A stretch of DNA of 64,000 nt from an uncultured Anaerolineae bacterium (GTDB lineage: Bacteria; Chloroflexota; Anaerolineae; J036; Brachytrichaceae), in assembly GCA_937959265.1 (NCBI GenBank), contig CALGMA010000005.1:1-64000 (forward strand), given 5' to 3'. Shown here in pieces: positions 1-64,000 of this stretch; the stretch's first letter is position 1; each line of letters starts with the position of its first letter. The notes beneath the pieces were generated by a model. That model worked only from the letters and a program-made list of their open reading frames with translations, made no database searches and had not been told where the DNA came from. The translations under genes and the position numbers were made by a program.

Positions 1-72
1 TGCGATCGTTTCGCCGCTGGTTTCTGCCTCGCGCAGCATCGTCACGATTCGCTCAGGTGTGTATCTCTTCAT
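1..72 (-). CDS. IS3-family transposase OrfA, N-terminus only (cut by window edge)
   Basis: The reverse strand from the ATG at 72 reads MKRYTPERIVTMLREAETSG and runs off the window start after 24 codons. This is the usual opening of IS3-family OrfA proteins, the small helix-turn-helix subunit that binds the element ends and is fused to the DDE catalytic part by frameshifting. A GGGAGC-like ribosome site lies about 10 bases upstream. An 8-bp inverted repeat (76-83 with 97-104) lies just before the start. Whether the element is complete cannot be seen here. Confidence 0.75.
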   Translation of the reverse strand, partial: MKRYTPERIVTMLREAETSGETIA

Positions 73-295
73 CTTGTCTTCGCTCCCAATTTTGGCGCGA
101 AGACTTTCATCCCGCTTGGCTACAATTTTCGGCTCAGGGCAAGCACACATAATATGCTGAAGCCGCGTTCCTTCAGATTGTGTATGAAACGCTGACGGAT
201 CATTTAAGTGTTCTCCTTTCTTGCTAACCGACGCACTCTCGTGAGGCGCAGGCTAACTTGTATTAGACAGACTAAACTCCGCACTTGCTTAGGCA

Positions 296-366
296 GACCG
301 GAGTCAGCCCAAGAAAGATATATAGCGCATTATGCAGACTCCGGTCGGCCTTTGTTTCTGCATAAT
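296..366. repeat. Two overlapping, mutually exclusive inverted repeats
   Basis: GACCGGAGTC at 296-305 is perfectly inverted at 337-346, and the match extends to 13 of 14 pairs. A second perfect 10-bp repeat, ATTATGCAGA at 329-338, is inverted at 357-366. The two stems share bases 337-338 and cannot form together. They could be transposon ends, an attenuator-like switch or a remnant of a small palindromic element. No adjacent open reading frame explains them. Confidence 0.55.
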
Positions 367-400
367 CCGAAATGGCCGATTCGACAGCTTTACCCTCTAA

Positions 401-478
401 CCCACCTCACCCAAAAAACTGCTCGACCAGGTGCGCGAGGCCATTCGCCTGAAGCATGACTCCTATCGCGCCGGGTAA
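401..478 (+). pseudogene. Tyrosine integrase N-terminal fragment
   Basis: The frame starting at 401 reads PTSPKKLLDQVREAIRLKHD, followed by SYRAG and a TAA at 476-478. The LLDQVREAIRLKH pattern is the typical start of the SAM-like N-terminal domain in integron and phage tyrosine recombinases. There is no ATG just upstream in frame (TAA at 398-400), and the catalytic domain is missing, so only about 25 codons survive. It is a decayed relic near the IS3 OrfA. Confidence 0.6.
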
Positions 479-604
479 AGCGACGTCTACCCCCTGGCAA
501 CCCGCAAGAACGCGCCGCCGACTCCACCCAAAATCAGGCCCTCACCAGCCAACTAGAGAGAAATAAAGAAAATTACATACTCATCTCTCAGGCAAATGTC
601 AAAC

Positions 605-721
605 TCACTTATGGCTTATGGCTCGTCTGCTCCACGGCAGTGGTGCCCAGGCATCAGAGTCGTCGGCCTGCCCGACCTGTCTGCCCTGGACGAAGGCGTT
701 TTGCTCTTGTCCTTCGCTCAC
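605..721 (-). pseudogene. Probable truncated start of the exporter ATPase gene
   Basis: A GTG at 721-719 overlaps the TGA stop of the upstream permease as GTGA, the coupling seen between many genes in this window. It opens a frame of 38 codons (begins VSEGQEQNAFVQGRQVG) and ends at a TAA/TGA-rich point where the mobile-element scar begins. MacB-type ATPases often start with a short polar stretch followed by a strand of this kind, and an ATPase gene is the expected partner here. No Walker A motif remains, so the assignment rests on position and coupling, and it could be a chance frame. Confidence 0.35.
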
Positions 722-3705
722 GTCAACATCCCCAGTTTGATCGCTTCGAACACCTTGAGGCGGCGCAGCAGCAGTAGCGTGCCTACTAGCGCCACGCCCA
801 GTGCAGCAGCGACAGCCGCATACATCACCATCAGGTCGTCCCACGCCACCTGCACAATGAACGGCGGTGCCTGGTTGACCAGTGAGCCACCCACCTGCAG
901 GAACGGGATGAACAACGTGCCGGCCAGCGCGCCGAGCAGGCTGCCGGCCAGCGCGCCAAGCAACACCAGCGCTGCCTGAGTGAGGATGAGGTAGGCCGCC
1001 ATCTGGCCTTCGGCAAGGCCGATGGTGCGTAGCACGCCCAGCTCGATCGCCCGCCGGCGGAACGACACCAGCGCATACAGCACGAAGCCGACTGCCGTTA
1101 GCAGCGTCGCTGCCAGAAAGCCGGCCGTCAGCACGCCGAATAACCCCTGCCGGGCCGGCTGAGCCTGCGCTTCGCGGATGGCCGCTTGGGCGTCGAACAC
1201 TTCCCGGACGATGAACTCACGCTCGATCGCCCCACGCGCCACGTCTTGGCCGCTCACACCCGGCCGCACCGACAGCAGCACATCGTAAGGTAGGTCTTTG
1301 CCCAGCTTCTCGAAGACGTATTCCAGGTTGGCCACGTAGGCGATCGGGTCATCCTTGCCGCGTGTGATGGTGGGGAAGTAATCGAAACCGCTGCGAATGG
1401 TGAGCGTGATCGGCGCGCTCTCGCGCCCCGGGTTGGTGATGATCACGATCGAGTCTCCGGGCGCGAGATTGTGCCGGGTGAGGAAGCTGCGGCTGACCAG
1501 CGCGCTATCGCGCGACGTAGCTAGCAGATTCATCAGCGCCCCGAACGGCTGTGCGCTGAGCTCGTCCCGATATGCCTTCGATGCAACTCTTTGGAAGGCG
1601 CGGCGGTCTACGCCCAGGAGCACTTGCTTGATGCCGAAGCTGCCATACTCGCGCGCATAAGCCGGGATTTGTGCAGCGCGTACGAAGGCTATCACGCCGG
1701 GAATGTCGAGATGGCCTTCCGGTGGCAGGAAGGTCCAGTATTCCGGCTCGTTCGGGTCGCTGATCTTTTTGTCCTGCGCGAGTTCGCCCGGTGCGAGCGT
1801 TACCTTGCTGGATTCGCCCGTCTCTACCAGGCGTATGTCGGCTCCCACGCGCAGGAACGTGACGGTGCGCAGGTGTTCATCCAGCGTCTTGGCAATCGAA
1901 GCGCCGTATACCGCGATGCCCATGGTGAAGATGAGCAACACCAACGGGCCGGAGATGTCCTTGGGCGAACGCGCCAGTTCGCGTAGCGCCAATACGAGCG
2001 GCACCGGGGCGACTCGGTCGGTCGCCTTTGCCAGCAGCCCCATGAGCAGCGGGAACAATCGCACGGCCAGCAACCCCAGCGCCGTTATGAGCAGCACTGG
2101 CAGCAAGAAGCGCACCGGGTCACTGAGCGGGTCGCTCGTCGTGTCCCTGGCTCCGGCGGATGCGATGCTGCCCTGGCCGCGTAACTGGTAGTAGCCATAG
2201 AGCGCCGGGATCAGTAGCAGCACGTCCAGGTACATGCGTTGCCAGAGCGGGCGGCGCGTGTTGCGTCCGCGGTCGGCATACTGCGACACGACGTTGCTGC
2301 GCGCTGCGCCCACCGCCGGCGCAATCACCGCAAGCACGCTGAAGCTGGCTGCGATGAGCGCGAAGCGGAATGACTGCGGCAAGCCGGCCAACTGGCCGTC
2401 GGCGTTGAGCAGCGAGAACTCCACCGGCTGCGGTGGACCGAACTGCAGGAAGGTTAGTGTGCCGGCCATCACGCTCGCCAGCCCGTAACCCAGCGGAATG
2501 CCGACCAGCAGCGCAGCAACGCCGATCACGAGTGATTGCGCCAGATGCAGGCCGAGGATGTAAGGGATCGAAGCACCCCGGCTGCGCAGCGTGGTGATCT
2601 CGCTCTCCTGCTGGCGCACCACCATCCCGGCCACCAGCACAACGAAGTAGAACACGATGGCGAACACCGGCGCGCTGAAGATCACCAGCAACAGCAGCAA
2701 CTCGCGCGAGGTGACCAGATACCGGTCGAGCGCGTCGAGCAGCGCGGCGACCAGGATGACATCGCGGTTCTCGCGGAACACCTCGCGTTGGAGCTGGCGC
2801 GCGCGAGCGGTGAACGGTTCGACGCTGTCGGCGCTCAGCTTCGAGACGTCGAGGATGTACTGCCAACGTGCAGAGCGAACGCCGGTGTTCAGCAGCGGTG
2901 CGATGCGCGCGTCGAAATCCTTTGGTGTGACGATCAACGAATCCTTGAACGTGTCCGGCGAAAGCCCCCAGTAGTCCTCGCGTGGGTCGCGCGGCAGCCA
3001 CACGCCGGCGATGCGCACGGGCACCTGCACCTCGACTGTTTCCTGGGCCTGCCCGCCGAACGCGCCGGCGCTGGCCCGCGTCTGCGTCATGGAGAGCAGG
3101 AAGGCATCGCTGGCTTGCGCACCGTAGCGCTCGGCGAAGGCGCGCGAGATCAACACGGGCACCGGCGCATCCGTTGTCTCTGCAACGGTGGCGACCGGCG
3201 CATCTTCGTCGGGCAGCGGCGTGCCTTCCTCGACGATCACGTGGCGCCAAAAGTTGCTCATCGCATCCACCGTCGGAAGGGCGAGTACGCGCTCGCCTTT
3301 GTATTTCTCGGCGGTAGGGCTGTCCGGCAGCGCAAACATGCGCCAGGGCGGAGTTTGCGCAAACGTGGCCGTCTCGACGATGGGTAGCATGGTGCGCGGC
3401 TCAATGCGTTCGCGCATGAACGCGTCGAGCGCGCGGTAGGCGCTGTGCGAGAGGCTGTGCTCGTTGGTGGTGGCGAAGCTGAACTGCAGCGCGAAGGGCA
3501 GGTAGTTGGGGCTGCCCTGCCGACCGATCGCGGTGTTGAGGCTGAGCAGCTCGTTGCGTAGCACGCGCAGTTGTACGGCAGTGACGAACACCGGAATGGA
3601 CGTCGCAAGCGCGACCGCCAGCGTCACCCCCAGCCACAGGCACGCCACCAGCCCAAGCTGGCTGCGCATGCGCTGTGCGACGAAGTGGAAGAAGGCGCTG
3701 ATCAT
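718..3705 (-). CDS. ABC exporter permease, FtsX/MacB type
   Basis: A 995-residue membrane protein with the FtsX-family layout duplicated: an N-terminal membrane helix (about 15-40), a large external domain, a block of helices around 330-500, further helices around 520-600, a second external domain, and a final FtsX helix block (about 860-990) ending in the usual short cytoplasmic tail. Such permeases work with a membrane-fusion protein and a MacB-like ATPase, using ATP to move lipids, peptides or drugs out of the inner membrane by mechanotransmission. The adaptor gene lies directly upstream with no gap. The ATPase expected downstream appears to have been lost. Without it, the protein either borrows an ATPase or is inactive. 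Confidence 0.85.
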   Translation of the reverse strand: MISAFFHFVAQRMRSQLGLVACLWLGVTLAVALATSIPVFVTAVQLRVLRNELLSLNTAIGRQGSPNYLPFALQFSFATTNEHSLSHSAYRALDAFMRERIEPRTMLPIVETATFAQTPPWRMFALPDSPTAEKYKGERVLALPTVDAMSNFWRHVIVEEGTPLPDEDAPVATVAETTDAPVPVLISRAFAERYGAQASDAFLLSMTQTRASAGAFGGQAQETVEVQVPVRIAGVWLPRDPREDYWGLSPDTFKDSLIVTPKDFDARIAPLLNTGVRSARWQYILDVSKLSADSVEPFTARARQLQREVFRENRDVILVAALLDALDRYLVTSRELLLLLVIFSAPVFAIVFYFVVLVAGMVVRQQESEITTLRSRGASIPYILGLHLAQSLVIGVAALLVGIPLGYGLASVMAGTLTFLQFGPPQPVEFSLLNADGQLAGLPQSFRFALIAASFSVLAVIAPAVGAARSNVVSQYADRGRNTRRPLWQRMYLDVLLLIPALYGYYQLRGQGSIASAGARDTTSDPLSDPVRFLLPVLLITALGLLAVRLFPLLMGLLAKATDRVAPVPLVLALRELARSPKDISGPLVLLIFTMGIAVYGASIAKTLDEHLRTVTFLRVGADIRLVETGESSKVTLAPGELAQDKKISDPNEPEYWTFLPPEGHLDIPGVIAFVRAAQIPAYAREYGSFGIKQVLLGVDRRAFQRVASKAYRDELSAQPFGALMNLLATSRDSALVSRSFLTRHNLAPGDSIVIITNPGRESAPITLTIRSGFDYFPTITRGKDDPIAYVANLEYVFEKLGKDLPYDVLLSVRPGVSGQDVARGAIEREFIVREVFDAQAAIREAQAQPARQGLFGVLTAGFLAATLLTAVGFVLYALVSFRRRAIELGVLRTIGLAEGQMAAYLILTQAALVLLGALAGSLLGALAGTLFIPFLQVGGSLVNQAPPFIVQVAWDDLMVMYAAVAAALGVALVGTLLLLRRLKVFEAIKLGMLT

Positions 3706-4857
3706 CTACGGTGCGACGACCACGTCGCCTTCGCGCAGGCCGTCCAGGATCTCGACCCGGTCGTTTGCCGTCAGCCCGAGCTTCACATCCACGCGCCGCT
3801 GCGTGCCGTCGGGGTTTTGCACGACGACGAACTGCCGGCCGCGATAGGTGCGCACGGTCGAGGCCGGGATCCACAGCACATCGTCCCGCCGACCGGTCAT
3901 CGCTGTGACGATGGCTTTGACGCCGCTCTCCAGGTTGGCGCCGGGATCCACTTCGATGCGCACCAGCCGGTCGGCGCGCAGGCCGCCTTCGGCCGGCACG
4001 CGGCGGATCACACCGCTGAAGGTCACATCGGGGTTGTTGGCCAGGCGCACGCGCACCGGCTGGCCGACGCTCAGCTCCCGCGACAACTCGGACGACAGCT
4101 CGGCCACCAGCTCAATGCGACCGGGCTTCGACACCACGGCGACTTTCTCCAGTGGCGTAGACGACATGCCGACCGTCACGGCCAGCTCGGTCAGGATGCC
4201 GTCGAACGGCGCGACGAGCGTCGCGCGCCCTAGCTTCTCCTGGAGTGCCTCGACGGTGATCCGGCTGGTCTCGACGTTCTTGACCAGGACCGGGTCGAGC
4301 GAGGCGTTGATGTCTTCCAGCCGCAACTGGGCGCGCTGCAAATCGATCTCCAGGAACTTGGCTTCGGCTTCGCGCGCCTGGCGTTCGGCGAGTGAAAGCC
4401 CCGGCTGCTGGCTGCGTGCAATGGCGGCGTCGAGCTTGAGCTGTGCCTGCGCCACGTCGAGCTGTGCCAGTTGCAGCGTGCGCGTGAAGCTCTGTAGCGT
4501 GTTGGACAGGATGGTCTGCGCTGTGCGTAGTTCGATCTCCGCCTGGCGCAACTGGTTGCGGATGTCGCTCACGTCCAGCTCGGCGATCACCTCGCCCTGC
4601 TTGACTTCATCGCCGGGCTTCTTGAAGACTTTTTGCACCTTGCCTTCAGTGACGAACGACAAGGCGACCGATTCGATCGGCTGCGACTGAGCCGTGAATT
4701 CGACCTGGCGCACGACCAGCCCACGTTGCACGGCGTAGGTCGGCGCGGCAGGGGCCGGTGGCTCGGGCACCGGCGTCGGCGTAACGGGAGCAGCAGCGAA
4801 CCCGCATGCAGAAAGCGCGAGCGCCAGCACGCCTGCGATGAACCGAAGGCATTTCAC
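3706..4857 (-). CDS. Membrane-fusion lipoprotein (HlyD/RND-type periplasmic adaptor)
   Basis: A 383-residue protein starting MKCLRFIAGVLALALSACG, a lipoprotein signal with lipobox LSAC. After a Pro/Ala linker come a barrel-sandwich hybrid half (about 55-95), a helical hairpin (about 100-210), the second lipoyl half (VAPFDGILTELAV) and beta-barrel and membrane-proximal domains. This is the order of HlyD/MacA adaptors, which couple an inner-membrane exporter to export outside the cell. Its TAG stop directly abuts the start of the permease, so the two form an operon. A TATAAT box sits only 8 bases before the ATG, so the mRNA may be leaderless. Confidence 0.88.
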   Translation of the reverse strand: MKCLRFIAGVLALALSACGFAAAPVTPTPVPEPPAPAAPTYAVQRGLVVRQVEFTAQSQPIESVALSFVTEGKVQKVFKKPGDEVKQGEVIAELDVSDIRNQLRQAEIELRTAQTILSNTLQSFTRTLQLAQLDVAQAQLKLDAAIARSQQPGLSLAERQAREAEAKFLEIDLQRAQLRLEDINASLDPVLVKNVETSRITVEALQEKLGRATLVAPFDGILTELAVTVGMSSTPLEKVAVVSKPGRIELVAELSSELSRELSVGQPVRVRLANNPDVTFSGVIRRVPAEGGLRADRLVRIEVDPGANLESGVKAIVTAMTGRRDDVLWIPASTVRTYRGRQFVVVQNPDGTQRRVDVKLGLTANDRVEILDGLREGDVVVAP

Positions 4858-4865
4858 GCGACAAG

Positions 4866-4871
4866 ATTATA
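4866..4871 (-). promoter_or_regulatory. -10 box of the exporter operon
   Basis: On the reverse strand TATAAT lies 8 bases upstream of the ATG at 4857. Transcription would start at or next to the start codon. No good -35 hexamer is visible at the usual distance. Confidence 0.45.
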
Positions 4872-5006
4872 TTGAACTGTCGGATCGTTTCGTCATTACT
4901 CTTTGCGCGAGTTGCGACCGGTTCGCTTGCGCGAATGCCGTAATTGAGTAGCATAGTGTTCGGCTGCTTCCGGCATACGGACCGTTTCGAAACAGCACAG
5001 AGATAC

Positions 5007-6698
5007 ATGTCCCCCAAATACACCATCGGCATTGACTTCGGCACCCTATCCGGCAGAGCCGTACTCGTGCGGGTCAGCGACGGCGCCGAGATCGCCAGCG
5101 CAGTCAGCGCGTACGCCAACGGCGTCATTGACGAGCGCTTGCCCGAAAGCGGCGTCCAACTCGAACCGGATTGGGCGTTGCAAGATCCCGACGACTACAT
5201 GCGCGTCTTCAGCGAGGCCATCCCGGCTGTGCTCCGGCAGAGCGGCGTTTCGCCCGATGACGTGATCGGTCTGGGCATTGACTTCACCGCATGCACCATG
5301 TTGCCCACGAAGGCGGACGGCACGCCGCTGTGTCGCTTGCCGGAATTCCGCGCCAATCCACACGCCTGGGTCAAGCTGTGGAAGCATCACGCGGCGCAGC
5401 CGGAAGCCGACCGGGTGAATGCCATCGCAGCAGAGTTGGGCGAGCCATGGCTGCCGCGCTACGGCGGCAAGATCTCGTCGGAGTGGTTCTTCCCGAAGGC
5501 GCTGCAAATCCTGAACGAAGCGCCGGAGGTTTACGAGGCCGCCGACCGACTCATCGAAGCGGCTGACTGGGTCGTATGGCAGCTCACCGGCATCGAGACG
5601 CGCAACACCTGCACTGCCGGCTACAAGGCCATTTGGTCGAAGCGCGACGGCTTCCCGCGCCGTGAGTTCTTCCGCGCGCTGCACCCGCGTATGGAGCGCA
5701 TCGTGGAAGAGAAAATGAAATCCGAGCTATCGCCCATCGGCTCGCGCGCCGGCGCGCTGACGCCTCAGATGGCGGCGCTCACCGGCCTGCGTCCCGGCAT
5801 TGCCGTCGCCGTCGCCAATGTGGATGCGCACGTCTCGGTGCCGGCTTGCAAGGTCACCCGGCCGGGGACGCTCGTCTCGATCATGGGCACGAGCGTGTGC
5901 GATATGTTGCTCGATACTCGCGAGGCGATGGTCGAGGGCATGTGTGGCTACGTCGAGGACGGCATCTTGCCTGGTTACCTCGGCTATGAGGCCGGCCAGT
6001 CGTGTGTGGGCGACGGCTTCGCCTGGTTCGTCGAACACTGCGTGCCGCCGCAGTACTTTGACGAAGCGCGGGCGTCCGGCTGCTCGATTCACGCCGTGCT
6101 GGAGGACTACGCCGCGCGACTGAAGCCGGGCGAATCCGGACTGCTGGCGTTGGATTGGTGGAACGGCAACCGTTCGATCCTGGTAGACGCCGACCTGAGC
6201 GCAGTGATGCTCGGCATGACTCTGGCGACGACTGCGCCGGAGATGTATCGCGCGTGGATCGAAGCGACCGCCTTCGGCATGCGCGTCATCGTGGACGCGT
6301 TCACGTCGCAGGGGCTGGCCATCGAGGAGATCGTCGCCTGCGGCGGCCTGCCGGACAAAAACAAGCTGTTCATGCAGACCACCGCCGACGTCGTCGGACT
6401 GCCGATCAAGGTCTCCGCCTCGTCGCAAACGCCGGCGTTGGGCAGCGCGATGTTTGCCGCAGTAGCTGCCGGAAGCGCTGCCGGCGGTTACGACTCGATC
6501 GAGGTTGCTGCCGACCGCATGGCTCATCTGAAAGACGAAGCATTCACACCGAGCCCGGCACACCGGCCGATCTACGATCAGCTCTACGGCGAATATATCC
6601 GGCTGCACGATTACTTCGGTCGGGATATGAACAGCACGATCAAGAAACTCAAGCGGATCAAATTGATGAGTAGTGGCAGGTCAATCACCGGCCATTAA
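5007..6698 (+). CDS. araB: L-ribulokinase
   Basis: 563 residues from the ATG at 5007. The ORF track starts 21 codons earlier, but those residues do not look like the family, whereas [20 protein letters not shown] is the standard opening. It belongs to the FGGY carbohydrate kinases: N-terminal phosphate-binding DFGT loop, a middle domain with the [11 protein letters not shown] segment, and a C-terminal ATPase half with [14 protein letters not shown] and the ALGSAMFAA segment. It phosphorylates L-ribulose to L-ribulose 5-phosphate in arabinose breakdown. The araD-like gene lies 1.5 kb downstream and a sugar isomerase/epimerase follows 23 bases after the stop. No araA (isomerase) is present in the window. 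Length fits the family (about 560). Confidence 0.92.
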
Positions 6699-6721
6699 CC
6701 ATCGTTCATCGTTTATCCATC

Positions 6722-7480
6722 ATGCGCAAAATCGCACTTCAACTCTACACGGTTCGAGAGACGCTCAAGAAAGACTTCATCGGCACGCTCACACAAGTAG
6801 CCAGGATCGGCTACAAGGGCGTGGAACTCGCCGGCAATATGGGCGGCCACAACGCCAAAGAGCTCAGGTACCTGTTGGATGACTTGGGCATCCAGACGAT
6901 CAGTGGACATGTCGGTATGGATGCACTGGGCAGTGGGCTCGAGAAGCTGCTGGAAGACTACGTCACGCTCGGCGCAGGCTATGTCGGCGTGGCGTGGATG
7001 CCGGAATCGTATCGCAGCGAGGCGGGCTGGCTGCGCGCTGGCAAGCTAATGGAGCAGGCCGCGCTGCAGGCACAGAAGCACGGCCTGGTCTTTCACTACC
7101 ACAACCATGCTTTTGAGTTCGAGCGCCTGCCCAACGGCAAATATGGCTTCGACCAGCTCTTCGACAACACCGATCCGGCGTTGCTCAAGTCCCAGCTCGA
7201 CGTCTACTGGGTGAAGAAGGGCGGCGAGGACCCCGTCGCCTACATTAAGAAGCTGAACGGCCGCGTGCCCCTGATCCACCTCAAGGACATGAGCGCCGAT
7301 CCGTCACATACCTTCGAGATCGTCGGTGAGGGCATCCTCAACTTCGACGCCATCTTCGCGGCTGGCGACGCCAGCGGCGTGGATTGGTACATCGTCGAGC
7401 AGGATCGGTGCCCGAAAGGCGAGTTAGAAAGCGTGCGCCAGAGCTACCAGAACATTGTTGCGCGGGGCTGGCTGGGATAG
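6722..7480 (+). CDS. Sugar phosphate isomerase/epimerase, xylose-isomerase-like TIM barrel
   Basis: 252 residues of the AP endonuclease family 2 fold. Candidate metal ligands are visible in order: the Glu of HNHAFEFE, the Asp of SQLDVYW, the His of IHLKDM and the Glu of VGEGILN. Relatives isomerise or epimerise ketoses, inosose or related sugars, and the exact substrate cannot be told. Its position directly after araB suggests it acts in pentose or pentitol use, possibly as an epimerase feeding ribulokinase. It could instead belong to a myo-inositol-like route. Confidence 0.8.
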   Translation: MRKIALQLYTVRETLKKDFIGTLTQVARIGYKGVELAGNMGGHNAKELRYLLDDLGIQTISGHVGMDALGSGLEKLLEDYVTLGAGYVGVAWMPESYRSEAGWLRAGKLMEQAALQAQKHGLVFHYHNHAFEFERLPNGKYGFDQLFDNTDPALLKSQLDVYWVKKGGEDPVAYIKKLNGRVPLIHLKDMSADPSHTFEIVGEGILNFDAIFAAGDASGVDWYIVEQDRCPKGELESVRQSYQNIVARGWLG

Positions 7481-7513
7481 CCGGGATTTACGGGTCGGGC
7501 TGCTCCGAACGGT

Positions 7514-7542
7514 CTGACCTGTCACCCCCAGCCGGGTACAAT
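7514..7542 (+). promoter_or_regulatory. Promoter of the signal peptidase gene
   Basis: CTGACC (7514-7519), a 17-base spacer and TACAAT (7537-7542). Only 7 bases separate the -10 box from the ATG at 7550, so the transcript is probably leaderless. Confidence 0.5.
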
Positions 7543-7549
7543 CGCGAGA

Positions 7550-8149
7550 ATGAACGAGACGGCTCCAATTCCAGGTGCATCGGAAGCCGCGGCGTTGTCG
7601 GCGCAACCCAAGGGCAGCGTCAGCCGTGCCATGCTGCGCGAGATCGCCGAGACGGTTGCACTCTTCGTCATCGTATTTACCGTCGCACGGTTCGCCATAG
7701 GCAATTACTCGATCCTCGGACAGAGCATGGAACCGAACTACCACGAAGATCAGCGGTTGTTGGTGGATAAGATCTCGCCGAATCTGTTCGGATACAACCG
7801 GGGCGACATCGTCATCGTGCATTCGCCGATCCAGGATATCGAACTGATCAAGCGTCTGATCGGCAAGCCGGGCGATGTGATCGAGCTGCGCGATAACCGG
7901 GTGTATGTGAACGGCGAGCCGCTCAATGAGCCGTATCTTCCGCCCAACGCCCATTCCGGCCCAACGCGCGGCGATATGAAGTGGACGTTGGGCCCGGATG
8001 AGTACTTCATAATGGGTGATAACCGCAGCTTCAGCCAGGATTCGCGCGCGTTCGGACCGGTGACCTCCGACAAGATCGTCGGCCGCGCCTTGCTGCTCTA
8101 CTGGCCGTTGAGCGATCTGCACATCGTGCAGCATTACACTTACAAATGA
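7550..8149 (+). CDS. lepB: Signal peptidase I
   Basis: 199 residues of the S26 family. One membrane helix (about 28-48, ending FAIGNYS) precedes the catalytic serine in QSMEPNYHEDQ. The general-base lysine is in the IKRLIGKPGD segment, and the conserved GDNRSFSQDSRAFGP box follows. The enzyme cuts signal peptides from exported proteins on the outer face of the membrane. It sits between sugar genes but has its own promoter and no functional link to them. Length is normal for single-helix bacterial types. Confidence 0.95.
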   Translation: MNETAPIPGASEAAALSAQPKGSVSRAMLREIAETVALFVIVFTVARFAIGNYSILGQSMEPNYHEDQRLLVDKISPNLFGYNRGDIVIVHSPIQDIELIKRLIGKPGDVIELRDNRVYVNGEPLNEPYLPPNAHSGPTRGDMKWTLGPDEYFIMGDNRSFSQDSRAFGPVTSDKIVGRALLLYWPLSDLHIVQHYTYK

Positions 8150-8204
8150 GCCGATCGGCCGGCACCTATTTCCTACTCTGATAACCACCATCCACAGCTC
8201 GATC

Positions 8205-8855
8205 ATGATGCTCGAATCGCTGCGTCGGCAAGTTCACGCGTTGCACCTCGAGCTGCCCAAATACAACCTGGTCGTGTGGACGATGGGCAACTTGAGCGCG
8301 CGCGACCCCGAGACCGGCCTGGTTGTCATCAAGCCCAGCGGCGTGCGCTACGAGGACTTGTGCCCGGATAACCTGGTGATCGTGGACCTGGATGGCAACC
8401 TGGTTGAGGGCGATCTGGCCTACTCCAGCGATACACTGACCCATTTGTACATCTACCGCCATCGCCCGGATGTGAACGGCGTGTGCCATACTCACAGCAC
8501 ATTCGCTACGGCCTTCGCCGCCGTCGGCCGGCCTATCCCCTGCTTCCTCACCGGCATGGCCGACGAATTCGGTGGCGAAATCCCGCTCGGAGGCTTTGCG
8601 CTCATCGGCAGCGAGGCGATCGGCCGGGAGGTGCTGCGTGTGATCGGGGATAGCAAGGCGGTGATCATGCAGAACCACGGCGTGTTTACCATCGGCAAGA
8701 CTGCCGAAGCCGCCGTCAAAGCTGCGGTGATGGTCGAAGATGCTGCGCGCACGTCGTTCTATGCGTTGCAGCTCGGCGCGCCCATTCCTATCGCCCCGGA
8801 CGACATTGCAAAGTTGTATGACCGCTACAGCAATGTGTACGGCCAGCGCACTTGA
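8205..8855 (+). CDS. araD: Class II aldolase/epimerase, L-ribulose-5-phosphate 4-epimerase-like
   Basis: 216 residues of the class II aldolase fold. It opens like AraD (LESLRRQVHALHLELPKYNL), with GNLSARD, the IKPSGVRYEDL phosphate loop, the zinc ligands in CHTHSTFAT and the third histidine in MQNHGVFTIG. The C-terminus ends NVYGQ, recalling the catalytic tyrosine near the end of AraD. The reaction would be L-ribulose 5-phosphate to D-xylulose 5-phosphate, completing the AraB pathway. It is slightly shorter than E. coli AraD (231), and a fuculose- or rhamnulose-phosphate aldolase role is the main alternative. Confidence 0.75.
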   Translation: MMLESLRRQVHALHLELPKYNLVVWTMGNLSARDPETGLVVIKPSGVRYEDLCPDNLVIVDLDGNLVEGDLAYSSDTLTHLYIYRHRPDVNGVCHTHSTFATAFAAVGRPIPCFLTGMADEFGGEIPLGGFALIGSEAIGREVLRVIGDSKAVIMQNHGVFTIGKTAEAAVKAAVMVEDAARTSFYALQLGAPIPIAPDDIAKLYDRYSNVYGQRT

Positions 8856-8858
8856 GCC

Positions 8859-9494
8859 ATGTTGCAGCCGGCGCAAATTCAACTTTTCATCCTGGCTTCG
8901 CTTGCTTTGTTGGTGGTGCCTGGCCCGGCCGTGCTCTACATCGTTGCCCGCAGTGTGAGCCAGGGCCGGCTGGCTGGCGTGGTGTCGGCAGCCGGCGTGC
9001 AGGTGGGCGCTTCGGTGCACATCGTCGCGGCAGCGCTAGGTCTCTCGGCGGTGTTGCTCTCCTCTGCGTTGGCGTTCAACGTCGTGAAGTATCTGGGCGC
9101 AGCCTATCTGATCTATCTCGGCGTGCGTCAGTGGCTGGCGCGCGAATCGGCAACCGACGAGCTGGCCGTGCAACCTGAGTCATTGCGACGGATCTTCGCG
9201 CAGGGCGTCATTGTCAATGTCTTGAATCCGAAGACATCGCTGTTCTTTTTTGCTTTCCTGCCACAGTTCGTTGACCCCGCGCGGGGCGATGTGGCGGCGC
9301 AAGTGCTGTTGCTTGGCCTGTTGTTTGTCGCGTTGGCCATCGTCAACGATGGGGCCTACGCGTTGCTGGCCGGATCATTAGGGAACTGGCTGCGCGGCAA
9401 CCGAGGTTTCTGGAATGGGCAGCGTATCTTCGCTGGCGCGGTGTATATCGGTCTGGGTGTGACGACTGCTCTCTCCGGCTCAAACAATCACTGA
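8859..9494 (+). CDS. LysE/RhtB-family amino-acid exporter
   Basis: 211 residues with about six membrane helices. It starts with the family pattern LFILASLALLVVPGPAVLYIV, followed by the AAGVQVGASVH segment and the conserved NPKTSLFFFAFLPQFVDP motif in the middle. These are inner-membrane efflux carriers for amino acids or homoserine lactones; the substrate is not predictable. It starts 3 bases after the araD-like stop and may be co-transcribed. Its last 7 bases overlap the convergent xdhC end. Confidence 0.88.
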   Translation: MLQPAQIQLFILASLALLVVPGPAVLYIVARSVSQGRLAGVVSAAGVQVGASVHIVAAALGLSAVLLSSALAFNVVKYLGAAYLIYLGVRQWLARESATDELAVQPESLRRIFAQGVIVNVLNPKTSLFFFAFLPQFVDPARGDVAAQVLLLGLLFVALAIVNDGAYALLAGSLGNWLRGNRGFWNGQRIFAGAVYIGLGVTTALSGSNNH

Positions 9495-10339
9495 GTCTCA
9501 CGCGCTGCCTCCGGCTCCTGGCTTCTGCCTCCCGTCCCTCCTTCCGACATTGGCCGCCCGTCGCCGCGGCGGCGCAACATGATGATCTCGGCCATGATGC
9601 TGACCGCGATCTCCTCCGGCGTCTCGGCGTTCAGCTCCAGGCCGATGGGTGCGCGCACGCGCTGCAGCATCGCGTCGCTCACGCCACGCTCGCGCAGCGC
9701 CTCGGCTGCTGTCATCCAGCGCCGCCGGCTGCCAATCACGCCGATGTAAGCGACCGGCGAATCGAGCAGGGTGGGTAGCGCGTCCACGTCAATCGGGTAG
9801 CCGCGCGTGACGAGTGCAACGTAGGTCTGGGCGGTGAGGGGCACTTCGGCCAGCCGCGCGCTCAGCGGGCCGGGGAGATAGGTGTCTGCGCCGGGGCATT
9901 GCTCGGGCGTGCACAGCTCGGCGCGGTCGTCGCTGACGATCACGCGAAAGCCGCACCACTTGGCCAAATGCGTCAGCGCGCGCCCAACATGGCCCGCGCC
10001 GACGATGAGCAAGTTGGGGGCCGGCAAGAGTGGCTCGATGAACAGCTCGACGGTGCCGCCGCATACGCCGGGGTCACCTTTGGCTAGGTCGGCCAGTTGG
10101 TAGGACGCGACACGCGCCTGGCCATCGGTCATGGCCCGTTGTGCCAGTTGGATGGCACGGCTCTCCATCTCGCCGCCGCCGATGGTGCCGCCCAGGATCG
10201 TGCCGTCGGCAGCGATGAGCATCTTCGCGCCTGCGTGGCGCGGCACGCTGCCGCCGGTGCGGATGACGGTGACGAGCGCGCAAGGTTCGCCGCGCTCGAC
10301 ACATTGCGAGGCAAGACCGAGGACGTTCATCGCGCCCAT
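9488..10339 (-). CDS. xdhC: XdhC/CoxI-family molybdenum hydroxylase maturation factor
   Basis: 283 residues. The XdhC N-terminal domain has the TIGGGEMESRAI segment, and the C-terminal Rossmann domain starts LLIVGAGHVGRAL and ends with the GLELNAETPEEIAVSIMAEI signature. XdhC proteins bind the molybdenum cofactor, help sulfurate it and insert it into xanthine-dehydrogenase-type enzymes. The start could be the GTG/ATG at 10339 or the ATG three codons later. It sits one base downstream of the P450 gene on the same strand. The likely client is the three-subunit enzyme at 54.6-58.4 kb or an enzyme using the lone FAD subunit at 11.8 kb. Confidence 0.88.
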   Translation of the reverse strand: MGAMNVLGLASQCVERGEPCALVTVIRTGGSVPRHAGAKMLIAADGTILGGTIGGGEMESRAIQLAQRAMTDGQARVASYQLADLAKGDPGVCGGTVELFIEPLLPAPNLLIVGAGHVGRALTHLAKWCGFRVIVSDDRAELCTPEQCPGADTYLPGPLSARLAEVPLTAQTYVALVTRGYPIDVDALPTLLDSPVAYIGVIGSRRRWMTAAEALRERGVSDAMLQRVRAPIGLELNAETPEEIAVSIMAEIIMLRRRGDGRPMSEGGTGGRSQEPEAARETQ

Positions 10340-10340
10340 G

Positions 10341-11684
10341 TTAATCGCTCGTGATTTTCTCCACGCGCATCTCGATCTTCCGGCTTGGGCGCAGCGTGAC
10401 GAGCGGACTGATACCTACCTCGCCCGGCGTGACGTTGACCAGGCGCACATGTTGTGCGAACGTGCTCACGATGATTTGTCCTTCCATGAGTGCGAATTGG
10501 CCGCCGATGCACGCGCGCGGGCCAATGCCGAACGGGATATAGCCGGCCCGTGGCAGCGCCTGCTCCTTCTCCGGCGCAAAGCGCTCGGGGTTGAATTGTT
10601 CGGGCTCGGGAAAGATGGCAGGGTTGCGATGCACGCTATACGGCGAGATCATCACCCATGCGCCTGTCGGGATGACGTAATCGCCCAGCGGCACGTCGTG
10701 GATCGCCTCGCGCCCGATCGTGAAGCCGCCCGGATAGAGCCGCATGGCCTCTTTGTACACGCGCAGGGCGTAGGGCCGTTGGAAGAGCGCGCCGTTCTGT
10801 GCATCGCCGGAGGCGCATGTCTCGCGGGCTTCGCGCTCCAGGCCGGCTTGCACCTCCGGGAAGCACGCCACCAGGTAGAACAGCCACGTCAGCACAGTGG
10901 CCACCGTCTCATGCCCGGCGACGAACATGGTGATGACCTCATCGCGCACTTCATCGTCGCTGAGCGATTCGCCGTCTTCCGTCTGCGCCGCGAGCAGCAT
11001 ACTCAGGAAATCGTCGTTGCGCGATGCCGGTTGCGCGCGCCGGGCGCGGATCAAGCTGCGCACGGTGGCATCCACGCGCGCGATGGCCGCTAACGCCTCA
11101 CGATTGCGGCGCGCGAGCGAGCGGACGAGCGGCAGCGTTACCTGGCCGGAGAGGCCGTTCACGTAGTCCAGCGCGCGGTCAACATCGCGGCTGAACCCGT
11201 CCGCAATCTCGTTCACGTCGCGGGTGAAGAGCGCGCGGCCGACGATGGTAAGCGTCAGCCGCTTCATCTCGCGCTCCAGGTCAATCACCTGGCCGTCCTG
11301 CCAGCCTGCAATCGCCTCGCGCGCCGCCTGCGCCGCCACCTCCTGGTAAGCCAGGATGCGTTGCCGGTGAAAGGCCGGCGCGGCCAGCCGGCGGTGCTTT
11401 GCCCACGTCGCACCATCGTTGATCAGCAGGCCATCGCCCGTGAAGACGCCCAGAGTCTTCACCGCCGGCATTTTGCAGAAAGCGTTGGCCTGCTCAACGA
11501 GGATGGTATGCACCCATTCCGGCCGGTTCACGCAGACGATGTGCACCGGGCCGGCTTTGAACTCGCCGATGTCTCCGGCGGCGCAGCTCAGTCTGAGGAG
11601 GAAGGCGCTGGGATTCTTGAATGCTTCGAGCAGACTCGACGGGCTACGAGACGCGCCCAAGGTAGGGATCCTGCGATATGCCAC
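10341..11684 (-). CDS. Cytochrome P450
   Basis: 447 residues with all P450 landmarks: the oxygen-binding I-helix AGHETV (about 260), the ExxR pair in YKEAMRLYPGG, the PERF-type segment FNPERFAPE, and the heme-cysteine loop FGIGPRACIGGQ near residue 400. It is soluble, with no membrane anchor. It would hydroxylate a hydrophobic substrate using electrons from a ferredoxin or reductase, neither of which is encoded next to it. It lies between a molybdenum hydroxylase FAD subunit and xdhC on the same strand, possibly as one transcript. The I-helix and heme-loop wording resemble the CYP102/CYP4-like class. Confidence 0.93.
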   Translation of the reverse strand: MAYRRIPTLGASRSPSSLLEAFKNPSAFLLRLSCAAGDIGEFKAGPVHIVCVNRPEWVHTILVEQANAFCKMPAVKTLGVFTGDGLLINDGATWAKHRRLAAPAFHRQRILAYQEVAAQAAREAIAGWQDGQVIDLEREMKRLTLTIVGRALFTRDVNEIADGFSRDVDRALDYVNGLSGQVTLPLVRSLARRNREALAAIARVDATVRSLIRARRAQPASRNDDFLSMLLAAQTEDGESLSDDEVRDEVITMFVAGHETVATVLTWLFYLVACFPEVQAGLEREARETCASGDAQNGALFQRPYALRVYKEAMRLYPGGFTIGREAIHDVPLGDYVIPTGAWVMISPYSVHRNPAIFPEPEQFNPERFAPEKEQALPRAGYIPFGIGPRACIGGQFALMEGQIIVSTFAQHVRLVNVTPGEVGISPLVTLRPSRKIEMRVEKITSD

Positions 11685-11769
11685 AATAGCAACTCACTTT
11701 CCACTTTCAACCAACCCAATCAACATCATCGCGAACTCACCATCTCTGCACGAACGAACACTGGCGCAC

Positions 11770-12666
11770 TCATGCGGCTTGGCGCGCATCACCGGCGACG
11801 GACAGAACGGTACGGCGTACCAGCACACGCGCCATCTCCTTGCGGTATGCGGCGCTGCCCAGCCAGTCGCCCTGTGGGTTGAGCATCTGCATCTGTGCAT
11901 CTAGCTCGCTTTCGAACCAGTCTGCCAGATGCTTCTTCTCGAGGCCAAACTCGAGCCGGCTGAGGCGGATCGGCGCAGGCGCGACGCCACCGACGGCGAC
12001 GCGGACGTTGCCGGCGATGCCATCCTTCATCGCGAACGATGCTGCAGCGCACACGATGGGGTAGTCCTTCGGCGTGCGCGCCACGCGCTGGTAGTTGCTG
12101 CGCGTGTCGGGCGTAGGGATCGGCATACGGATCTCGGTGATGAGCATACCTTCGTCCAGCACTTGCCAACGGTAGGCGAGGAAGCCGGCCAGCGGGATCA
12201 CCTTCCAGAAGTCGCTTGGTTCTTGCATGTCTTTGGATTTGTCGCGGGCGCCGGCCACTACCACCTCGGCGTCGCAGGCCAGCAGCGCCGTCACCAGCGG
12301 CGAGGCAGCATCGGCCGTCACAACGGCGCCGGCGATCGTGGCGCGGTTGCGGATGTTCAGGCCGGACATCGCCTCCGCCGTCTCGCCGATGATGCGCAGC
12401 GCGCCGCGGGCGTCCAGGCCAAGCAGCTCGCTTTCTACAAGCGTCTGATGCGTCACGGCAGCGCCAATGCGCAACAGGTTGCCCTCAACCACGATGCGGT
12501 TCAGGCCCAGGTTGGCGATGTCCACCACGGCTTCCACGTCGCGCGGCGCTTCGCCCACCAGCCACGTGCCGCCGCCCAGCACGAATGTGCGCGGCTCCTT
12601 CCGCTTGAGCAGTTCGACTGCCTCCATCAACCCTTGTGGCCGGTGATACTCTTTGAGGTTCAGCAT
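11770..12666 (-). CDS. Lone FAD-binding subunit of a molybdenum hydroxylase (CoxM/XdhB-like)
   Basis: 298 residues of the PCMH-type FAD fold: the LGGGTWLVGEAP pyrophosphate loop (about 32), the second FAD contact IRNRATIAGAVVTADAASP (about 105), and the C-terminal CO_deh_flav_C domain (about 180-290). In complete enzymes this medium subunit passes electrons from 2Fe-2S clusters to the acceptor. No iron-sulfur or molybdopterin subunit is adjacent, so it is an orphan; the complete set is 43 kb away with its own FAD subunit. The second FAD loop is atypical (usual TIGGN) and reads TIAGA, so FAD binding may be altered. It may function with the neighbouring P450 as an electron carrier, but this is inference. 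Confidence 0.8.
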   Translation of the reverse strand: MLNLKEYHRPQGLMEAVELLKRKEPRTFVLGGGTWLVGEAPRDVEAVVDIANLGLNRIVVEGNLLRIGAAVTHQTLVESELLGLDARGALRIIGETAEAMSGLNIRNRATIAGAVVTADAASPLVTALLACDAEVVVAGARDKSKDMQEPSDFWKVIPLAGFLAYRWQVLDEGMLITEIRMPIPTPDTRSNYQRVARTPKDYPIVCAAASFAMKDGIAGNVRVAVGGVAPAPIRLSRLEFGLEKKHLADWFESELDAQMQMLNPQGDWLGSAAYRKEMARVLVRRTVLSVAGDARQAA

Positions 12667-12716
12667 AGACAGGTCGTGTAATTTATCACTTTTCAGCCGT
12701 CGTCGCAGATGAGGGG

Positions 12717-13586
12717 TCAGATCCTGCCCTCATAGACCATTACGCCGATGCCATGTGGCCCGATGATGTGGCCTACGGTTGCGCCGCACGACTTCACCGG
12801 AATCTCCTTCATCCTGGTGAAATGCGTTTGGAGCGCTTCGATCAGCGCCTGGGTGCGGTCGTTCGGTTGTGGCGAAAGCTGTAGCACGGCGAGTTGCGCC
12901 TGGTCATTGAACTCGGTCACGAATTCGGTCACCTTTTCGATGGCGCGCTCCGATGTGCGAACCTTTTCTACGGCGACAAGGTCGCCATCTTCCATGGACA
13001 AGCAGGGAATGATGCCCAGCATGGCGCCGAGGATAGCCTGCGCCGGCCTCAGGCGTTTGCTGTGTTCCAGGTAGTCCATGTCATCCGAGACGAAAATGCC
13101 ATAGATATGCTGCATTAGGCCGCGAAGACGTTTGACGATCATCTCGCCGACCTCACCGCCTTTCGCCAGCTTCACAGCCGCCCGCACGAGTTCATTCAAC
13201 CCCAGCGCCATGCTGCGCGAGTCCACGATGTGGATTTTGCAACGCCCAAGATAGGTTTCGCGCGCCTTCAGCGCGTTCTGCACCGTCTCGCTGAGCGCTG
13301 CAGACACGTGGATCGAGATGATCTCTGCGCGCTTGTCGGCCAATGCGCCGTATACGCGGTCGAAGTCCTCTACGCTGGGTGCGCGCACGGTGAAAGGTTT
13401 CTTCGAGCGGATCGCTTGCTGCGCTAAATCGGTTTCGCTCAAGTCCAGGTCCTCGCGATATGCTCGCCCGTTCAGCACGACGTATTGCGGGAGCACGATC
13501 ACGTCGTTCTCCTTGGCCCAATTCAGCGGCAATCGCGCGGCGCTATCGGTGACGACGCGGATCGAAGGTGTGCGATTGAGGGTCAT
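12717..13586 (-). CDS. fakB: DegV-family fatty-acid-binding protein (FakB-like)
   Basis: 289 residues of the DegV fold: RVVTDSAARLPL at the start, the SIHVSAALSETVQNA segment, and the VDSRSMALGLNELVRAA segment that lines the lipid pocket. In the fatty acid kinase system FakB carries a fatty acid whose carboxylate is phosphorylated by FakA. The FakA-like gene is directly upstream with a 3-base gap, which strongly supports this role. The acyl phosphate would feed phospholipid synthesis from external or recycled fatty acids. Confidence 0.88.
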   Translation of the reverse strand: MTLNRTPSIRVVTDSAARLPLNWAKENDVIVLPQYVVLNGRAYREDLDLSETDLAQQAIRSKKPFTVRAPSVEDFDRVYGALADKRAEIISIHVSAALSETVQNALKARETYLGRCKIHIVDSRSMALGLNELVRAAVKLAKGGEVGEMIVKRLRGLMQHIYGIFVSDDMDYLEHSKRLRPAQAILGAMLGIIPCLSMEDGDLVAVEKVRTSERAIEKVTEFVTEFNDQAQLAVLQLSPQPNDRTQALIEALQTHFTRMKEIPVKSCGATVGHIIGPHGIGVMVYEGRI

Positions 13587-13589
13587 GCG

Positions 13590-15299
13590 TCACTCGATAC
13601 CGACGATGAAGTAGTAGTGTGGCTGGCCTCCGGCGATCAACTCGACCTGATGCGATGGATAAGTTCGGCGCACTGCTTCGGCGATCGGCGCCGCTTCCGC
13701 TTCGGTCAGCCCATTGCCGTAGAACAGCGTGATGAGTTCGCGCTCACCGGCGTTCGCTTCTTCGAGCAGTGCCAGCAACGTGGAGGAGATGCCATCGTTG
13801 GCCACGGCGAGCCTGTCGTCAATCAAACCGATGATCTGGCCGGCGCGCACACGCACGCCGTTGATGGTCGCGTCGCGCGTCGAGACGGTGATCTCGCCAG
13901 TCGTGACGTGCCGCGCGGCCTCGCGCATGGCGGCGGCATTCTCTTCTGCGTCGGTGTCCGGGTTGAAGGCGATGGCTGCGGCGATGCCCTGCGCCAATGT
14001 GCGCGTGGCCACCACGTAAGCCGGCGTCTCGCTGATCTCCGCTGCCTGTTGAGCCGTCATGATGACGTTGCCGTTGTTGGGCAGCAGGATGACGCTGCGC
14101 GCGTTGGCCTTCGCGATCGCGTTCAGGAAGTCATCCACGCTCGGATTCATCGTCTGCCCGCCCTCGACCACGACGCGCACGCCGACCTCTTTGAACGCGC
14201 GCGCCAGGCCGTCGCCAGATGCAACGGCGACCACGGCTGTTTCGGCCACGGGCAGGCTCTCCTCGGCTTTTCGAGCGGGCAACGCGGCGTGCGCCGTGAA
14301 CACCTCGGATTGGGCCTGCATATCTTCGATCACGACATCGCGCAAAGAGCCAAGCCGTGCGCCGTAACTGATGGGCACGCCGGGATCGGGCACGTGCACG
14401 TGCACTTTGACGATGCTCTCATCGCCCATGACCAGCGGACATTCGCCCATCGCTTCGATGTCGGCGCGAATCTGGGCCACATCGAGCGTCTGGCCGCCGC
14501 GGGCATAGATCAGGTATTGCACGTCGTAGCCCCAGCCGCCTTCATGATGCAAGTCGGCTTCGCCGCTCGGCCGGACGCTGCCAGTGGCGCGTGAGGCGTC
14601 TTCCACCGGCAAGCCGTTGACGAAGCGCCACATGCCCTCCAGGATGATGAACAATCCATAGCCGCCGGAGTCAATGACCCCGGCTTCCTTGAGGATTTTG
14701 AGCAGGTTGGGGGTGCGCTGCACCGATTCGTACGAGGCGCTCTTGGCGACTTCGAGCAGCCGGCGCATGTCGTGCGTGTCGCGCGCCGCTGCCTCAACCG
14801 CCTCGGCGGTCTCGCGCGCTACGGTCAGGATCGTGCCTTCTACCGGCGTACTGACGCCGGCATAAGCCGTCTTGGCGGCTTCCTGCATGGCTGCTACCAA
14901 GTCTTGGGCGTCGCAGATCTCCTTGCGATCCAGCGACCGGGCGAATCCCCGCCAGAGTTGCGACAGGATGATGCCCGAGTTGCCGCGCGACCCGCGCAGC
15001 GCGCCGTTGGATACCGACCTGGCCACCAACCCGACGTTCGACTCGTTCATGTCGGCGATTGCTTCCCATGCCGAGCGCATGGTGTGCATCATGTTCGTGC
15101 CGGTGTCGCCATCGGGCACGGGATACACATTGTAGCCGTTGACGACCTCCTCTTGCTGTCGCAACCACTCGTAGCCGGCCTTCACCAGTTCTTTTAGTCG
15201 TCTGCCATCCATCGTCAATCGGGTGCGCTGCGGTCTGGCCTCGGATGAATCGAGTGATCGCTCCACTTCCGCTTGCGTCTGTGTGCCTTCGTCACCCAT
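13590..15299 (-). CDS. fakA: Fatty acid kinase catalytic subunit (FakA/YloV, DAK2 domain)
   Basis: 569 residues from 15299. The family-like part begins at an internal ATG (MDGRRLKELVKAGYEW, 15212), so the real start may be 29 codons later (540 residues). The DAK2 kinase domain contains NVYPVPDGDTGTNMMHTM with the metal-binding aspartates and the RGSRGNSGIILSQLWRG segment. A middle domain and a C-terminal DegV-like domain (ITLFYGNG...) follow. It transfers phosphate from ATP to FakB-bound fatty acid. The order asp23-fakA-fakB beside rpmB matches the conserved yloU-yloV-rpmB neighbourhood of Firmicutes. Confidence 0.9.
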   Translation of the reverse strand: MGDEGTQTQAEVERSLDSSEARPQRTRLTMDGRRLKELVKAGYEWLRQQEEVVNGYNVYPVPDGDTGTNMMHTMRSAWEAIADMNESNVGLVARSVSNGALRGSRGNSGIILSQLWRGFARSLDRKEICDAQDLVAAMQEAAKTAYAGVSTPVEGTILTVARETAEAVEAAARDTHDMRRLLEVAKSASYESVQRTPNLLKILKEAGVIDSGGYGLFIILEGMWRFVNGLPVEDASRATGSVRPSGEADLHHEGGWGYDVQYLIYARGGQTLDVAQIRADIEAMGECPLVMGDESIVKVHVHVPDPGVPISYGARLGSLRDVVIEDMQAQSEVFTAHAALPARKAEESLPVAETAVVAVASGDGLARAFKEVGVRVVVEGGQTMNPSVDDFLNAIAKANARSVILLPNNGNVIMTAQQAAEISETPAYVVATRTLAQGIAAAIAFNPDTDAEENAAAMREAARHVTTGEITVSTRDATINGVRVRAGQIIGLIDDRLAVANDGISSTLLALLEEANAGERELITLFYGNGLTEAEAAPIAEAVRRTYPSHQVELIAGGQPHYYFIVGIE

Positions 15300-15389
15300 C
15301 GTTCAGCGCTCTTCCTAAGAAAGTTACGTGTGTGTTCTCCCCTGCTGCGAGGTGCGCTTTGCGCAACGCACCACTTCGTGCAAGTGGGT

Positions 15390-15800
15390 TCAATCCTCGT
15401 TGGTCACGCGCAGGCCGGTGACGTGGACGTTCACCGCGTCCACGGCGTAACCGGTGCTGCGCTCGATGCTGTAGCGGATTTGGTGTTGCAGGCTACTCGT
15501 CACGGCCTGGATGCGCACGCCGTATTCGGCGATGATGTAGATGGTCACGGCGACGTGTTTGTTGCCGGTCGTCGGGTTGTCTGTGATCTGAATCTCCAGA
15601 CCACGTCGTGGATCGGTGTGCGTGCAGTCGAAGCCGGTGAAACGCGACGCGATGCCGACCACGCCGTAGGTGCTGAGTGCGGCGTTGCGCGCCAGTGTGA
15701 AAACCACTCGCGGTGAGATGACGATCTGGCCGGCGGCCGGCGGCGCCTTTTCCGCTCGCTGCGTCCCATCGAGCGCGGTAGCCTGCGTAAGCGTCTGCAT
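15390..15800 (-). CDS. Asp23/Gls24-family protein
   Basis: 136 residues. The domain runs from GQIVISPRVVFTLARNAAL (about 24) to the C-terminal VNVHVTGLRV strand, the usual DUF322 span, with the GVVGIASRF core. Such proteins are small cytoplasmic or membrane-tethered factors tied to envelope homeostasis. The gene precedes fakA on the same strand, the same pairing as B. subtilis yloU and yloV, and is divergent from rpmB. An 89-base gap before fakA contains a GC-rich hairpin (about 15347-15371) and no gene. Confidence 0.85.
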   Translation of the reverse strand: MQTLTQATALDGTQRAEKAPPAAGQIVISPRVVFTLARNAALSTYGVVGIASRFTGFDCTHTDPRRGLEIQITDNPTTGNKHVAVTIYIIAEYGVRIQAVTSSLQHQIRYSIERSTGYAVDAVNVHVTGLRVTNED

Positions 15801-15871
15801 GGTAGAATCGCCTCTCTGATGTTAGACAGTTTTTGAGCAAAGATCAAGAGTAAATAGGAGCATTGGACGCC

Positions 15872-16060
15872 ATGGCGAAATGTGCATTTACGGGCAAGAA
15901 AACGAGCTTCGGCCATTCTCGCTCGTTCTCGTTCAAGCTGACCAATCGGTCGTGGAAGCCGAACCTCCAGCGCCGCCGCATGATGATTGACGGCCGTATG
16001 CAGACCGTGATGGTCTCCGCCAAAGCCTTGCGCACGATGGCCAAGACGAAGGGCAAGTAA
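15872..16060 (+). CDS. rpmB: Ribosomal protein L28
   Basis: 62 residues starting MAKCAFTGKKTSFGHSRS, the usual bacterial L28 sequence, ending in a basic tail. It is part of the large ribosomal subunit. The track starts at an upstream TTG (15863), but AGGAG at 15856-15860 is 11 bases before the ATG at 15872 and only 2 bases before the TTG, so the ATG is chosen. Only one cysteine survives in the N-terminal CxxC position of zinc-binding L28 forms, so this is the zinc-free type. Confidence 0.97.
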   Translation: MAKCAFTGKKTSFGHSRSFSFKLTNRSWKPNLQRRRMMIDGRMQTVMVSAKALRTMAKTKGK

Positions 16061-16099
16061 CAGCGCGGCATATCCGTTGCACGAGCGGGTGAGCATGGC

Positions 16100-17218
16100 T
16101 CACTCGCTCGTTTGCTTTTCCGGCCCAGCCTGTGCCGTCTCCGCTTTCAACTGGCCACAGCCGGCGCTGATGTCAATGCCGCGCCGGATGCGCAGCGTGT
16201 TAGGGATGCCGGCTTGCGTCAATACGTCGCGAAACTGCTGGATGCGCGCGCGGCGCGACGCATGGCCAGCGTAGCCGCCGGTCGGATTGAGCGGAATCAG
16301 GTTCACATGCACGAGGTTGACGCTGGCCCTTGGGTTGGTTTGGCGTACCAGCTCGACCAGCGCCCTTGCCTGCTCGACTGTGTCGTTGACGCCGTCAATC
16401 AGCGCCCACTCGTAGCTCACCCGCCGGTTGGTCTTGCGTAAATAGTCGCGCGTAGCCGCCACCAGCTCGCGCAGCGGGTAGCGCCGGTTGATGGGCACCA
16501 GTTGGTCGCGCAGCGCGTCGGTGGCTGCGTGCAGCGACACGGCCAGGTTGATTTGCGCTGCTTCCTCGGCGAAGCGCCGGATGCCCGGCACAAGGCCGAC
16601 GGTGGAGATGGTGATCTTGCGCGCGCCTAAGCTGAATCCCCCTTCGTCCTCCGGCGCCATCAGCCGCTGCGCCGCCTCCATTATGTTGTTGTAGTTGGCG
16701 AATGGCTCGCCCATGCCCATCAGCACCAAGTTGCTCAGGCGTTCATGGCTGTTCGCCTTCGTGCGCAGCGCGCGCGCCACCCACAGGGCTTGCTCGACGA
16801 TTTCGCCCGAACGCAAGTTGCGCAGGAAGCCCATCTGACCCGTGGCGCAGAAGCTACAGTCCATGGCGCAGCCGGCCTGCGAAGACACGCACGCCGTGCG
16901 GCGCAGACCGTCATACTCCATCAGCACCGTCTCGATTTCGCTGCCGTCGGCTAGTCGGAACAGCCACTTGCGCGTCCAGCCGTCAGACGAGTGCTGCTCG
17001 GTCACGATCGTCAGGCGGCCCAGCGCGTAAGTTTGCTTCAGCCGGTCGCGCAGGGGGCGGGGCAGATCGGTCATCTCGTCTATGCTGCCAACCAGCCGCT
17101 GGTAGAGCCAACGCCAGATCTGCTGGGCGCGGAAGGTCGGCTCGCCCCACTCGGCGAGCTGATGGGCCATTTGCTCGCGCGTGAGATCGTAGAGCGAGAG
17201 CGGGATCGGTGTCTGCAT
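16100..17218 (-). CDS. rlmN: 23S rRNA A2503/tRNA A37 methyltransferase, radical SAM
   Basis: 372 residues. The radical SAM motif is CAMDCSFCATGQMGFLRN (about 125), with the dual-cysteine methylation chemistry completed by a C-terminal cysteine (ISAGCGQL near 358). N-terminal helix-rich RNA-binding domain (about 1-90). It makes 2-methyladenosine in 23S rRNA and some tRNAs. The gene starts 5 bases after the moxR stop on the same strand and is probably co-transcribed with it. Confidence 0.96.
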   Translation of the reverse strand: MQTPIPLSLYDLTREQMAHQLAEWGEPTFRAQQIWRWLYQRLVGSIDEMTDLPRPLRDRLKQTYALGRLTIVTEQHSSDGWTRKWLFRLADGSEIETVLMEYDGLRRTACVSSQAGCAMDCSFCATGQMGFLRNLRSGEIVEQALWVARALRTKANSHERLSNLVLMGMGEPFANYNNIMEAAQRLMAPEDEGGFSLGARKITISTVGLVPGIRRFAEEAAQINLAVSLHAATDALRDQLVPINRRYPLRELVAATRDYLRKTNRRVSYEWALIDGVNDTVEQARALVELVRQTNPRASVNLVHVNLIPLNPTGGYAGHASRRARIQQFRDVLTQAGIPNTLRIRRGIDISAGCGQLKAETAQAGPEKQTSE

Positions 17219-17223
17219 CGTCT

Positions 17224-18213
17224 TCAGTTCGCTTTGACCTTGCTGACCGCGTCGGTGATCACGTCGTCAGGGTTGATCCCTTCGGCCTGGCCCTCGAAGT
17301 TGAGCAGAATGCGATGCCGCAACGCCGCCGGCGCGAGCGCTTTCAGGTCCTCGATGGCCACATTGAACCGGCCGTTCAACAGGGCCAGCACGCGCCCGCC
17401 AAGCAGCAGCGCCTGCGCGCCGCGTGGGCTGGCCCCGTAGCGCACATATTTCTTCACCATGTCGGTTGCTCCGTCGCCATCTGGATGGGTAGCCGACACC
17501 AGCGCGGCAGCGTAGCGCGTCACGTGCGAAGCCGCGGGCACCTGCCGCGCAAACTGGCTCATGGCGATCAACGTGTTGCCATCCGTCACCTTCGTCGCGC
17601 GCGCGGACTTTTCACCGGTGGTCTGTTCAACAATGGCCGCCAGCTCATCCAGCTTGGGGAAGCTGACGTTGAGCTTGAACATGAAGCGGTCGAGCTGCGC
17701 CTCCGGTAGTGGATAGGTGCCCTCCATCTCGATTGGGTTTTGTGTGGCCAGGACGAAGAAGGGCTTGCTCGTGGCGTAGGTGCGGCCCAGCACGCTGACC
17801 GTGCGCTCTTGCATGGCCTCTAGCAGCGCCGACTGGGTCTTGGGCGTAGCGCGGTTGATCTCGTCGGCCAGGATCAAGTTGGCAAAGATCGGGCCGGGCT
17901 GAAAGCGAAAGGCGCGCTTGCCCGTTTCCTGATCCTCCAGGATGTCGGTGCCGACGATGTCCGCCGGCATCAAGTCGGGCGTGAACTGGATGCGCACGAA
18001 GCGCAAACTGAGCGTATCGGCGAAGGCGCGCACCAGGCTGGTCTTGCCCAGGCCCGGCACGCCCTCCAGTAGCACATGGCTGCCGGCGATGATCGCAATC
18101 AGCGTATGCCGGATGATGTCTTGTTGGCCAATGATCACGCCGGAGACTTGCTTTTCGATCTGCTGCGCGACCTCGGTAAACTTCTCGGGAGTGATCTGGA
18201 CGGCGTCTGCCAT
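17224..18213 (-). CDS. MoxR-family AAA+ ATPase
   Basis: 329 residues: Walker [14 protein letters not shown] (about 53), Walker [27 protein letters not shown] (about 115), sensor 1 [22 protein letters not shown], and the C-terminal lid. MoxR proteins act as chaperone-like remodelers, typically assembling metal enzymes or envelope complexes with a DUF58/VWA partner. No such partner is encoded nearby; rlmN follows instead. A TATAAT box lies 6 bases before the ATG, so the message is likely leaderless. Confidence 0.95.
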
Positions 18214-18219
18214 GAAGGC

Positions 18220-18239
18220 ATTATAGGAGCTGCCGCTCC
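18220..18239 (-). promoter_or_regulatory. moxR -10 box with adjacent small inverted repeat
   Basis: On the reverse strand TATAAT covers 18225-18220, six bases before the moxR start at 18213. Directly upstream GGAGC (18226-18230) is inverted as GCTCC (18235-18239). The repeat could be an operator or chance. No convincing -35 box is seen. Confidence 0.45.
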
Positions 18240-18285
18240 CCAGCTTGTCTTGCCCTCTGCTTATTTCGCTTCTACACTGCGCGGC

Positions 18286-19776
18286 ATGACGTCACGCAGT
18301 TTCCTGGCATTCGACATTGGCGCGGAAAGCGGCCGCGCCATTGCCGGCGCGTTCGACGGTGATCGGCTGCGGCTGATCGAGGTGCATCGCTTTCCCAACA
18401 AGCCGGTTCGCGTGAGCCCGCATTTGTATTGGAATGCGCTCGCGCTATGGGACGAGGTGCAAGCCGGTCTGCGCAAAGCTGCTGCGCAGTTCGGCCCGCT
18501 CGCCGGCGTCGGTGTAGACACCTGGGGCGTGGACTTCGTGCTGCTCGATGCGCACGACGAGCTGATCGGCAACCCGCACCACTATCGCGACGCGCGCACC
18601 GACGGCATGGTGGAGGAAGCCTGTGCCCGTGCTGGCCGCCAGCGCATCTTCGAATCCACCGGCATCCAGTTCATGCAGATCAACACGCTCTATCAGTTGC
18701 TGGCTATGGCGCGCGTTGGCGCGCCGGCGCTGGAATTCGCCCGCACTTTCCTAATGATGCCCGACCTGCTGCATTTCTGGCTGTCCGGCTACAAGGCCTG
18801 CGAATTCAGCAACGCGACGACGACGCAGTGCTACGACCCGCGCGCCGGCGATTGGGCGCGTGATCTGCTGGCAGAGCTAGGCATCCCAACGCATTTCCTG
18901 CCGGCAGTGATCCAGCCGGGCACCGACCTTGGCTCGTTGTCGCCGTCGCTCGTTCGCGCGCTCGGCGCGGATGGTCTGCAGAGGACGCGCGTCGTTGCGC
19001 CAGCCACGCACGACACCGGCTCGGCGGTTGCCGGCGTGCCGGCGTTTGTCGAGCGTTACGCCTACATCAGCTCGGGCACCTGGTCGTTGCTGGGCGCCGT
19101 CGCGCGTCAGCCGGTGATTACGCTGCAGGCGCTGGAGTTCAACTTCACCAACGAGGGTGGGGTGAGTGGCACATTTCGCTTGTTGAAGAACATCATGGGG
19201 ATGTGGCTGGTGCAGGAGTGCCGGCGTAAGTGGGCGTCACCGGCAGGCGACCTGATCCCATACAGCGAGTTGTTTGCCATGACCGAGCAAGCGCCGGCGC
19301 TCGGCCCGCTGGTGGATCCTGACGATGCGACTTTCCTGCATCCCGACGATATGCCGACGGCCATCGCTGAGTACTGCCGCCGCACCGGCCAGCCCGTTCC
19401 TGATGGACGCGGTGCGATGGTGCGTTGCGTCCTGGAAAGCCTGGCGCTCAAGTATCGCTACACACTTAATCAGTTGCAGGCGCTGCTCGGTTATTCGGTC
19501 GAGGTCATCCACGTTGTCGGCGGCGGCGCGCAAAACACGCTATTGTGCCAGTTCACTGCCGACGCATGTGGTGTGCCGGTGATAGCCGGCCCGGTCGAGG
19601 CGACGGCGATCGGCAACTTGCTGGTGCAGATGATGGCGTGCAGCGAACTCGCTTCTATGGACGATGCCTGTCAGGTCATCCGACGTTCCTTCCCGCTCGT
19701 CACGTATCAGCCGCGCGAGGTAGCGCGCTGGGACGACGCTTATGCGCGCTTTGAGGCGATGCTGCGCCGGTCGTAA
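18286..19776 (+). CDS. rhaB: Rhamnulokinase
   Basis: 496 residues from the ATG at 18286; the track start 70 codons earlier lies antisense within moxR. FGGY kinase with rhamnulokinase-specific opening FLAFDIGAESGRAI, middle WGVDFVLLDAHDELIGNPHHYRD, ISSGTWSLLG and the C-terminal HVVGGGAQNTLLCQFTAD. It phosphorylates L-rhamnulose to the 1-phosphate in rhamnose breakdown. No rhaA or rhaD lies alongside, although the class II aldolase at 8205 could serve as aldolase. It is convergent with nadD, and the two stops are adjacent. Confidence 0.92.
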   Translation: MTSRSFLAFDIGAESGRAIAGAFDGDRLRLIEVHRFPNKPVRVSPHLYWNALALWDEVQAGLRKAAAQFGPLAGVGVDTWGVDFVLLDAHDELIGNPHHYRDARTDGMVEEACARAGRQRIFESTGIQFMQINTLYQLLAMARVGAPALEFARTFLMMPDLLHFWLSGYKACEFSNATTTQCYDPRAGDWARDLLAELGIPTHFLPAVIQPGTDLGSLSPSLVRALGADGLQRTRVVAPATHDTGSAVAGVPAFVERYAYISSGTWSLLGAVARQPVITLQALEFNFTNEGGVSGTFRLLKNIMGMWLVQECRRKWASPAGDLIPYSELFAMTEQAPALGPLVDPDDATFLHPDDMPTAIAEYCRRTGQPVPDGRGAMVRCVLESLALKYRYTLNQLQALLGYSVEVIHVVGGGAQNTLLCQFTADACGVPVIAGPVEATAIGNLLVQMMACSELASMDDACQVIRRSFPLVTYQPREVARWDDAYARFEAMLRRS

Positions 19777-20373
19777 TCAGGCGCGATATAGCCGTTCGGT
19801 CCTGATGTATACCTCGACGGGGTAGGTGACGAGGTAGCGTAATGAAGCGTTCTGGCGTACCATGCGACGCAGCTCGGTGGACGAAATGTCCACCAGCGGT
19901 GCGTTGACCCAGCGCACGCGGCCGCTCACGCCGGGCACATCGTGCTCGATCTCGTTCAGGTCGGGGCGCGCACCCGGCCGGCCGGCCACGGCCAACGTAG
20001 CCAGCTCAATCAGCCGGCGCGGGTTGTGCCAATGCGGCAGGTCCTCGAGCGAATCGGCGCCCATGATGAAGCACCAGTCGTGTTGCGGATGTCGTGCCTC
20101 CAGCAGCTCCAGCGCCGTGCTGGAGTAGTGTGGCGCCGGGCGCTCCACGTCAACCAACGACAGCCGAAAGGCAGGATGATCGCTGATCGCCAGTTGCACC
20201 ATCCGCACGCGATGGTGCGCACTGCTGATCGAATTACCGGCCTTATGCGGCGGTTGCCCAACCGGCATGAACCAGACTTCGTCGAGTTTGAGTTGAGTAA
20301 GCGCCTGGTCAGCGATGACCAGGTGGCCGATGTGCGGCGGGTCGAACGTCCCGCCGAAGATGCCGATGTTCAT
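19777..20373 (-). CDS. nadD: Nicotinate-nucleotide adenylyltransferase
   Basis: 198 residues with the nucleotidyltransferase signature GIFGGTFDPPHIGHLVIAD at the start and the ISSTELRRMV C-terminal motif. It joins nicotinate mononucleotide and ATP to deamido-NAD. In many genomes nadD lies beside obg; here obg is 1.3 kb away on the other strand with one gene between. Stop codon abuts the rhaB stop. A TAGAAT box (20397-20392) lies 18 bases before the start. Confidence 0.96.
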   Translation of the reverse strand: MNIGIFGGTFDPPHIGHLVIADQALTQLKLDEVWFMPVGQPPHKAGNSISSAHHRVRMVQLAISDHPAFRLSLVDVERPAPHYSSTALELLEARHPQHDWCFIMGADSLEDLPHWHNPRRLIELATLAVAGRPGARPDLNEIEHDVPGVSGRVRWVNAPLVDISSTELRRMVRQNASLRYLVTYPVEVYIRTERLYRA

Positions 20374-20483
20374 GGCGCGTCGCGAAGGTGGATTCTAGGC
20401 GCTGCGCGGCCTTTCGTCGAGCGCGCCACGAATTTGACCGGTTAGACCGCTTCAAGTGGTCCGACCGATGTGCAATGTTGACT

Positions 20484-21608
20484 ATGCAGATAGATGCCAT
20501 CGAAATCCGACACTATCGCTTGCCGCTCGATCCGCCCTTTTACGCTGCGTGGGATCCGCGACCGCGCGCCGGCCATACCGTCACGTTGGTGCGTGTATGC
20601 GCAGGCGACTACGAAGGCGTCGGCAGTGGCGACGCCATGCTCGGCTTTGCCGGTCATGAGGGGCTGTTCATCGGTCATGACCCGTTCGACATCGAGCGCC
20701 ATGTCCAGATCCTCGACAACCTGCAATTCATGTATGGCCGGATGTGGCCGCTGGAGGTCGCGTTGTGGGACCTGATGGGCAAGATCAGCGGTCTGCCGAT
20801 CTGGAAGCTGCTTGGCGGCCGACCACGTGCCGTGCCGCTCTACGCCAGTTGCGGTGAACGCCGGCCGGCCGATGTGCGCGCCGAAAGCGCCCGCCGGTTG
20901 AAAGCGCTGGGCTTCCCCGCGCTCAAGCTCCGCTTCCACGCCTCCCGTCTGGACGATGACCTCGCCGTAGTGCGCGTGGTGCGCGATGCAGTCGGCGATG
21001 ATGTGCACATCTTGGTAGATGCGAATCAGGGCTGGCGCATGCCCTGGGATGCCGGCCCACCGTGGGATTTCAAGACTGCCTTGTGGGTCGCCGACGCGCT
21101 TGCCGAGCTGGGTGTCTATTGGCTGGAGGAACCGCTCGACCGGCACGACTACCGTGGGCTGGCCGAGCTGCGCCGGCGGGCGAAGCTGCGCATCGCCGGC
21201 GGTGAGGGCAACCGCGACTTTGCCGAGCAGCGCGAGTACTTGCGTCACGATTCGCTCGACGTGTACCAGGCCGACGTCGTCTGGAGCACCGGCGTGTTGC
21301 GCGCGCGCCAACTGGCTCAAGAGGCGCAGGCGCGTGGCTGCATCTACTCGCCCCACACATGGGGCGACGGGCTGGTATTGTTGGCCAACCTACACGTCTG
21401 TGCGGCGGTGAGTACGGCGCCCTTCGTCGAGTTCCCCTTTGACCCCCCGGGTTGGACGCCGGAAAGACGCGATTTCATCCTACCTGCGCCGATCGTTCCG
21501 GAAGTCGGCAAGACCGCGCAAGTTACGCTCTCCGACGCGCCCGGCCTGGGTGTGACGATAGACTGGGGCGCGCTCGAACGATGGCGCTGCGACCGTGGCA
21601 CGCTATGA
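20484..21608 (+). CDS. Enolase-superfamily enzyme, mandelate racemase/muconate lactonizing type
   Basis: About 374 residues from the ATG at 20484; an ATG at 20475 is also possible. Capping domain (about 1-115), then a TIM barrel. The metal ligands are visible in order: Asp of ILVDANQGW, Glu of YWLEEPLDR and Glu of AGGEGN. An ALKLRFHAS segment offers the barrel-2 lysine or arginine, and SPHTWGDG supplies the C-terminal histidine. Members abstract a proton alpha to a carboxylate, as sugar-acid dehydratases, racemases or cycloisomerases. The substrate cannot be read from sequence. The neighbourhood of sugar kinases favours a sugar acid. Confidence 0.82.
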   Translation: MQIDAIEIRHYRLPLDPPFYAAWDPRPRAGHTVTLVRVCAGDYEGVGSGDAMLGFAGHEGLFIGHDPFDIERHVQILDNLQFMYGRMWPLEVALWDLMGKISGLPIWKLLGGRPRAVPLYASCGERRPADVRAESARRLKALGFPALKLRFHASRLDDDLAVVRVVRDAVGDDVHILVDANQGWRMPWDAGPPWDFKTALWVADALAELGVYWLEEPLDRHDYRGLAELRRRAKLRIAGGEGNRDFAEQREYLRHDSLDVYQADVVWSTGVLRARQLAQEAQARGCIYSPHTWGDGLVLLANLHVCAAVSTAPFVEFPFDPPGWTPERRDFILPAPIVPEVGKTAQVTLSDAPGLGVTIDWGALERWRCDRGTL

Positions 21609-21656
21609 CCTGCACATCGCCGACACCGCGATAATAGCCTTCCTTTGGAGTGTCAC

Positions 21657-22988
21657 ATGGCAGAACGATCGTTGATGTATGACCTGGCTACGATCACGGT
21701 CAAGGCGGGGCGGGGCGGCGATGGCATGATGAGCTTCCGGCGTGAGGCACATGTGCCGCGTGGTGGGCCGGATGGCGGCAACGGCGGCCGTGGCGGCGAC
21801 GTCATCCTCGTCGTCAACCCGCGCCTGAACACGCTGATGCGCTTTCAGCATCGTCGCCGGTTCGAGGCCGAAAACGGTCGGAATGGTGGCAGCCAGAACA
21901 AGACTGGGCGCAGCGGCAAGCCGAGATACGTCGAGGTGCCGCCCGGCACCGTCGTGCGCGATGCCGAGACCGGGCGTGTGTTGGGCGATTTGACCCGGCC
22001 CGGCCAGCAGCTCGTCGTAGCGAAAGGCGGCCGTGGTGGCCGCGGCAACGCCATGTTCGCCACGCCCACCAATCAAGCGCCGCAGATCGCCGAGAACGGC
22101 GAGCCAGGCGAGCGTCGTACGCTCAGATTGGAACTCAAGCTCATTGCCGACATCGGCATCATCGGCCTGCCTAATGCCGGCAAGAGCACCTTGCTCTCCG
22201 TGCTCACCGCCGCCAGGCCGAAGATCGCCGACTACCCGTTCACCACGCTGCGCCCCAACCTAGGCGTCACTTATCTGGACGATAACCGGACGGTGGTGCT
22301 GGCCGACATCCCTGGCTTGATCGAGGGCGCCAGTGAGGGCGCCGGTCTGGGTCATGACTTCCTCCGCCATATCGAGCGCACGCGCGTGCTCATTCACCTG
22401 CTCGACGGCCTGAGCGACGATCCGCTGGCAGATTACGAAACGGTCAATCGCGAGATGGCCGCCTTCGGCCATGGCCTGGCTGACAAGCCGCAGGTGGTGG
22501 CGATGACCAAGATGGACCTGCCGGACGCGCGTGCAGCGTTCGAGCTGTTCGTTGGCGAAGGCAGGATCGCCGATGCCCGGTGTGTGCCGCCGGATGACCC
22601 TGGCACGCTTCTCCATACACCCGGCCGGCTGCTCAGCGTGCTGCCGATCTCCGCAGCGACCGGCGAGAATGTGCGTGAGCTGCTCAGCCACGCCGTACGC
22701 GTGCTCGACGCCTTGCCGCCGCTCCCGGAAGTTGAGCCGGAGCCGGACGTGCTGCCAGAGCCGGAGACGTCCTTCGAAATCGTTCGCGAAGGCAACGGTT
22801 TTCGCGTGATCTCACCTATGCTTGAGCGCCGCGTGCAGACCACGCGCTGGGACCTGGATGACGCGGTGTTCCAGTTCCAGCGTTATCTAGACCGCAGCGG
22901 CGTCGGCCCCGAACTCGAACGGCTCGGCATCCAGCCCGGTGATATGGTGTACATCGGCGATTACGAGCTGGAGTGGGGCGAAGGCTAA
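21657..22988 (+). CDS. obg: Obg/CgtA GTPase
   Basis: 443 residues from the ATG at 21657. TTTGGAG 6 bases upstream is a good ribosome site, and the TTG start in the track (21645) would lie ahead of it. Glycine-rich Obg domain (TVKAGRGGDGMMSFRREAHV), G domain with GLPNAGKSTLLSV, ADIPGLIEGASEGAGLG and MTKMD, then the C-terminal OCT domain (about 355-435). It is an essential GTPase in 50S subunit assembly and stress response. It overlaps the next gene by one base (TAATG). Confidence 0.96.
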   Translation: MAERSLMYDLATITVKAGRGGDGMMSFRREAHVPRGGPDGGNGGRGGDVILVVNPRLNTLMRFQHRRRFEAENGRNGGSQNKTGRSGKPRYVEVPPGTVVRDAETGRVLGDLTRPGQQLVVAKGGRGGRGNAMFATPTNQAPQIAENGEPGERRTLRLELKLIADIGIIGLPNAGKSTLLSVLTAARPKIADYPFTTLRPNLGVTYLDDNRTVVLADIPGLIEGASEGAGLGHDFLRHIERTRVLIHLLDGLSDDPLADYETVNREMAAFGHGLADKPQVVAMTKMDLPDARAAFELFVGEGRIADARCVPPDDPGTLLHTPGRLLSVLPISAATGENVRELLSHAVRVLDALPPLPEVEPEPDVLPEPETSFEIVREGNGFRVISPMLERRVQTTRWDLDDAVFQFQRYLDRSGVGPELERLGIQPGDMVYIGDYELEWGEG

Positions 22989-24208
22989 TGGAATCGTCCA
23001 CCATCATCCCCGCCGGCAAGGCGCAAGCAACGCACGCTGCCTCACCGACAGCGCAAACCGCCGGCTATTTTCTTGCCTTCGTCGGTCTCGGCTTGTTTGC
23101 TGCGTTGATGGGCCCTACGCTCTCTGGCCTGGCTGCCAGCACGCACGTCACGCTTGGCGAGATCAGTATCCTCTTCCCGGTGCGTTCCTTCGGTTACCTG
23201 TTGGGGTCGCTCATCGGTGGGCGTTTGTACGACCGCGTGCGTGGCCATCCGCTCATCGCTGTCGCATTCGTAGTGATGGGGCTGGCGATGGCCGTTGCGC
23301 CAGCGGCACAGCGGTTGTGGCTGCTCGCTGGGGCTTTCTTCGTTGCTAGCGTTGCGGAGGGTGCGGTGGATGTGGGTGGCAACACGCTCATGGTCTGGGT
23401 GCATGGCGCAAAGGTCGCCCCGTTCATGAATGCGTTGCACTTCTTCTTCGGCTTGGGCACTTTCGTTGCACCACTCGTCGTGGCACAGGTGATCGCGTCG
23501 AGCGGCGGTCAGGTTGCTTGGGCCTATTGGTTGATCGCGCTGATGGCGATCGCGCCGACGCTGTGGCACCTGCGTGTTCCCAGCCCGGTGCGTCCGGCGG
23601 TCGCCTATGACCCGGGCAATGTGCGCAGCCACAAGCGCACTGGCTTGGCCCTGTTGATGGCCGTCTTCTTCTTCCTCTACGTCGGGATGGAGATTGCCTT
23701 TGGTGGGTGGATCGCCAGCTACGCCGTCGCCGTCGGTTACGGCGATGCTGCAGCGGCTGCTGTGCTTACCTCGGCCTTCTGGGGTGCGTTCATGCTGGGC
23801 CGGTTGTTCTCCGTCCCGCTGGCGACGCGCTTGCGCCCGCAGGTGGTCATGCTGCTCGACTTCGCGTTGTGCGGGTTGGGTATTGCACTCTTCCTGCCGG
23901 GCAACGGCTCACCGCCGTTGCTGTGGGTTGGCGTGATCGTCGTCGGGCTGGGCATGGCAGCGCTGTTCCCGACAATGATCTCGTTCGCCGAATCTCGCAT
24001 GCGCATTACCGGCGAGGTCACCGCCATCTTCCTGGCCGGCTCCAGCCTGGGTGGAATGACGCTGCCATGGCTGACCGGCCAGTTGTTCGAACCGATCGGC
24101 CCGCAAGTGATGCCGTGGGTGGTGCTGATTTGCACACTGGTAACCGGCCTGACGTTTACGCTGGTCAACACCGTCTCGCAGCCACGACCGAACCGAGGCA
24201 TGCCATGA
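22988..24208 (+). CDS. Major facilitator superfamily transporter
   Basis: 406 residues from the ATG at 22988, which overlaps the obg stop as TAATG. Twelve hydrophobic segments can be counted, and the loop after helix 2 reads GGRLYDRVRGHP, the MFS signature between helices 2 and 3. Proteins with this pattern are proton-linked sugar or drug transporters; the substrate is unclear. The gene ends in an ATGA overlap with the PLP enzyme, so the three genes are translationally coupled. The link between obg and the transporter is probably only operonic convenience. Confidence 0.85.
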   Translation: MESSTIIPAGKAQATHAASPTAQTAGYFLAFVGLGLFAALMGPTLSGLAASTHVTLGEISILFPVRSFGYLLGSLIGGRLYDRVRGHPLIAVAFVVMGLAMAVAPAAQRLWLLAGAFFVASVAEGAVDVGGNTLMVWVHGAKVAPFMNALHFFFGLGTFVAPLVVAQVIASSGGQVAWAYWLIALMAIAPTLWHLRVPSPVRPAVAYDPGNVRSHKRTGLALLMAVFFFLYVGMEIAFGGWIASYAVAVGYGDAAAAAVLTSAFWGAFMLGRLFSVPLATRLRPQVVMLLDFALCGLGIALFLPGNGSPPLLWVGVIVVGLGMAALFPTMISFAESRMRITGEVTAIFLAGSSLGGMTLPWLTGQLFEPIGPQVMPWVVLICTLVTGLTFTLVNTVSQPRPNRGMP

Positions 24209-25335
24209 AACTCGAAACACTTGCCGTGCACGCTGGCCGCAAGGTAGAGCCGGCGACGCATGCGATCACCCCCTCGATTACGCTTTCGACCACCTTCGAG
24301 CGCGCCGAGGATGGCACCTTTCCCGGCGGCCATATTTATACACGCAACAGCAATCCCAACCGCGATGCACTGGAGCGCGCACTGGCAGCGTTAGAGGGTG
24401 GCGTCGTCGCAGTAGCCTTTGCCTCCGGCAACGCAGCCACATCGGCAGTACTGCATGCGCTTGCGCCGGGCGACCACGTGATTGCCTCGACCGAGACGTA
24501 TTACGGCACACGCGCCGTGCTCACCGGCGCGCTGCGGCGCTGGGGCTTGCAGGCTGACTTTGTGGATATGACCGATCCAGCGAACATCGCGCGCGCCATG
24601 CGTCCGACCACTCGGCTGGTGTGGGTGGAGACGCCATCGAACCCCCGCCTGCGGTTGACCGACATTGCAGCAGCATCCGAGATCGCCCACGCCGGCGGCG
24701 CACGGCTGGTCTGTGACAACACCTTTGCCACGCCGGTGCTGCAGCAGCCGCTGGCACTCGGCGCCGACCTGGTGGTGCACTCCACGACGAAATATATCGG
24801 TGGGCACAGTGACGTGCTGGGCGGCTGCGTGATTGCTAGCGCCGCTGATGATTTCATGCAGCGCGTGCGGACATATCAGGTGTTCGGCGGCGCAGCGCCA
24901 TCGCCGTTCGATTGCTGGTTGCTGTTGCGCAGCATCCCGACTCTGCCATATCGGGTGCGGGCGCAGTCGGAGGGTGCGATGCGCGTCGCAGCATTCCTGG
25001 CCGCGCATCCGCGGGTGGCGTGCGTGCACTATCCTGGCCTGCCGGCGCATCCAGGCCATGCGACTGCGTGCCAACAGATGCAGGGTGGCTTCGGAGGCAT
25101 GTTGTCGTTCCAGGTGAATGGTGGTGAGGCCGAGGCAATGGCCGTTGCTGCGCGCGTGCGCCTGATCGTGCGCGCCACCAGCCTGGGTGGCGTAGAGAGC
25201 CTGATCGAGCACCGCGCATCGGTCGAGGGGCCGGATACACCTACGCCGCCCAACCTGTTGCGTCTCTCCACAGGGTTAGAGCATCCTGATGATCTGATCG
25301 CTGATCTGGCGCAGGCGATTGCAGAACCGCGATAG
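24205..25335 (+). CDS. Cystathionine gamma-synthase/lyase family PLP enzyme
   Basis: 376 residues from the ATG at 24205; the longer frame in the track is the shadow of the transporter gene. Trans-sulfuration family landmarks: YTRNSNPNRDALE near the start, FASGNAATSAVL, ETPSNPRLRLTDI, CDNTFATPVLQQP, and the PLP lysine in VVHSTTKYIGGHSDV. C-terminal RATSLGGVESLIEHRAS is the substrate carboxylate site. It could be MetB (making cystathionine), MetC-like or a gamma-lyase, and these cannot be told apart by eye. It complements metX and metY at 42-44 kb in sulfur amino acid metabolism. Confidence 0.9.
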   Translation: MKLETLAVHAGRKVEPATHAITPSITLSTTFERAEDGTFPGGHIYTRNSNPNRDALERALAALEGGVVAVAFASGNAATSAVLHALAPGDHVIASTETYYGTRAVLTGALRRWGLQADFVDMTDPANIARAMRPTTRLVWVETPSNPRLRLTDIAAASEIAHAGGARLVCDNTFATPVLQQPLALGADLVVHSTTKYIGGHSDVLGGCVIASAADDFMQRVRTYQVFGGAAPSPFDCWLLLRSIPTLPYRVRAQSEGAMRVAAFLAAHPRVACVHYPGLPAHPGHATACQQMQGGFGGMLSFQVNGGEAEAMAVAARVRLIVRATSLGGVESLIEHRASVEGPDTPTPPNLLRLSTGLEHPDDLIADLAQAIAEPR

Positions 25336-25369
25336 ACAACCTTCGGTTCTGCGGTGCGCTGCTCAACGC

Positions 25370-26599
25370 TCACAGCTCAAAGCTCAACTGCATCCCCGCC
25401 CGTTGGCCATCCAGCAGCAGGTAGGGCAGGGCACGCGCTGTGATCACGCCTAGCCGGGTCAGTTGGATGGGCTCGCGCAGCCGGCGCTCGCGCCGCGCTT
25501 GAATGATTGCGTCTGCACCCTGTGGGCCGATGCCCGGCACCTTTAGCAGTGCTTCACGCTCGGCAAGGTTGACCTCCACAGGCGCGTCTATCAGGTGCTG
25601 CCGCGCCCAGGCCAGCTTAGGGTCAACGTCCAGCGGCAGCCGGCCCTGCGCGTCGAACGGCAGCTCCTCGAACTCGAAGCCGTAGTCCCGCAAGAGAAAT
25701 GAGGCCTGATACAGCCGGTGCTCGCGCCACGGATTCTCCGGTGGCAGGTTTTCCAGCGGCGTGTCGTGCACCGGATGAAAGGCGGAGAAGTAAGTGCGTT
25801 GCAGGCCGAACATCCGGGTCAGATACGCTGTGGTTTGCAGGATCTCGACGTCGCTCTCGCCGGCTGCGCCGACGACGAACTGAGTTACCGACGACGGCCA
25901 CCGGCGGTCTTGCGGCGGAGGCATACTCCGGCGAATCTCTTCTATCCACTTCAGGGGTTGCAGCAGCTCCTCGAAGAAAGTCTTCTTGGGCGCCAGCGCG
26001 CTCAGCCGCGACTGGCTGGGCGCTTCCAAGTTGATCGAGACCCGATCCGACAGCGTCATGGCAGCCAGCACCTGGTCGCGTTCGCTGCCTGGCATGAGCT
26101 TGAGATGCAGGTAGCCGCGATAGCCTAGCTTGCGGCGCAGGATGGCGGCTGTATCAATCAGCCGGTCTTGCGTGCGGACGCCGCCGCCGATGATGCCGGA
26201 GCTGAGGAAGAGCCCTTCGACCGCACCACGCTGGTTCAGCTCGACGAACGTGCGTGCCATCTCTTCTGGCTTGAAGGTGGCGCGGCGAAAGTCGCGGCCG
26301 GCACGGAAGGGGCAGTAGTAGCAGTTGCGCTCGCAAGCTGAGGTGAGCAGCGTCTTCAGCAATCGGATGCGCCTACCGCCGGGCATGACAGCGTCATGGA
26401 TGCCCAACGAATTCTTCTTCGTTTCGCTCAGCGAAACCGACGCGCGCTGCGGGTCGTCACCGAAGATGCGGCGCAGCTCGGCAGGCGCGTGGCCGCATGG
26501 CGCAGGCGCATAGAGACTGCGGGTAGCTTCCTCCCCCGGCTCCAGCGCCATCTGCCGGCTGAGCCAGACGAGTTTGCCGAGGGCGTCAATCGAACGCAT
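25370..26599 (-). CDS. Radical SAM protein with helix-hairpin-helix, putative DNA modification/repair
   Basis: 409 residues. The radical SAM cluster motif is CERNCYYCPFRAG (about 88), followed by the SAM-barrel segments SSGIIGGGVRTQDR and HLKLMPGSERDQVL. A C-terminal helix-hairpin-helix (LLKVPGIGPQGADAIIQA, about 355) is a DNA-binding motif. This matches the known family annotated as putative DNA modification/repair radical SAM protein, often linked to a uracil-DNA-glycosylase-like gene; no such glycosylase is in this window. The chemical reaction is unknown to me. Its promoter holds a perfect LexA-type box, supporting a DNA damage role. HD and zinc-ribbon genes precede it on the same strand. 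Confidence 0.9.
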   Translation of the reverse strand: MRSIDALGKLVWLSRQMALEPGEEATRSLYAPAPCGHAPAELRRIFGDDPQRASVSLSETKKNSLGIHDAVMPGGRRIRLLKTLLTSACERNCYYCPFRAGRDFRRATFKPEEMARTFVELNQRGAVEGLFLSSGIIGGGVRTQDRLIDTAAILRRKLGYRGYLHLKLMPGSERDQVLAAMTLSDRVSINLEAPSQSRLSALAPKKTFFEELLQPLKWIEEIRRSMPPPQDRRWPSSVTQFVVGAAGESDVEILQTTAYLTRMFGLQRTYFSAFHPVHDTPLENLPPENPWREHRLYQASFLLRDYGFEFEELPFDAQGRLPLDVDPKLAWARQHLIDAPVEVNLAEREALLKVPGIGPQGADAIIQARRERRLREPIQLTRLGVITARALPYLLLDGQRAGMQLSFEL

Positions 26600-26608
26600 G
26601 TGCTACCG

Positions 26609-26636
26609 ATTGTAGAACATACGTTCTGAACGTCAA
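26609..26636 (-). promoter_or_regulatory. SOS-type promoter: -35, LexA-like box and -10
   Basis: On the reverse strand TTGACG (26636-26631), a 16-base spacer and TACAAT (26614-26609) lie upstream of the ATG at 26599. Inside the spacer, at 26626-26615, is GAACGTATGTTC, a perfect match to the GAAC-N4-GTTC LexA box of Gram-positive type bacteria. A repressor there would block RNA polymerase. The leader would be only about two bases. LexA control is inferred, not shown. Confidence 0.7.
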
Positions 26637-26639
26637 CCT

Positions 26640-27554
26640 TCACACCGGTTTCAGCCGACCGTTCTCGAGCATTGCGTTGCTCAGGATGCGCTTCTCGAAG
26701 TGCTGCTCCGGGTGGATCGAGGTCACGTGCACCATCACGTAGTGACGCAGCGGTGTGGCGTTGATCTTCTTCACCAGCGTCTCCTCGACCTGGAAGATGC
26801 CGGCCGAGTTGCTCATCCGCACCTCGATCTCCACCGGCATCTTACTGCCGTTGGACGGCCGGATGTTTACTTCTTCGATGGCCAGGGCGGACACGGCGTG
26901 GATGTCCAACTTGCCCAGGTCAAACGGCATACGCGCCCGACCCTTGGTCATGTCGCAGCCGTCGGCCACAGCGACTACGCCACCTTCCATGAACAGCGGT
27001 GGTGGGTTCATATCGTGGCATTGGATGGCCGACAGGATAAAGTCGCTAATCAGTGCCTGCTGTTCGGCATCGTCGTATAACTCGGCTAGCATGTTGGCTA
27101 GGATCGGCTGGGCAAGGATCACGCTCATCAATTCGTGGCCGAGGCGATGGGTGGCGTTGCCGATGTCGTGCAGCATCACGCCGGCAAGCGCAACCAGGCA
27201 GGCGTCATCCACGTCGCCAGCGCCGGACTTCACCACGTCCATTGGCACGTCGGCCTCGATGAGGAGTTTCATGATCTGCATGGCATACGATGCCGTGACG
27301 CGGGCGTGGATCGGACCATGATCGTTGTAATTCAGCTTGCCGACGGTGGTGTAGTTCGACAGATTCCAGTGGGCATCCACGCGCGGGTCGGCTATAAGCA
27401 TCTCATACATTTGCGCCGTGCGTGGGTAGGGTGTGGAGAGTTCGCGGATGGCGACGTCGGCGCGCATGGCCAGCTCGCCGTAGTCATCCGGCAGCGGCGT
27501 GTTCAACTTGGCGCCATCACGCGAGGGGGGATGAGGCAGGATGATACGGGACAT
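26640..27554 (-). CDS. HD-domain phosphohydrolase
   Basis: 304 residues from the ATG at 27554 (MSRIILPHPPSRDG). The track extends 73 codons upstream, but that part crosses the end of the zinc-ribbon gene. HD motif residues are visible as DHGPIHARVTASYAM (first His) and VMLHDIGNATHRLGHE (HD pair), then SAIQCHDM and VAVADGCDMTKGR (final Asp). Such proteins cleave phosphoesters such as nucleotides or cyclic dinucleotides; the substrate is unknown. It is preceded by the CxxC protein with a 62-base gap and followed by the LexA-controlled radical SAM gene. Confidence 0.82.
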   Translation of the reverse strand: MSRIILPHPPSRDGAKLNTPLPDDYGELAMRADVAIRELSTPYPRTAQMYEMLIADPRVDAHWNLSNYTTVGKLNYNDHGPIHARVTASYAMQIMKLLIEADVPMDVVKSGAGDVDDACLVALAGVMLHDIGNATHRLGHELMSVILAQPILANMLAELYDDAEQQALISDFILSAIQCHDMNPPPLFMEGGVVAVADGCDMTKGRARMPFDLGKLDIHAVSALAIEEVNIRPSNGSKMPVEIEVRMSNSAGIFQVEETLVKKINATPLRHYVMVHVTSIHPEQHFEKRILSNAMLENGRLKPV

Positions 27555-27616
27555 CGTTGGAGGCGGCGTGTTGGGTAGCGCATGATCTTTGTCGAATCTT
27601 GCGTCTTGCGCTTTGC

Positions 27617-27937
27617 TCACGCCTTCTTCAAATGCTCCTTCAGCTCTTTGCGCGCTTCTTCCAGTTTCTTTATCAGCGCTTCGTCGCTGTTCTTGAAGCC
27701 CTGCACGGTGCGGCGCGCGCACTGCGTGCAGCCCAGGCTGGCGCGATAGCTGTCCAGGTCGCAGGTCAAGCAATTACCCAGCTTTATCATCATGAGTGAG
27801 AAAGCCAGCACATCCTCGCTGGTCTCCGGCGACTTGCTCAGTTTGTCAATCAGCTTGCGCCAGGCGACTCCAGGGCGCGCGTCACGAATCTCGGGGATCG
27901 AGCGGGCAGGGAAGAGGATTTCGCTGTCAGGATACAT
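27617..27937 (-). CDS. Small conserved-looking protein with zinc-ribbon cysteines
   Basis: 106 residues of no family I recognise. The N-terminal half is helical (MYPDSEILFPARSIPE...). The middle carries two CxxC pairs (CLTC and CTQC) spaced 12 residues apart, a likely zinc ribbon. The last 30 residues (SDEALIKKLEEARKELKEH) look like a charged coiled coil or basic helix. Codon use and a clear start support a real gene. It is first in a leftward group with the HD hydrolase and radical SAM protein. A DNA- or protein-binding adaptor role is a guess. Confidence 0.65.
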   Translation of the reverse strand: MYPDSEILFPARSIPEIRDARPGVAWRKLIDKLSKSPETSEDVLAFSLMMIKLGNCLTCDLDSYRASLGCTQCARRTVQGFKNSDEALIKKLEEARKELKEHLKKA

Positions 27938-27991
27938 GGCTGGTTTTTGGTCGGGTCTGCTGATCGGCGTATATCCAAATCATAGCATCTC

Positions 27992-28007
27992 GCTGTGAGG
28001 TCACAGC
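27992..28007. promoter_or_regulatory. Palindrome between divergent genes, candidate operator
   Basis: GCTGTGAGGTCACAGC has 7-base arms around a two-base centre. It lies between the divergent starts of the zinc-ribbon gene (27937) and the AlaX gene (28084). The TGTGA and TCACA half-sites recall CRP/FNR sites, but the spacing is too short (2 rather than 6). It is a plausible site for another dimeric regulator. Confidence 0.35.
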
Positions 28008-28069
28008 ACGCGTCTGAAAGCTCGTCTCACGAAGTCTGTGTCATCTGCTGTGTCAATCGGTGGGTTCTC

Positions 28070-28075
28070 TATAAT
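28070..28075 (+). promoter_or_regulatory. -10 box of the alanyl-tRNA editing gene
   Basis: TATAAT ends 8 bases before the ATG at 28084. The transcript would be essentially leaderless. No strong -35 is apparent. Confidence 0.5.
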
Positions 28076-28083
28076 CTCTGCCT

Positions 28084-29343
28084 ATGGCCCTTCGCCTTTA
28101 CCGCACCGATGCGTATCTCGTTTCGTTCACGGCGCGGGTCGTTGCGCACGTGACACGCAAAGGCGCGCCGGCGCTCGTCCTCGATCGGACGGCGTTCTAT
28201 CCCGAAGCCGGCGGCCAGCCCCATGACGTGGGAGTGATTGCCCACGTGCGTGTCACAAACGTGATCGAGGATGCCGACGGGGAGATCTTGCACATCCTCG
28301 AGGGCAACACCGTAGATTCCCTACGACCCGGCGATGAAGTTCAGTGTTGCGTGGACTGGGGGCGCCGTTTCGACCACATGCAACAGCACAGCGGACAGCA
28401 CGTGTTGTCCCAGGCGTTCATCCGCGTTGCCGGCCTGGATACGGTCGCCATTCACATTGGCCATAGCGACTGCACGATTGACCTGCCGGCATCGGCGCTT
28501 CCGTCCGATGCGCTCGAACGTGCTGAACGAGAGGCCAACGCCATCGTCATGGAAGACCGACCGATCCTGGCCTATGAGGTGGGTGACGCTGACCTGCCGG
28601 CGATCCCGCTGCGCCGTCCCCCCAAGGTCAGCGGCGCGATTCGCATCGTCGAGGTGAAGGACTACGATTGGTCGGCATGCGGTGGCACACATGTGCGCAG
28701 CACAGCACAGATTGGCTTGATCAAAATCATCAAAGCCGAGAAGCGCGGGGCGGAGACGCGGATTACCTTTCGCTGCGGCAGCCGGGCGCTCGACGATTAC
28801 GCGCGCCTCAGCGCCGCGACCGGCCGCCTGATGGAGGCGCTGAGCGCCAGCCGCTACGAAGTGGAGCAGGCGGTGCAAAAGCTGATCGCCGAATCCCGCG
28901 CGGATCGCAAAGCCCTGCAAGAAGCCCAGGCGCGGCTGATCGCTTACGAGGCCGCCGAGCTGCTCGCCGGCGCTGCGGACGATGGTGAGCTGCGCTGGGT
29001 AGCACAGGCGTTCGCCGGGCGCGATCCATCCGAGCTACGCGCGCTGGCTAAGCAGCTCATGGGCGCGTCGCGCGTTGTAGCATTGCTCGGTGCGTCGGGC
29101 GACAAAGCGCAACTGGTCTTCGCGCGCACACAGGATACAACCGGCGACATGGCTGCGGCGCTGCGTCGCGCTTTGGCCGCGCTTTCGCCGAATGATGCGG
29201 CGAAGGGCGGGGGTGCGCCGACGTTCGCGCAAGGCGGCGGCGTGCCTGCCGATCAGTCGCAGGTGCAGGCAGCCATCGCTGCGGCGCGCGCGTGGCTACG
29301 TGATCAGCCGCGCGCCACTTCGGTTAACGCCGATAAGTCCTGA
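28084..29343 (+). CDS. Alanyl-tRNA editing protein, AlaX-L type
   Basis: 419 residues. N-terminal segment (about 1-90) resembles the AlaRS beta-barrel (YPEAGGQPHDVG). The editing domain has zinc ligands HMQQHSGQHVLSQAF and CGGTHVRSTAQIG (about 100-205). A coiled coil and C-terminal DHHA1 domain (about 270-410) with a GGGAPTFAQGGG segment follow. This is the long AlaX form. It removes serine or glycine wrongly attached to tRNA-Ala. It overlaps the convergent dehydrogenase gene by 40 bases at its 3' end. Confidence 0.9.
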   Translation: MALRLYRTDAYLVSFTARVVAHVTRKGAPALVLDRTAFYPEAGGQPHDVGVIAHVRVTNVIEDADGEILHILEGNTVDSLRPGDEVQCCVDWGRRFDHMQQHSGQHVLSQAFIRVAGLDTVAIHIGHSDCTIDLPASALPSDALERAEREANAIVMEDRPILAYEVGDADLPAIPLRRPPKVSGAIRIVEVKDYDWSACGGTHVRSTAQIGLIKIIKAEKRGAETRITFRCGSRALDDYARLSAATGRLMEALSASRYEVEQAVQKLIAESRADRKALQEAQARLIAYEAAELLAGAADDGELRWVAQAFAGRDPSELRALAKQLMGASRVVALLGASGDKAQLVFARTQDTTGDMAAALRRALAALSPNDAAKGGGAPTFAQGGGVPADQSQVQAAIAAARAWLRDQPRATSVNADKS

Positions 29344-30170
29344 TCGCCCAAGCCGCGCTGCATCGCCATGCGCAACAGCTCGCGCGTGAGCGCGCCGGTT
29401 GGGACGGCCACGCCTAGTTCATCGGCCAGGCGCAACGCGTAGGTCACGTCCTTGTGCATCCAGCGCAACGCAAAGTGTGTGTCGGTGTGGTCGCGTTTGG
29501 CGACGTGCTCCAACTTCATCTTGACAACCGGGCTGCTGGCCGCACCGACGCCGAACGCCTGCATCACCACGTTCGGGTCGAGGCCGGCCTTGTCGGCCAT
29601 CGCTACCCCTTCGCCCAGTGCCGCGATGTGGACGGCCGCCATCATGTTGTTGATCAACTTGAAGATGGTGCCGCTGATCGGTGGGCCGAGATGCAGAATG
29701 GTCGAGCTGCATCGCTCCAGCACCGGCCGCACCCGCTCGAGCGCATCGGGATGTGCGCCGACCAGGAAGGTCAGTGTGCCGTTAGCGGCAGCAACCCTGC
29801 TGCCGGTGACCGGCGCATCCACGAACGCCAGCCTGCGCCCTTGTGCAAGCTGATGCAATGTCCGCACCCATTCCACGGAGAGCGTGCTCGCCTCGATGCC
29901 GACGGCGTTCGCGCGCATTGCGTTGAGCGCCCCCTGGTCACCCAGCCACATGGCGCGCGAGGCTGTGTCATCGCCAACCATGCTAATCACGATGTCGGCG
30001 TGAGCGGCGGCTTCGCGCGGGCTGCCTGCCCATTGGGCGCCGGCTTCCAGCAGCGGACGCGCCTTTTCCGGCGTGCGGTTGTACACATGAACGATATGGC
30101 CAGCTTTCAACAGGTTACGGGCGATGCCGCTCCCCATGATGCCCAGCCCCAAAACGGCGATGTGTTGCAT
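29304..30170 (-). CDS. NAD(P)-dependent beta-hydroxyacid dehydrogenase
   Basis: 288 residues from the ATG at 30170; the track start 38 codons earlier crosses into the oppositely oriented CCA gene. It opens with the Rossmann loop IAVLGLGIMGSGIARNLL, has VDAPVTGSRVAAANGTLTFLVG (substrate loop) and the catalytic lysine region FKLINNMM. It belongs to the 3-hydroxyisobutyrate, tartronate semialdehyde and glyoxylate reductase group. The substrate is uncertain. It is convergent with and overlaps the editing gene, and is divergent from the CCA-type gene with about 30 bases between starts. Confidence 0.88.
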   Translation of the reverse strand: MQHIAVLGLGIMGSGIARNLLKAGHIVHVYNRTPEKARPLLEAGAQWAGSPREAAAHADIVISMVGDDTASRAMWLGDQGALNAMRANAVGIEASTLSVEWVRTLHQLAQGRRLAFVDAPVTGSRVAAANGTLTFLVGAHPDALERVRPVLERCSSTILHLGPPISGTIFKLINNMMAAVHIAALGEGVAMADKAGLDPNVVMQAFGVGAASSPVVKMKLEHVAKRDHTDTHFALRWMHKDVTYALRLADELGVAVPTGALTRELLRMAMQRGLGDQDLSALTEVARG

Positions 30171-30201
30171 TTTCAGTTCCTTCACCTGAGAATTGCAGAA
30201 G

Positions 30202-31467
30202 ATGACTGATCTTACATCGCTGCTTAAGCCCCAACAGCGCTTCGTGTTGGATGCGATTCGCGATGCGGCGCAGGAATCTGGCACACAGGCCTATTTGGTC
30301 GGTGGCGCGGTTCGCGACTGGCTGTTGCAGTTACCTGAGATTGATGATCTGGACTTCGTTGTCGAGGGTGACGCGATCGCCCTGGCCAAATCCCTCCGGC
30401 AGCGTCACGGCGGCGAGGTACAGGCGTATCCCAAATTCGGTACGGCCACCTGGCGCGTGAACGATGTGGCGATAGACCTGGCCATGGCCAGGCGCGAGTC
30501 CTATCCTCGGCCGGCAGCATTGCCGGTGGTCGAGCCGAGCGACCTGCCGACCGATCTGCTCCGGCGCGATTTCACTGTCAATGCCATCGCGATGCGCCTG
30601 GACGATTTCACGCTGATTGACCCGTTGGGTGGCCGGGATGACTTGCAGCGTGGCGTCATGCGCATCATCCATGCCCGCAGCTTTATAGACGATCCGACGC
30701 GCATGTTGCGCGGGGCGCGTTACGCCGCGCGGTTCAAGTTTGAGCTGGACGCTGAGACACACATTGCCCTGGAAGCCGGCTTGCCCTATGTGCGCGCGCT
30801 CAGCGGCGAGCGTGTGAAATACGATCTGGAGTTGAACTTCGAAGATCGCGAGCCGGAAGGCGTACTGATCTTGCTTCGGGAGTGGGGCTTTTTCGAGGCT
30901 GCCGGTATCCCCGTGCCGCCGGCCGACCAGTTGGCGTATCGCTTCCGCCGGGCGCGCGAGGTGTTGTGGTCGGGCGAATGGCCCATCGAGACGCTGCACA
31001 TCGGCGCGCGTGATCTGCTCCATGCGATTGGGTGGGGCGCGTTGACTTACAACATTGGCCAACTCGGCATTGCTCGCTGGGTGGATTGGATCCCGTTCGA
31101 GCATCATGTGCGTGACGCGCTGATTGACCTCGGCCCGTTGAGCACTTTGTCGTCGGCGTCCTTTCGCGCCCGGCGCAGCCGGCTATCGGAACTGTTGCAC
31201 GACTTCAGCGGCTTGTCGCTCTTCCTCGCCTATCTGTTCGAGACGAATAGGCTCAAGTGCGATGCTTTGCTGTGCGAGTGGAAAGATTGGCGCTGGGTGA
31301 AACCCGTAACTACGGGCGATGATTTGCGCGCGCTCGGACTGTCCCCCGGGCCGGCTTACGGCCGAATTTTGAGCCGGCTGCGCAAGGCCTGGTTAGATGA
31401 TGAGGTGAAGTCCTATGCTGATGAGCAACGCCTGTTGCAACAGTTGATCGAGGTGGAGGGGATGTGA
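30202..31467 (+). CDS. CCA-adding enzyme/poly(A) polymerase family nucleotidyltransferase
   Basis: 421 residues from the ATG at 30202; the track start is an upstream TTG at 30193. Head domain: AYLVGGAVRDWLL, catalytic aspartates in EIDDLDFVVEGD, and the RRDFTVNAIAM segment, followed by the RNA-binding DDPTRMLRGARYAARF segment. The C-terminal part is alpha-helical without an HD motif. It adds or repairs CCA on tRNA 3' ends, or only C or A in split systems. It ends 15 bases before the tRNA-Glu gene, whose promoter lies within the end of this CDS. Confidence 0.9.
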   Translation: MTDLTSLLKPQQRFVLDAIRDAAQESGTQAYLVGGAVRDWLLQLPEIDDLDFVVEGDAIALAKSLRQRHGGEVQAYPKFGTATWRVNDVAIDLAMARRESYPRPAALPVVEPSDLPTDLLRRDFTVNAIAMRLDDFTLIDPLGGRDDLQRGVMRIIHARSFIDDPTRMLRGARYAARFKFELDAETHIALEAGLPYVRALSGERVKYDLELNFEDREPEGVLILLREWGFFEAAGIPVPPADQLAYRFRRAREVLWSGEWPIETLHIGARDLLHAIGWGALTYNIGQLGIARWVDWIPFEHHVRDALIDLGPLSTLSSASFRARRSRLSELLHDFSGLSLFLAYLFETNRLKCDALLCEWKDWRWVKPVTTGDDLRALGLSPGPAYGRILSRLRKAWLDDEVKSYADEQRLLQQLIEVEGM

Positions 31468-31471
31468 TAAT
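31444..31471 (+). promoter_or_regulatory. Promoter of tRNA-Glu
   Basis: TTGATC (31444-31449), 16 bases, GATAAT (31466-31471), leading to a start about 5 bases before the tRNA. It overlaps the last codons of the CCA-type gene. Confidence 0.45.
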
Positions 31472-31482
31472 ATTAGGCCAGC

Positions 31483-31555
31483 GGCCCCTTCGTCTAGTGG
31501 TCCAGGACGAAGCCCTCTCAAGGCTTAAACACGGGTTCGAGTCCCGTAGGGGTCA
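31483..31555 (+). tRNA. tRNA-Glu (CUC)
   Basis: A 73-base cloverleaf: acceptor GGCCCCT pairs with AGGGGTC (one G-U), D-arm CGTCTAGTGGTCCAGGACG, anticodon loop CTCTCAA giving anticodon CTC, and T-arm with GGTTCGAGTCC. CCA is not encoded, so it must be added, fittingly by the gene just upstream. Strong rho-independent terminator follows. Confidence 0.95.
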
Positions 31556-31565
31556 TGTAAGATAG

Positions 31566-31598
31566 AAAAACCAGGCTTCTTCAAGAAGCCTGGTTTTT
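31566..31598 (+). terminator. Terminator after tRNA-Glu
   Basis: AAAAACCAGGCTTCTT is perfectly inverted across a one-base centre, ending in TTTTT. It can act on both strands. Its core resembles the terminator after tRNA-Thr (59926-59958). Confidence 0.85.
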
Positions 31599-31651
31599 GT
31601 TTCCCGGTTGCGAAAGCGCCAATGGTGACGCGACTTTCGGATGGGGTTCAC

Positions 31652-32872
31652 ATGGCAACGACAACTTATGATGTCGCTATCGTCGGAGCAGGCATCGTTG
31701 GCCTGGCAACTGCCTATGCCCTCTCGCAGCGCTGGCCTGCGCTGCGCCTCGTCGTGTTGGAGAAGGAAGACGAGGTCGCTTGCCACCAAACCGGCCACAA
31801 CAGCGGCGTGATTCACTCCGGCATCTACTACAAGCCTGGTTCGCTCAAGGCGCGGCTGTGCCTGGAAGGTGTGCGTAAGCTGGAGGCCTTCTGTGACGCG
31901 TATGGCATCCCCTACTGCCGCATCGGCAAGGTGATTGTGGCGACGTGCGAGGAAGCGTTGTCACGATTGGACGATCTCTTCGAGCGCGGCGTCGCGAACG
32001 GCGTGCCTGGCTTGCGCAAAATCGGCCCCGAAGCGTTGCGCGAGATCGAGCCATATGCCGCTGGATTGCGCGCTATTCATTCACCCAACACCGGCATCGT
32101 GGATTACACACAGGTAGCCTATAAGCTGTGCGCGCTGTTGCATGCGCGCGGCGTCGTCGTGCGCACTACGTCCCAAGTGACTGCCGTTCGCACGGTGAGT
32201 CAGGGTGGCGACCATTTGCGCATCAGCATTGCGAACGGTGACGAAGTCGTAGCGCGCCGTCTGATCAATTGTGCCGGCTTGCATTCCGATGCCGTCGCAC
32301 GCATGATGGGCTTGCAACCCGACGTGCGGATCGTGCCTTTCCGTGGCGAGTACTACTTCGTCAAGGAGAGCCGGCACTATTTGGTGCGTGGGTTGATCTA
32401 CCCGGTGCCTGATCCGGCTTTCCCCTTCCTCGGCGTGCACTTCACGCGCACGATTCACGGCGAGGTCGAGGCCGGCCCGAATGCTGTGTTCGCCTTCGCC
32501 CGCGAGGGTTATTCGATGGGGCGCGTGAATCTGGACGACCTGGCCGGTGTATTCGCTTTCTCCGGCTTCCGAAAAGTGGCGCGTAAATGGTGGCGCACCG
32601 GCGCGTTCGAAATCTATCGTTCGCTCAGCAAATCGGCCTTTGTGAAGTCGTTGCAGGCGCTCGTGCCGGAGATCACCGGCGACGATGTCGTACGAGGCGG
32701 GGCAGGGGTGCGTGCACAGGCGATTTCAGCCGATGGGCAATTGGTGGATGACTTTCACTTCATGGAGACGCCACAGTCGCTGCATGTGCTGAACGCCCCC
32801 TCGCCGGCTGCGACGGCCAGCCTGGCAATCGGCGAGTATATCGCTGCGCGGGCTGAGTCCACCTTTCTTTAG
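31652..32872 (+). CDS. lhgO: L-2-hydroxyglutarate oxidase
   Basis: 406 residues from the ATG at 31652, with GGATGGGG about 8 bases before it; the track ATG 10 codons upstream has no ribosome site. DAO-type FAD fold: YDVAIVGAGIVGLATAYAL at the start, HQTGHNSGVIHSGIYYKPGSLKA (a family hallmark) and the C-terminal GGAGVRAQAIS FAD loop. It oxidises L-2-hydroxyglutarate to 2-oxoglutarate at the membrane. Convincing full-length match by motif order. Confidence 0.93.
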   Translation: MATTTYDVAIVGAGIVGLATAYALSQRWPALRLVVLEKEDEVACHQTGHNSGVIHSGIYYKPGSLKARLCLEGVRKLEAFCDAYGIPYCRIGKVIVATCEEALSRLDDLFERGVANGVPGLRKIGPEALREIEPYAAGLRAIHSPNTGIVDYTQVAYKLCALLHARGVVVRTTSQVTAVRTVSQGGDHLRISIANGDEVVARRLINCAGLHSDAVARMMGLQPDVRIVPFRGEYYFVKESRHYLVRGLIYPVPDPAFPFLGVHFTRTIHGEVEAGPNAVFAFAREGYSMGRVNLDDLAGVFAFSGFRKVARKWWRTGAFEIYRSLSKSAFVKSLQALVPEITGDDVVRGGAGVRAQAISADGQLVDDFHFMETPQSLHVLNAPSPAATASLAIGEYIAARAESTFL

Positions 32873-33049
32873 GTAGTCTTTCTGTTGTGCCTACTTCTCG
32901 CCGTCCTGCATCGCCACAACTACCCAGTTGGCGAGTGTGAGGCTGACCGGCCTTCCGTTGCTCGCTTTACATGCGCGATGTAACGTCCCAAGCGCGGGTA
33001 GTCAAAGATTGGCTGCACGCAGCCATCGGCGCGGTGAGTGAGGTGAGTC

Positions 33050-34105
33050 ATGTATCGGAAAGTCCTCGTGCCCCTTGACGGTTCAGCGCTGTCGAGCGCG
33101 GTGTTGTCTCGCATCCGTCCGATTGCGCGGTGTTCCGGCGCGCGCGTTGTGTTGCTGCGCGTCGTCCCAGAGATCGGCATGCGCATCGGCGCGCCGGCGC
33201 CGCCCACTGATGCGCAACTTGCAGCACAGCCAGATGCGCCCCTTGAGACCGTTCCGCTGGAGATTGCGCACTATGAATCTGCCGCGCGTGAATATCTCGA
33301 CCGCGTCGCGGCCGAATTAGCTGCGGCGGGCATCGTGACCCATACACGGGTCGTGACCGGCCCTGTCGCTGAGGGCATCCTGGATGTCGCGAACGAAGAG
33401 GGCGTGGATTTGATTGCCATGTCCACGCACGGCCGGGGTGGTCTGGGCCGCTTCTTGCTGGGTAGCGTTGCCAGCCAAGTCGCCCATTACGCCAAAATGC
33501 CAGTCTTGCTCGTGCGCGCAATGACGGATGAACAAGCACCGGCAGAGTACAGCTACCGGAAGATTCTGGTGCCGCTCGATGGCTCGGATTTCTCGCATGC
33601 GGTGTTGCCTCATGCGCGTGAGGTGGCTGTGTGCGTTGGTGCGCAGGTGATCATGTTGCAGGCCATCCCCGAGCCCGAGCCAGAGGCAAGCGAGGCGCAC
33701 TGGATGCTCACCTTTGGCGGTCCGGCGTCCATCGGCGAGGTGCCGGGCGAAGGCGGTCTGCGTCCTGGCATGGATCCGTTGGTACGGCGCCAGTGGGCCG
33801 AGTCCATCCGTGCTGAACTGGTCAGGCGCACCGAGTATGAGATGGAAGCTGCACAGAGCAACCTCAACGCCGCAGCGTCGGTCTTCAAATCGGCAGGTGT
33901 GCCGGTCGAGACGATGATCCAGGTTGGCCGACCTGCCGAGGTCATCCTGGATGCTGCAACCGCAAATGCGGTAGACATGATCGCGATGGCGACGCATGGT
34001 CGCAGCGGCATCCAGCGCCTTTTGCTCGGCAGCGTGGCCGACCGCATCGTGCGCCATGCGCATGTGCCGGTGTTGATGGTGCGGCCGGAGTCTACGGGTA
34101 CGTAA
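33050..34105 (+). CDS. Tandem universal stress protein (two UspA domains)
   Basis: 351 residues made of two UspA domains: 1 starts YRKVLVPLDGSALSS and ends at the MPVLLVRA strand (about 158); 2 starts YRKILVPLDGSDFSH (about 165) and ends VPVLMVRPES. Both carry the ATP-binding G-x2-G-x9-G-S pattern (STHGRGGLGRFLLGSVA and ATHGRSGIQRLLLGSVA). Such tandem proteins respond to stress and energy state. A GAGGTGAG ribosome site precedes the ATG. No operon partner. The preceding 177 bases hold no gene I can see. Confidence 0.93.
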   Translation: MYRKVLVPLDGSALSSAVLSRIRPIARCSGARVVLLRVVPEIGMRIGAPAPPTDAQLAAQPDAPLETVPLEIAHYESAAREYLDRVAAELAAAGIVTHTRVVTGPVAEGILDVANEEGVDLIAMSTHGRGGLGRFLLGSVASQVAHYAKMPVLLVRAMTDEQAPAEYSYRKILVPLDGSDFSHAVLPHAREVAVCVGAQVIMLQAIPEPEPEASEAHWMLTFGGPASIGEVPGEGGLRPGMDPLVRRQWAESIRAELVRRTEYEMEAAQSNLNAAASVFKSAGVPVETMIQVGRPAEVILDAATANAVDMIAMATHGRSGIQRLLLGSVADRIVRHAHVPVLMVRPESTGT

Positions 34106-34251
34106 GCAGACGGCCGATCTCGGCTTGCGCGCCGGAATCGGTGCATTGACACGCAGGGCAAAGCGCGCGAGCGGGGTAATCGCAACGTGTTTCGAACGCG
34201 TCGGGCACCTAATCTCAGAACCACGCCGCGTTAGATATACTCGGCGGGGAG

Positions 34252-36201
34252 ATGCAACGCATGTGCCTTGCCCGCGTGATGATTCCTTCCCTCTTCGTGC
34301 TGAGCAGCCTGTCTGGCGCAATGCCTGTTGCGGGCGCCGGCGACGGAAGCTGGACGCAAGCCAAATGGACGACGCCTAGCAGCGCGTTGGTCGTCAAGCC
34401 CCTCACCACCGATTCGTTCTTTCGCCCGACTGACGTGCCGGTGAACGGAAGGCTCACCGGCACGTTCGGCGTGTGCGTCGGCGCCGGCGTTTGGTGTCGG
34501 GCTGCCAACGATGCTCAATCCGGGCAGGCGCTGCGGCTGGCCGGCAATCATCGCAGTGATGGCGCTAATCCGTGGTCGAGCGACCTGAACGGCGATGGTA
34601 TCTCGGAGCTACTGGTCGCCAACTGGTGGGACAACGAGAATACACATGTCTTCACCGGCGGCTGGATTTACTGGGGACACGGTGCGCCGAGTAGGCCGCG
34701 CTGGAGCGTCCGTGAGCGCACTGCCCTGCGGGGGATAGGTACGCATGGCATGCTCCCGGCTGACTTGAACGGCGATGGCTGGCCGGAGATGATCCTCTCG
34801 AACTTTCGCAGTGACGTTACGCGCAACGTGGACAGCTACATCTATTGGGGAAATGCGGGCTCGGGAGTGCGGGGCGTGGCCTATCGTGAGGTCAACCGCA
34901 CGGAGTTGCCGGCTCCCGGCGCACATGGCATCGCTGTGGCCGATCTAAACCGCGATGGCCGACTCGAAGTGATCTTCGCCCGAGCCAATGATGACGACAC
35001 CCACAAGATTGACAGCTATATCTATTGGGGGCAGGCTGGGGGTGCGCATGGCGTAACCTACAGCCCGGCCGCCCGCACCGGGCTACCCACACGTGGCGCA
35101 CATGGCGTTGCAGTAGCCGATTTGAATGGCGATGGCTGGCCGGAACTGGTCTTCGCGAACAAATTCGACGGCGATGCCTTTGCCATCGAGAGCTATATCT
35201 ACTGGGCGCAGCCGGGTGGTGAGTATGGCGTGACCTACAGTCCCGCGGCGCGCACGGCGCTACCCACGCTGGGCGCGTTCGGCATTGCGGCAGCCGACCT
35301 GAATGACGATGGTCGCCCCGAAGTCATTTTTGCAAATTGGTCTGATGGCAAAACCTATGCCGTCAGTAGCTATGTATATTGGGGCTTGCCGGGTGGCCCC
35401 TATGGCGTGACCTACAGACCTGCGGCGCGTACCGAACTGCCGGGCATTGGGGCGATGAAAGTCAGCGTCACGGATCTTAACAATGACGGCAGGCTCGACG
35501 TGGTGCTGCAGAACTACGACGGCGGGTTCATTCGCGTCTTTTGGGGACCGTTGCCGGCCAATGGTTCGGCGACGAACTTCTGGACGCTTCCTGAGTCGTT
35601 TGGCTTCCGCGGCCTGAGCTTGAGCGACTTGAACAGCGATGGCTACGTGGATCTGATGGCCAGCCAGCAAGGTATTGATCCCGATCCGGCTGGCAGCTAC
35701 TGGCAGGGTGGCGCACTTGGGCAGATTCACTTTCACAGCGGGGATAGCCGCATGCCCTACCTCGTGACGCCGACCTTTCAATTGCCGGCGCTGAGCGCGG
35801 CCAGCATTTACGCCTCGTTCGGTCCCGGCCGCGGGACGAACGGGGATTGGTTCAGCCAGCCTCGCCCGATCTACCGCACCTCCTTCCCCAACTTCGGTGT
35901 GCTCGAATCGGTGGTGATGCCTGGTGGGCACAACGGAACGCTCTGGGCGCAAGTGCAAGCCGATGCCGAAATTGCGCCGGGCACGGGGATCACTCTGTTC
36001 GTTGCGGCCAGCGATGACCTGAAGGCGTTGGCCGACCCGATATGGGCGAAGGTTGGCGCAGTCGATGATGGGAGTTGGTCACAGATCCTCGACAACGTGA
36101 AAGGTCGCTATGCCCGTTATCGCGTCGTGTTGTGGCGCGATCGGACGACCGAGGCCAGCCCAGTGCTGCGACGCATCACGTTCAGCTACGCTGCGCCGTA
36201 A
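34252..36201 (+). CDS. Secreted FG-GAP/VCBS beta-propeller protein
   Basis: 649 residues with an N-terminal signal peptide (hydrophobic MIPSLFVLSSLSGAMPVAGA). Seven calcium-type repeats of the form DLNxDGxxE/D occur at about residues 111, 171, 231, 290, 349, 408 and 459, six of them spaced 50-60 residues. Several repeats are nearly identical (SYIYWG..., YSPAARTxLPT). Seven repeats fit a seven-bladed propeller. The last ~170 residues form another domain, perhaps a carbohydrate- or cell-binding one. Members bind proteins or sugars outside the cell. A TATACT box lies 10 bases before the start. No partner gene is obvious. Confidence 0.88.
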   Translation: MQRMCLARVMIPSLFVLSSLSGAMPVAGAGDGSWTQAKWTTPSSALVVKPLTTDSFFRPTDVPVNGRLTGTFGVCVGAGVWCRAANDAQSGQALRLAGNHRSDGANPWSSDLNGDGISELLVANWWDNENTHVFTGGWIYWGHGAPSRPRWSVRERTALRGIGTHGMLPADLNGDGWPEMILSNFRSDVTRNVDSYIYWGNAGSGVRGVAYREVNRTELPAPGAHGIAVADLNRDGRLEVIFARANDDDTHKIDSYIYWGQAGGAHGVTYSPAARTGLPTRGAHGVAVADLNGDGWPELVFANKFDGDAFAIESYIYWAQPGGEYGVTYSPAARTALPTLGAFGIAAADLNDDGRPEVIFANWSDGKTYAVSSYVYWGLPGGPYGVTYRPAARTELPGIGAMKVSVTDLNNDGRLDVVLQNYDGGFIRVFWGPLPANGSATNFWTLPESFGFRGLSLSDLNSDGYVDLMASQQGIDPDPAGSYWQGGALGQIHFHSGDSRMPYLVTPTFQLPALSAASIYASFGPGRGTNGDWFSQPRPIYRTSFPNFGVLESVVMPGGHNGTLWAQVQADAEIAPGTGITLFVAASDDLKALADPIWAKVGAVDDGSWSQILDNVKGRYARYRVVLWRDRTTEASPVLRRITFSYAAP

Positions 36202-36351
36202 GCTATCGAGCCCTGATGAGCGCCTGCACAACACTGGACCTGTAGCGAAGGTTCCTATAAAGCCAGGCGTTGACTCCGGCCGCTGCCGGTTGCGATTGCG
36301 CGGTTGATGCCGGTTATATGCCGACGGCTGGCCTGGGAGAGACACATAGTG

Positions 36352-36379
36352 TTGCAAAAGTAAGGGGCAATAGTATTAT
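36352..36379 (+). promoter_or_regulatory. Promoter of the peptide-type ABC operon
   Basis: TTGCAA (36352-36357), 16 bases, TATTAT (36374-36379). The leader to the ATG at 36450 would be about 64 bases and contains an AAGGAGGAG ribosome site. The rest of the 36202-36449 gap has nothing I recognise. Confidence 0.4.
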
Positions 36380-36449
36380 CCCGCGCGAATGTCAGCCGCG
36401 TTGCTCGCGCTCATGCGAGATTTTCGACATTGAAGGAGGAGAAAGCCTC

Positions 36450-38117
36450 ATGAATCGCCGTGCATTGCTCTTTTTTGCTGCATGTGTCACGCTTGTGACG
36501 GCGTGCGGCGCGCCGCAGCCCGCCTCGCCTGCGCCGGCTACAGATGCTGCGGCGCAGCCGGCTGCGCCGGCCGCCGACCGCGCGCGCACCTTGATCTTGG
36601 CCATGCCTTCGCTGCCGACGAACCTCGATCCGGGCGTCGCCACCAGCGGTGCGGAGAACATGCTCCATCGCGCGCTATACGAGGGATTGGTGAATTTCAA
36701 GGGCGAGAGCACCACCGAGGTCGAGCCGGTGCTGGCCGAGTCATTCGAGGCAAACGCCGACCAAAGCGTATGGACGTTTAAGCTGCGCCGCGGCGTGAAG
36801 TTTACCGACGGCGCAGACTTCAACGCCGAAGCAGCCAAGATCGGCTATAGGCGCATGGTGGATATCGGCTTGTTGGGGAACACGATCAATCGCTTCACCG
36901 GCGGCGATGTCGAGAACAACTTGGCGGTAAAGGATGAATACACGCTAGAGTGGCGCTGCGGCTTCCCATGTCCGAATTTGCCTCAGGCGCTGGGCACGGC
37001 CTATGGCACGCTGTTCGTGTCTCCTAAGGCCTTGCAGGCGCACGCGCAGGTCACCGACGGCAAAAGCGACTATGCGCAAGCCTGGTTCACCAACAACGCA
37101 GCCGGCACCGGCCCGTATATGGTCGAGAGCATCAAGCCGAATGAGGAGATCGTCTTTGTCCGTAACCCGAATTACTGGCGAGGGTGGAATGATGGCAAGC
37201 AGCGCTTCGAGCGCATCGTCATTCGCAACGTCCCTGAGCCTAGCACGCGCCGCCAGTTGCTGGAGAAGGGCGACGCCGACATCGCGCTGATCTCGACCGT
37301 GGAGGACTACAAGGCGCTGCGCGAGACAGGACGCTTCCAGGGCAGCGATAAGCCGCTCTTCCGCATCAATTACATCACGTTTACCAAACGCGGCGTGTTG
37401 ACGGATCCGCGCATGCGTCGGGCAATCTCGTATGCCTTCGATTACGACGGCTACGCCAAAAACGTCGAGGGTGGGCTGATGCAACGCGGCACTTCTCCCT
37501 GGCCCAGCGGCATGAGCAGCGCGGTCGGCACGAGCGGTTTTCAATACACCTTCGACTTGGACAAGGCGAAGGCGCTGCTTCAGGAAGCCGGCGTGCCCCC
37601 AGGCACAGAGATCACCTACCTCTACGCCACCGGCTATGGCTACTATGAGCGTATGGGGCAGGTGCTTCAGGCCGGCTTGGAGCAGATCGGACTGAAGCTC
37701 AAGCTGGAGGAACGCGACGAGGCGACCTTCAACGACATCTTCTATGGCTCACGCCCGGTGGAAGAACTGCCCGACCTTATGGGCTACGCCTGGTGGCCGG
37801 ATTACGACGACTTCTACAACTACGTCAATCCCGTCTTTCACACGCGCAACGACCAAAACGATGGGCTGGGCAACGGCGCGCTCTACAGCAACGCCGAGCT
37901 GGATGCGCTGATCGAGCAAAGTAAGACCGAGACCGACCCGGCTAAGCTGCAAGCGATCTATGAGCGAGCACATCAAATCCTAATGTTCGAGGACCCTGCC
38001 GGCCTATACGCTGCCGAACCGCAGGAGGAGATTTTGATCGCCAACAGCGTGAAGGGGCATCCGTGGAACCCGATCCACGTCAAGACATTTGACTTCTACG
38101 GCCTCTATCGCGAGTGA
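36450..38117 (+). CDS. ABC transporter substrate-binding lipoprotein, family 5 (peptide/nickel type)
   Basis: 555 residues from the ATG at 36450, preceded by AAGGAGGAG. Lipoprotein signal MNRRALLFFAACVTLVTAC, then an Ala/Pro linker. SBP family 5 features: LPTNLDPGVATSGAENML at the start, VWTFKLRRGVKFTDGADFNAE (the family signature), and the middle RNINYITFTKRG-like segment. It would capture oligopeptides or related ligands outside the membrane. The two permeases follow with 4-base overlaps. The track start is earlier by 60 codons and lacks a signal. Confidence 0.93.
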   Translation: MNRRALLFFAACVTLVTACGAPQPASPAPATDAAAQPAAPAADRARTLILAMPSLPTNLDPGVATSGAENMLHRALYEGLVNFKGESTTEVEPVLAESFEANADQSVWTFKLRRGVKFTDGADFNAEAAKIGYRRMVDIGLLGNTINRFTGGDVENNLAVKDEYTLEWRCGFPCPNLPQALGTAYGTLFVSPKALQAHAQVTDGKSDYAQAWFTNNAAGTGPYMVESIKPNEEIVFVRNPNYWRGWNDGKQRFERIVIRNVPEPSTRRQLLEKGDADIALISTVEDYKALRETGRFQGSDKPLFRINYITFTKRGVLTDPRMRRAISYAFDYDGYAKNVEGGLMQRGTSPWPSGMSSAVGTSGFQYTFDLDKAKALLQEAGVPPGTEITYLYATGYGYYERMGQVLQAGLEQIGLKLKLEERDEATFNDIFYGSRPVEELPDLMGYAWWPDYDDFYNYVNPVFHTRNDQNDGLGNGALYSNAELDALIEQSKTETDPAKLQAIYERAHQILMFEDPAGLYAAEPQEEILIANSVKGHPWNPIHVKTFDFYGLYRE

Positions 38118-39124
38118 TCGGCCAGTTTGTCCTGCGTCGTCTGCTCGGCTTGTTGGCCGTGCTGGCGGCGATCTCGGTTGCGACGTTCGTGTTGGCGCGC
38201 GTGGTGCCCAAGGATCCTGCGCGCTTGATCGCCGGGCCGCGCGCCAACACGCAGGCCGTCGAAGCGTTGCGCGAGCGGCTCGGCCTGAACAGCTCACTCC
38301 CTGAGCAGTATGCCCGTTACATGGCCGGGCTGCTCCAGGGCGATCTCGGGTGGTCGTTCAGCACCAAACGGCCGGTGTTGCAAGATATTCGGACCTTCCT
38401 GCCGGCCACCGCTGAGCTGACCATCGCGGCGCTGCTCATCAGCTTGCTGATCGGCCTGCCGGCAGGCGTGTTGAGCGCTGCCTGGAGAAACTCGCCTTTT
38501 GACTACATCGGGCGCTTCTTGTCCACGTTGGGCGTGTCGCTGCCGCCGTTCTGGGTAGCGCTGGTGGGTCAGTTGGTAGGCTACTACGTGTTGTCGTGGT
38601 TGCCGGTAGGCGGTCGGCTGAGCCAGGAAATCGCGCCGCCACCGACGCTGACCGGCTTCTACACGGTGGACAGCGCGCTTGCTGGCCGATGGGCCACGTT
38701 TGCGGACGCGCTGTGGCACTTGCTTCTGCCCGCATTCGTGCTGAGTTTTGGAGTGATCGCCGTGTTCCTGCGCATCATGCGCGCCAGCATGTTGGAGGTG
38801 TTGCAGCAGGATTACATCCGCGCCGCGCGCGCTAAAGGTCTGACCCATCGTGCCGTGGTGTTGCGGCACGCCGCGCGCAACGCGATGATTCCCACGCTGA
38901 CCATCCTGGGCTTGCAGGTCGGCCTGCTGATGAGCGGCTCGTTCCTCATCGAGAGCATTTTGCAATGGCCGGGCCTGGGCTTATACGCGGCGAATGCGTT
39001 GTTGGCCGCCGACTACAACGCCACCATGGGGGTGACGTTGGTCTTGGCGACGATTTACACCGTCGCCAACGTCGTGGTGGACATCGCGTATGGCCTGGCC
39101 GACCCACATTTGAGAGTGACATGA
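38114..39124 (+). CDS. Dipeptide-type ABC permease (DppB-like)
   Basis: 336 residues starting at GTG in a GTGA overlap with the binding protein. Six membrane helices, the first as RRLLGLLAVLAAISVATFVLARVVP, followed by the EAA-type loop AARAKGLTHRAVVLRHAARNAMIP. It forms one half of an importer channel. Its partner permease follows. No ATPase genes (DppD/DppF) are present in the window, so energising subunits must be elsewhere or shared. Confidence 0.93.
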   Translation: MIGQFVLRRLLGLLAVLAAISVATFVLARVVPKDPARLIAGPRANTQAVEALRERLGLNSSLPEQYARYMAGLLQGDLGWSFSTKRPVLQDIRTFLPATAELTIAALLISLLIGLPAGVLSAAWRNSPFDYIGRFLSTLGVSLPPFWVALVGQLVGYYVLSWLPVGGRLSQEIAPPPTLTGFYTVDSALAGRWATFADALWHLLLPAFVLSFGVIAVFLRIMRASMLEVLQQDYIRAARAKGLTHRAVVLRHAARNAMIPTLTILGLQVGLLMSGSFLIESILQWPGLGLYAANALLAADYNATMGVTLVLATIYTVANVVVDIAYGLADPHLRVT

Positions 39125-39951
39125 GGCGGTTCTTACGCCAAAGCCGGCTGAACAGCTTTGCCGCAGTGCTGTGCGCGCTTATCCTCTTGGCCGCGATATT
39201 CGGCGAGGCGCTTGCCCCGCATCCTCCGCGCAAACAAAATCTGGCCTGGCGGCTACAACCGCCTTCTGCGGCGCACTGGTTTGGCACCGATGACTTTGGC
39301 CGGGACATCTTTAGCCGCGTGTTGAGCGGAGCGCGCATTTCGGTGCAGGTTGCGGTCGTGGTGCTGAGTGTGGCCGTGACGGTCGGCACACTGATCGGCG
39401 CAGTCGCCGGGCTGTCGGGGGGCTGGGTGGACACCGCGCTGATGCGTCTGACGGATGTGTTTCTGGCCTTCCCGGCGCTGATCCTCGCTTCGGCCATCGG
39501 CGCGACGCTGGGCAACAACCTGACCAATACGATGTTGGCGCTGAGCGTTGTGTATTGGCCATGGTATGCCCGCTTGGCGCGCGGGCAAGTGTTGGCACTC
39601 TCGCAGCGCGAGTTCGTGCAGGCGGCGCATGCCGTTGGCATGAGCACATCGCAGATCCTCAGTCGTCACATGTTGCGCAACATCCTGCCGATCTTGCTGG
39701 TGCAGATTAGCCTAGACGTGGGCTACGTCATTCTTTATACCTCGGCGCTGAGCTTTCTCGGCCTGGGCGCACAGCGCCCGGAGCCGGAGTGGGGGCTGAT
39801 GCTCAACGACAGCCGTAAATTCGTGCAAACTGCGCCGTGGACGATGTTCTATCCCGGTCTGGCGCTTACCGTGACTGTGCTGGCGTTCAATCTGCTAGGC
39901 GACGGCTTGCGTGACTACCTCGATCCGCGCCTGCGCGCCGGGCGTGGGTAA
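39121..39951 (+). CDS. Dipeptide-type ABC permease (DppC-like)
   Basis: 276 residues from the ATG at 39121, an ATGA overlap with the previous stop. N-terminal OppC helix, the HWFGTDDFGRDIFSRVLSGARIS signature of DppC/OppC, the EAA loop QAAHAVGMSTSQILSRHMLRNILP and the LGLGAQRPEPEWGLML motif are all visible. The second half of the channel. The operon ends here, followed by a bidirectional terminator at 40007-40047. Confidence 0.93.
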   Translation: MRRFLRQSRLNSFAAVLCALILLAAIFGEALAPHPPRKQNLAWRLQPPSAAHWFGTDDFGRDIFSRVLSGARISVQVAVVVLSVAVTVGTLIGAVAGLSGGWVDTALMRLTDVFLAFPALILASAIGATLGNNLTNTMLALSVVYWPWYARLARGQVLALSQREFVQAAHAVGMSTSQILSRHMLRNILPILLVQISLDVGYVILYTSALSFLGLGAQRPEPEWGLMLNDSRKFVQTAPWTMFYPGLALTVTVLAFNLLGDGLRDYLDPRLRAGRG

Positions 39952-40006
39952 GCCAAAAAGTGTGTGGAAGTTGACTTGGACCCGCGGCGGGTGGTGAGCT
40001 TTATAC

Positions 40007-40047
40007 CAAAAAGTGAATACCGCTCCATGTTCGGGGCGGTATTCACT
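40007..40047 (-). terminator. Terminator after tRNA-Asp
   Basis: AGTGAATACCGC (40012-40023) pairs with GCGGTATTCACT (40036-40047). On the reverse strand the stem is followed by TTTTT, so it ends the tRNA-Asp transcript. The stem is 12 perfect pairs; it can also serve the plus-strand operon. Confidence 0.8.
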
Positions 40048-40052
40048 AATTG

Positions 40053-40126
40053 CGGAAGCGACGGGATTCGAACCCGCGGTCTCTGCCTTGACAGGGCAGC
40101 GTGTTAGGCCTCTACACCACGCCTCC
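40053..40126 (-). tRNA. tRNA-Asp (GUC)
   Basis: A 74-base cloverleaf on the reverse strand: acceptor GGAGGCG with CGCTTCC (one G-U), anticodon loop CTGTCAA giving GTC, and T-arm with GGGTTCGAATCCC. CCA is not encoded. It ends before a strong terminator and starts 23 bases after the metW stop. Confidence 0.93.
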
Positions 40127-40149
40127 AATCTATCGTTTGCAGACTGCAA

Positions 40150-40743
40150 CTATACCATAGCTTGTGTCCGGCTCAAGACGTAGATCGCGATGCGCGCTTG
40201 CCAGTTGGGGAAAGCGCGCACCGGCCTGTCACCCGCAAATAATCGGACCGACTCGATCTTCGCCTGGATGCACGCCGCAAGGGCTTCGAATTGCGGCAGC
40301 GTGATTGCTCGAGCGCGCGCTTCGCCGGAGCACAAGTCGCCTCCGATGCCCTGGCCGCGAAACATTCGCCAGCGCATGCGCCAGTAGCCGGCGTTTTCGA
40401 ACGAGATCACCGCGCGCCGACCCACGCGCAACATCTCATTCGCTACTGAGATTGGATGATCCAGGTAGGCCAGGGTCTGGCTGAGGATGACGTAATCGAA
40501 TGCGCCATCGGGGTAGTCGGCCAGTCCTTCCTCGATGTTGCCCTGGCGTACCGATAGCCCACGCGCGATGCAAGCCCGTACATTTGCTTCGCTCAACTCC
40601 ACGCCGCGGGCAAGGACTTGACGCTCGTGAATCAGCCGCGCCAGTAATTCGCCATCGCCACAGCCCAGATCGAGCACGCGGGCTTTGGGCGGGACCAGCG
40701 CAACGATGGCGTCGAGATCAGGGCGTTTTCCGTTGAGGCTCAT
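40150..40743 (-). CDS. metW: MetW-like methionine biosynthesis methyltransferase
   Basis: 197 residues: SAM-binding ARVLDLGCGDGELLARL at the start, RGVELSEANVRACIARGLSV, QGNIEEGLADYPDGAFDYVILSQTL and ISFENAGYWRMRWRMFR, which is the MetW-type core. MetW partners with MetX in many bacteria, apparently assisting homoserine acylation. metX is 1 kb away on the same strand with the cyclase gene between. The biochemical role of MetW is still vague. Confidence 0.88.
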   Translation of the reverse strand: MSLNGKRPDLDAIVALVPPKARVLDLGCGDGELLARLIHERQVLARGVELSEANVRACIARGLSVRQGNIEEGLADYPDGAFDYVILSQTLAYLDHPISVANEMLRVGRRAVISFENAGYWRMRWRMFRGQGIGGDLCSGEARARAITLPQFEALAACIQAKIESVRLFAGDRPVRAFPNWQARIAIYVLSRTQAMV

Positions 40744-40800
40744 AGGCTTGCCTCTGCAAGGCGCGCATGTGCGCCTTGCAGAGGATCATGCGTCTGGGCT

Positions 40801-41637
40801 TTAGACTAGGGCAAAGCACCGACTCGGGCCGCCGGTGGCGCCAGCGATCTTTGGCCCACCGACAACAACTGTTGCGCCGCGCGCCGGCACTTGGCTCAAG
40901 TTAGCGGTGCATTCGATGCCCCAGCGGTTGCTGGGCAGCCACTTGAAATGCACGGCAAAATCTTGCGACGGCCCATGATCCAGGCTGAGTGTGTCCACCA
41001 TGATGCCCTTTACCTGCCGATTGGCGAGCAGCCACTCGATGGCGTCAATCCCGAAGCCGGGGAAGTGCATTACTTGCTTGTCGTCGGCGTTGCGGAACTT
41101 CGGGGTGTTAACATGGGCGTCCCAGCCACTGTTCATTGCCACGATCGCGCCGAACGGAATGCGGCCCCAGCGGCGCTCCCATCGCTGCAGGTCGTCCTCG
41201 GTGACCAGCGCGTCTGGATCCTTGGCTGCCTTTTCGCGTATATCCACTACGATGAGCGGGCCGATCAAGTTCTCCGGCGGAATGAGATCGGCCGTTGCCT
41301 GATTTGAGAAATGGAAGGGTGCATCCATGTGCGTCCCCGTGTGTTCGTTGATCGTCCACTCTTTCAAGTTGTAACCATCCTTCTTCAGCGTGAAGATCTC
41401 TTTGATCGCGAGTTGTGGTTGACCGCCAAACGTCGGGAAGTTCGGCGTCAGTGGGTGTGTCAGGTCAATCACCTTGTTCACCCGCACCGAAAGCGGCCGG
41501 AAGAGCTCTTCTTTGGCGTTCACCGGCGTCGCCAGGAATGCTGCCGAGGCGACAGCCGCTGCGCCGCCGGCCGCCTTGAGAAAGCTGCGGCGGTCGAGCG
41601 TTTCTGCGATCTTCTTTTGACATTGCGGAACACACAT
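40801..41637 (-). CDS. Cyclase-family metal hydrolase with Tat signal (kynurenine formamidase-like)
   Basis: 278 residues from the ATG at 41637; AAGGAGG lies 9 bases upstream, whereas the track start 21 codons earlier lacks this. The N-terminus has the twin-arginine motif DRRSFLKAAGG and a hydrophobic stretch, so it is exported folded through Tat. The catalytic domain has the EHTGTHMDAPFHF metal motif of the cyclase fold. Substrates in the family include formylkynurenine and polyketide-like amides; none can be assigned here. It is between metW and metX, but functional linkage is unclear. Confidence 0.88.
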   Translation of the reverse strand: MCVPQCQKKIAETLDRRSFLKAAGGAAAVASAAFLATPVNAKEELFRPLSVRVNKVIDLTHPLTPNFPTFGGQPQLAIKEIFTLKKDGYNLKEWTINEHTGTHMDAPFHFSNQATADLIPPENLIGPLIVVDIREKAAKDPDALVTEDDLQRWERRWGRIPFGAIVAMNSGWDAHVNTPKFRNADDKQVMHFPGFGIDAIEWLLANRQVKGIMVDTLSLDHGPSQDFAVHFKWLPSNRWGIECTANLSQVPARGATVVVGGPKIAGATGGPSRCFALV

Positions 41638-41716
41638 AGGAATACACCTCCTTGGAAAAATGGGGAGCGGGATGCTCCGCGCACCTGCCCGGGTCCACAC
41701 TCCCGAACTTCTGTGG

Positions 41717-42829
41717 TCAGTGTGTCGTCTCCACGCGTTTCAAGAAATCACGCGTTAACTCCGCAAGTCTATCCACTTCCAGCAAAAACGCATCATGGCC
41801 ATAGTTGCTGTCTATCTCGACGTAAGTCACATCAATGTCATTCTGCAGCAATGCGCGCACCAACTCCTTCGACTGCCATGATGGGTATAGCCAATCCGAG
41901 GTGTAGCTCACGACCAGGAACCTGGCTGTCACCTTGCGAAAGGCGTCGGCCAGCGACGGTAGACCGTACGATAGGTCAAAGTAGTCCATCGCCTTACTCA
42001 GGTAGAGGAACGAATTGGCGTCGAAGCGCTTGGTGAACGAGTGGCCACGATAGTTCAGATAGCTCTCTACCTCGAACTCTGGGTCGAAGCGCCAGCCGTA
42101 GCCTTCGCTGCCGTTGCGCAAGCGTCGGCCGAACTTCTCACGCATCGAGGCGTCGCTCAAGAAGGTGATGTGACCGATCATGCGTGCCACGGCCAACCCG
42201 GCGTTGGGCGGTGTCTTGCCGTAGTAGTCGCCGTTGTTCCAGTTCGGATCGGCATAGATGGCCTGGCGCGGCACTTCGTTCAGGGCGATGGTCTGCGGCG
42301 ATAGGCGTGCAGTTGCTGCCAGCACAATTGCGCTGCGCACGCGATCAGGATACGAGACTGTCCACTGCAGCGCTTGCATCCCGCCCATGCTGCCGCCAGT
42401 GACTGTCAGCCATCGCTCGATGCCCAGGTGATCGGTCAGCAAACGCTGCGCCTCCACCATATCCGCGATGGTCACGATGGGGAAGCTCAGCCCGTATGGC
42501 CGGCCGGTCTTCGGGTTGATGGATGATGGACCGGTACTACCGCCGCACCCGCCGATGACGTTCGAGCAGACCACAAAGTGCCTGTCGGTATCGAACGCTT
42601 TGCCCGGCCCGACGGCGTCATCCCACCAGCCGGGCTTCGGGTCGTCGTGCGAGTGCCGGCCGGCGACGTGCGCATCGCCGCTCCAGGCGTGGCAGATGAG
42701 GATCGCATTGCTGCGATCCCCATTCAACTGGCCATACGTTTCATACGCCAGCGTGATTGGGCCGAGCGTCGCGCCGCTCTGTAGCTGGATCTCGCCGTCG
42801 TAGTGAAAGTATTGCGTCTGGACAATCAT
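41717..42829 (-). CDS. metX: Homoserine O-acetyltransferase
   Basis: 370 residues from the ATG at 42829; the track start is a TTG six codons upstream. Alpha/beta hydrolase with the nucleophile elbow GGSMGGMQALQW, the oxyanion-side NVIGGCGGSTGPSSINP loop and the terminal SNYGHDAFLLEVDR with the catalytic histidine. It acylates homoserine for methionine synthesis by the direct sulfhydrylation route. metY is upstream on the same strand with 130 bases between. The SAM riboswitch ahead of metY probably controls both. Confidence 0.95.
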   Translation of the reverse strand: MIVQTQYFHYDGEIQLQSGATLGPITLAYETYGQLNGDRSNAILICHAWSGDAHVAGRHSHDDPKPGWWDDAVGPGKAFDTDRHFVVCSNVIGGCGGSTGPSSINPKTGRPYGLSFPIVTIADMVEAQRLLTDHLGIERWLTVTGGSMGGMQALQWTVSYPDRVRSAIVLAATARLSPQTIALNEVPRQAIYADPNWNNGDYYGKTPPNAGLAVARMIGHITFLSDASMREKFGRRLRNGSEGYGWRFDPEFEVESYLNYRGHSFTKRFDANSFLYLSKAMDYFDLSYGLPSLADAFRKVTARFLVVSYTSDWLYPSWQSKELVRALLQNDIDVTYVEIDSNYGHDAFLLEVDRLAELTRDFLKRVETTH

Positions 42830-42859
42830 CGGGGTTAGCGGTTTCAAAGGTGTCAGCTG

Positions 42860-42941
42860 TGTCGTTGGTGTCAGAGTGTCGAGGTGTCGTTGGTGTCAGT
42901 GGCGCTTTGCGACACTGGTGACACTCCCAACACCAACGACA
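42860..42941. repeat. Interspersed TGTCGTTGGTGTC repeats, two direct and one inverted
   Basis: TGTCGTTGGTGTCAG occurs at 42860-42874 and 42885-42899, and ACACCAACGACA (12 bases) is inverted at 42930-42941. The spacing allows hairpins between metX and metY. The same ACACCAACGACAC words fill the 3' end of the solute-binding gene near 49270-49320. Confidence 0.6.
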
Positions 42942-42959
42942 CTCATGACACCGCGTGAT

Positions 42960-44279
42960 CTACGCCTTCACCTTATGCCCGTTGCTCACTACAGCTACGG
43001 CTGCTTCCAGCGCCTGCTCGAGGTCCCAGATGATGTCACGGATGTCCTCCAGGCCGATGCTCAGGCGCACGAAGTCGTCGGTCACGCCGGTGGCCCGTTG
43101 CTCTTCGGGCGTCAATTGCGAGTGCGTGGTGGTGGCGGGATGGATGGCCAGCGACTTGGCGTCGCCGATGTTGGCCAGGTGCGAGAACAACTTCAGGTTG
43201 TTGATGAATTGTCGGCCAGCCTCACGTCCGCCCCTGATGCCGAAGCCTACCAGTGCGGTTAACCCCTTGGGCGCCATGCGCTTGATCTTCTCGTACTGCG
43301 GATGGCTGGGCAGGCTGGGATGAATCACCCAAGAGACATGGGGGCTCTTCGATAGCCACTCGGCCACCGCGTTGGCGTTCTGGATGTGGCGCTCCATGCG
43401 GATGTGCAGTGTCTCCAGGCCGATGATATTCAAGAAAGAGTTGAATGGGCTTTGTGCCGCGCCGATGTCGCGCAGCAGAGTCAAGCGCGCCTTGAGGATA
43501 TAGGCCGGCGCGCCGAGCTGAGAATACACCAGGCCGTGGTAGCTGGGGTCGGGCTTGTTGAAGTAGTCGTTGTGGCGCCAGCTCTTGCTCCAGTCGAACT
43601 TGCCGGCATCCACGATTGCGCCGCCGATGCTGAGGCCGTGGCCGCCGATGTACTTAGTCGTCGAGTGCACCACGATATCTGCGCCCCACTCGATCGGCCG
43701 CAACAAGTAGGGCGTCGGCGTGGTATTGTCAATGATCAGCGGCAGGCTGTTCTCGTGTGCGATGGCAGCCACCTCTTGCAAGGGGAAGATGTCCAGCTTG
43801 GGGTTGCCGACCGATTCGCCGTAAATTGCCTTGGTGTTCGGCTTGATTGCTCGGCGAAAGTTCTCCGGATCGGTCGGATCCACAAACGTCACCTCGATGC
43901 CCAGCTTGGGTAGCGTGTAGTGGAACAAGTTGTAGGTGCCGCCGTAGAGCGACGCTGAGCTGACGATGTGGTCGCCGGCCTGGGCGAGGTTGAGGATGGC
44001 GAATGTCTCCGCTGCCTGGCCGGATGCTGTCACCAGCGCCCCAACGCCGCCCTCAAGCGCGGCCAGCCGCTGCTCGACGACGTCATTGGTCGGGTTCATG
44101 ATGCGCGTGTAGATGTTGCCGAATTCTTTCAGCCCGAACAGATTGGCCGCGTGGTCGGTGTCACGGAACTGATACGACGTGGTCTGATAGATCGGCACCG
44201 CGCGTGCATTCGTCGTCGGGTCGGGTCTGGTTCCTGCGTGCAGGACTTGCGTGTCGAAGTGGAACGGATGGTCGGACAT
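42960..44279 (-). CDS. metY: O-acetylhomoserine sulfhydrylase
   Basis: 439 residues: FDTQVLHAGTRPDPTTNAR at the start, YTRIMNPTNDVVEQRLAALEGG, the PLP-lysine loop VVHSTTKYIGGHGLS, and the C-terminal HSQLTPEEQRATGVTDDFVRLSIGLEDI signature of the Met sulfhydrylases. It combines O-acetylhomoserine with sulfide to give homocysteine. A SAM-I riboswitch with terminator lies about 160 bases upstream, so it is turned off when SAM is high. Confidence 0.96.
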   Translation of the reverse strand: MSDHPFHFDTQVLHAGTRPDPTTNARAVPIYQTTSYQFRDTDHAANLFGLKEFGNIYTRIMNPTNDVVEQRLAALEGGVGALVTASGQAAETFAILNLAQAGDHIVSSASLYGGTYNLFHYTLPKLGIEVTFVDPTDPENFRRAIKPNTKAIYGESVGNPKLDIFPLQEVAAIAHENSLPLIIDNTTPTPYLLRPIEWGADIVVHSTTKYIGGHGLSIGGAIVDAGKFDWSKSWRHNDYFNKPDPSYHGLVYSQLGAPAYILKARLTLLRDIGAAQSPFNSFLNIIGLETLHIRMERHIQNANAVAEWLSKSPHVSWVIHPSLPSHPQYEKIKRMAPKGLTALVGFGIRGGREAGRQFINNLKLFSHLANIGDAKSLAIHPATTTHSQLTPEEQRATGVTDDFVRLSIGLEDIRDIIWDLEQALEAAVAVVSNGHKVKA

Positions 44280-44309
44280 GGTTTAGCTCGTTGCTCCTTT
44301 CGTCTGTAT

Positions 44310-44354
44310 GCGTATTGCGTATCACATGTGCACGACGCGCATCACGCAATACGC
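44310..44354. repeat. 11-bp perfect inverted repeat between riboswitch and metY
   Basis: GCGTATTGCGT (44310-44320) is exactly inverted at 44344-44354. The stem lies between the riboswitch terminator and the metY start, with a loop of 23 bases. It may be a stray mobile hairpin, as GCGTATTGCGT-type strings recur in many genomes, or an mRNA structure affecting translation. It has no T-run. Confidence 0.5.
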
Positions 44355-44386
44355 AACCCGTGATGCACGCCGTGGAAAAGTGAATA

Positions 44387-44414
44387 GCCCTCTTGCGCGG
44401 TAAGACAAGAGGGC
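44387..44414 (-). terminator. Terminator of the SAM riboswitch
   Basis: On the reverse strand GCCCTCTTG pairs with CAAGAGGGC, followed by TATTCACTTTT. It is downstream of the SAM-I aptamer and ahead of metY, the expected off-state structure when SAM is bound. Confidence 0.75.
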
Positions 44415-44435
44415 GTAAATCTGCGTTGCCGCCTC

Positions 44436-44596
<161 letters not shown>

Positions 44597-44657
44597 CGCG
44601 ATTGGGCGATATTCTACTTTTCTGAACGATGGGAAAGAATAGCGACCTGCAAAGTTC

Positions 44658-44685
44658 TTGTCAAGCCCCAATTCACAAGTAGAAT
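44658..44685 (+). promoter_or_regulatory. Promoter of the envelope operon
   Basis: TTGTCA (44658-44663), 16 bases, TAGAAT (44680-44685). The predicted start is within 2 bases of the ATG at 44694, so the mRNA is probably leaderless. Confidence 0.55.
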
Positions 44686-44693
44686 CGCACATT

Positions 44694-45911
44694 ATGAGCG
44701 ACGCTTCGGGCTTCAATCGCTGGTTCATCGTCACCGTCGCATTGGTCATTGGTTTTCTTATCGGCGTCGCCTTCGCTGCCTATCTGGTGTATGCCTGGGT
44801 GCCGGCCAATATCATTCTGCGTGATGCGCCGCCGCGCTTCTTGCGCTTCGATCCTGCCGGCGACCGGCCCGACTATCGCGATGTGTATGTCGCCCGCGTA
44901 GCTGCGCGCTATGCTCAAGGCGTGCAGGTTGGTCAGCCCGAGTCCGCCTTGACCCAAGCGCAACAGGCGCTGGGTGTGACGACCGGCGACGCCACGCCGA
45001 TTGAGGCGCTGGCCATGGCTCGCAGCGCCGAGCAGGCCGCCCGCAACGAAAACGCCCGCGAAGGTGCCAATCCCGACCAGGGATGGTTCACGCTGGCGGA
45101 TCAGAACAGCCTCACTTTATTGGCTGAACGTCTAGAGCAGGTGAAAGATCAGCAGCCTGTCATTGCTCAGTCGGTGATCGAGGCGCGCCGGAATGCGGCG
45201 TTGCTCGGCGGATTGCTGCTGCTGTTGTGGATCGCCTTGTTGACCGGCCTGCTGCTGCTTGTCGTGAATTTGCTCAAGCCCGCGCCGGTGTCTGCCACTG
45301 CACCGGCAGTTGCGCCTCGTGTCGCCAGCGAGGCTGGGGCGCGCCCGGCGGCTGTGGTCAACGTCAACGTCGGCGATGGGCAGGTTGCTATGGAGGCGTC
45401 GGCGGCTGCCCCCACCGAGCCTGGCACCATTCCCACCCTCTATTCGCCGTCGCCGGTGCGTGTCGGTTCACCGTTGCCCGGCGAATCGCTCATCAACACC
45501 TTTCACGCCGTTTATGAGCATGGCAACGAGAACTTCGATGAAGGGTTCCAGATCAGCGCGACCAGCGGCGAATTGATCGGCGAGTGCGGCGCATCGGTCG
45601 CCGATCGCGTCAGCCTGACTTCGCCCTCGCGGGTGACGGCGCTGGCGATCTGGACGTTCGATAAGAATGACTTCCAGAGCACGACCAAGGTGATGCTCAC
45701 CCCATACGCCTATCGTAACAACGTCATGCGCAGCAAGCTAGCAGCGCGCGGCGAACTGGTGCAAGCGGCGCCGGGCATATTCGAGATCGTCACCTCGACG
45801 TTGCGCGTCGAAGTCGAGGTGCGTAATCTGCAATTACTGCCGCTCGACGGCGATCCGGATGGCTACTTCCAACGAGCGGAATTGGAATTCCGCGTCTACA
45901 AGAAGCCATGA
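44694..45911 (+). CDS. Uncharacterised membrane protein with two helices
   Basis: 405 residues from the ATG at 44694 (the track start 12 codons earlier is within the riboswitch promoter region). One helix at residues 10-33 (FIVTVALVIGFLIGVAFAAYL), a soluble helical segment up to about 165, a second helix about 170-195 (LLGGLLLLLWIALLTGLLLLV), then a Pro/Ala linker and a domain of about 150 residues (SLINTFHAVYEHG... to the end). No family is recognised. First gene of the envelope run, with the acetyltransferase 10 bases behind. The last domain looks beta-rich. Confidence 0.7.
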   Translation: MSDASGFNRWFIVTVALVIGFLIGVAFAAYLVYAWVPANIILRDAPPRFLRFDPAGDRPDYRDVYVARVAARYAQGVQVGQPESALTQAQQALGVTTGDATPIEALAMARSAEQAARNENAREGANPDQGWFTLADQNSLTLLAERLEQVKDQQPVIAQSVIEARRNAALLGGLLLLLWIALLTGLLLLVVNLLKPAPVSATAPAVAPRVASEAGARPAAVVNVNVGDGQVAMEASAAAPTEPGTIPTLYSPSPVRVGSPLPGESLINTFHAVYEHGNENFDEGFQISATSGELIGECGASVADRVSLTSPSRVTALAIWTFDKNDFQSTTKVMLTPYAYRNNVMRSKLAARGELVQAAPGIFEIVTSTLRVEVEVRNLQLLPLDGDPDGYFQRAELEFRVYKKP

Positions 45912-45921
45912 TATCGGCGCG

Positions 45922-46791
45922 GTGACCGTGCATGGCGCGCGGCTCTCTCGTTTGCAGCACGCGCGGCGCGTATTTGATCGCCTCGATTGGTGGCACTTGG
46001 ATGAGTGGATCGCTAGCGACCTGTGGTCATTCGACGACGGTGACGCTGCGCTTCTGCTCACACCACTCGATCTAGCTGAGGCCGATGCGCTTAGCGCGAC
46101 GCGTGCCGATGTGGCCTGGGTGCGCTGGTGCGCAGTCGCCGATGGCATATCGCCGGCAGCGCACCTGGCAAATGTGTTCGGCGAAGCCGAAGCGCGACTG
46201 GCGTTGCGTGGCGTGCGCGAGGTGTGGTGCATCGTTCATTCATCCGAATGGATCAGGCCTTATCTGCGCGAGCTTGGCTACCACATTGCCGAGCGATTGC
46301 TCACGTTCGAGATCGAACCGCAACGCGTGCTGGATGTGTCGTCGTTCCTGACCGGCTTGCAGGTGCGCCCGGCACACATGGCCGATCTCGAAGCGCTCTG
46401 TGCCTTGGATGCGCGCGCCTTTGATGAGCCATGGCGTTATTCGCCTGTGCTGATGCAGCGCGCAGTTGCGCAGGCGTTTGCAACCACAGTAGCCTTGTAT
46501 GGCGGGGTGCCGGTTGGCTATACGTGTGCTGTCCTGCATGAGGAGAGCGGGCACGTCGTACGGTTGGCCGTCCAGCCGGAACTGCGCCGTCAGGGAATCG
46601 GCGCGAGCTTGCTGTGTGACGTGGTCATGCGGCTGGCACAGGCCGGTGCGCGAGTTGTCTCGCTCAACACTCAGGCTAGCAATCATACGGCGCAGCGGCT
46701 GTATCGCCGGCTGGGATTCACGCCGGTAGATGAGAAGCTGCCGGTCATGCGCAAAGTTCTTGTGCGTGAAGCAGAGGGAAGAATTGCGTGA
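45922..46791 (+). CDS. GNAT-family acetyltransferase
   Basis: 289 residues from the GTG at 45922 (the track start overlaps the previous gene by 50 bases). The N-terminal half is divergent and perhaps a second, degenerate GNAT domain. The C-terminal half (about 150-280) has the acetyl-CoA loop VVRLAVQPELRRQGIGASLL and the LNTQASNHTAQRLYRRLGFTPVD end. It acetylates an amine, unknown here; the neighbours suggest a cell wall or protein substrate, by inference only. A 4-base overlap links it to the amidase. Confidence 0.85.
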   Translation: MTVHGARLSRLQHARRVFDRLDWWHLDEWIASDLWSFDDGDAALLLTPLDLAEADALSATRADVAWVRWCAVADGISPAAHLANVFGEAEARLALRGVREVWCIVHSSEWIRPYLRELGYHIAERLLTFEIEPQRVLDVSSFLTGLQVRPAHMADLEALCALDARAFDEPWRYSPVLMQRAVAQAFATTVALYGGVPVGYTCAVLHEESGHVVRLAVQPELRRQGIGASLLCDVVMRLAQAGARVVSLNTQASNHTAQRLYRRLGFTPVDEKLPVMRKVLVREAEGRIA

Positions 46792-47669
46792 AGCGCGCTC
46801 CGACACACAAGCACGCCAAGGATCAGCGCGTGCAGCGCAGCAACATCCGTCGCGCCCAAGCCGCCGGCAAAAGCCGGGCGCGCGCGCAGTTGCAGCAGGT
46901 AGCTGCTGCCAGCGCCGCCGATGCGCCGGAGCACGAGACTGCTGCCGTCTTTCCGCGTGCAGCTCGACGCTGGTTCATCGGGCTGACGTTGGTGATTGCG
47001 CTCGCCGGTGTGGCGATCATTGCGCTGCAGAATGCGCCACGCTGGCTGTCGGCGGCGATGCAATCACAAGCCACGGCCGATGCAGCGCTGCTCGAAGCGA
47101 CGCGCAACGCTGCAGTTGCGACACAGGATGCAACGCGCATCGGCATCGTCAGCGGTCATCGCGGCCACGATAGCGGGGCCGTATGCGACGATGGCTTGAC
47201 CGAGGCGTCGCTGAATTTTGTGCATGCGACTCGCGTGGCCGAGGTGTTGCGCGCCGAGGGCTACATTGTGGATGTACTAGACGAATTCGACCCTCGGCTG
47301 CGTGGCTACCGGGCGCGTGTCCTGCTCAGCATCCATGCCGACTCGTGTGCACGGATCAATGATCTGGCCACCGGCTTTAAGGTGGCGCGCGCCGTGCACA
47401 GCCGGGCACCGGATGAGGCGGATCGCCTGGTCGCTTGTTTGACGGCGCGTTATAGAGCGCACACCGGCCTGCGCTTTCATACCAACACCGTCACGCGCGA
47501 CATGACACAGTATCACGCCTTCGATGAGGTTGCACCCGAGACGCCGGCGGCTATCATCGAGACCGGCTTCATGTATCTCGACCGGCCGTTGCTGGAAGGC
47601 CGGCCGGAGGTGGTGGCTCAGGGCATCGTCGAGGGACTGCTGTGCTTTCTGCGCAGCGAGGCCTCGTGA
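46788..47669 (+). CDS. N-acetylmuramoyl-L-alanine amidase (Amidase_3), membrane-anchored
   Basis: 293 residues starting at GTG in a GTGA overlap. A basic N-terminal tail, a single membrane helix (about 64-86, WFIGLTLVIALAGVAIIAL), then the catalytic domain. The zinc ligands are in GHRGHDSGA and LTEASLN (Glu), LLSIHADSC (His), with the catalytic Glu in AIIETGFMY. The enzyme cuts the amide bond between MurNAc and the stem peptide. All key residues are present. Confidence 0.9.
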   Translation: MKRAPTHKHAKDQRVQRSNIRRAQAAGKSRARAQLQQVAAASAADAPEHETAAVFPRAARRWFIGLTLVIALAGVAIIALQNAPRWLSAAMQSQATADAALLEATRNAAVATQDATRIGIVSGHRGHDSGAVCDDGLTEASLNFVHATRVAEVLRAEGYIVDVLDEFDPRLRGYRARVLLSIHADSCARINDLATGFKVARAVHSRAPDEADRLVACLTARYRAHTGLRFHTNTVTRDMTQYHAFDEVAPETPAAIIETGFMYLDRPLLEGRPEVVAQGIVEGLLCFLRSEAS

Positions 47670-47701
47670 GAAATAAGGATAGGTCGGACTGCTCCGCGCG
47701 T

Positions 47702-47734
47702 TTGATCCTTGATCTGCATAGTTTGATCTACAAT
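47702..47734 (+). promoter_or_regulatory. Candidate promoter with three TTGATC repeats before the L,D-transpeptidase
   Basis: TTGATC occurs at 47702, 47709 and 47724, followed by TACAAT (47729-47734), 5 bases before the ATG at 47740. Repeats at 7- and 15-base steps could be operators or alternative -35 boxes. No TTGATC has the ideal 17-base spacing to the -10. Confidence 0.4.
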
Positions 47735-47739
47735 CCTTC

Positions 47740-48462
47740 ATGTTAGCCATGGCGTTCCTCAAAAGGCTGCTGCAATTGGTTGTGCTGTGCGTGATGATGG
47801 CGCTACTGTTGGTAGCTATTCCGCTGGTTGTCTCGGCGGAGCACCAGGCGCAGCCGGCCGCCCAGTCCCCGGCACGCGAAGCTGTGCAGCCTCAACCCCA
47901 GCAGGTTGCGGCGGTAGAAGACGCCCGCCCCTCCGCTCTAGCGCAGACCTTTGCTGCTGCCCCGGCGGTTCCAGCCGTCTCGTCGTCGCGCGTTGCGACT
48001 GTAGCGCAAGCGCCGGTTCAACCCGTCAACGTCCAGCCGGCGGTTGCTGCATCCTTGCCGCAGGATGCGCCGGCCGAGGCGATGTATGACGCGAAATCCG
48101 TGCCGATGCGCCGGGGGAAATGGATCGAAGTCATCCTGGACGAGCAGCGGCTTATTGCCTGGGAGGATGGCCAAATGGTGATGACGACGCTGGTCTCGAC
48201 CGGGGCGCAGGATACGCCGACGGTCCGCGGCGTTTTTCGCATCTACCGCAAACTCGATTCGCAGCGCATGCGTGGCAGGGACTACGACTTGCCCGACGTG
48301 CCTCACGTGATGTACTTCAAGGGCGGCTATGCGATGCACGGCACATATTGGCACAACAATTTTGGCCAGCCCATGAGTCACGGCTGCGTCAATATTCCTA
48401 CCGGCAAGGCAGCCTGGTTGTATGGCTGGGCGCCACAAGGCACGGTCGTGGTGGTGCATTGA
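47740..48462 (+). CDS. L,D-transpeptidase (YkuD family)
   Basis: 240 residues; an ATG at 47749 is an alternative start. A signal or anchor helix (about 4-28), a Pro/Gln/Ala-rich linker to about 120, then the YkuD domain with the catalytic motif HGTYWHNNFGQPMSHGCVN (His and Cys). It makes 3-3 cross-links in peptidoglycan or tethers other molecules to it. Its TGA overlaps the TTG start of the next gene. Confidence 0.92.
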   Translation: MLAMAFLKRLLQLVVLCVMMALLLVAIPLVVSAEHQAQPAAQSPAREAVQPQPQQVAAVEDARPSALAQTFAAAPAVPAVSSSRVATVAQAPVQPVNVQPAVAASLPQDAPAEAMYDAKSVPMRRGKWIEVILDEQRLIAWEDGQMVMTTLVSTGAQDTPTVRGVFRIYRKLDSQRMRGRDYDLPDVPHVMYFKGGYAMHGTYWHNNFGQPMSHGCVNIPTGKAAWLYGWAPQGTVVVVH

Positions 48463-49325
48463 GGATCCTTCGGCGGCGTGCTCTGGCGCTTTGTGCAGCG
48501 CTGGTCGCAGCGACGGTGGTCTTTCTCGTGTTGCGTCCGGCTGTGGAGGCTGAGCAGCGCTGGCAGGCACTGCGCGCGCGTGGTGTGTTGCGCGTCGGCA
48601 TTGATCCAGGCGTCCGGCCGTTTTCGTTCTATGGTGCGGATGGCTGGGAGGGGATGGATGCCGACGTAGCGCATGAGGCGGCGCGTCGCCTGGGGTTGCG
48701 CGTGAAGGCCGTGCCGGTGGGCTATGATGGCTTCTACGACGCGCTGTTTGCTGGCTATGCTGATGTCGCGATGTCGGCCCTGGTGATGGATCCGACGCGG
48801 ACGGCCGATTTTCGCTATAGCCGCCCGTATTTCGACGCCGGCTTGCGCGCGGTGGCGCTTGCGTCGTTGCGTCTGGATCACCCCGAAGATTTGCGCAGGC
48901 GCTGCGTCGTCGCTGCGCTGGGCAGCGAGGCTGATCGCCTGACGCGCTGGTTGGAGCGGCGCACACCGGGCATGACGCGCCGCGTGGTTGCGGATGAAAC
49001 GGATGTCTTGATGGAAATTCGCATAGGCAGATGTGAAATAGCAGTCGTCGGTGGGCAAACAGCCATCCAAGCAGGATGCGCGCCAATTGCCGAGTGGGAC
49101 AACACAGCAGCGGTACGCTGCCTCAGTCTTCGCCCGGTTGAGCACACGATAGCTATGCTTGGCGCGGATGGGCGACTAGCTGGTGAACTCAATCGCGTCC
49201 TGTTGCAGATGAGCAACGACGGCACCCTGGCGCGCATCGCCCAAAAGTGGCTCACCAACAGGACCACCGACACTGCCGACACCGACACCAACGACACGAA
49301 TGACACGAACGACACCAACCGATAA
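48459..49325 (+). CDS. Family 3 solute-binding domain protein, membrane-anchored, in the cell-wall operon
   Basis: 288 residues from the TTG at 48459, a TTGA overlap with the L,D-transpeptidase stop; the track start is in the shadow of that gene. N-terminal helix (ALALCAALVAATVVFLVLRPAV), then an SBP family 3 domain beginning RGVLRVGIDPGVRPFSFYG, with MDADVAHEAARRLGL and the YSRPYFDAGLRAVAL and ADETDVLMEI segments. No permease or ATPase is adjacent. The C-terminus ends in a low-complexity TNDTNDTNDTNR tail encoded by a DNA repeat. Possibly a sensor or wall-binding domain, as in MltF; its ligand is unknown. Confidence 0.85.
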   Translation: MRILRRRALALCAALVAATVVFLVLRPAVEAEQRWQALRARGVLRVGIDPGVRPFSFYGADGWEGMDADVAHEAARRLGLRVKAVPVGYDGFYDALFAGYADVAMSALVMDPTRTADFRYSRPYFDAGLRAVALASLRLDHPEDLRRRCVVAALGSEADRLTRWLERRTPGMTRRVVADETDVLMEIRIGRCEIAVVGGQTAIQAGCAPIAEWDNTAAVRCLSLRPVEHTIAMLGADGRLAGELNRVLLQMSNDGTLARIAQKWLTNRTTDTADTDTNDTNDTNDTNR

Positions 49326-49336
49326 GGAGACACTTC

Positions 49337-50350
49337 ATGGAATACCGACCCCTTGGACGAACAGGCGTAAAAGTGAGCGTCTTGTGCCTGGGTTGCATGA
49401 TGTTCGGCGGCAAGACCTCACCTGAAGATTCGTACGCCATCATTGACCGCGCGATTGACGCCGGCATCAACTTCCTCGACACGGCTAACGTCTACACGCG
49501 CGGCCGCAGTGAGGAGGTCGTCGGTGAAGCGCTCAAGCGCAACGGCAAGCGCGACCGCATCGTGCTGGCCACGAAGGTTCACGGGGTGATGGCCGACGAT
49601 GACCCCAACATGAGCGGCAACAGCCGCCGGCACATCATCCAGCAGTGTGAAGCGAGCCTGAAACGACTGCAAACGGATTGGATTGACCTGTATCAGATTC
49701 ACCGGCCGCAGTCATCCATTCCAATTGACGAGACACTGCGCGCGCTGGATGACCTGGTGCGCGCGGGCAAGGTGCGCTACATCGGCACGACCACCTTCGC
49801 CGCATGGCAGTTGATGGAGTCGCTGATGGTCTCGCGCGAGCTAGGGTTGAACCGCTTCGTATGCGAGCAGCCGCCATATAACTTACTCGACCGGCGTATC
49901 GAGCGTGAGTTGATCCCCTTCGCGCAGACCTACGGCTTTGGGCTGATCCCCTGGAGTCCGCTGGCCGGCGGCCTGTTGACCGGCAAATACGACCGCAACG
50001 CGCCGCCTCCAGAAGGCACGCGCTTCTTCGACTACAAAGACAATCCCATCCTGTTCCGGCGCTGGAACGATGCGGCGCTGGCCGCGGTGGACGTTTACAA
50101 GGCCTATGTGCAGGAGCGCGGCGGCTGCACGTTGTCGCAGTTCGCGCTGGCCTGGTGCATGCAGCAGCCCGGCATTACCTCGCCCATCATCGGCCCGCGC
50201 ACAATGGAACAACTCGAAGACAACCTGAAGGCGCTGGACGTGAAGATCAGCGACGAAGATCGCGCCAAGGTAGACGCGATCGTGCCCAAGGGGGGCATGG
50301 TCGCGCCGTACTACGAGGCCGACTTCGGGCCGCATCTGTTTCGGGTGTAG
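49337..50350 (+). CDS. Aldo/keto reductase
   Basis: 337 residues of the AKR TIM barrel: [20 protein letters not shown] at the start, catalytic Asp and Tyr in [16 protein letters not shown], and Lys in [10 protein letters not shown]. The [13 protein letters not shown] and C-terminal NADPH-binding stretches are present. Substrates are carbonyl compounds and sugars; not predictable. AAGGAGA lies 8 bases before the ATG, and 11 bases separate it from the previous gene. Confidence 0.93.
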
Positions 50351-50399
50351 CGGTGCGCCCAATATACCTGGATGCCGCTGCGTATGTGTGAGTGAACAC

Positions 50400-50448
50400 T
50401 GGATGCCCGCTCCCCGCCTTCGCGGGGACAGGCTTCGCGGGCATGACG
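50400..50448. repeat. REP-like two-armed palindrome, left of the GIY-YIG gene
   Basis: Outer arms ATGCCCGC (50403-50410) and GCGGGCAT (50437-50444), and an inner hairpin TCCCCGC (50411-50417) with GCGGGGA (50422-50428), followed by GACG. It matches the widespread short palindrome family ending GCGGGCATGACG and GCGGGAATGACG, of which relatives lie at 50830-50882. Confidence 0.65.
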
Positions 50449-50464
50449 TGCCTGCGCCCACACC

Positions 50465-50764
50465 CTAGACGACATCGTCATACAGGTCTCGCCAATCTGG
50501 GTTGTGCTCCTCGATCAGTTTCAGCTTCCACGCGCGATTCCATTTCTTCATCTGTTTCTCGCGCGTGATGGCGTCAACCATGCTGGCGTGCAGCTCGCAA
50601 TAGACGAGCATGTGCACGCCGCACTTCCTGGTGAACCCTTCGACTAAGTCGTTCTTGTGCTCCCAGACTCGCTGGTGAAGGTTGCTGGTGACGCCGATAT
50701 ACAACGTTCCGTTACGGCGGCTGGCGAGGATGTAGACGGCAGGTTGTTTCACGAGCGCCCTCAC
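50465..50764 (-). CDS. GIY-YIG single-domain nuclease
   Basis: 99 residues from the GTG at 50764. The GIY-YIG core is AVYILASRRNGTLYIGVTSNL, with the catalytic Arg in LHQRVWEHK and the conserved Glu in AITREKQMKKWNRAWKLKLIEE. Proteins of this size (the UPF0213/UvrC-like kind) are common in bacterial genomes, and their targets are largely unknown. REP-like palindromes lie on both sides: 16 bases from the stop and about 65 bases from the start. Not in an operon. Confidence 0.88.
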   Translation of the reverse strand: MRALVKQPAVYILASRRNGTLYIGVTSNLHQRVWEHKNDLVEGFTRKCGVHMLVYCELHASMVDAITREKQMKKWNRAWKLKLIEEHNPDWRDLYDDVV

Positions 50765-50829
50765 GGCGAGGATACGTCACGATTGCGATGCCTACCTTTG
50801 CGGGGTCGGAGAATGACTATGCCGTAGGG

Positions 50830-50882
50830 CTGGATTCCCGCCTGCGCGGGAATGACGAACAAACGCGCGCGGGAATGACGGG
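50830..50882. repeat. REP-like palindrome and partial copy, right of the GIY-YIG gene
   Basis: TGGATTCCCGCCTGCGCGGG and AATGACG form a palindrome with arms ATTCCCGC (50834-50841) and GCGGGAAT (50846-50853). A third, partial copy CGCGCGGGAATGACGGG ends at 50882. The 50765-50968 gap holds no gene. Confidence 0.7.
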
Positions 50883-50955
50883 CCTACCACCTATGGTGAC
50901 TCAGCGCCTAACGTGCTCCGAGCGCGTTAGGTGCTGTCTGCAGCTGCTTAGACGC

Positions 50956-50961
50956 TAAAAT
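50956..50961 (+). promoter_or_regulatory. -10 box of malate synthase
   Basis: TAAAAT ends 7 bases before the ATG at 50969, another case of a likely leaderless mRNA. No strong -35 is visible. Confidence 0.4.
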
Positions 50962-50968
50962 CCCCGCC

Positions 50969-52582
50969 ATGACCCCGAACATCACTGCATCCGCCGGCGT
51001 CGAAGTCCGCCTAACTGGCGAGATGCTCCCCGACTTCGGCGACGTGCTGACCACCGACGCGCTGGCCTTCGTCGCCGATCTGCACCGTGCCTTCAACCCG
51101 CGTCGCAAAGCCTTGCTCGCTGCGCGCGCCGAACGCCAAGCGCGCATTGACGCGGGCGAACGGCCTGACTTCCCGCCCGAGACGAAGCCCGTCCGCGAGG
51201 GCAATTGGCAGGTGGCGCCCATCCCTGCGCCGTTACAAAAGCGCCACGTCGAGATCACCGGCCCGACCGACCGCAAGATGGTGATCAACGCGCTGAACAG
51301 CGGCGCCGACATGTTCATGGCCGACTTCGAGGATGCCAACTCACCCACCTTCGCCAACATGGTGCAAGGTCACCTCAACCTGCGCGACGCCATCGAGCGC
51401 ACCATCACGTTCGATAGCCCCGACGGCCGGCGCTACCGGCTCAACGACCGCGTGGCCACGCTGCTGGTGCGCCCGCGCGGCTGGCACCTGGTGGAGAAGC
51501 ACGTGTGGGTGGACGGCGAACCGATCAGCGCATCGCTGTTCGACTTCGGCCTGTACTTCTTCCACAATGCCCGTCGGCTGCTGAGCAAGGGCTACGGTCC
51601 ATACTTCTACCTGCCCAAGCTGGAGAGCCATCTGGAGGCGCGGTTGTGGAACGATGTCTTCAATGCAGCCCAGGATGCGCTCGGCCTGCCGCGCGGGACG
51701 ATCAAAGCCACCGTGCTCATTGAGACGATCCTGGCTGCGTTCGAGATGGAGGAAATTCTGTACGAGCTGCGCGAGCATATCGCCGGGCTGAACGCCGGCC
51801 GGTGGGACTATATCTTCAGCGTCATCAAGAAGTTTCGCAAGCACGATGTGCTGTTGCCCGATCGCGCTCAGGTGACGATGACTGTGCCGTTCATGCGCGC
51901 CTACACCGAGTTGCTGGTGCGCACTTGCCACAAGCGCGGTGCGCATGCCATCGGCGGCATGGCGGCATTCATCCCCAGTCGCAAAGACCCAGAGGTGAAC
52001 GCCGTGGCGCTGGCGAAGGTGCGCGAGGACAAGCTGCGCGAGAGCAACGACGGCTTTGACGGCACATGGGTGGCGCACCCCGACTTGGTGCCTGTGGCCA
52101 AAGCGGTATTCGACGAGAAGCTGGGTGATCAGCCACACCAGAAGGGTCGCCTGCGCGAAGATGTGCAGGTGACCGGCGCGCAGTTGATTGACTTTCACGT
52201 GCCAGGTGGGACGATCACCGAGGCCGGCATGCGCAACAACATCAGCGTGGCGATCCAGTACATCGAGGCGTGGCTGCGCGGCAACGGCGCGGTGGCCATC
52301 TTCAACTTGATGGAGGACGCCGCCACGGCCGAGATCGCTCGCGCGCAGTTGTGGCAGTGGACTTTCAGCCCGCGCGGCATCCTGAATGATGGTCGCAAGG
52401 TGACGCTGGAGCTGTACCGGCAACTCGCCGATGAGGAGATGGAGAAGATTCGCGCAGCCTGGGGCGACGCTAACTACGCCCGCAGCCGGATCGCCGAGGC
52501 GCGCGCGGTCGTGGACACGCTGATTGCGTCCCCTGAGTTCACGGAGTTCTTGACGCTGAAAGCGTATGAACAGCTTGCGTAA
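50969..52582 (+). CDS. aceB: Malate synthase A
   Basis: 537 residues, normal for the A isoform. Visible: [20 protein letters not shown] (the glyoxylate/Mg site, including Glu and Asp), [31 protein letters not shown] (Glu and general contacts) and [10 protein letters not shown], and the [10 protein letters not shown] near the C-terminus. It joins acetyl-CoA and glyoxylate to malate, the second step of the glyoxylate shunt. Isocitrate lyase is not in the window; glyoxylate might also come from other routes. Confidence 0.95.
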
Positions 52583-52680
52583 GCCGACCAAGCGCAGGTG
52601 GGTAGGCGAAGGCATTACCTTCGCCTACCTGGTGGACATTCCCACACAGGCGCTTAGCGCGACTTGAACCAGCGGTAGTA

Positions 52681-53931
52681 TCAGCATGCGCGCCCCTTCA
52701 TCTCCGGCACGAGGATCAAGGATGCGACCAGGATGAGCGCGGCACACATCAGCGCGATGGCGCCGATGTCCAACGTCTGCGTTAGCTGAAAGGCCAGGAT
52801 CGGCGCCGCAATCCCGCGCACGCCGGTGAAGAACGTGTGAACGCTCATGTATTCGGCCACGCGATCTCCCGGCGCGAACTTGGTCACCCATAGGCTCCAG
52901 GCAATCTCGCCGCCGGCGTTCGACGCGCCGAAGATGGCCGCGCCGGCGGCCAGGCCGAACGCGCCAACGCCCGTGAAGAACGACGCGATGCCCAGCGCGA
53001 ATCCAACGTTCAGGATGATGCGCAGCAGAAAGAAGTTCATCCGGTCGAACAGTCGGCCCCACAGCGGCGTGAGCGTCAGCCGGGCCACGCTTGGGATCAT
53101 GACCGTGTAGAGGGCAATCTGCTGCGGGTCGAGCGCTAGGCCGTACTTCGGATTGGCCAGAAACTCGACGCGCAGCGGCCACATCATCAGATTGGCGAAG
53201 CCCATCAGCATCCATGATGCCAGCGTCCAGCGCAGCGTCCGGTCGGTGCGCAGGATTCTGAGTGAGTCAAACGCGCCGAAGAACGCGTCTCGTGAGACGA
53301 TGCCTAGGCGGGCGGAGGCATCGCTGCGCGGTTCGGCCGGCGTGTGGCGCAGCGCGCGCGATGGGATGTGGGACAGGCAGTAGGCAGCAGCGGCGAAGGC
53401 GATTGCAAATGCTGCCAACAGCCAGCGGAAGAGCGCTAGATCGGTAGTCAGCAGTCGCCCGGCCAACTCGGCGAAGGCCGCCGCTGCGGCCACACGGATG
53501 ACGAAGGTGCGCGCGACGTATCGGCCGCGCTCCCGTGGGGCGTAGTTCTCCTGGTAGGTTGCCGTCAGGAGCGGGATGATGGCGTTGGCTGCGCCGATGG
53601 CGATCACCGTTGCGATCACTAACACCGCGAGCGTCGGCAAAGCAGCGGCGCACAGCATCGCCAGCGCCCCGCCGGCCATCATCCATGCTGCGACGCGCAT
53701 GATCGGCTGGCCGGAGCGTTCTACCCACGGCACCAACCACAATGAAAGCAGCAAACCGATGTTGCCGGCGGCGGCAATCAGCGACTTTGGCGTTGGGCCG
53801 GCATCGAAGGCCTTGACGGCGATCAGCAGCAGAAAGGTGGTGCTGGCGGTCTCGATGAAGCCCTGGGGGATGGCGCGCAGCCGGTCGTAGCGATAGGTGA
53901 GCCGCGCGCGCGCGAGTGCGGAGGCAGTCAA
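52681..53931 (-). CDS. Major facilitator superfamily transporter
   Basis: 416 residues from the TTG at 53931; the track start at 54045 overlaps the aldolase gene by about 100 bases and its first 38 residues are Arg-rich and not membrane-like. GGGAG lies 12 bases upstream of the TTG. About 12 hydrophobic helices are seen, with ENYAPRERGRYVARTFVIR as the cytoplasmic loop near the middle. Substrate unknown; its place beside the KDPG-type aldolase suggests a sugar-acid carrier. Confidence 0.75.
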   Translation of the reverse strand: MTASALARARLTYRYDRLRAIPQGFIETASTTFLLLIAVKAFDAGPTPKSLIAAAGNIGLLLSLWLVPWVERSGQPIMRVAAWMMAGGALAMLCAAALPTLAVLVIATVIAIGAANAIIPLLTATYQENYAPRERGRYVARTFVIRVAAAAAFAELAGRLLTTDLALFRWLLAAFAIAFAAAAYCLSHIPSRALRHTPAEPRSDASARLGIVSRDAFFGAFDSLRILRTDRTLRWTLASWMLMGFANLMMWPLRVEFLANPKYGLALDPQQIALYTVMIPSVARLTLTPLWGRLFDRMNFFLLRIILNVGFALGIASFFTGVGAFGLAAGAAIFGASNAGGEIAWSLWVTKFAPGDRVAEYMSVHTFFTGVRGIAAPILAFQLTQTLDIGAIALMCAALILVASLILVPEMKGRAC

Positions 53932-53947
53932 TGCGGCCGGTCGCTCC

Positions 53948-54598
53948 CTAGATCGCTCGAACCCCTTGCGGCTCGAGCGCCAGCGCGCGCGCCAACCGAC
54001 GCGCGCGTTCGCCGAGCGCCTCGATGCCGCCGGCTTGCTTGACATACTCGCCGATAAGCTGGCTGCCCATCCCGACGGCGACGGCGCCGGCCTTGATGTA
54101 TTCGGCGGCGTTGTCCAGCGACACGCCGCCGGTGGCGACGAATGGCACGTGGTTCAACGGCGCGCGCACGGCCTTGAAGTAGCCCAGCTCCGCCGGGAAG
54201 AGCTTGATCAAGTGCGCGCCCAGCTCGACGGCGTTCATGATCTCGGTGGGCGTATATGCGCCGGGGATCACGCAGATGTCGCGCTCGACGCAGATCGCAA
54301 CCACGCGCGGGTTGGTGTTCGGCGCGACGATGAACTGCGCGCCGGCGCTGATGGCCTCGAACGCCTGAGACTCGTTCAGCACCGTGCCCGCGCCGATTAA
54401 GAACCGGTCGTCCAGCTCGTCTTTCATTTCGTGCAGGCCATTGAGAGCGCCGGGCGAGTTCAGGGTCACTTCGATCGCAGTGATGCCGGCGTCCGCCAGC
54501 GCGCGCGCGATCTGCCGGAAGTATCCGGTGTAGTCACCGCGCAGGATGGCGATGACGCGCCCGGCCTCGATCAGGGATTTGGCGTGTTGCGCATTCAC
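53948..54598 (-). CDS. eda: KDPG/KHG aldolase
   Basis: 216 residues of the class I aldolase TIM barrel: VIAILRGDY at the start, AITAIEVTLNSPGAL (Glu), LIGAGTVLNESQ and the Schiff-base lysine in LIKLFPAELGYFK, then VATGGVSLDNAAEYI. It splits 2-keto-3-deoxy-6-phosphogluconate to pyruvate and glyceraldehyde 3-phosphate. No gluconate kinase or dehydratase of the Entner-Doudoroff type is adjacent, but two enolase-superfamily enzymes in the window could produce keto-deoxy acids. Confidence 0.93.
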   Translation of the reverse strand: MNAQHAKSLIEAGRVIAILRGDYTGYFRQIARALADAGITAIEVTLNSPGALNGLHEMKDELDDRFLIGAGTVLNESQAFEAISAGAQFIVAPNTNPRVVAICVERDICVIPGAYTPTEIMNAVELGAHLIKLFPAELGYFKAVRAPLNHVPFVATGGVSLDNAAEYIKAGAVAVGMGSQLIGEYVKQAGGIEALGERARRLARALALEPQGVRAI

Positions 54599-54653
54599 GG
54601 CGCTAAGGATACACCCGCCGCGCGAGCGTTAGCGGTTTTTGGCGAATGGTGAT

Positions 54654-57050
54654 TCATGCGGTTTGCCGGAGCGTGCCCGTGGTGGGTTGAGGCATTGAGC
54701 GCGACGCGATAGATAGGCTGACTTTTGCCGGCTCGCTCGATGCCGGCGGTTGCAGGTCGCCATCGAGCAGCACGCGCTCTAAGCTCATCGGCAACGCGCG
54801 CACCCGTCGGCCGGTCGCATGGGCGATAGCGTTTGCAATCGCGGGCGCTGTGGGCACCATCGCCGGCTCGGCGATGTTCTTGGCGCCATAAGGCCCATGC
54901 GAGTAAGCCGACTCCACAAACTGCACGGTGATCTCAGGCACATCCATCGAGGATGGGATCAGGTAAGTGTCGAAGTTCGTCTGCTGGATATACCCGTCGC
55001 GGTAAGCGATCTGCTCGGTGAGGGCGTAGCCCAATCCTTGGGCAATGCCGCCATAGAGCTGGCCGTATGCGCCTTCGGGGAAGATCACTTTGCCCACGTC
55101 GTGCACCGCCCATAGGTGCAGGACGCGGACGCTGCCGGTGTGCATGTCCACTTCCACTTCGGCAATCTGCGCGCCATACACATAGGCCATATAAGGAGTG
55201 CCTCGCCCCTGATGATGATCCCAGTGGATCTTGGGAGCTTCCCATTTGCCGTGCGCCGATAGGATCAGGCCCATTTCCCGCGCGTGGTCTACCACGCGCT
55301 CCCAAGCGACCGGTTCTTCGTCGGGGCCGATGTAGTGCTCTCCGACGCGGATCAACTGCTGTGGTTCGCAGCGCAGCAAACTGGCGGCAGCGATGTCGAG
55401 GGTGTGGCGCAGGTTGCGCGCGGCGATGCGCATGGCATTGCCGCCCAGCACGGTGGTTCGGCTGGCTACGGTAGGGCCGGACTCAATGGCAGTGTTGGTA
55501 TCCGGGCGCTGAATGTGGATGCGCTCCGGCCGAACCCCCAGCTCCTCTGCCGCGATCAAGGTGAAGACGGTGCGTGAGCCGGTGCCGTAATCGGTGAGGC
55601 CGGAGATCAGCTCGACGGAGTAATCGGGCAGCACGCTGGCGGTGGCGCTGGCGTAATCAGCGCCCTCCGCGCCCAACGACATGCCGTGATACATGATGGC
55701 GACGCCGGTGCCGCGTCGCTTGTCCGTGTCCGTCTGTCGGCTATATGCGGCGCGCTTGCGATCCCAGTCGCTGATCTGCCGCGCGGTGGTCAAGCACTCG
55801 ATAAGCCCAACCGATTCGTTGAGCTGTTGACCGTGCACCGTCTCGTCGCCCAAGCGCAGGCAGTTCTTCAAGCGCAGGTCAATCGGGTCCACGCCCAGCA
55901 TGTCGGCCAACTCATCCACGGTCTGCTCGATGGCGAAGCACACTTCGGGGTTGCCGAACCCACGAAATGCGCCTGCATAGCCGTTGTTGGTGTACACGCA
56001 GTACACATCCACGTCGCAGGCGTCGTAGCGATACGCGCCCATGGCGTGGATGCTGGCGCGCCAGGCGGTGAAGGGCGTCTCGGAGGCATAGGCGCCTGAA
56101 TCAATGATGCCGCGGAAATAGCAGGCGCGCAGCGTGCCGTCACGGTTGGCCCCCAAGCGCACGCGCATGTGCATCGCGTCGCGCTTGTAGCTGGCCACTA
56201 GGCTCTCCTCACGCGAGAGGATCATGCGCACCGGCCGACCGGTGATGAGCGCGAGCTTAGCCGACTGCGCCGAGCTTTCATAGACGATGTCGTCTTTCCC
56301 GCCGAATGAGCCGCCCACCGTGGGTTGGATGACGCGCACCAGGTTGCGCGGCAGGCCAAGCGTCATTGCAAGGTTGCCTTGATTGATGAAGGGGCTTTGG
56401 TTGGGCGCATAGACCACCACGCCGCCTTCCGGCGTGGGGATGGCCAGCACGCCCTCCGGCTCGATGTAGGCGTGTTCCTGCCAATCGGTGAAGTAGCATC
56501 GCTCAAGCACGATCGGACATTGGGCAAGTTCGGCCTCGGCGTTCCCTTTGCGCACGCGCATGTGGTCGCTTTTGAGGTTGGGGTGCCGGCCGTCGCTGCG
56601 GTCGGGGCCGACCTGTGGGGCGTCGGGGTCGAGCGCGCGCTCGGCGTCAAACAAGGTGGGCAAAGGCGCCAGCTCGCACACAATGGCCTGGACGCCGGCC
56701 ATCGCGGCCTCCGGCGTATCTGCCGCCACGGCGGCGATCGCTTCCCCCACGTAGCGCACTTTTTGATACGCCAGCATGTACTTGTCTTTGACCGGGAAGC
56801 CATACAGACCGTGATCCACGAAGTCATCGCTGGTAATCACTGCGCGCACGCCGGGCACGCTCAACGCCGGCGTAGGGTCTAGTTTGACGATGCGGGCATG
56901 CGGCAGGGTGCTGCGCAAGCAGCGCGCGTGCAACATGCCCGGCAAGCGGTAATCGGCGATGTACTTGGCGCGGCCCGTGACTTTATCCAGCGCGTCTACG
57001 CGCCGCGCGGGGCGTCCCACGTATTCCAGCGATTGAGTGAGATGGCTCAT
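54654..57050 (-). CDS. Molybdenum hydroxylase large subunit (xanthine dehydrogenase/aldehyde oxidase family)
   Basis: 798 residues from the ATG at 57050; the track extends 60 codons into the iron-sulfur gene. ALDH/XDH hammerhead domain (YVGRPARRVDALDKVTGRAKYIAD), the Mo-cofactor Q-loop PTVGGSFGGKDD, the GAFRGFGNPEVCFAIE segment (the xanthine dehydrogenase-like form rather than the AYRCSFR of aerobic CO dehydrogenase), and the catalytic Glu in YGAKNIAEPA near the end. It hydroxylates a purine, aldehyde or heterocycle; the substrate is unknown. It overlaps the iron-sulfur gene by 4 bases. Confidence 0.93.
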   Translation of the reverse strand: MSHLTQSLEYVGRPARRVDALDKVTGRAKYIADYRLPGMLHARCLRSTLPHARIVKLDPTPALSVPGVRAVITSDDFVDHGLYGFPVKDKYMLAYQKVRYVGEAIAAVAADTPEAAMAGVQAIVCELAPLPTLFDAERALDPDAPQVGPDRSDGRHPNLKSDHMRVRKGNAEAELAQCPIVLERCYFTDWQEHAYIEPEGVLAIPTPEGGVVVYAPNQSPFINQGNLAMTLGLPRNLVRVIQPTVGGSFGGKDDIVYESSAQSAKLALITGRPVRMILSREESLVASYKRDAMHMRVRLGANRDGTLRACYFRGIIDSGAYASETPFTAWRASIHAMGAYRYDACDVDVYCVYTNNGYAGAFRGFGNPEVCFAIEQTVDELADMLGVDPIDLRLKNCLRLGDETVHGQQLNESVGLIECLTTARQISDWDRKRAAYSRQTDTDKRRGTGVAIMYHGMSLGAEGADYASATASVLPDYSVELISGLTDYGTGSRTVFTLIAAEELGVRPERIHIQRPDTNTAIESGPTVASRTTVLGGNAMRIAARNLRHTLDIAAASLLRCEPQQLIRVGEHYIGPDEEPVAWERVVDHAREMGLILSAHGKWEAPKIHWDHHQGRGTPYMAYVYGAQIAEVEVDMHTGSVRVLHLWAVHDVGKVIFPEGAYGQLYGGIAQGLGYALTEQIAYRDGYIQQTNFDTYLIPSSMDVPEITVQFVESAYSHGPYGAKNIAEPAMVPTAPAIANAIAHATGRRVRALPMSLERVLLDGDLQPPASSEPAKVSLSIASRSMPQPTTGTLRQTA

Positions 57051-57523
57051 TGCTGCTTCCCTCGTCTTTGCTTTGCTGTTGCTTCTATCGCGTCTACGAT
57101 CTGTTGGTAACCGGTGCATCGGCATAAGTTGCCGGCCAACGCCAGCCGAATCTGCTCTCGCGTCGGCGCGGCATTTTGCATCAGAAGCGCCTCGCCCGCC
57201 ATGATCATGCCGGGGATGCAGATGCCACATTGCACGCCGCCGTAGTCAATGAAGTTCTGCTGTAGGTCGTTGGGGCCGCCGTCGTCGGCGCGAACGCCCT
57301 CGATAGTCACGACCTGGCTGCCGTCCGCCTGCGGCGCCAGCACCAAACAACTATTCACGAGCCGGCCATCCATGATGACGGCGCATGCGCCGCATTCGCC
57401 AATCGCGCAACCCTCCTTCGCGCCGGTGAGGTTGAGGTAGTCTCGCAACAAGTCGAGCAGGGTAATGTCGGGCGGCGCTTCTACTGTCACAAATTCGTCA
57501 TTGACGGTCAGTTGAATATGCAC
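57047..57523 (-). CDS. Molybdenum hydroxylase iron-sulfur subunit
   Basis: 158 residues with two 2Fe-2S sites: the plant-ferredoxin-type cluster CAIGECGACAV with a fourth cysteine in VNSCL, and the C-terminal cluster GVQCGICIPGM with LCRCTGYQQI. It relays electrons from the molybdenum site to FAD. Standard length. It is coupled by ATGA to the large subunit, and starts 3 bases after the FAD subunit stop. Confidence 0.96.
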   Translation of the reverse strand: MHIQLTVNDEFVTVEAPPDITLLDLLRDYLNLTGAKEGCAIGECGACAVIMDGRLVNSCLVLAPQADGSQVVTIEGVRADDGGPNDLQQNFIDYGGVQCGICIPGMIMAGEALLMQNAAPTREQIRLALAGNLCRCTGYQQIVDAIEATAKQRRGKQQ

Positions 57524-57526
57524 GGG

Positions 57527-58390
57527 TTACTCCTCCAATTGAAAGGTGCGGCGCAGGGCGCGCGCGACCAGACCGCGCAAGGCAATCGCGTCATAGTTTG
57601 TAGACCAGTGTTGCCCGGCGATCTCGATCATGACTTGGGCAGCTTTGGCGCCGGCCTTTGCGCACAGCGCTGCATCGGGGCGTTCCCCGATCAGCAGGTT
57701 TTCGACTTCGATGCAACGTTGCGGGCGAGGGAATACCACGCCGGGCGCGACGCGCGCGAACTGAATGCGGCCCTCCTGGCTGAGCGCTCCCGCCGTCGCT
57801 ACACTGATTCGGGCGAGGGTGGGCGCGTTGCGCGGGCCGACCTTAAGGAACACCGAGCGGGCGCCGCTTGGCAACACCGGAAAGCTGAAGTGCGTAATAA
57901 GCTCGTTGGGCTGAAGCGTTGTTTGGCGCTGCCCGGACACGAGTTCGACGACGGGCACGGCGCGCGCGCCGTCTGGCCCGCGCACATGCGCCGTCGCGTC
58001 CAAGCAGACCAGCGGCGGGATGCCATCCGCGCAGCGCGCGGCGTTCGCAATGTTGCCGCCCAGGGTGGCCGCATTGGCAATGGCCGGCCCGCCCACCGTG
58101 CGCGATGCCTCAACTAAACAAGCGGCGTGGGCATTCAGCAGTTCGCTCTCCAAGATCTCGGTGTAGGTCACCGCGGCGCCGATATAAATCTCATCGCCGC
58201 GCCGTTCAATGACTTTCATCTCCGGCACGCGGCTCACATCCACCAGGCGTTGAAACATGATCGGGGCGCGGCGCGCCTGCACAAGAATGTCTGTGCCGCC
58301 TGCTAAAAGCCGGCTGACGTAGCGCGGGTCGCTCAGTAAGCCGATCGCTTCCTTGATGGAATGAGCGCGGACGTAGTCAAACATAGGCAT
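57527..58390 (-). CDS. Molybdenum hydroxylase FAD subunit
   Basis: 287 residues from the ATG at 58390 (GAGGAG 8 bases upstream; another ATG at 58384). The track start is 138 codons earlier and not family-like. FAD loops LLAGGTDILVQARR and ATLGGNIANAARCADG, and the C-terminal CO_deh_flav_C domain. First gene of the FAD, Fe-S, Mo operon. Its loops fit the family better than the orphan FAD subunit at 11.8 kb, so this set alone could be a working enzyme. Confidence 0.95.
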   Translation of the reverse strand: MPMFDYVRAHSIKEAIGLLSDPRYVSRLLAGGTDILVQARRAPIMFQRLVDVSRVPEMKVIERRGDEIYIGAAVTYTEILESELLNAHAACLVEASRTVGGPAIANAATLGGNIANAARCADGIPPLVCLDATAHVRGPDGARAVPVVELVSGQRQTTLQPNELITHFSFPVLPSGARSVFLKVGPRNAPTLARISVATAGALSQEGRIQFARVAPGVVFPRPQRCIEVENLLIGERPDAALCAKAGAKAAQVMIEIAGQHWSTNYDAIALRGLVARALRRTFQLEE

Positions 58391-58606
58391 GTTGCTTGCT
58401 CCTCGCGGGTTACAGTCGGCAGCGATGGCTTGTGGGCGGCACGCTGCTTGGGATGTGGACTGCGCATTGCTCAGAATGCTGCGCGCGATTCTACACAATG
58501 GGCTGCGCTCAACCGCAAGCACGGGTTCGGTCATGGATTCGGCGTGTTGTGCATTCATGGAATCGCGTATATGCTCATTTGTAAATCTCTGATCGCGTTT
58601 ATTACC

Positions 58607-59764
58607 ATGAAAATCACCGACGTTAAGACCTACATCGCCGGCAACCCGTGGAAGAACTGGCTGTTCACGCGCGTCGAGACCGACGAGGGCATCCACGGCA
58701 TCGGCGAGGCGACCGTCAACGGGTTCACCAAATCCGCCGAAGCAGCAGTGCATGAGCTTAAGCGCTTCGTCATCGGCAAAGACCCTTTTGATGTCGAGCA
58801 GCATTCACTTCGCCTATGGCGCGACTTCTACAGCGATGGCGGACAGATTCATGGCGCGGCGCTCAGCGGCATCGAGTATGCCTGCTGGGACATCATGGGC
58901 AAGTCGCTGGGCGTGCCAGTGTTCAAGTTGCTGGGCGGGCGCTGCCACACGCGACTGCGCGCCTATGCCAATGGCTGGTATCGCGGCCCACGCACGCCGG
59001 AGAGCTTTCACGAGAAGGCCAAGGTCGTTGTGGCCAAGGGCTACACCGCGCTCAAGTTCGACCCATTCGGGTCGGCCTGGCGCGTGATGGAGGACCTGGA
59101 TGACTTTACGCTGGCCGTGGACATCATCGCCGCCGTGCGCGACGCAGTCGGCCCGAGCGTGGACATCCTGATCGAGGCGCATAACCGTTTTTCGGTGCAT
59201 ACGGCGTTGCAGTTTGCCGACGCCATCGCCCCGTACAAACCCACGTGGCTGGAAGCGCCGGTTCCGCCGCAGCGCATCTCTGCGATGGTCGAGGTGGCGC
59301 GACGCAGCCCGGTGCCCATCGCCTGTGGCGAGGATTTCTACTGCCGCGACCAGTTTGCCGAGTTGCTGCAGCACAACGCGGTGCACATCATCCAGCTCGA
59401 GCCGCAGATCCTGGGCATGACCGCCGCTAAACAGGTGTGCGGCATGGTCAATGCGTTCTACGGCGTGACCGCGCCGCATAGCGCGCAGGGGCCGCTGTGC
59501 TCATTGGCGTGCGCGCATCTGAACCTCAGCACGCCCAACTTCTTCATCCATGAGATCTTCGACGACTTCAACGATGACTGGAGCCAACACATCCTGACCA
59601 ACCCGGTCAGGGTTGTGGGCGGCTACGTTACGCTGAGCGACGACATCGTGGGGTGGGGCAGCGACCTGAACTACGACGAGATCGCCCGGCATCCCTATAA
59701 CCCAGACAACTTCCTGCCGCTCTTTCGCGAGGGGTGGGAGAAGCGTGAAAGGGTGAGGGAGTGA
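58607..59764 (+). CDS. Enolase-superfamily sugar-acid dehydratase (galactonate dehydratase-like)
   Basis: 385 residues from the ATG at 58607; the track start is 82 codons earlier in non-homologous sequence. Capping domain, then a barrel with YTALKFDPFGSAWR (the KFDPFG segment is typical of galactonate/mannonate-type dehydratases), metal ligands Glu in ILIEAHNRF, Glu in WLEAPVPP and Glu in CGEDFYC, and the catalytic His in APHSAQGP. It would remove water from an aldonate or uronate to give a 2-keto-3-deoxy acid. It is divergent from the molybdenum hydroxylase operon and lies 4 kb from eda. It ends in a small hairpin (59761-59779). Confidence 0.87.
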   Translation: MKITDVKTYIAGNPWKNWLFTRVETDEGIHGIGEATVNGFTKSAEAAVHELKRFVIGKDPFDVEQHSLRLWRDFYSDGGQIHGAALSGIEYACWDIMGKSLGVPVFKLLGGRCHTRLRAYANGWYRGPRTPESFHEKAKVVVAKGYTALKFDPFGSAWRVMEDLDDFTLAVDIIAAVRDAVGPSVDILIEAHNRFSVHTALQFADAIAPYKPTWLEAPVPPQRISAMVEVARRSPVPIACGEDFYCRDQFAELLQHNAVHIIQLEPQILGMTAAKQVCGMVNAFYGVTAPHSAQGPLCSLACAHLNLSTPNFFIHEIFDDFNDDWSQHILTNPVRVVGGYVTLSDDIVGWGSDLNYDEIARHPYNPDNFLPLFREGWEKRERVRE

Positions 59765-59792
59765 GCGTCAAAAGCTCACGATCATCGCAGCA

Positions 59793-59822
59793 TTGACGCA
59801 TCGGCTGCGCATCGGGTATGAT
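59793..59822 (+). promoter_or_regulatory. Promoter of tRNA-Thr
   Basis: TTGACG (59793-59798), an 18-base spacer, TATGAT (59817-59822). Transcription would begin near 59829, 12 bases before the tRNA. Confidence 0.6.
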
Positions 59823-59840
59823 TCGTGGCGTAGCCGACGC

Positions 59841-59913
59841 GCTACCTTAGCTCAATCGGCAGAGCAATCGCTTCGTAAGCGATAGGTTTCGGGTTCGACT
59901 CCCGAAGGTAGCT
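59841..59913 (+). tRNA. tRNA-Thr (CGU)
   Basis: A 73-base cloverleaf: acceptor GCTACCT with AGGTAGC, D-arm TAGCTCAATCGGCAGAGCA, anticodon stem ATCGC/GCGAT with loop TTCGTAA giving CGT, and T-arm with GGGTTCGACTCCC. Discriminator T. CCA is not encoded. A terminator follows at 59926. Confidence 0.94.
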
Positions 59914-59925
59914 TCTGTGTAAAGG

Positions 59926-59958
59926 GCCCGATTTCTTCGAGAAACCGGGTTCTTTTTT
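59926..59958 (+). terminator. Terminator after tRNA-Thr
   Basis: GCCCGATTTCT pairs with AGAAACCGGGT (one mismatch) across TCG, followed by TTCTTTTTT. It overlaps the first bases of the convergent moaB end, so it may stop both transcripts. Confidence 0.8.
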
Positions 59959-60475
59959 ATCGCGCCACTTCCCAGGCCAGGTGCTGGATCTCCGGCATGA
60001 TCAACTTGTCCATGGCGACCTGCACGGCGTTGGGCGAGCCGGGCATGGACATCACCACGCGTCCGCGATACACGCCGGCCGTCGCCCGCGACAGCATAGC
60101 GGCAGCTCCCACTTCCTGGTAGCTGAGCATGCGGAACAGCTCGCCGAAGCCGGGCATCACTTTCTCCAGCTTGCGCGAGATCACGTCGTAGGTCGTGTCG
60201 CGCGGGGCGATGCCGGTGCCGCCGGTGAACAGGATCACCCGCGCGTCCGTCTCGGCGACGATGCGCTCCAGCAATGCGCCGATCTGCTCCGGCTCATCCT
60301 TGACGATCGTGCGAAAGACCACTTTGTGCCCGGCGGATGTCACGCGCGACTCGATCAAGTCGCCGCCGGTGTCGTTTTCGCGCGTGCGCGTATCGCTCAC
60401 CGTGACGATAGCAACGTAGACTGCGCCTTGCCGGGCGGCGATTTCGCGGTGTTGTTGAGTGGATGCGCTGCTCAT
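59957..60475 (-). CDS. moaB: Molybdenum cofactor biosynthesis protein MoaB/Mog
   Basis: 172 residues of the MoaB/Mog fold: [20 protein letters not shown] at the start, [16 protein letters not shown] as the molybdopterin/nucleotide loop, and [10 protein letters not shown] as the final motif. It adenylates molybdopterin or assists metal insertion. A GAGGAG ribosome site lies upstream. It fits the neighbouring molybdenum hydroxylase genes. TACAAT on the reverse strand (about 60497-60502) may be the -10. Confidence 0.93.
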
Positions 60476-60555
60476 AGTCTCCTCAGCCGCACATTGTAGC
60501 CTGCGTAGCTGTGCCGGATTCTCTGGCGAAAATAACGCTATCGAGGAAGTTCATC

Positions 60556-61593
60556 ATGAAGCAACGTATCTTTACACTTGTGACGGCTGCGCTGTTGGTT
60601 TCCTGCGCCGCGCCGCCGACGGCGCGCCCGGCAGCGCCGGCGCAGCCTGCCGCCGAACTGAAGACGGTGAAGTTCGGCTTCGTGCCGGTTGCCATCAACG
60701 GCCCGGTCTATGTCGCTGCTGAAAAGGGCTACTTTGCCGAAGAAGGGCTGAAGGTGGAGTTCCTGCCCATCGAGGGCGGCTCCGACGCGGTGGTGCAGGT
60801 CGCGTCCGGCAACTTCGACGTGGCCGGCGGCGGGATCTCGGCCAGCATGCTCAACGCAGTAGCGCGCGGCATCGAGTTCGAGATCGCCGCGTCGCTGCAC
60901 ACCGAACGGCCGCCGTTGGCCAGCCCATTTGTGGTGAGCAAAAAGCGCTACGAGAGCGGCGAGCTGACCAAGATGAGCGACTTGAAGGGCAAGAAGGTCG
61001 CCACGAACAATCGCGGCACCGCAACCGAGTGGTGGCTGTCGGAGGCGCTGCGGCAGGGCGGGGTGGACATCACCGAGGTCGAGGTGATCGGCTTGCCCTT
61101 CCCGCAGGTCGCGCCGGCGCTGGAGAGTGGCACGCTCGACGGCGCAATCCTGACCGAGCCGTTCGCCACCGCCGCGGAGGACAAGGGCCTGATCGTCCGG
61201 CTGTCCGAGGACTTTGTGACAGGCTTCAAGCCGACCTATGTCTATTTCAACAAAGGCTGGGTGACGGCGAATCCAGACCTGGCGACGCGCTTCCTGAAAG
61301 CGTATCTGCGCGGCGCGCGCGACTTGCAGGGCGAAGCCTACTTCGACGACGCCAACGTCGCTGCCATCTCCAAATACACCAAGGTTGAGCCGGATGTGAT
61401 CCGGCGCGCCCGGCGGCCGCACTTCGACCCGAACGGGACGGTGTCGCTTGAGGACATCCAGACGCTACAACAGTTCTATCGCAAGCAGGGACTGCTCAAC
61501 TACGGCCAGGACATAGACATGTCTAAGTTTGTGAATGTGAAGTACGTGGAAGAGGCGCTCAAGGCGCTGGGTGGCCGGGTGGCGTTCAAGTGA
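60556..61593 (+). CDS. ABC substrate-binding lipoprotein, NMT1/SsuA/TauA type
   Basis: 345 residues from the ATG at 60556, lipoprotein signal MKQRIFTLVTAALLVSCAAP. Domain: VKFGFVPVAINGPVYVAAEKGYFAEEGLKVEFLP, GGSDAVVQVASGNFDVAGGG and ATNNRGTATEWWLSEALRQGGVD. Such proteins bind sulfonates, pyrimidines, nitrate or nitrile-like small molecules. The ATPase follows with a GTGA overlap, but no permease gene exists here. The track start is 15 codons earlier and not signal-like. Confidence 0.92.
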   Translation: MKQRIFTLVTAALLVSCAAPPTARPAAPAQPAAELKTVKFGFVPVAINGPVYVAAEKGYFAEEGLKVEFLPIEGGSDAVVQVASGNFDVAGGGISASMLNAVARGIEFEIAASLHTERPPLASPFVVSKKRYESGELTKMSDLKGKKVATNNRGTATEWWLSEALRQGGVDITEVEVIGLPFPQVAPALESGTLDGAILTEPFATAAEDKGLIVRLSEDFVTGFKPTYVYFNKGWVTANPDLATRFLKAYLRGARDLQGEAYFDDANVAAISKYTKVEPDVIRRARRPHFDPNGTVSLEDIQTLQQFYRKQGLLNYGQDIDMSKFVNVKYVEEALKALGGRVAFK

Positions 61594-62336
61594 TCGTCGC
61601 GCAACAGCTCACCAAAGATTTCCCTGGACCCGAGGGCGTGACCGTCCGCGCCCTCGGCCCGCTCGACCTGCACATCGCGTCGGGCGAATTCGTGTGCATC
61701 GTCGGGCCAAGCGGCTGCGGCAAGAGCACGCTGCTGCGCTTGATCGCCGGCCTGGAGCGGCCAACCGCAGGCGCGTTGAGCGTCGGCAGCCAGACGCCCA
61801 CGCTCGTCTTTCAAGGCGACTCCACCTTTCCCTGGCTCACCGTTTACGGCAACGTCGAGTATCCGCTGCGGCTGCGCGGCGTGCCCGAGAAGGAACGCGA
61901 GGCTGCCGTGACGCACAAGCTCGGCCTGGTGGGCCTGTCGGGGTTCGCCGAGGCGTATCCCTATCAACTCTCCGGCGGCATGAAGCAGCGCGTCGCGCTG
62001 GCGCGGGCGTGGGTGGCCGACCCGGAGATCTTGTTGATGGACGAGCCGTTCGGCGCGCTCGACGAGCAGACGCGCATGGCGCTGCAACACGAGCTGCTGC
62101 GGCTGTGGGAAGGTCCGCAGGGAGCGCCCCACTCGCGTAAAACCGTGCTGTTCGTCACACACGCCATTGACGAGGCGTTGGCGTTGGGCGACCGCGTGCT
62201 GGTGATGTCGGCGGCGCCCGGCCGCATCGTCAAGGAAGTGCGCGTGCCCTTTGCGCGCCCGCGCGATGCGATCCAGCTCAAGCGCGACCCGCTATTCGGC
62301 GAGCTGGCCTATGAACTCTGGCAGTCTTTGAAGTAG
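61590..62336 (+). CDS. ABC transporter ATPase, SsuB/TauB type
   Basis: 248 residues from the GTG at 61590 (GTGA overlap). Walker A GPSGCGKSTLLRLIAG, Q-loop LVFQGDSTFPWLTVYGNV, signature LSGGMKQRVALARAW, Walker B ILLMDEPFGALDEQTR and H-loop FVTHAIDEAL. It energises the importer of the preceding binding protein. A permease is needed but is not next to it; the following genes are convergent permeases of another family. Confidence 0.95.
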   Translation: MIVAQQLTKDFPGPEGVTVRALGPLDLHIASGEFVCIVGPSGCGKSTLLRLIAGLERPTAGALSVGSQTPTLVFQGDSTFPWLTVYGNVEYPLRLRGVPEKEREAAVTHKLGLVGLSGFAEAYPYQLSGGMKQRVALARAWVADPEILLMDEPFGALDEQTRMALQHELLRLWEGPQGAPHSRKTVLFVTHAIDEALALGDRVLVMSAAPGRIVKEVRVPFARPRDAIQLKRDPLFGELAYELWQSLK

Positions 62337-62364
62337 AGGCTTCGCGAGTCGCCGCTTGATTCTC

Positions 62365-63345
62365 TTAATCCTGCTCGAACGGCCGGCCCAGCGCCGCCGG
62401 CGGCGCCGTGTGAATGGCGCGCGCGAGTGAGCGCCGCGCATTCACCGGCAGGTAGCTCAGCAGGCGGTCCAGCCAGTCGCCCGAGGTGAGCACGAGCGCT
62501 AGGATCATCAGCACGAACGGCGCGACGGTGAATACTTGCGTCGGCACATCGGGGATGGCGCTCTGCGCAACGCCGGCCAGCGATTGCAACACGCCGAACA
62601 GGTACGCGCCCAGCGCGGCGCGCAGCGGGTTCCACCCGCCGAAGATGACGATGGCCAGCGCGATCCAGCCATAGCCGGCCGTGTGGCGATAGCTCCAGCC
62701 GGCTTTGAAGTCCAGCGAGAACGCCGCGCCGGCGATGCCCATCAAGGCGCCGCCGATCAACGTATAGGCGTAGCGCAAGGCGATCACGTTGTGCCCGCGC
62801 GCAAATGCGGCCGCCGGCTGTTCGCCGATCGCCCTCAGGGTCAGCCCGCCGCGCGTCCGGTAGAAGTAGAACCACGCAACGCCGATCAGGGCATAGCCGG
62901 CATATACCAGGATGTCGCCTTCGCGGAAGAGCAGCGGGCCGATGAAGGGGATGTCCTGTAAGAGCGGGATGGCGAAGCGCGGCGGCACGGTTGGGCCGGG
63001 GATGCGCACGTATGGATTGCCCAGGTAGGCCGAGAGGTCGCTGCACAAGAGCGCCAGCACGAAGCCGATGGCGATTTGCGATTGCTTGAGCGTGATGGCG
63101 CCGTAGGCGACCACCAGCGCGATTAGCGCGCCGACGAGCGCCGCAGCGATGAAGCCAAGCCAGACGTTGTCGGCGGTCTTCGCTGCAACAAACCCGACCA
63201 TGGCGCACAACATGATCGTGCCTTCGGCGGAGAGGTTGATCACCCCGGCGCGTTCGGTGATCGTCTCGCCAATGCATGCGAACACCAGCGGCGTCGCCGA
63301 AGCGATTGCCGTAGCGAGGATGATGAGCAGTTGGCTGGACTCCAT
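62365..63345 (-). CDS. ABC permease, nucleoside/simple-sugar type (YufQ/BmpA-linked)
   Basis: 326 residues. About nine hydrophobic helices, with the family motif ITERAGVINLSAEGTIMLCAMVGF near the N-terminus, GGLTLRAIGEQPAAAFARGHNVI in the middle and the GWIALAIVIFGGWNPLRA motif. This is the BPD_transp_2 class that works with a BmpA-like lipoprotein. The second permease starts 6 bases upstream on the same strand. The ATPase and binding protein would lie beyond the window. Confidence 0.9.
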   Translation of the reverse strand: MESSQLLIILATAIASATPLVFACIGETITERAGVINLSAEGTIMLCAMVGFVAAKTADNVWLGFIAAALVGALIALVVAYGAITLKQSQIAIGFVLALLCSDLSAYLGNPYVRIPGPTVPPRFAIPLLQDIPFIGPLLFREGDILVYAGYALIGVAWFYFYRTRGGLTLRAIGEQPAAAFARGHNVIALRYAYTLIGGALMGIAGAAFSLDFKAGWSYRHTAGYGWIALAIVIFGGWNPLRAALGAYLFGVLQSLAGVAQSAIPDVPTQVFTVAPFVLMILALVLTSGDWLDRLLSYLPVNARRSLARAIHTAPPAALGRPFEQD

Positions 63346-63351
63346 AGAGGA

Positions 63352-64000
63352 TCACCCTTCCGGCTTCCGGCCGTATACCTGCGCCAGGCCGCGGCCGAGC
63401 AGCGCGAAGAGCACCAGCAGCCCCTGGATCACGCCGGAGAGCGACGATTCCAACCCCAGGGAGAGCGGAAGTTGCAAGCTGCCGATGTTCAGCGCGCTGA
63501 AGAAGAACGCCACCGGCAGGATCCACAGCGGGTCGAAGTTCACCAGCATCACCACCAGCAAACCCAAGAAGCCCAGATTGCTAGAGATGTTGGGGATCAG
63601 CCGATGGAACACTCCCACGACCTGCAGCGCGCCGGCGACGCCGGCGAACAGTCCGCAGATGAGGAACGCGCTGAGCAACTGGCGACGGGCCGGCACGCCC
63701 AACACATACGCTGCGCGCAGGTTGCGCCCCACCGCCCGCAAGCGCAGCCCAAAATAGGTGTTGCGCATCACGACGATAGTCATCGCCAGCGCGATCAGCC
63801 CAAGCGCTAATGCCACGGGGGTGGCCTCGGTCTTGCCGAACGTGCCCAACCACAGCGACTCGTCAAAGGGCTGGGTGCCGCTGAGCGAGGCCACCCCCGG
63901 CCGCTTCCACGGGCCGAAGATCAGGTAGATGGCGATGCCGGTCGCCGCGAAGTTCAAGCCCAGGCCGGCGAAGATTTCACTGATGCGGCCGTACACGTGC
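63352..64000 (-). CDS. ABC permease, nucleoside/simple-sugar type, partial
   Basis: About 216 residues are visible, in frame to the window edge. The GTG at 63996 in the track is internal. The visible part has the GLRLRAVGRNLRAAYVLGVPARRQ loop, hydrophobic helices and the LSGVIQGLLVLFALLGRGL end of the YufP-type partner. Its N-terminus is outside. Forms the second half of the channel with the downstream permease. Confidence 0.88.
   Translation of the reverse strand, partial: HVYGRISEIFAGLGLNFAATGIAIYLIFGPWKRPGVASLSGTQPFDESLWLGTFGKTEATPVALALGLIALAMTIVVMRNTYFGLRLRAVGRNLRAAYVLGVPARRQLLSAFLICGLFAGVAGALQVVGVFHRLIPNISSNLGFLGLLVVMLVNFDPLWILPVAFFFSALNIGSLQLPLSLGLESSLSGVIQGLLVLFALLGRGLAQVYGRKPEG

Follow-up and report, generated by a model that had tools for sequence, protein, structure and literature searches.

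A gene for a radical SAM (rSAM) protein in the window (the whole 64,000-nt stretch of DNA analyzed, from an uncultured Anaerolineae bacterium) is very probably controlled by LexA, as indicated by a GAAC-N4-GTTC operator lying between its -35 and -10 elements and kept upstream of related rSAM genes. Since this switch has been kept before the rSAM gene across the class, the gene almost certainly belongs to the DNA-damage response. The account as a whole, an SOS promoter driving an rSAM enzyme whose substrate we leave open, is in our judgment likely. The coordinates of the features are given in Table 1.

Table 1. Promoter, operator and flanking features of the rSAM gene in the window
Feature	Position	Strand	Basis or remark
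-35 element TTGACG	26631-26636	-	read directly from the sequence
Spacer TTCAGAACGTATGTTC, 16 nt	26615-26630	-	between TTGACG and TACAAT
LexA-type operator GAAC-N4-GTTC (GAACGTATGTTC on the minus strand)	26615-26626	palindrome	exact match
-10 element TACAAT	26609-26614	-	read directly; abuts the operator
rSAM ORF, 409 aa	25370-26599	-	ORF; ATG at 26599
End of the preceding gene	26640-26642 (gene 26640-27557)	-	ORF list and sequence

The first-pass annotation had placed TTGACG, a 16-base spacer and TACAAT before the rSAM gene, and all three were read directly from the sequence at their positions. It had also described the palindrome as filling the spacer; a perfect GAAC-N4-GTTC palindrome was indeed present there, occupying the 3'-most 12 of the 16 bases rather than the whole spacer. 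The promoter sits in a 40-nt gap behind the preceding minus-strand gene, whose product, a probable phosphohydrolase, had no match in the Pfam and NCBIfam scan. The -35 element of a Roseilinea relative (L017) was also TTGACG and that of another relative (L018) was TTGACA; a -35-like hexamer was found in 28 of the 42 aligned rSAM loci.

GAAC-N4-GTTC is the established LexA site in Gram-positive type bacteria. LexA was encoded in the genome (E 2.5e-48; gene at C6:34380-35015) with two such boxes just 5' of its gene, and recA had one box, directly downstream of TATAAT. Across the class, lexA was detected in 189 of 199 genomes. Because an exact box was present upstream of 29 of the 30 Anaerolineae lexA genes examined (permuted palindromes: 0–3), GAAC-N4-GTTC is, as read from these upstream regions, the predicted LexA operator type of Anaerolineae. 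The catalytic residues of LexA were intact (Ser in GDSM, Lys in TLKR). At the expected self-cleavage site, the LexA of this genome (L016) and of four relatives from the same genus or family (L273–L276) had Ala-Ser, and most LexA proteins of the class had Ala-Gly; the Ala-Ser pair calls for caution regarding the presumed inducibility of LexA in this genome.

The rSAM protein was matched in 140 of the 199 class genomes; its distribution is patchy within the genus, the gene being absent from three genomes that possess lexA (G041, G119, G138). The relatives analyzed were 69 proteins drawn from GTDB genomes. Among 85 loci with upstream sequence, the box was exact in 38 and had at most one mismatch in 69, while eleven permuted palindromes of the same composition gave 0–1 exact matches and 3–10 with at most one mismatch in the same loci. 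In 19 further, previously unseen loci, 12 boxes were exact and all 19 had at most one mismatch (controls: 0–1 and 1–12, respectively). In 80 of the 102 distinct regions, a box with at most one mismatch was followed within 0–2 nt by a TATAAT-like hexamer, against 0–4 for the controls; common descent links the loci, so the counts do not represent independent events, and the permuted controls share the same relatedness. The commonest upstream neighbor family was common to at most 4 of the 69 loci, and L018 keeps the promoter element though its preceding sequence departs from those of the window and L017. Beyond Anaerolineae, boxes were present in further Chloroflexota (L216, L217, L222, L234) and also in Lachnospira (L247). 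In some rSAM orthologues the distal half-site is gone, and these genes may escape regulation. The first-pass annotation had predicted SOS-type control by LexA and had pointed to lexA, recA and the orthologous rSAM genes as the places where the box should recur; it recurs at all three, in agreement with that prediction.

The palindrome taken alone would carry little weight. The window holds one GAAC-N4-GTTC palindrome, which is not significant by itself because 0.66 are expected by chance; across the whole genome the pattern occurs 57 times and its reversed control 29 times, and most exact boxes among the sites listed (50 of the 57) fall within coding sequence. Both the expectation and the coding positions would suit a chance match in front of a constitutively expressed rSAM gene. 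The significance of the site comes instead from its conservation relative to permuted palindromes, in the 85 loci and in the 102 upstream regions alike, and chance occurrence was rejected on these controls; the site moreover lies between the -35 and -10 elements, and lexA and recA have the same box, which makes a constitutive gene with a fortuitous palindrome extremely improbable. Hardly more probable is the binding of another repressor whose operator resembles GAAC-N4-GTTC. At least one exact genomic site (GAACAAATGTTC) precedes a gene for a LacI-family regulator, and the rSAM box is present in three genomes with no detected lexA (G196, G139, G128), as such a repressor would allow. However, 29 of 30 class lexA genes have the site as their own operator, as does recA here, and the genomes with no lexA match are mostly incomplete drafts, including G139 and G128, with G196 (99% complete) as the exception. 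LexA control thus remains the reading we prefer.

The distance from the end of the -10 element to the start codon was 6–7 nt in 33 of the 42 aligned rSAM loci, which is the distance expected for transcription starting at the ATG itself. This layout was found for 42 of 59 rSAM genes, whereas among the other long ORFs of these loci it occurred in 15 of 211. Because the -10 element usually lies 6–7 nt before the ATG, the rSAM promoter is probably leaderless or nearly so. The gap in the window is 9 nt, which is outside the usual spacing and counts against a leaderless start there; a leader of approximately 2 nt would be expected. Leaderless promoters are rare in Chloroflexota: of 12 Chloroflexi genomes, 4 were reported to have leaderless genes, at a level of approximately 4.7% (PMC3160421).

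The first-pass annotation assigned the product to a putative DNA modification/repair rSAM family, with a helix-hairpin-helix (HhH). This assignment stands as a relationship to the family, with Radical_SAM and HHH_3 matches, and falls short at the cut-offs of TIGR03916 and HHH_3. The match to TIGR03916 (rSAM_link_UDG; E 2.7e-84) scored 283.7 bits, below the curated cut-off of 343.5; Chloroflexota members mostly fall under this cut-off, three being above it. The Radical_SAM domain was matched in the 409-aa protein, and the HHH_3 match at residues 340–372 was sub-threshold (22.3 bits, cut-off 27). By sequence profile, the HhH was nearest to ComEA (1e-7), and DNA polymerase X was also matched. The CxxxCxxC motif (C89/C93/C96) was invariant in 40 homologues, with no other invariant cysteine; the lone triplet argues for a single [4Fe-4S] cluster and presumably no auxiliary one. 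The AlphaFold model (pLDDT 86.7) consisted of an rSAM barrel and an HhH, and the nearest folds among the best 50 matches were HydE, biotin synthase (BioB) and PFL activase (PFL-AE). Membership in the spore photoproduct lyase (SPL) family was rejected, as no SPL match was found in the NCBIfam scan or among the best 50 fold matches. Anti-phage defence was likewise rejected, there being no PADLOC match. We infer the putative repair function from the family, the HhH and the regulation.

A UDG-like partner carrying the same box, to which the first-pass annotation had also pointed, did not materialize. TIGR03915, the UDG-like partner family, was searched in this genome and throughout the class and was found neither here nor in any of the 199 class genomes. 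Neither a UdgX nor a TIGR03915 neighbor was found beside any Chloroflexota rSAM locus examined. The UDG genes of this genome, in which PF03167 was searched, did not reach the UdgX cut-off (TIGR03914) and were not near any exact box among the sites listed (50 of 57). A UDG partner for the rSAM protein of the window was rejected on these grounds. Chloroflexota have kept the LexA operator without having the UDG-like partner, which suggests that the rSAM protein itself may be the damage-induced activity.

Partnered relatives were found elsewhere, among sampled members of Alphaproteobacteria, Bacteroides, Clostridia and Acinetobacter. The gene next after rSAM encoded UdgX on Paracoccus and Azospirillum plasmids and TIGR03915 in Bacteroides and Lachnospira; the Acinetobacter neighbor, annotated as a 'DNA metabolism protein', matched TIGR03915 by tblastn, a stretch beside an unannotated Acetoanaerobium gene matched TIGR03915 (tblastn), and Ensifer matched UdgX. 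In the tree, seven partnered proteins, all sampled from plasmid records, were split from 59 solo proteins, whose clade is that of the window protein, by a long branch (0.95) that had full support, the apparent depth of this split being provisional. In 11 of the 69 rSAM loci (L019, L020, L021, L028, L032, L035, L040, L049, L077, L082, L085), a DUF6504 gene followed downstream on the rSAM strand, directly adjoining rSAM in some and approximately 1–2 kb away in others; DUF6504 was not found in this genome. It was rejected as a standing partner and is at most an occasional associate of rSAM. The literature searched contained no paper on DUF6504 and none treating UdgX together with radical SAM.

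Fernandez de Henestrosa et al. in 2002 reportedly described a Gram-positive-type box for Dehalococcoides LexA. The likeness is the GAAC-N4-GTTC operator type in Chloroflexota; the difference is that the operator type of Anaerolineae is here read from a comparison of many genomes. We know of no rSAM target gene reported for Dehalococcoides LexA. The rSAM family of the window protein is one we take, partly from the matching UDG–rSAM neighborhood, to be COG4277. SOS control of the COG1573–COG4277 operon (UDG and HhH radical SAM) has been described in Bacteroidetes, and the same is cited for Verrucomicrobia and Alphaproteobacteria (PMC8565304). That operon resembles the window locus in the LexA-type control of apparently the same rSAM family; its rSAM protein is paired with a UDG-type protein under another LexA motif, whereas the rSAM gene of the window stands alone, with no adjacent UDG-type partner, under GAAC-N4-GTTC. 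LexA control has also been inferred for CAC3343–CAC3344 of Clostridium acetobutylicum, CAC3343 being annotated as the rSAM family of the window protein (PMC3828012); this operon comprises two genes and adds a second protein, in contrast to the solo gene of the window. In Lachnospira (L247), TIGR03915 is the product of the second gene, and upstream there is an exact box.

SOS control of the rSAM family is thus already known as a kind of regulation, given the LexA/SOS control reported in PMC8565304 and PMC3828012. As far as the literature searched shows, the new elements are the Chloroflexota members, the lack of a UDG-like partner with LexA control kept, and the probably leaderless operator-promoter. 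SplB, the spore photoproduct lyase (COG1533), is a radical SAM DNA-repair enzyme that is SOS-regulated in several species (PMC8565304); it offers a possible analogy in direct lesion reversal, although it belongs to a separate family and the HhH is carried by the window protein. Because the family has been found under LexA and next to uracil-DNA proteins, the role of rSAM could have been secondary to UDG. A partnerless single-gene member is a good candidate for substrate discovery, as a search of the PDB by sequence found no solved structure of the family.

In the mechanism we propose, LexA would occupy GAAC-N4-GTTC between the -35 and -10 elements and block RNA polymerase. Upon DNA damage, RecA filaments would lead to the self-cleavage of LexA and thus to transcription of rSAM, the mRNA having no leader or almost none. 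The product would be a single-cluster radical SAM enzyme (C89/C93/C96) with a C-terminal HhH that binds DNA, and the 5'-deoxyadenosyl radical would most likely act on the DNA itself, at a damaged or mis-incorporated residue. The operator, the promoter layout, its conservation, the lexA and recA operators and the cysteine triplet are the parts drawn from the sequence; the rSAM barrel with HhH is drawn from the model. Direct action of the enzyme on DNA is the option we lean toward. More tentatively, the solo clade may consist of SOS-induced radical SAM enzymes that repair DNA on their own, reversing or remodelling a lesion directly with no UDG-type partner, and that are expressed from a dedicated leaderless LexA promoter; we regard this full form as possible rather than probable.

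An SOS-regulated enzyme could also modify a non-DNA target such as tRNA or a cofactor, with the HhH serving as a non-DNA domain. The best 50 fold matches, led by HydE, biotin synthase, lipoyl synthase and further rSAM enzymes that act on diverse substrates, are compatible with this, as are weak sequence matches to ThiH and CofG. Yet the HhH matches ComEA and DNA polymerase X, relatives are operonic with the DNA-repair proteins UdgX and TIGR03915, and the predicted LexA control points the same way, so that a non-DNA target seems unlikely and action on DNA is preferred.

Elsewhere in the window, a stand-alone alanyl-tRNA editing-type (AlaX-like) protein of 419 aa with similarity to the AlaS C-terminus was encoded (28084-29343). 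Other promoter-proximal boxes of this genome were taken from 50 of the 57 exact sites. Two LexA-type boxes (L003:1501-1542 = G000:C1:69475-69516) lie between the genes of an FtsK/SpoIIIE-type translocase and an M19 dipeptidase, upstream of the former, which is a candidate SOS-controlled DNA translocase. Another box lies in the spacer of a TTGACA-17 nt-TACACT promoter (L121:1366-1377, G000:C6:161965), before a gene whose product shows weak similarity to the DinB_2 superfamily, with a score below the cut-off. The gene of a 137-aa helical protein (L134:1329-1767 = G000:C9:97328-97766) is preceded by GAACCCTTGTTC-TAAAAT with the ATG approximately 8 nt on, the same box, -10 and ATG layout as in rSAM; homologues of this protein were found near the rSAM gene in four loci (L025, L034, L038, L043), and the homologue in L025 also has an exact box.
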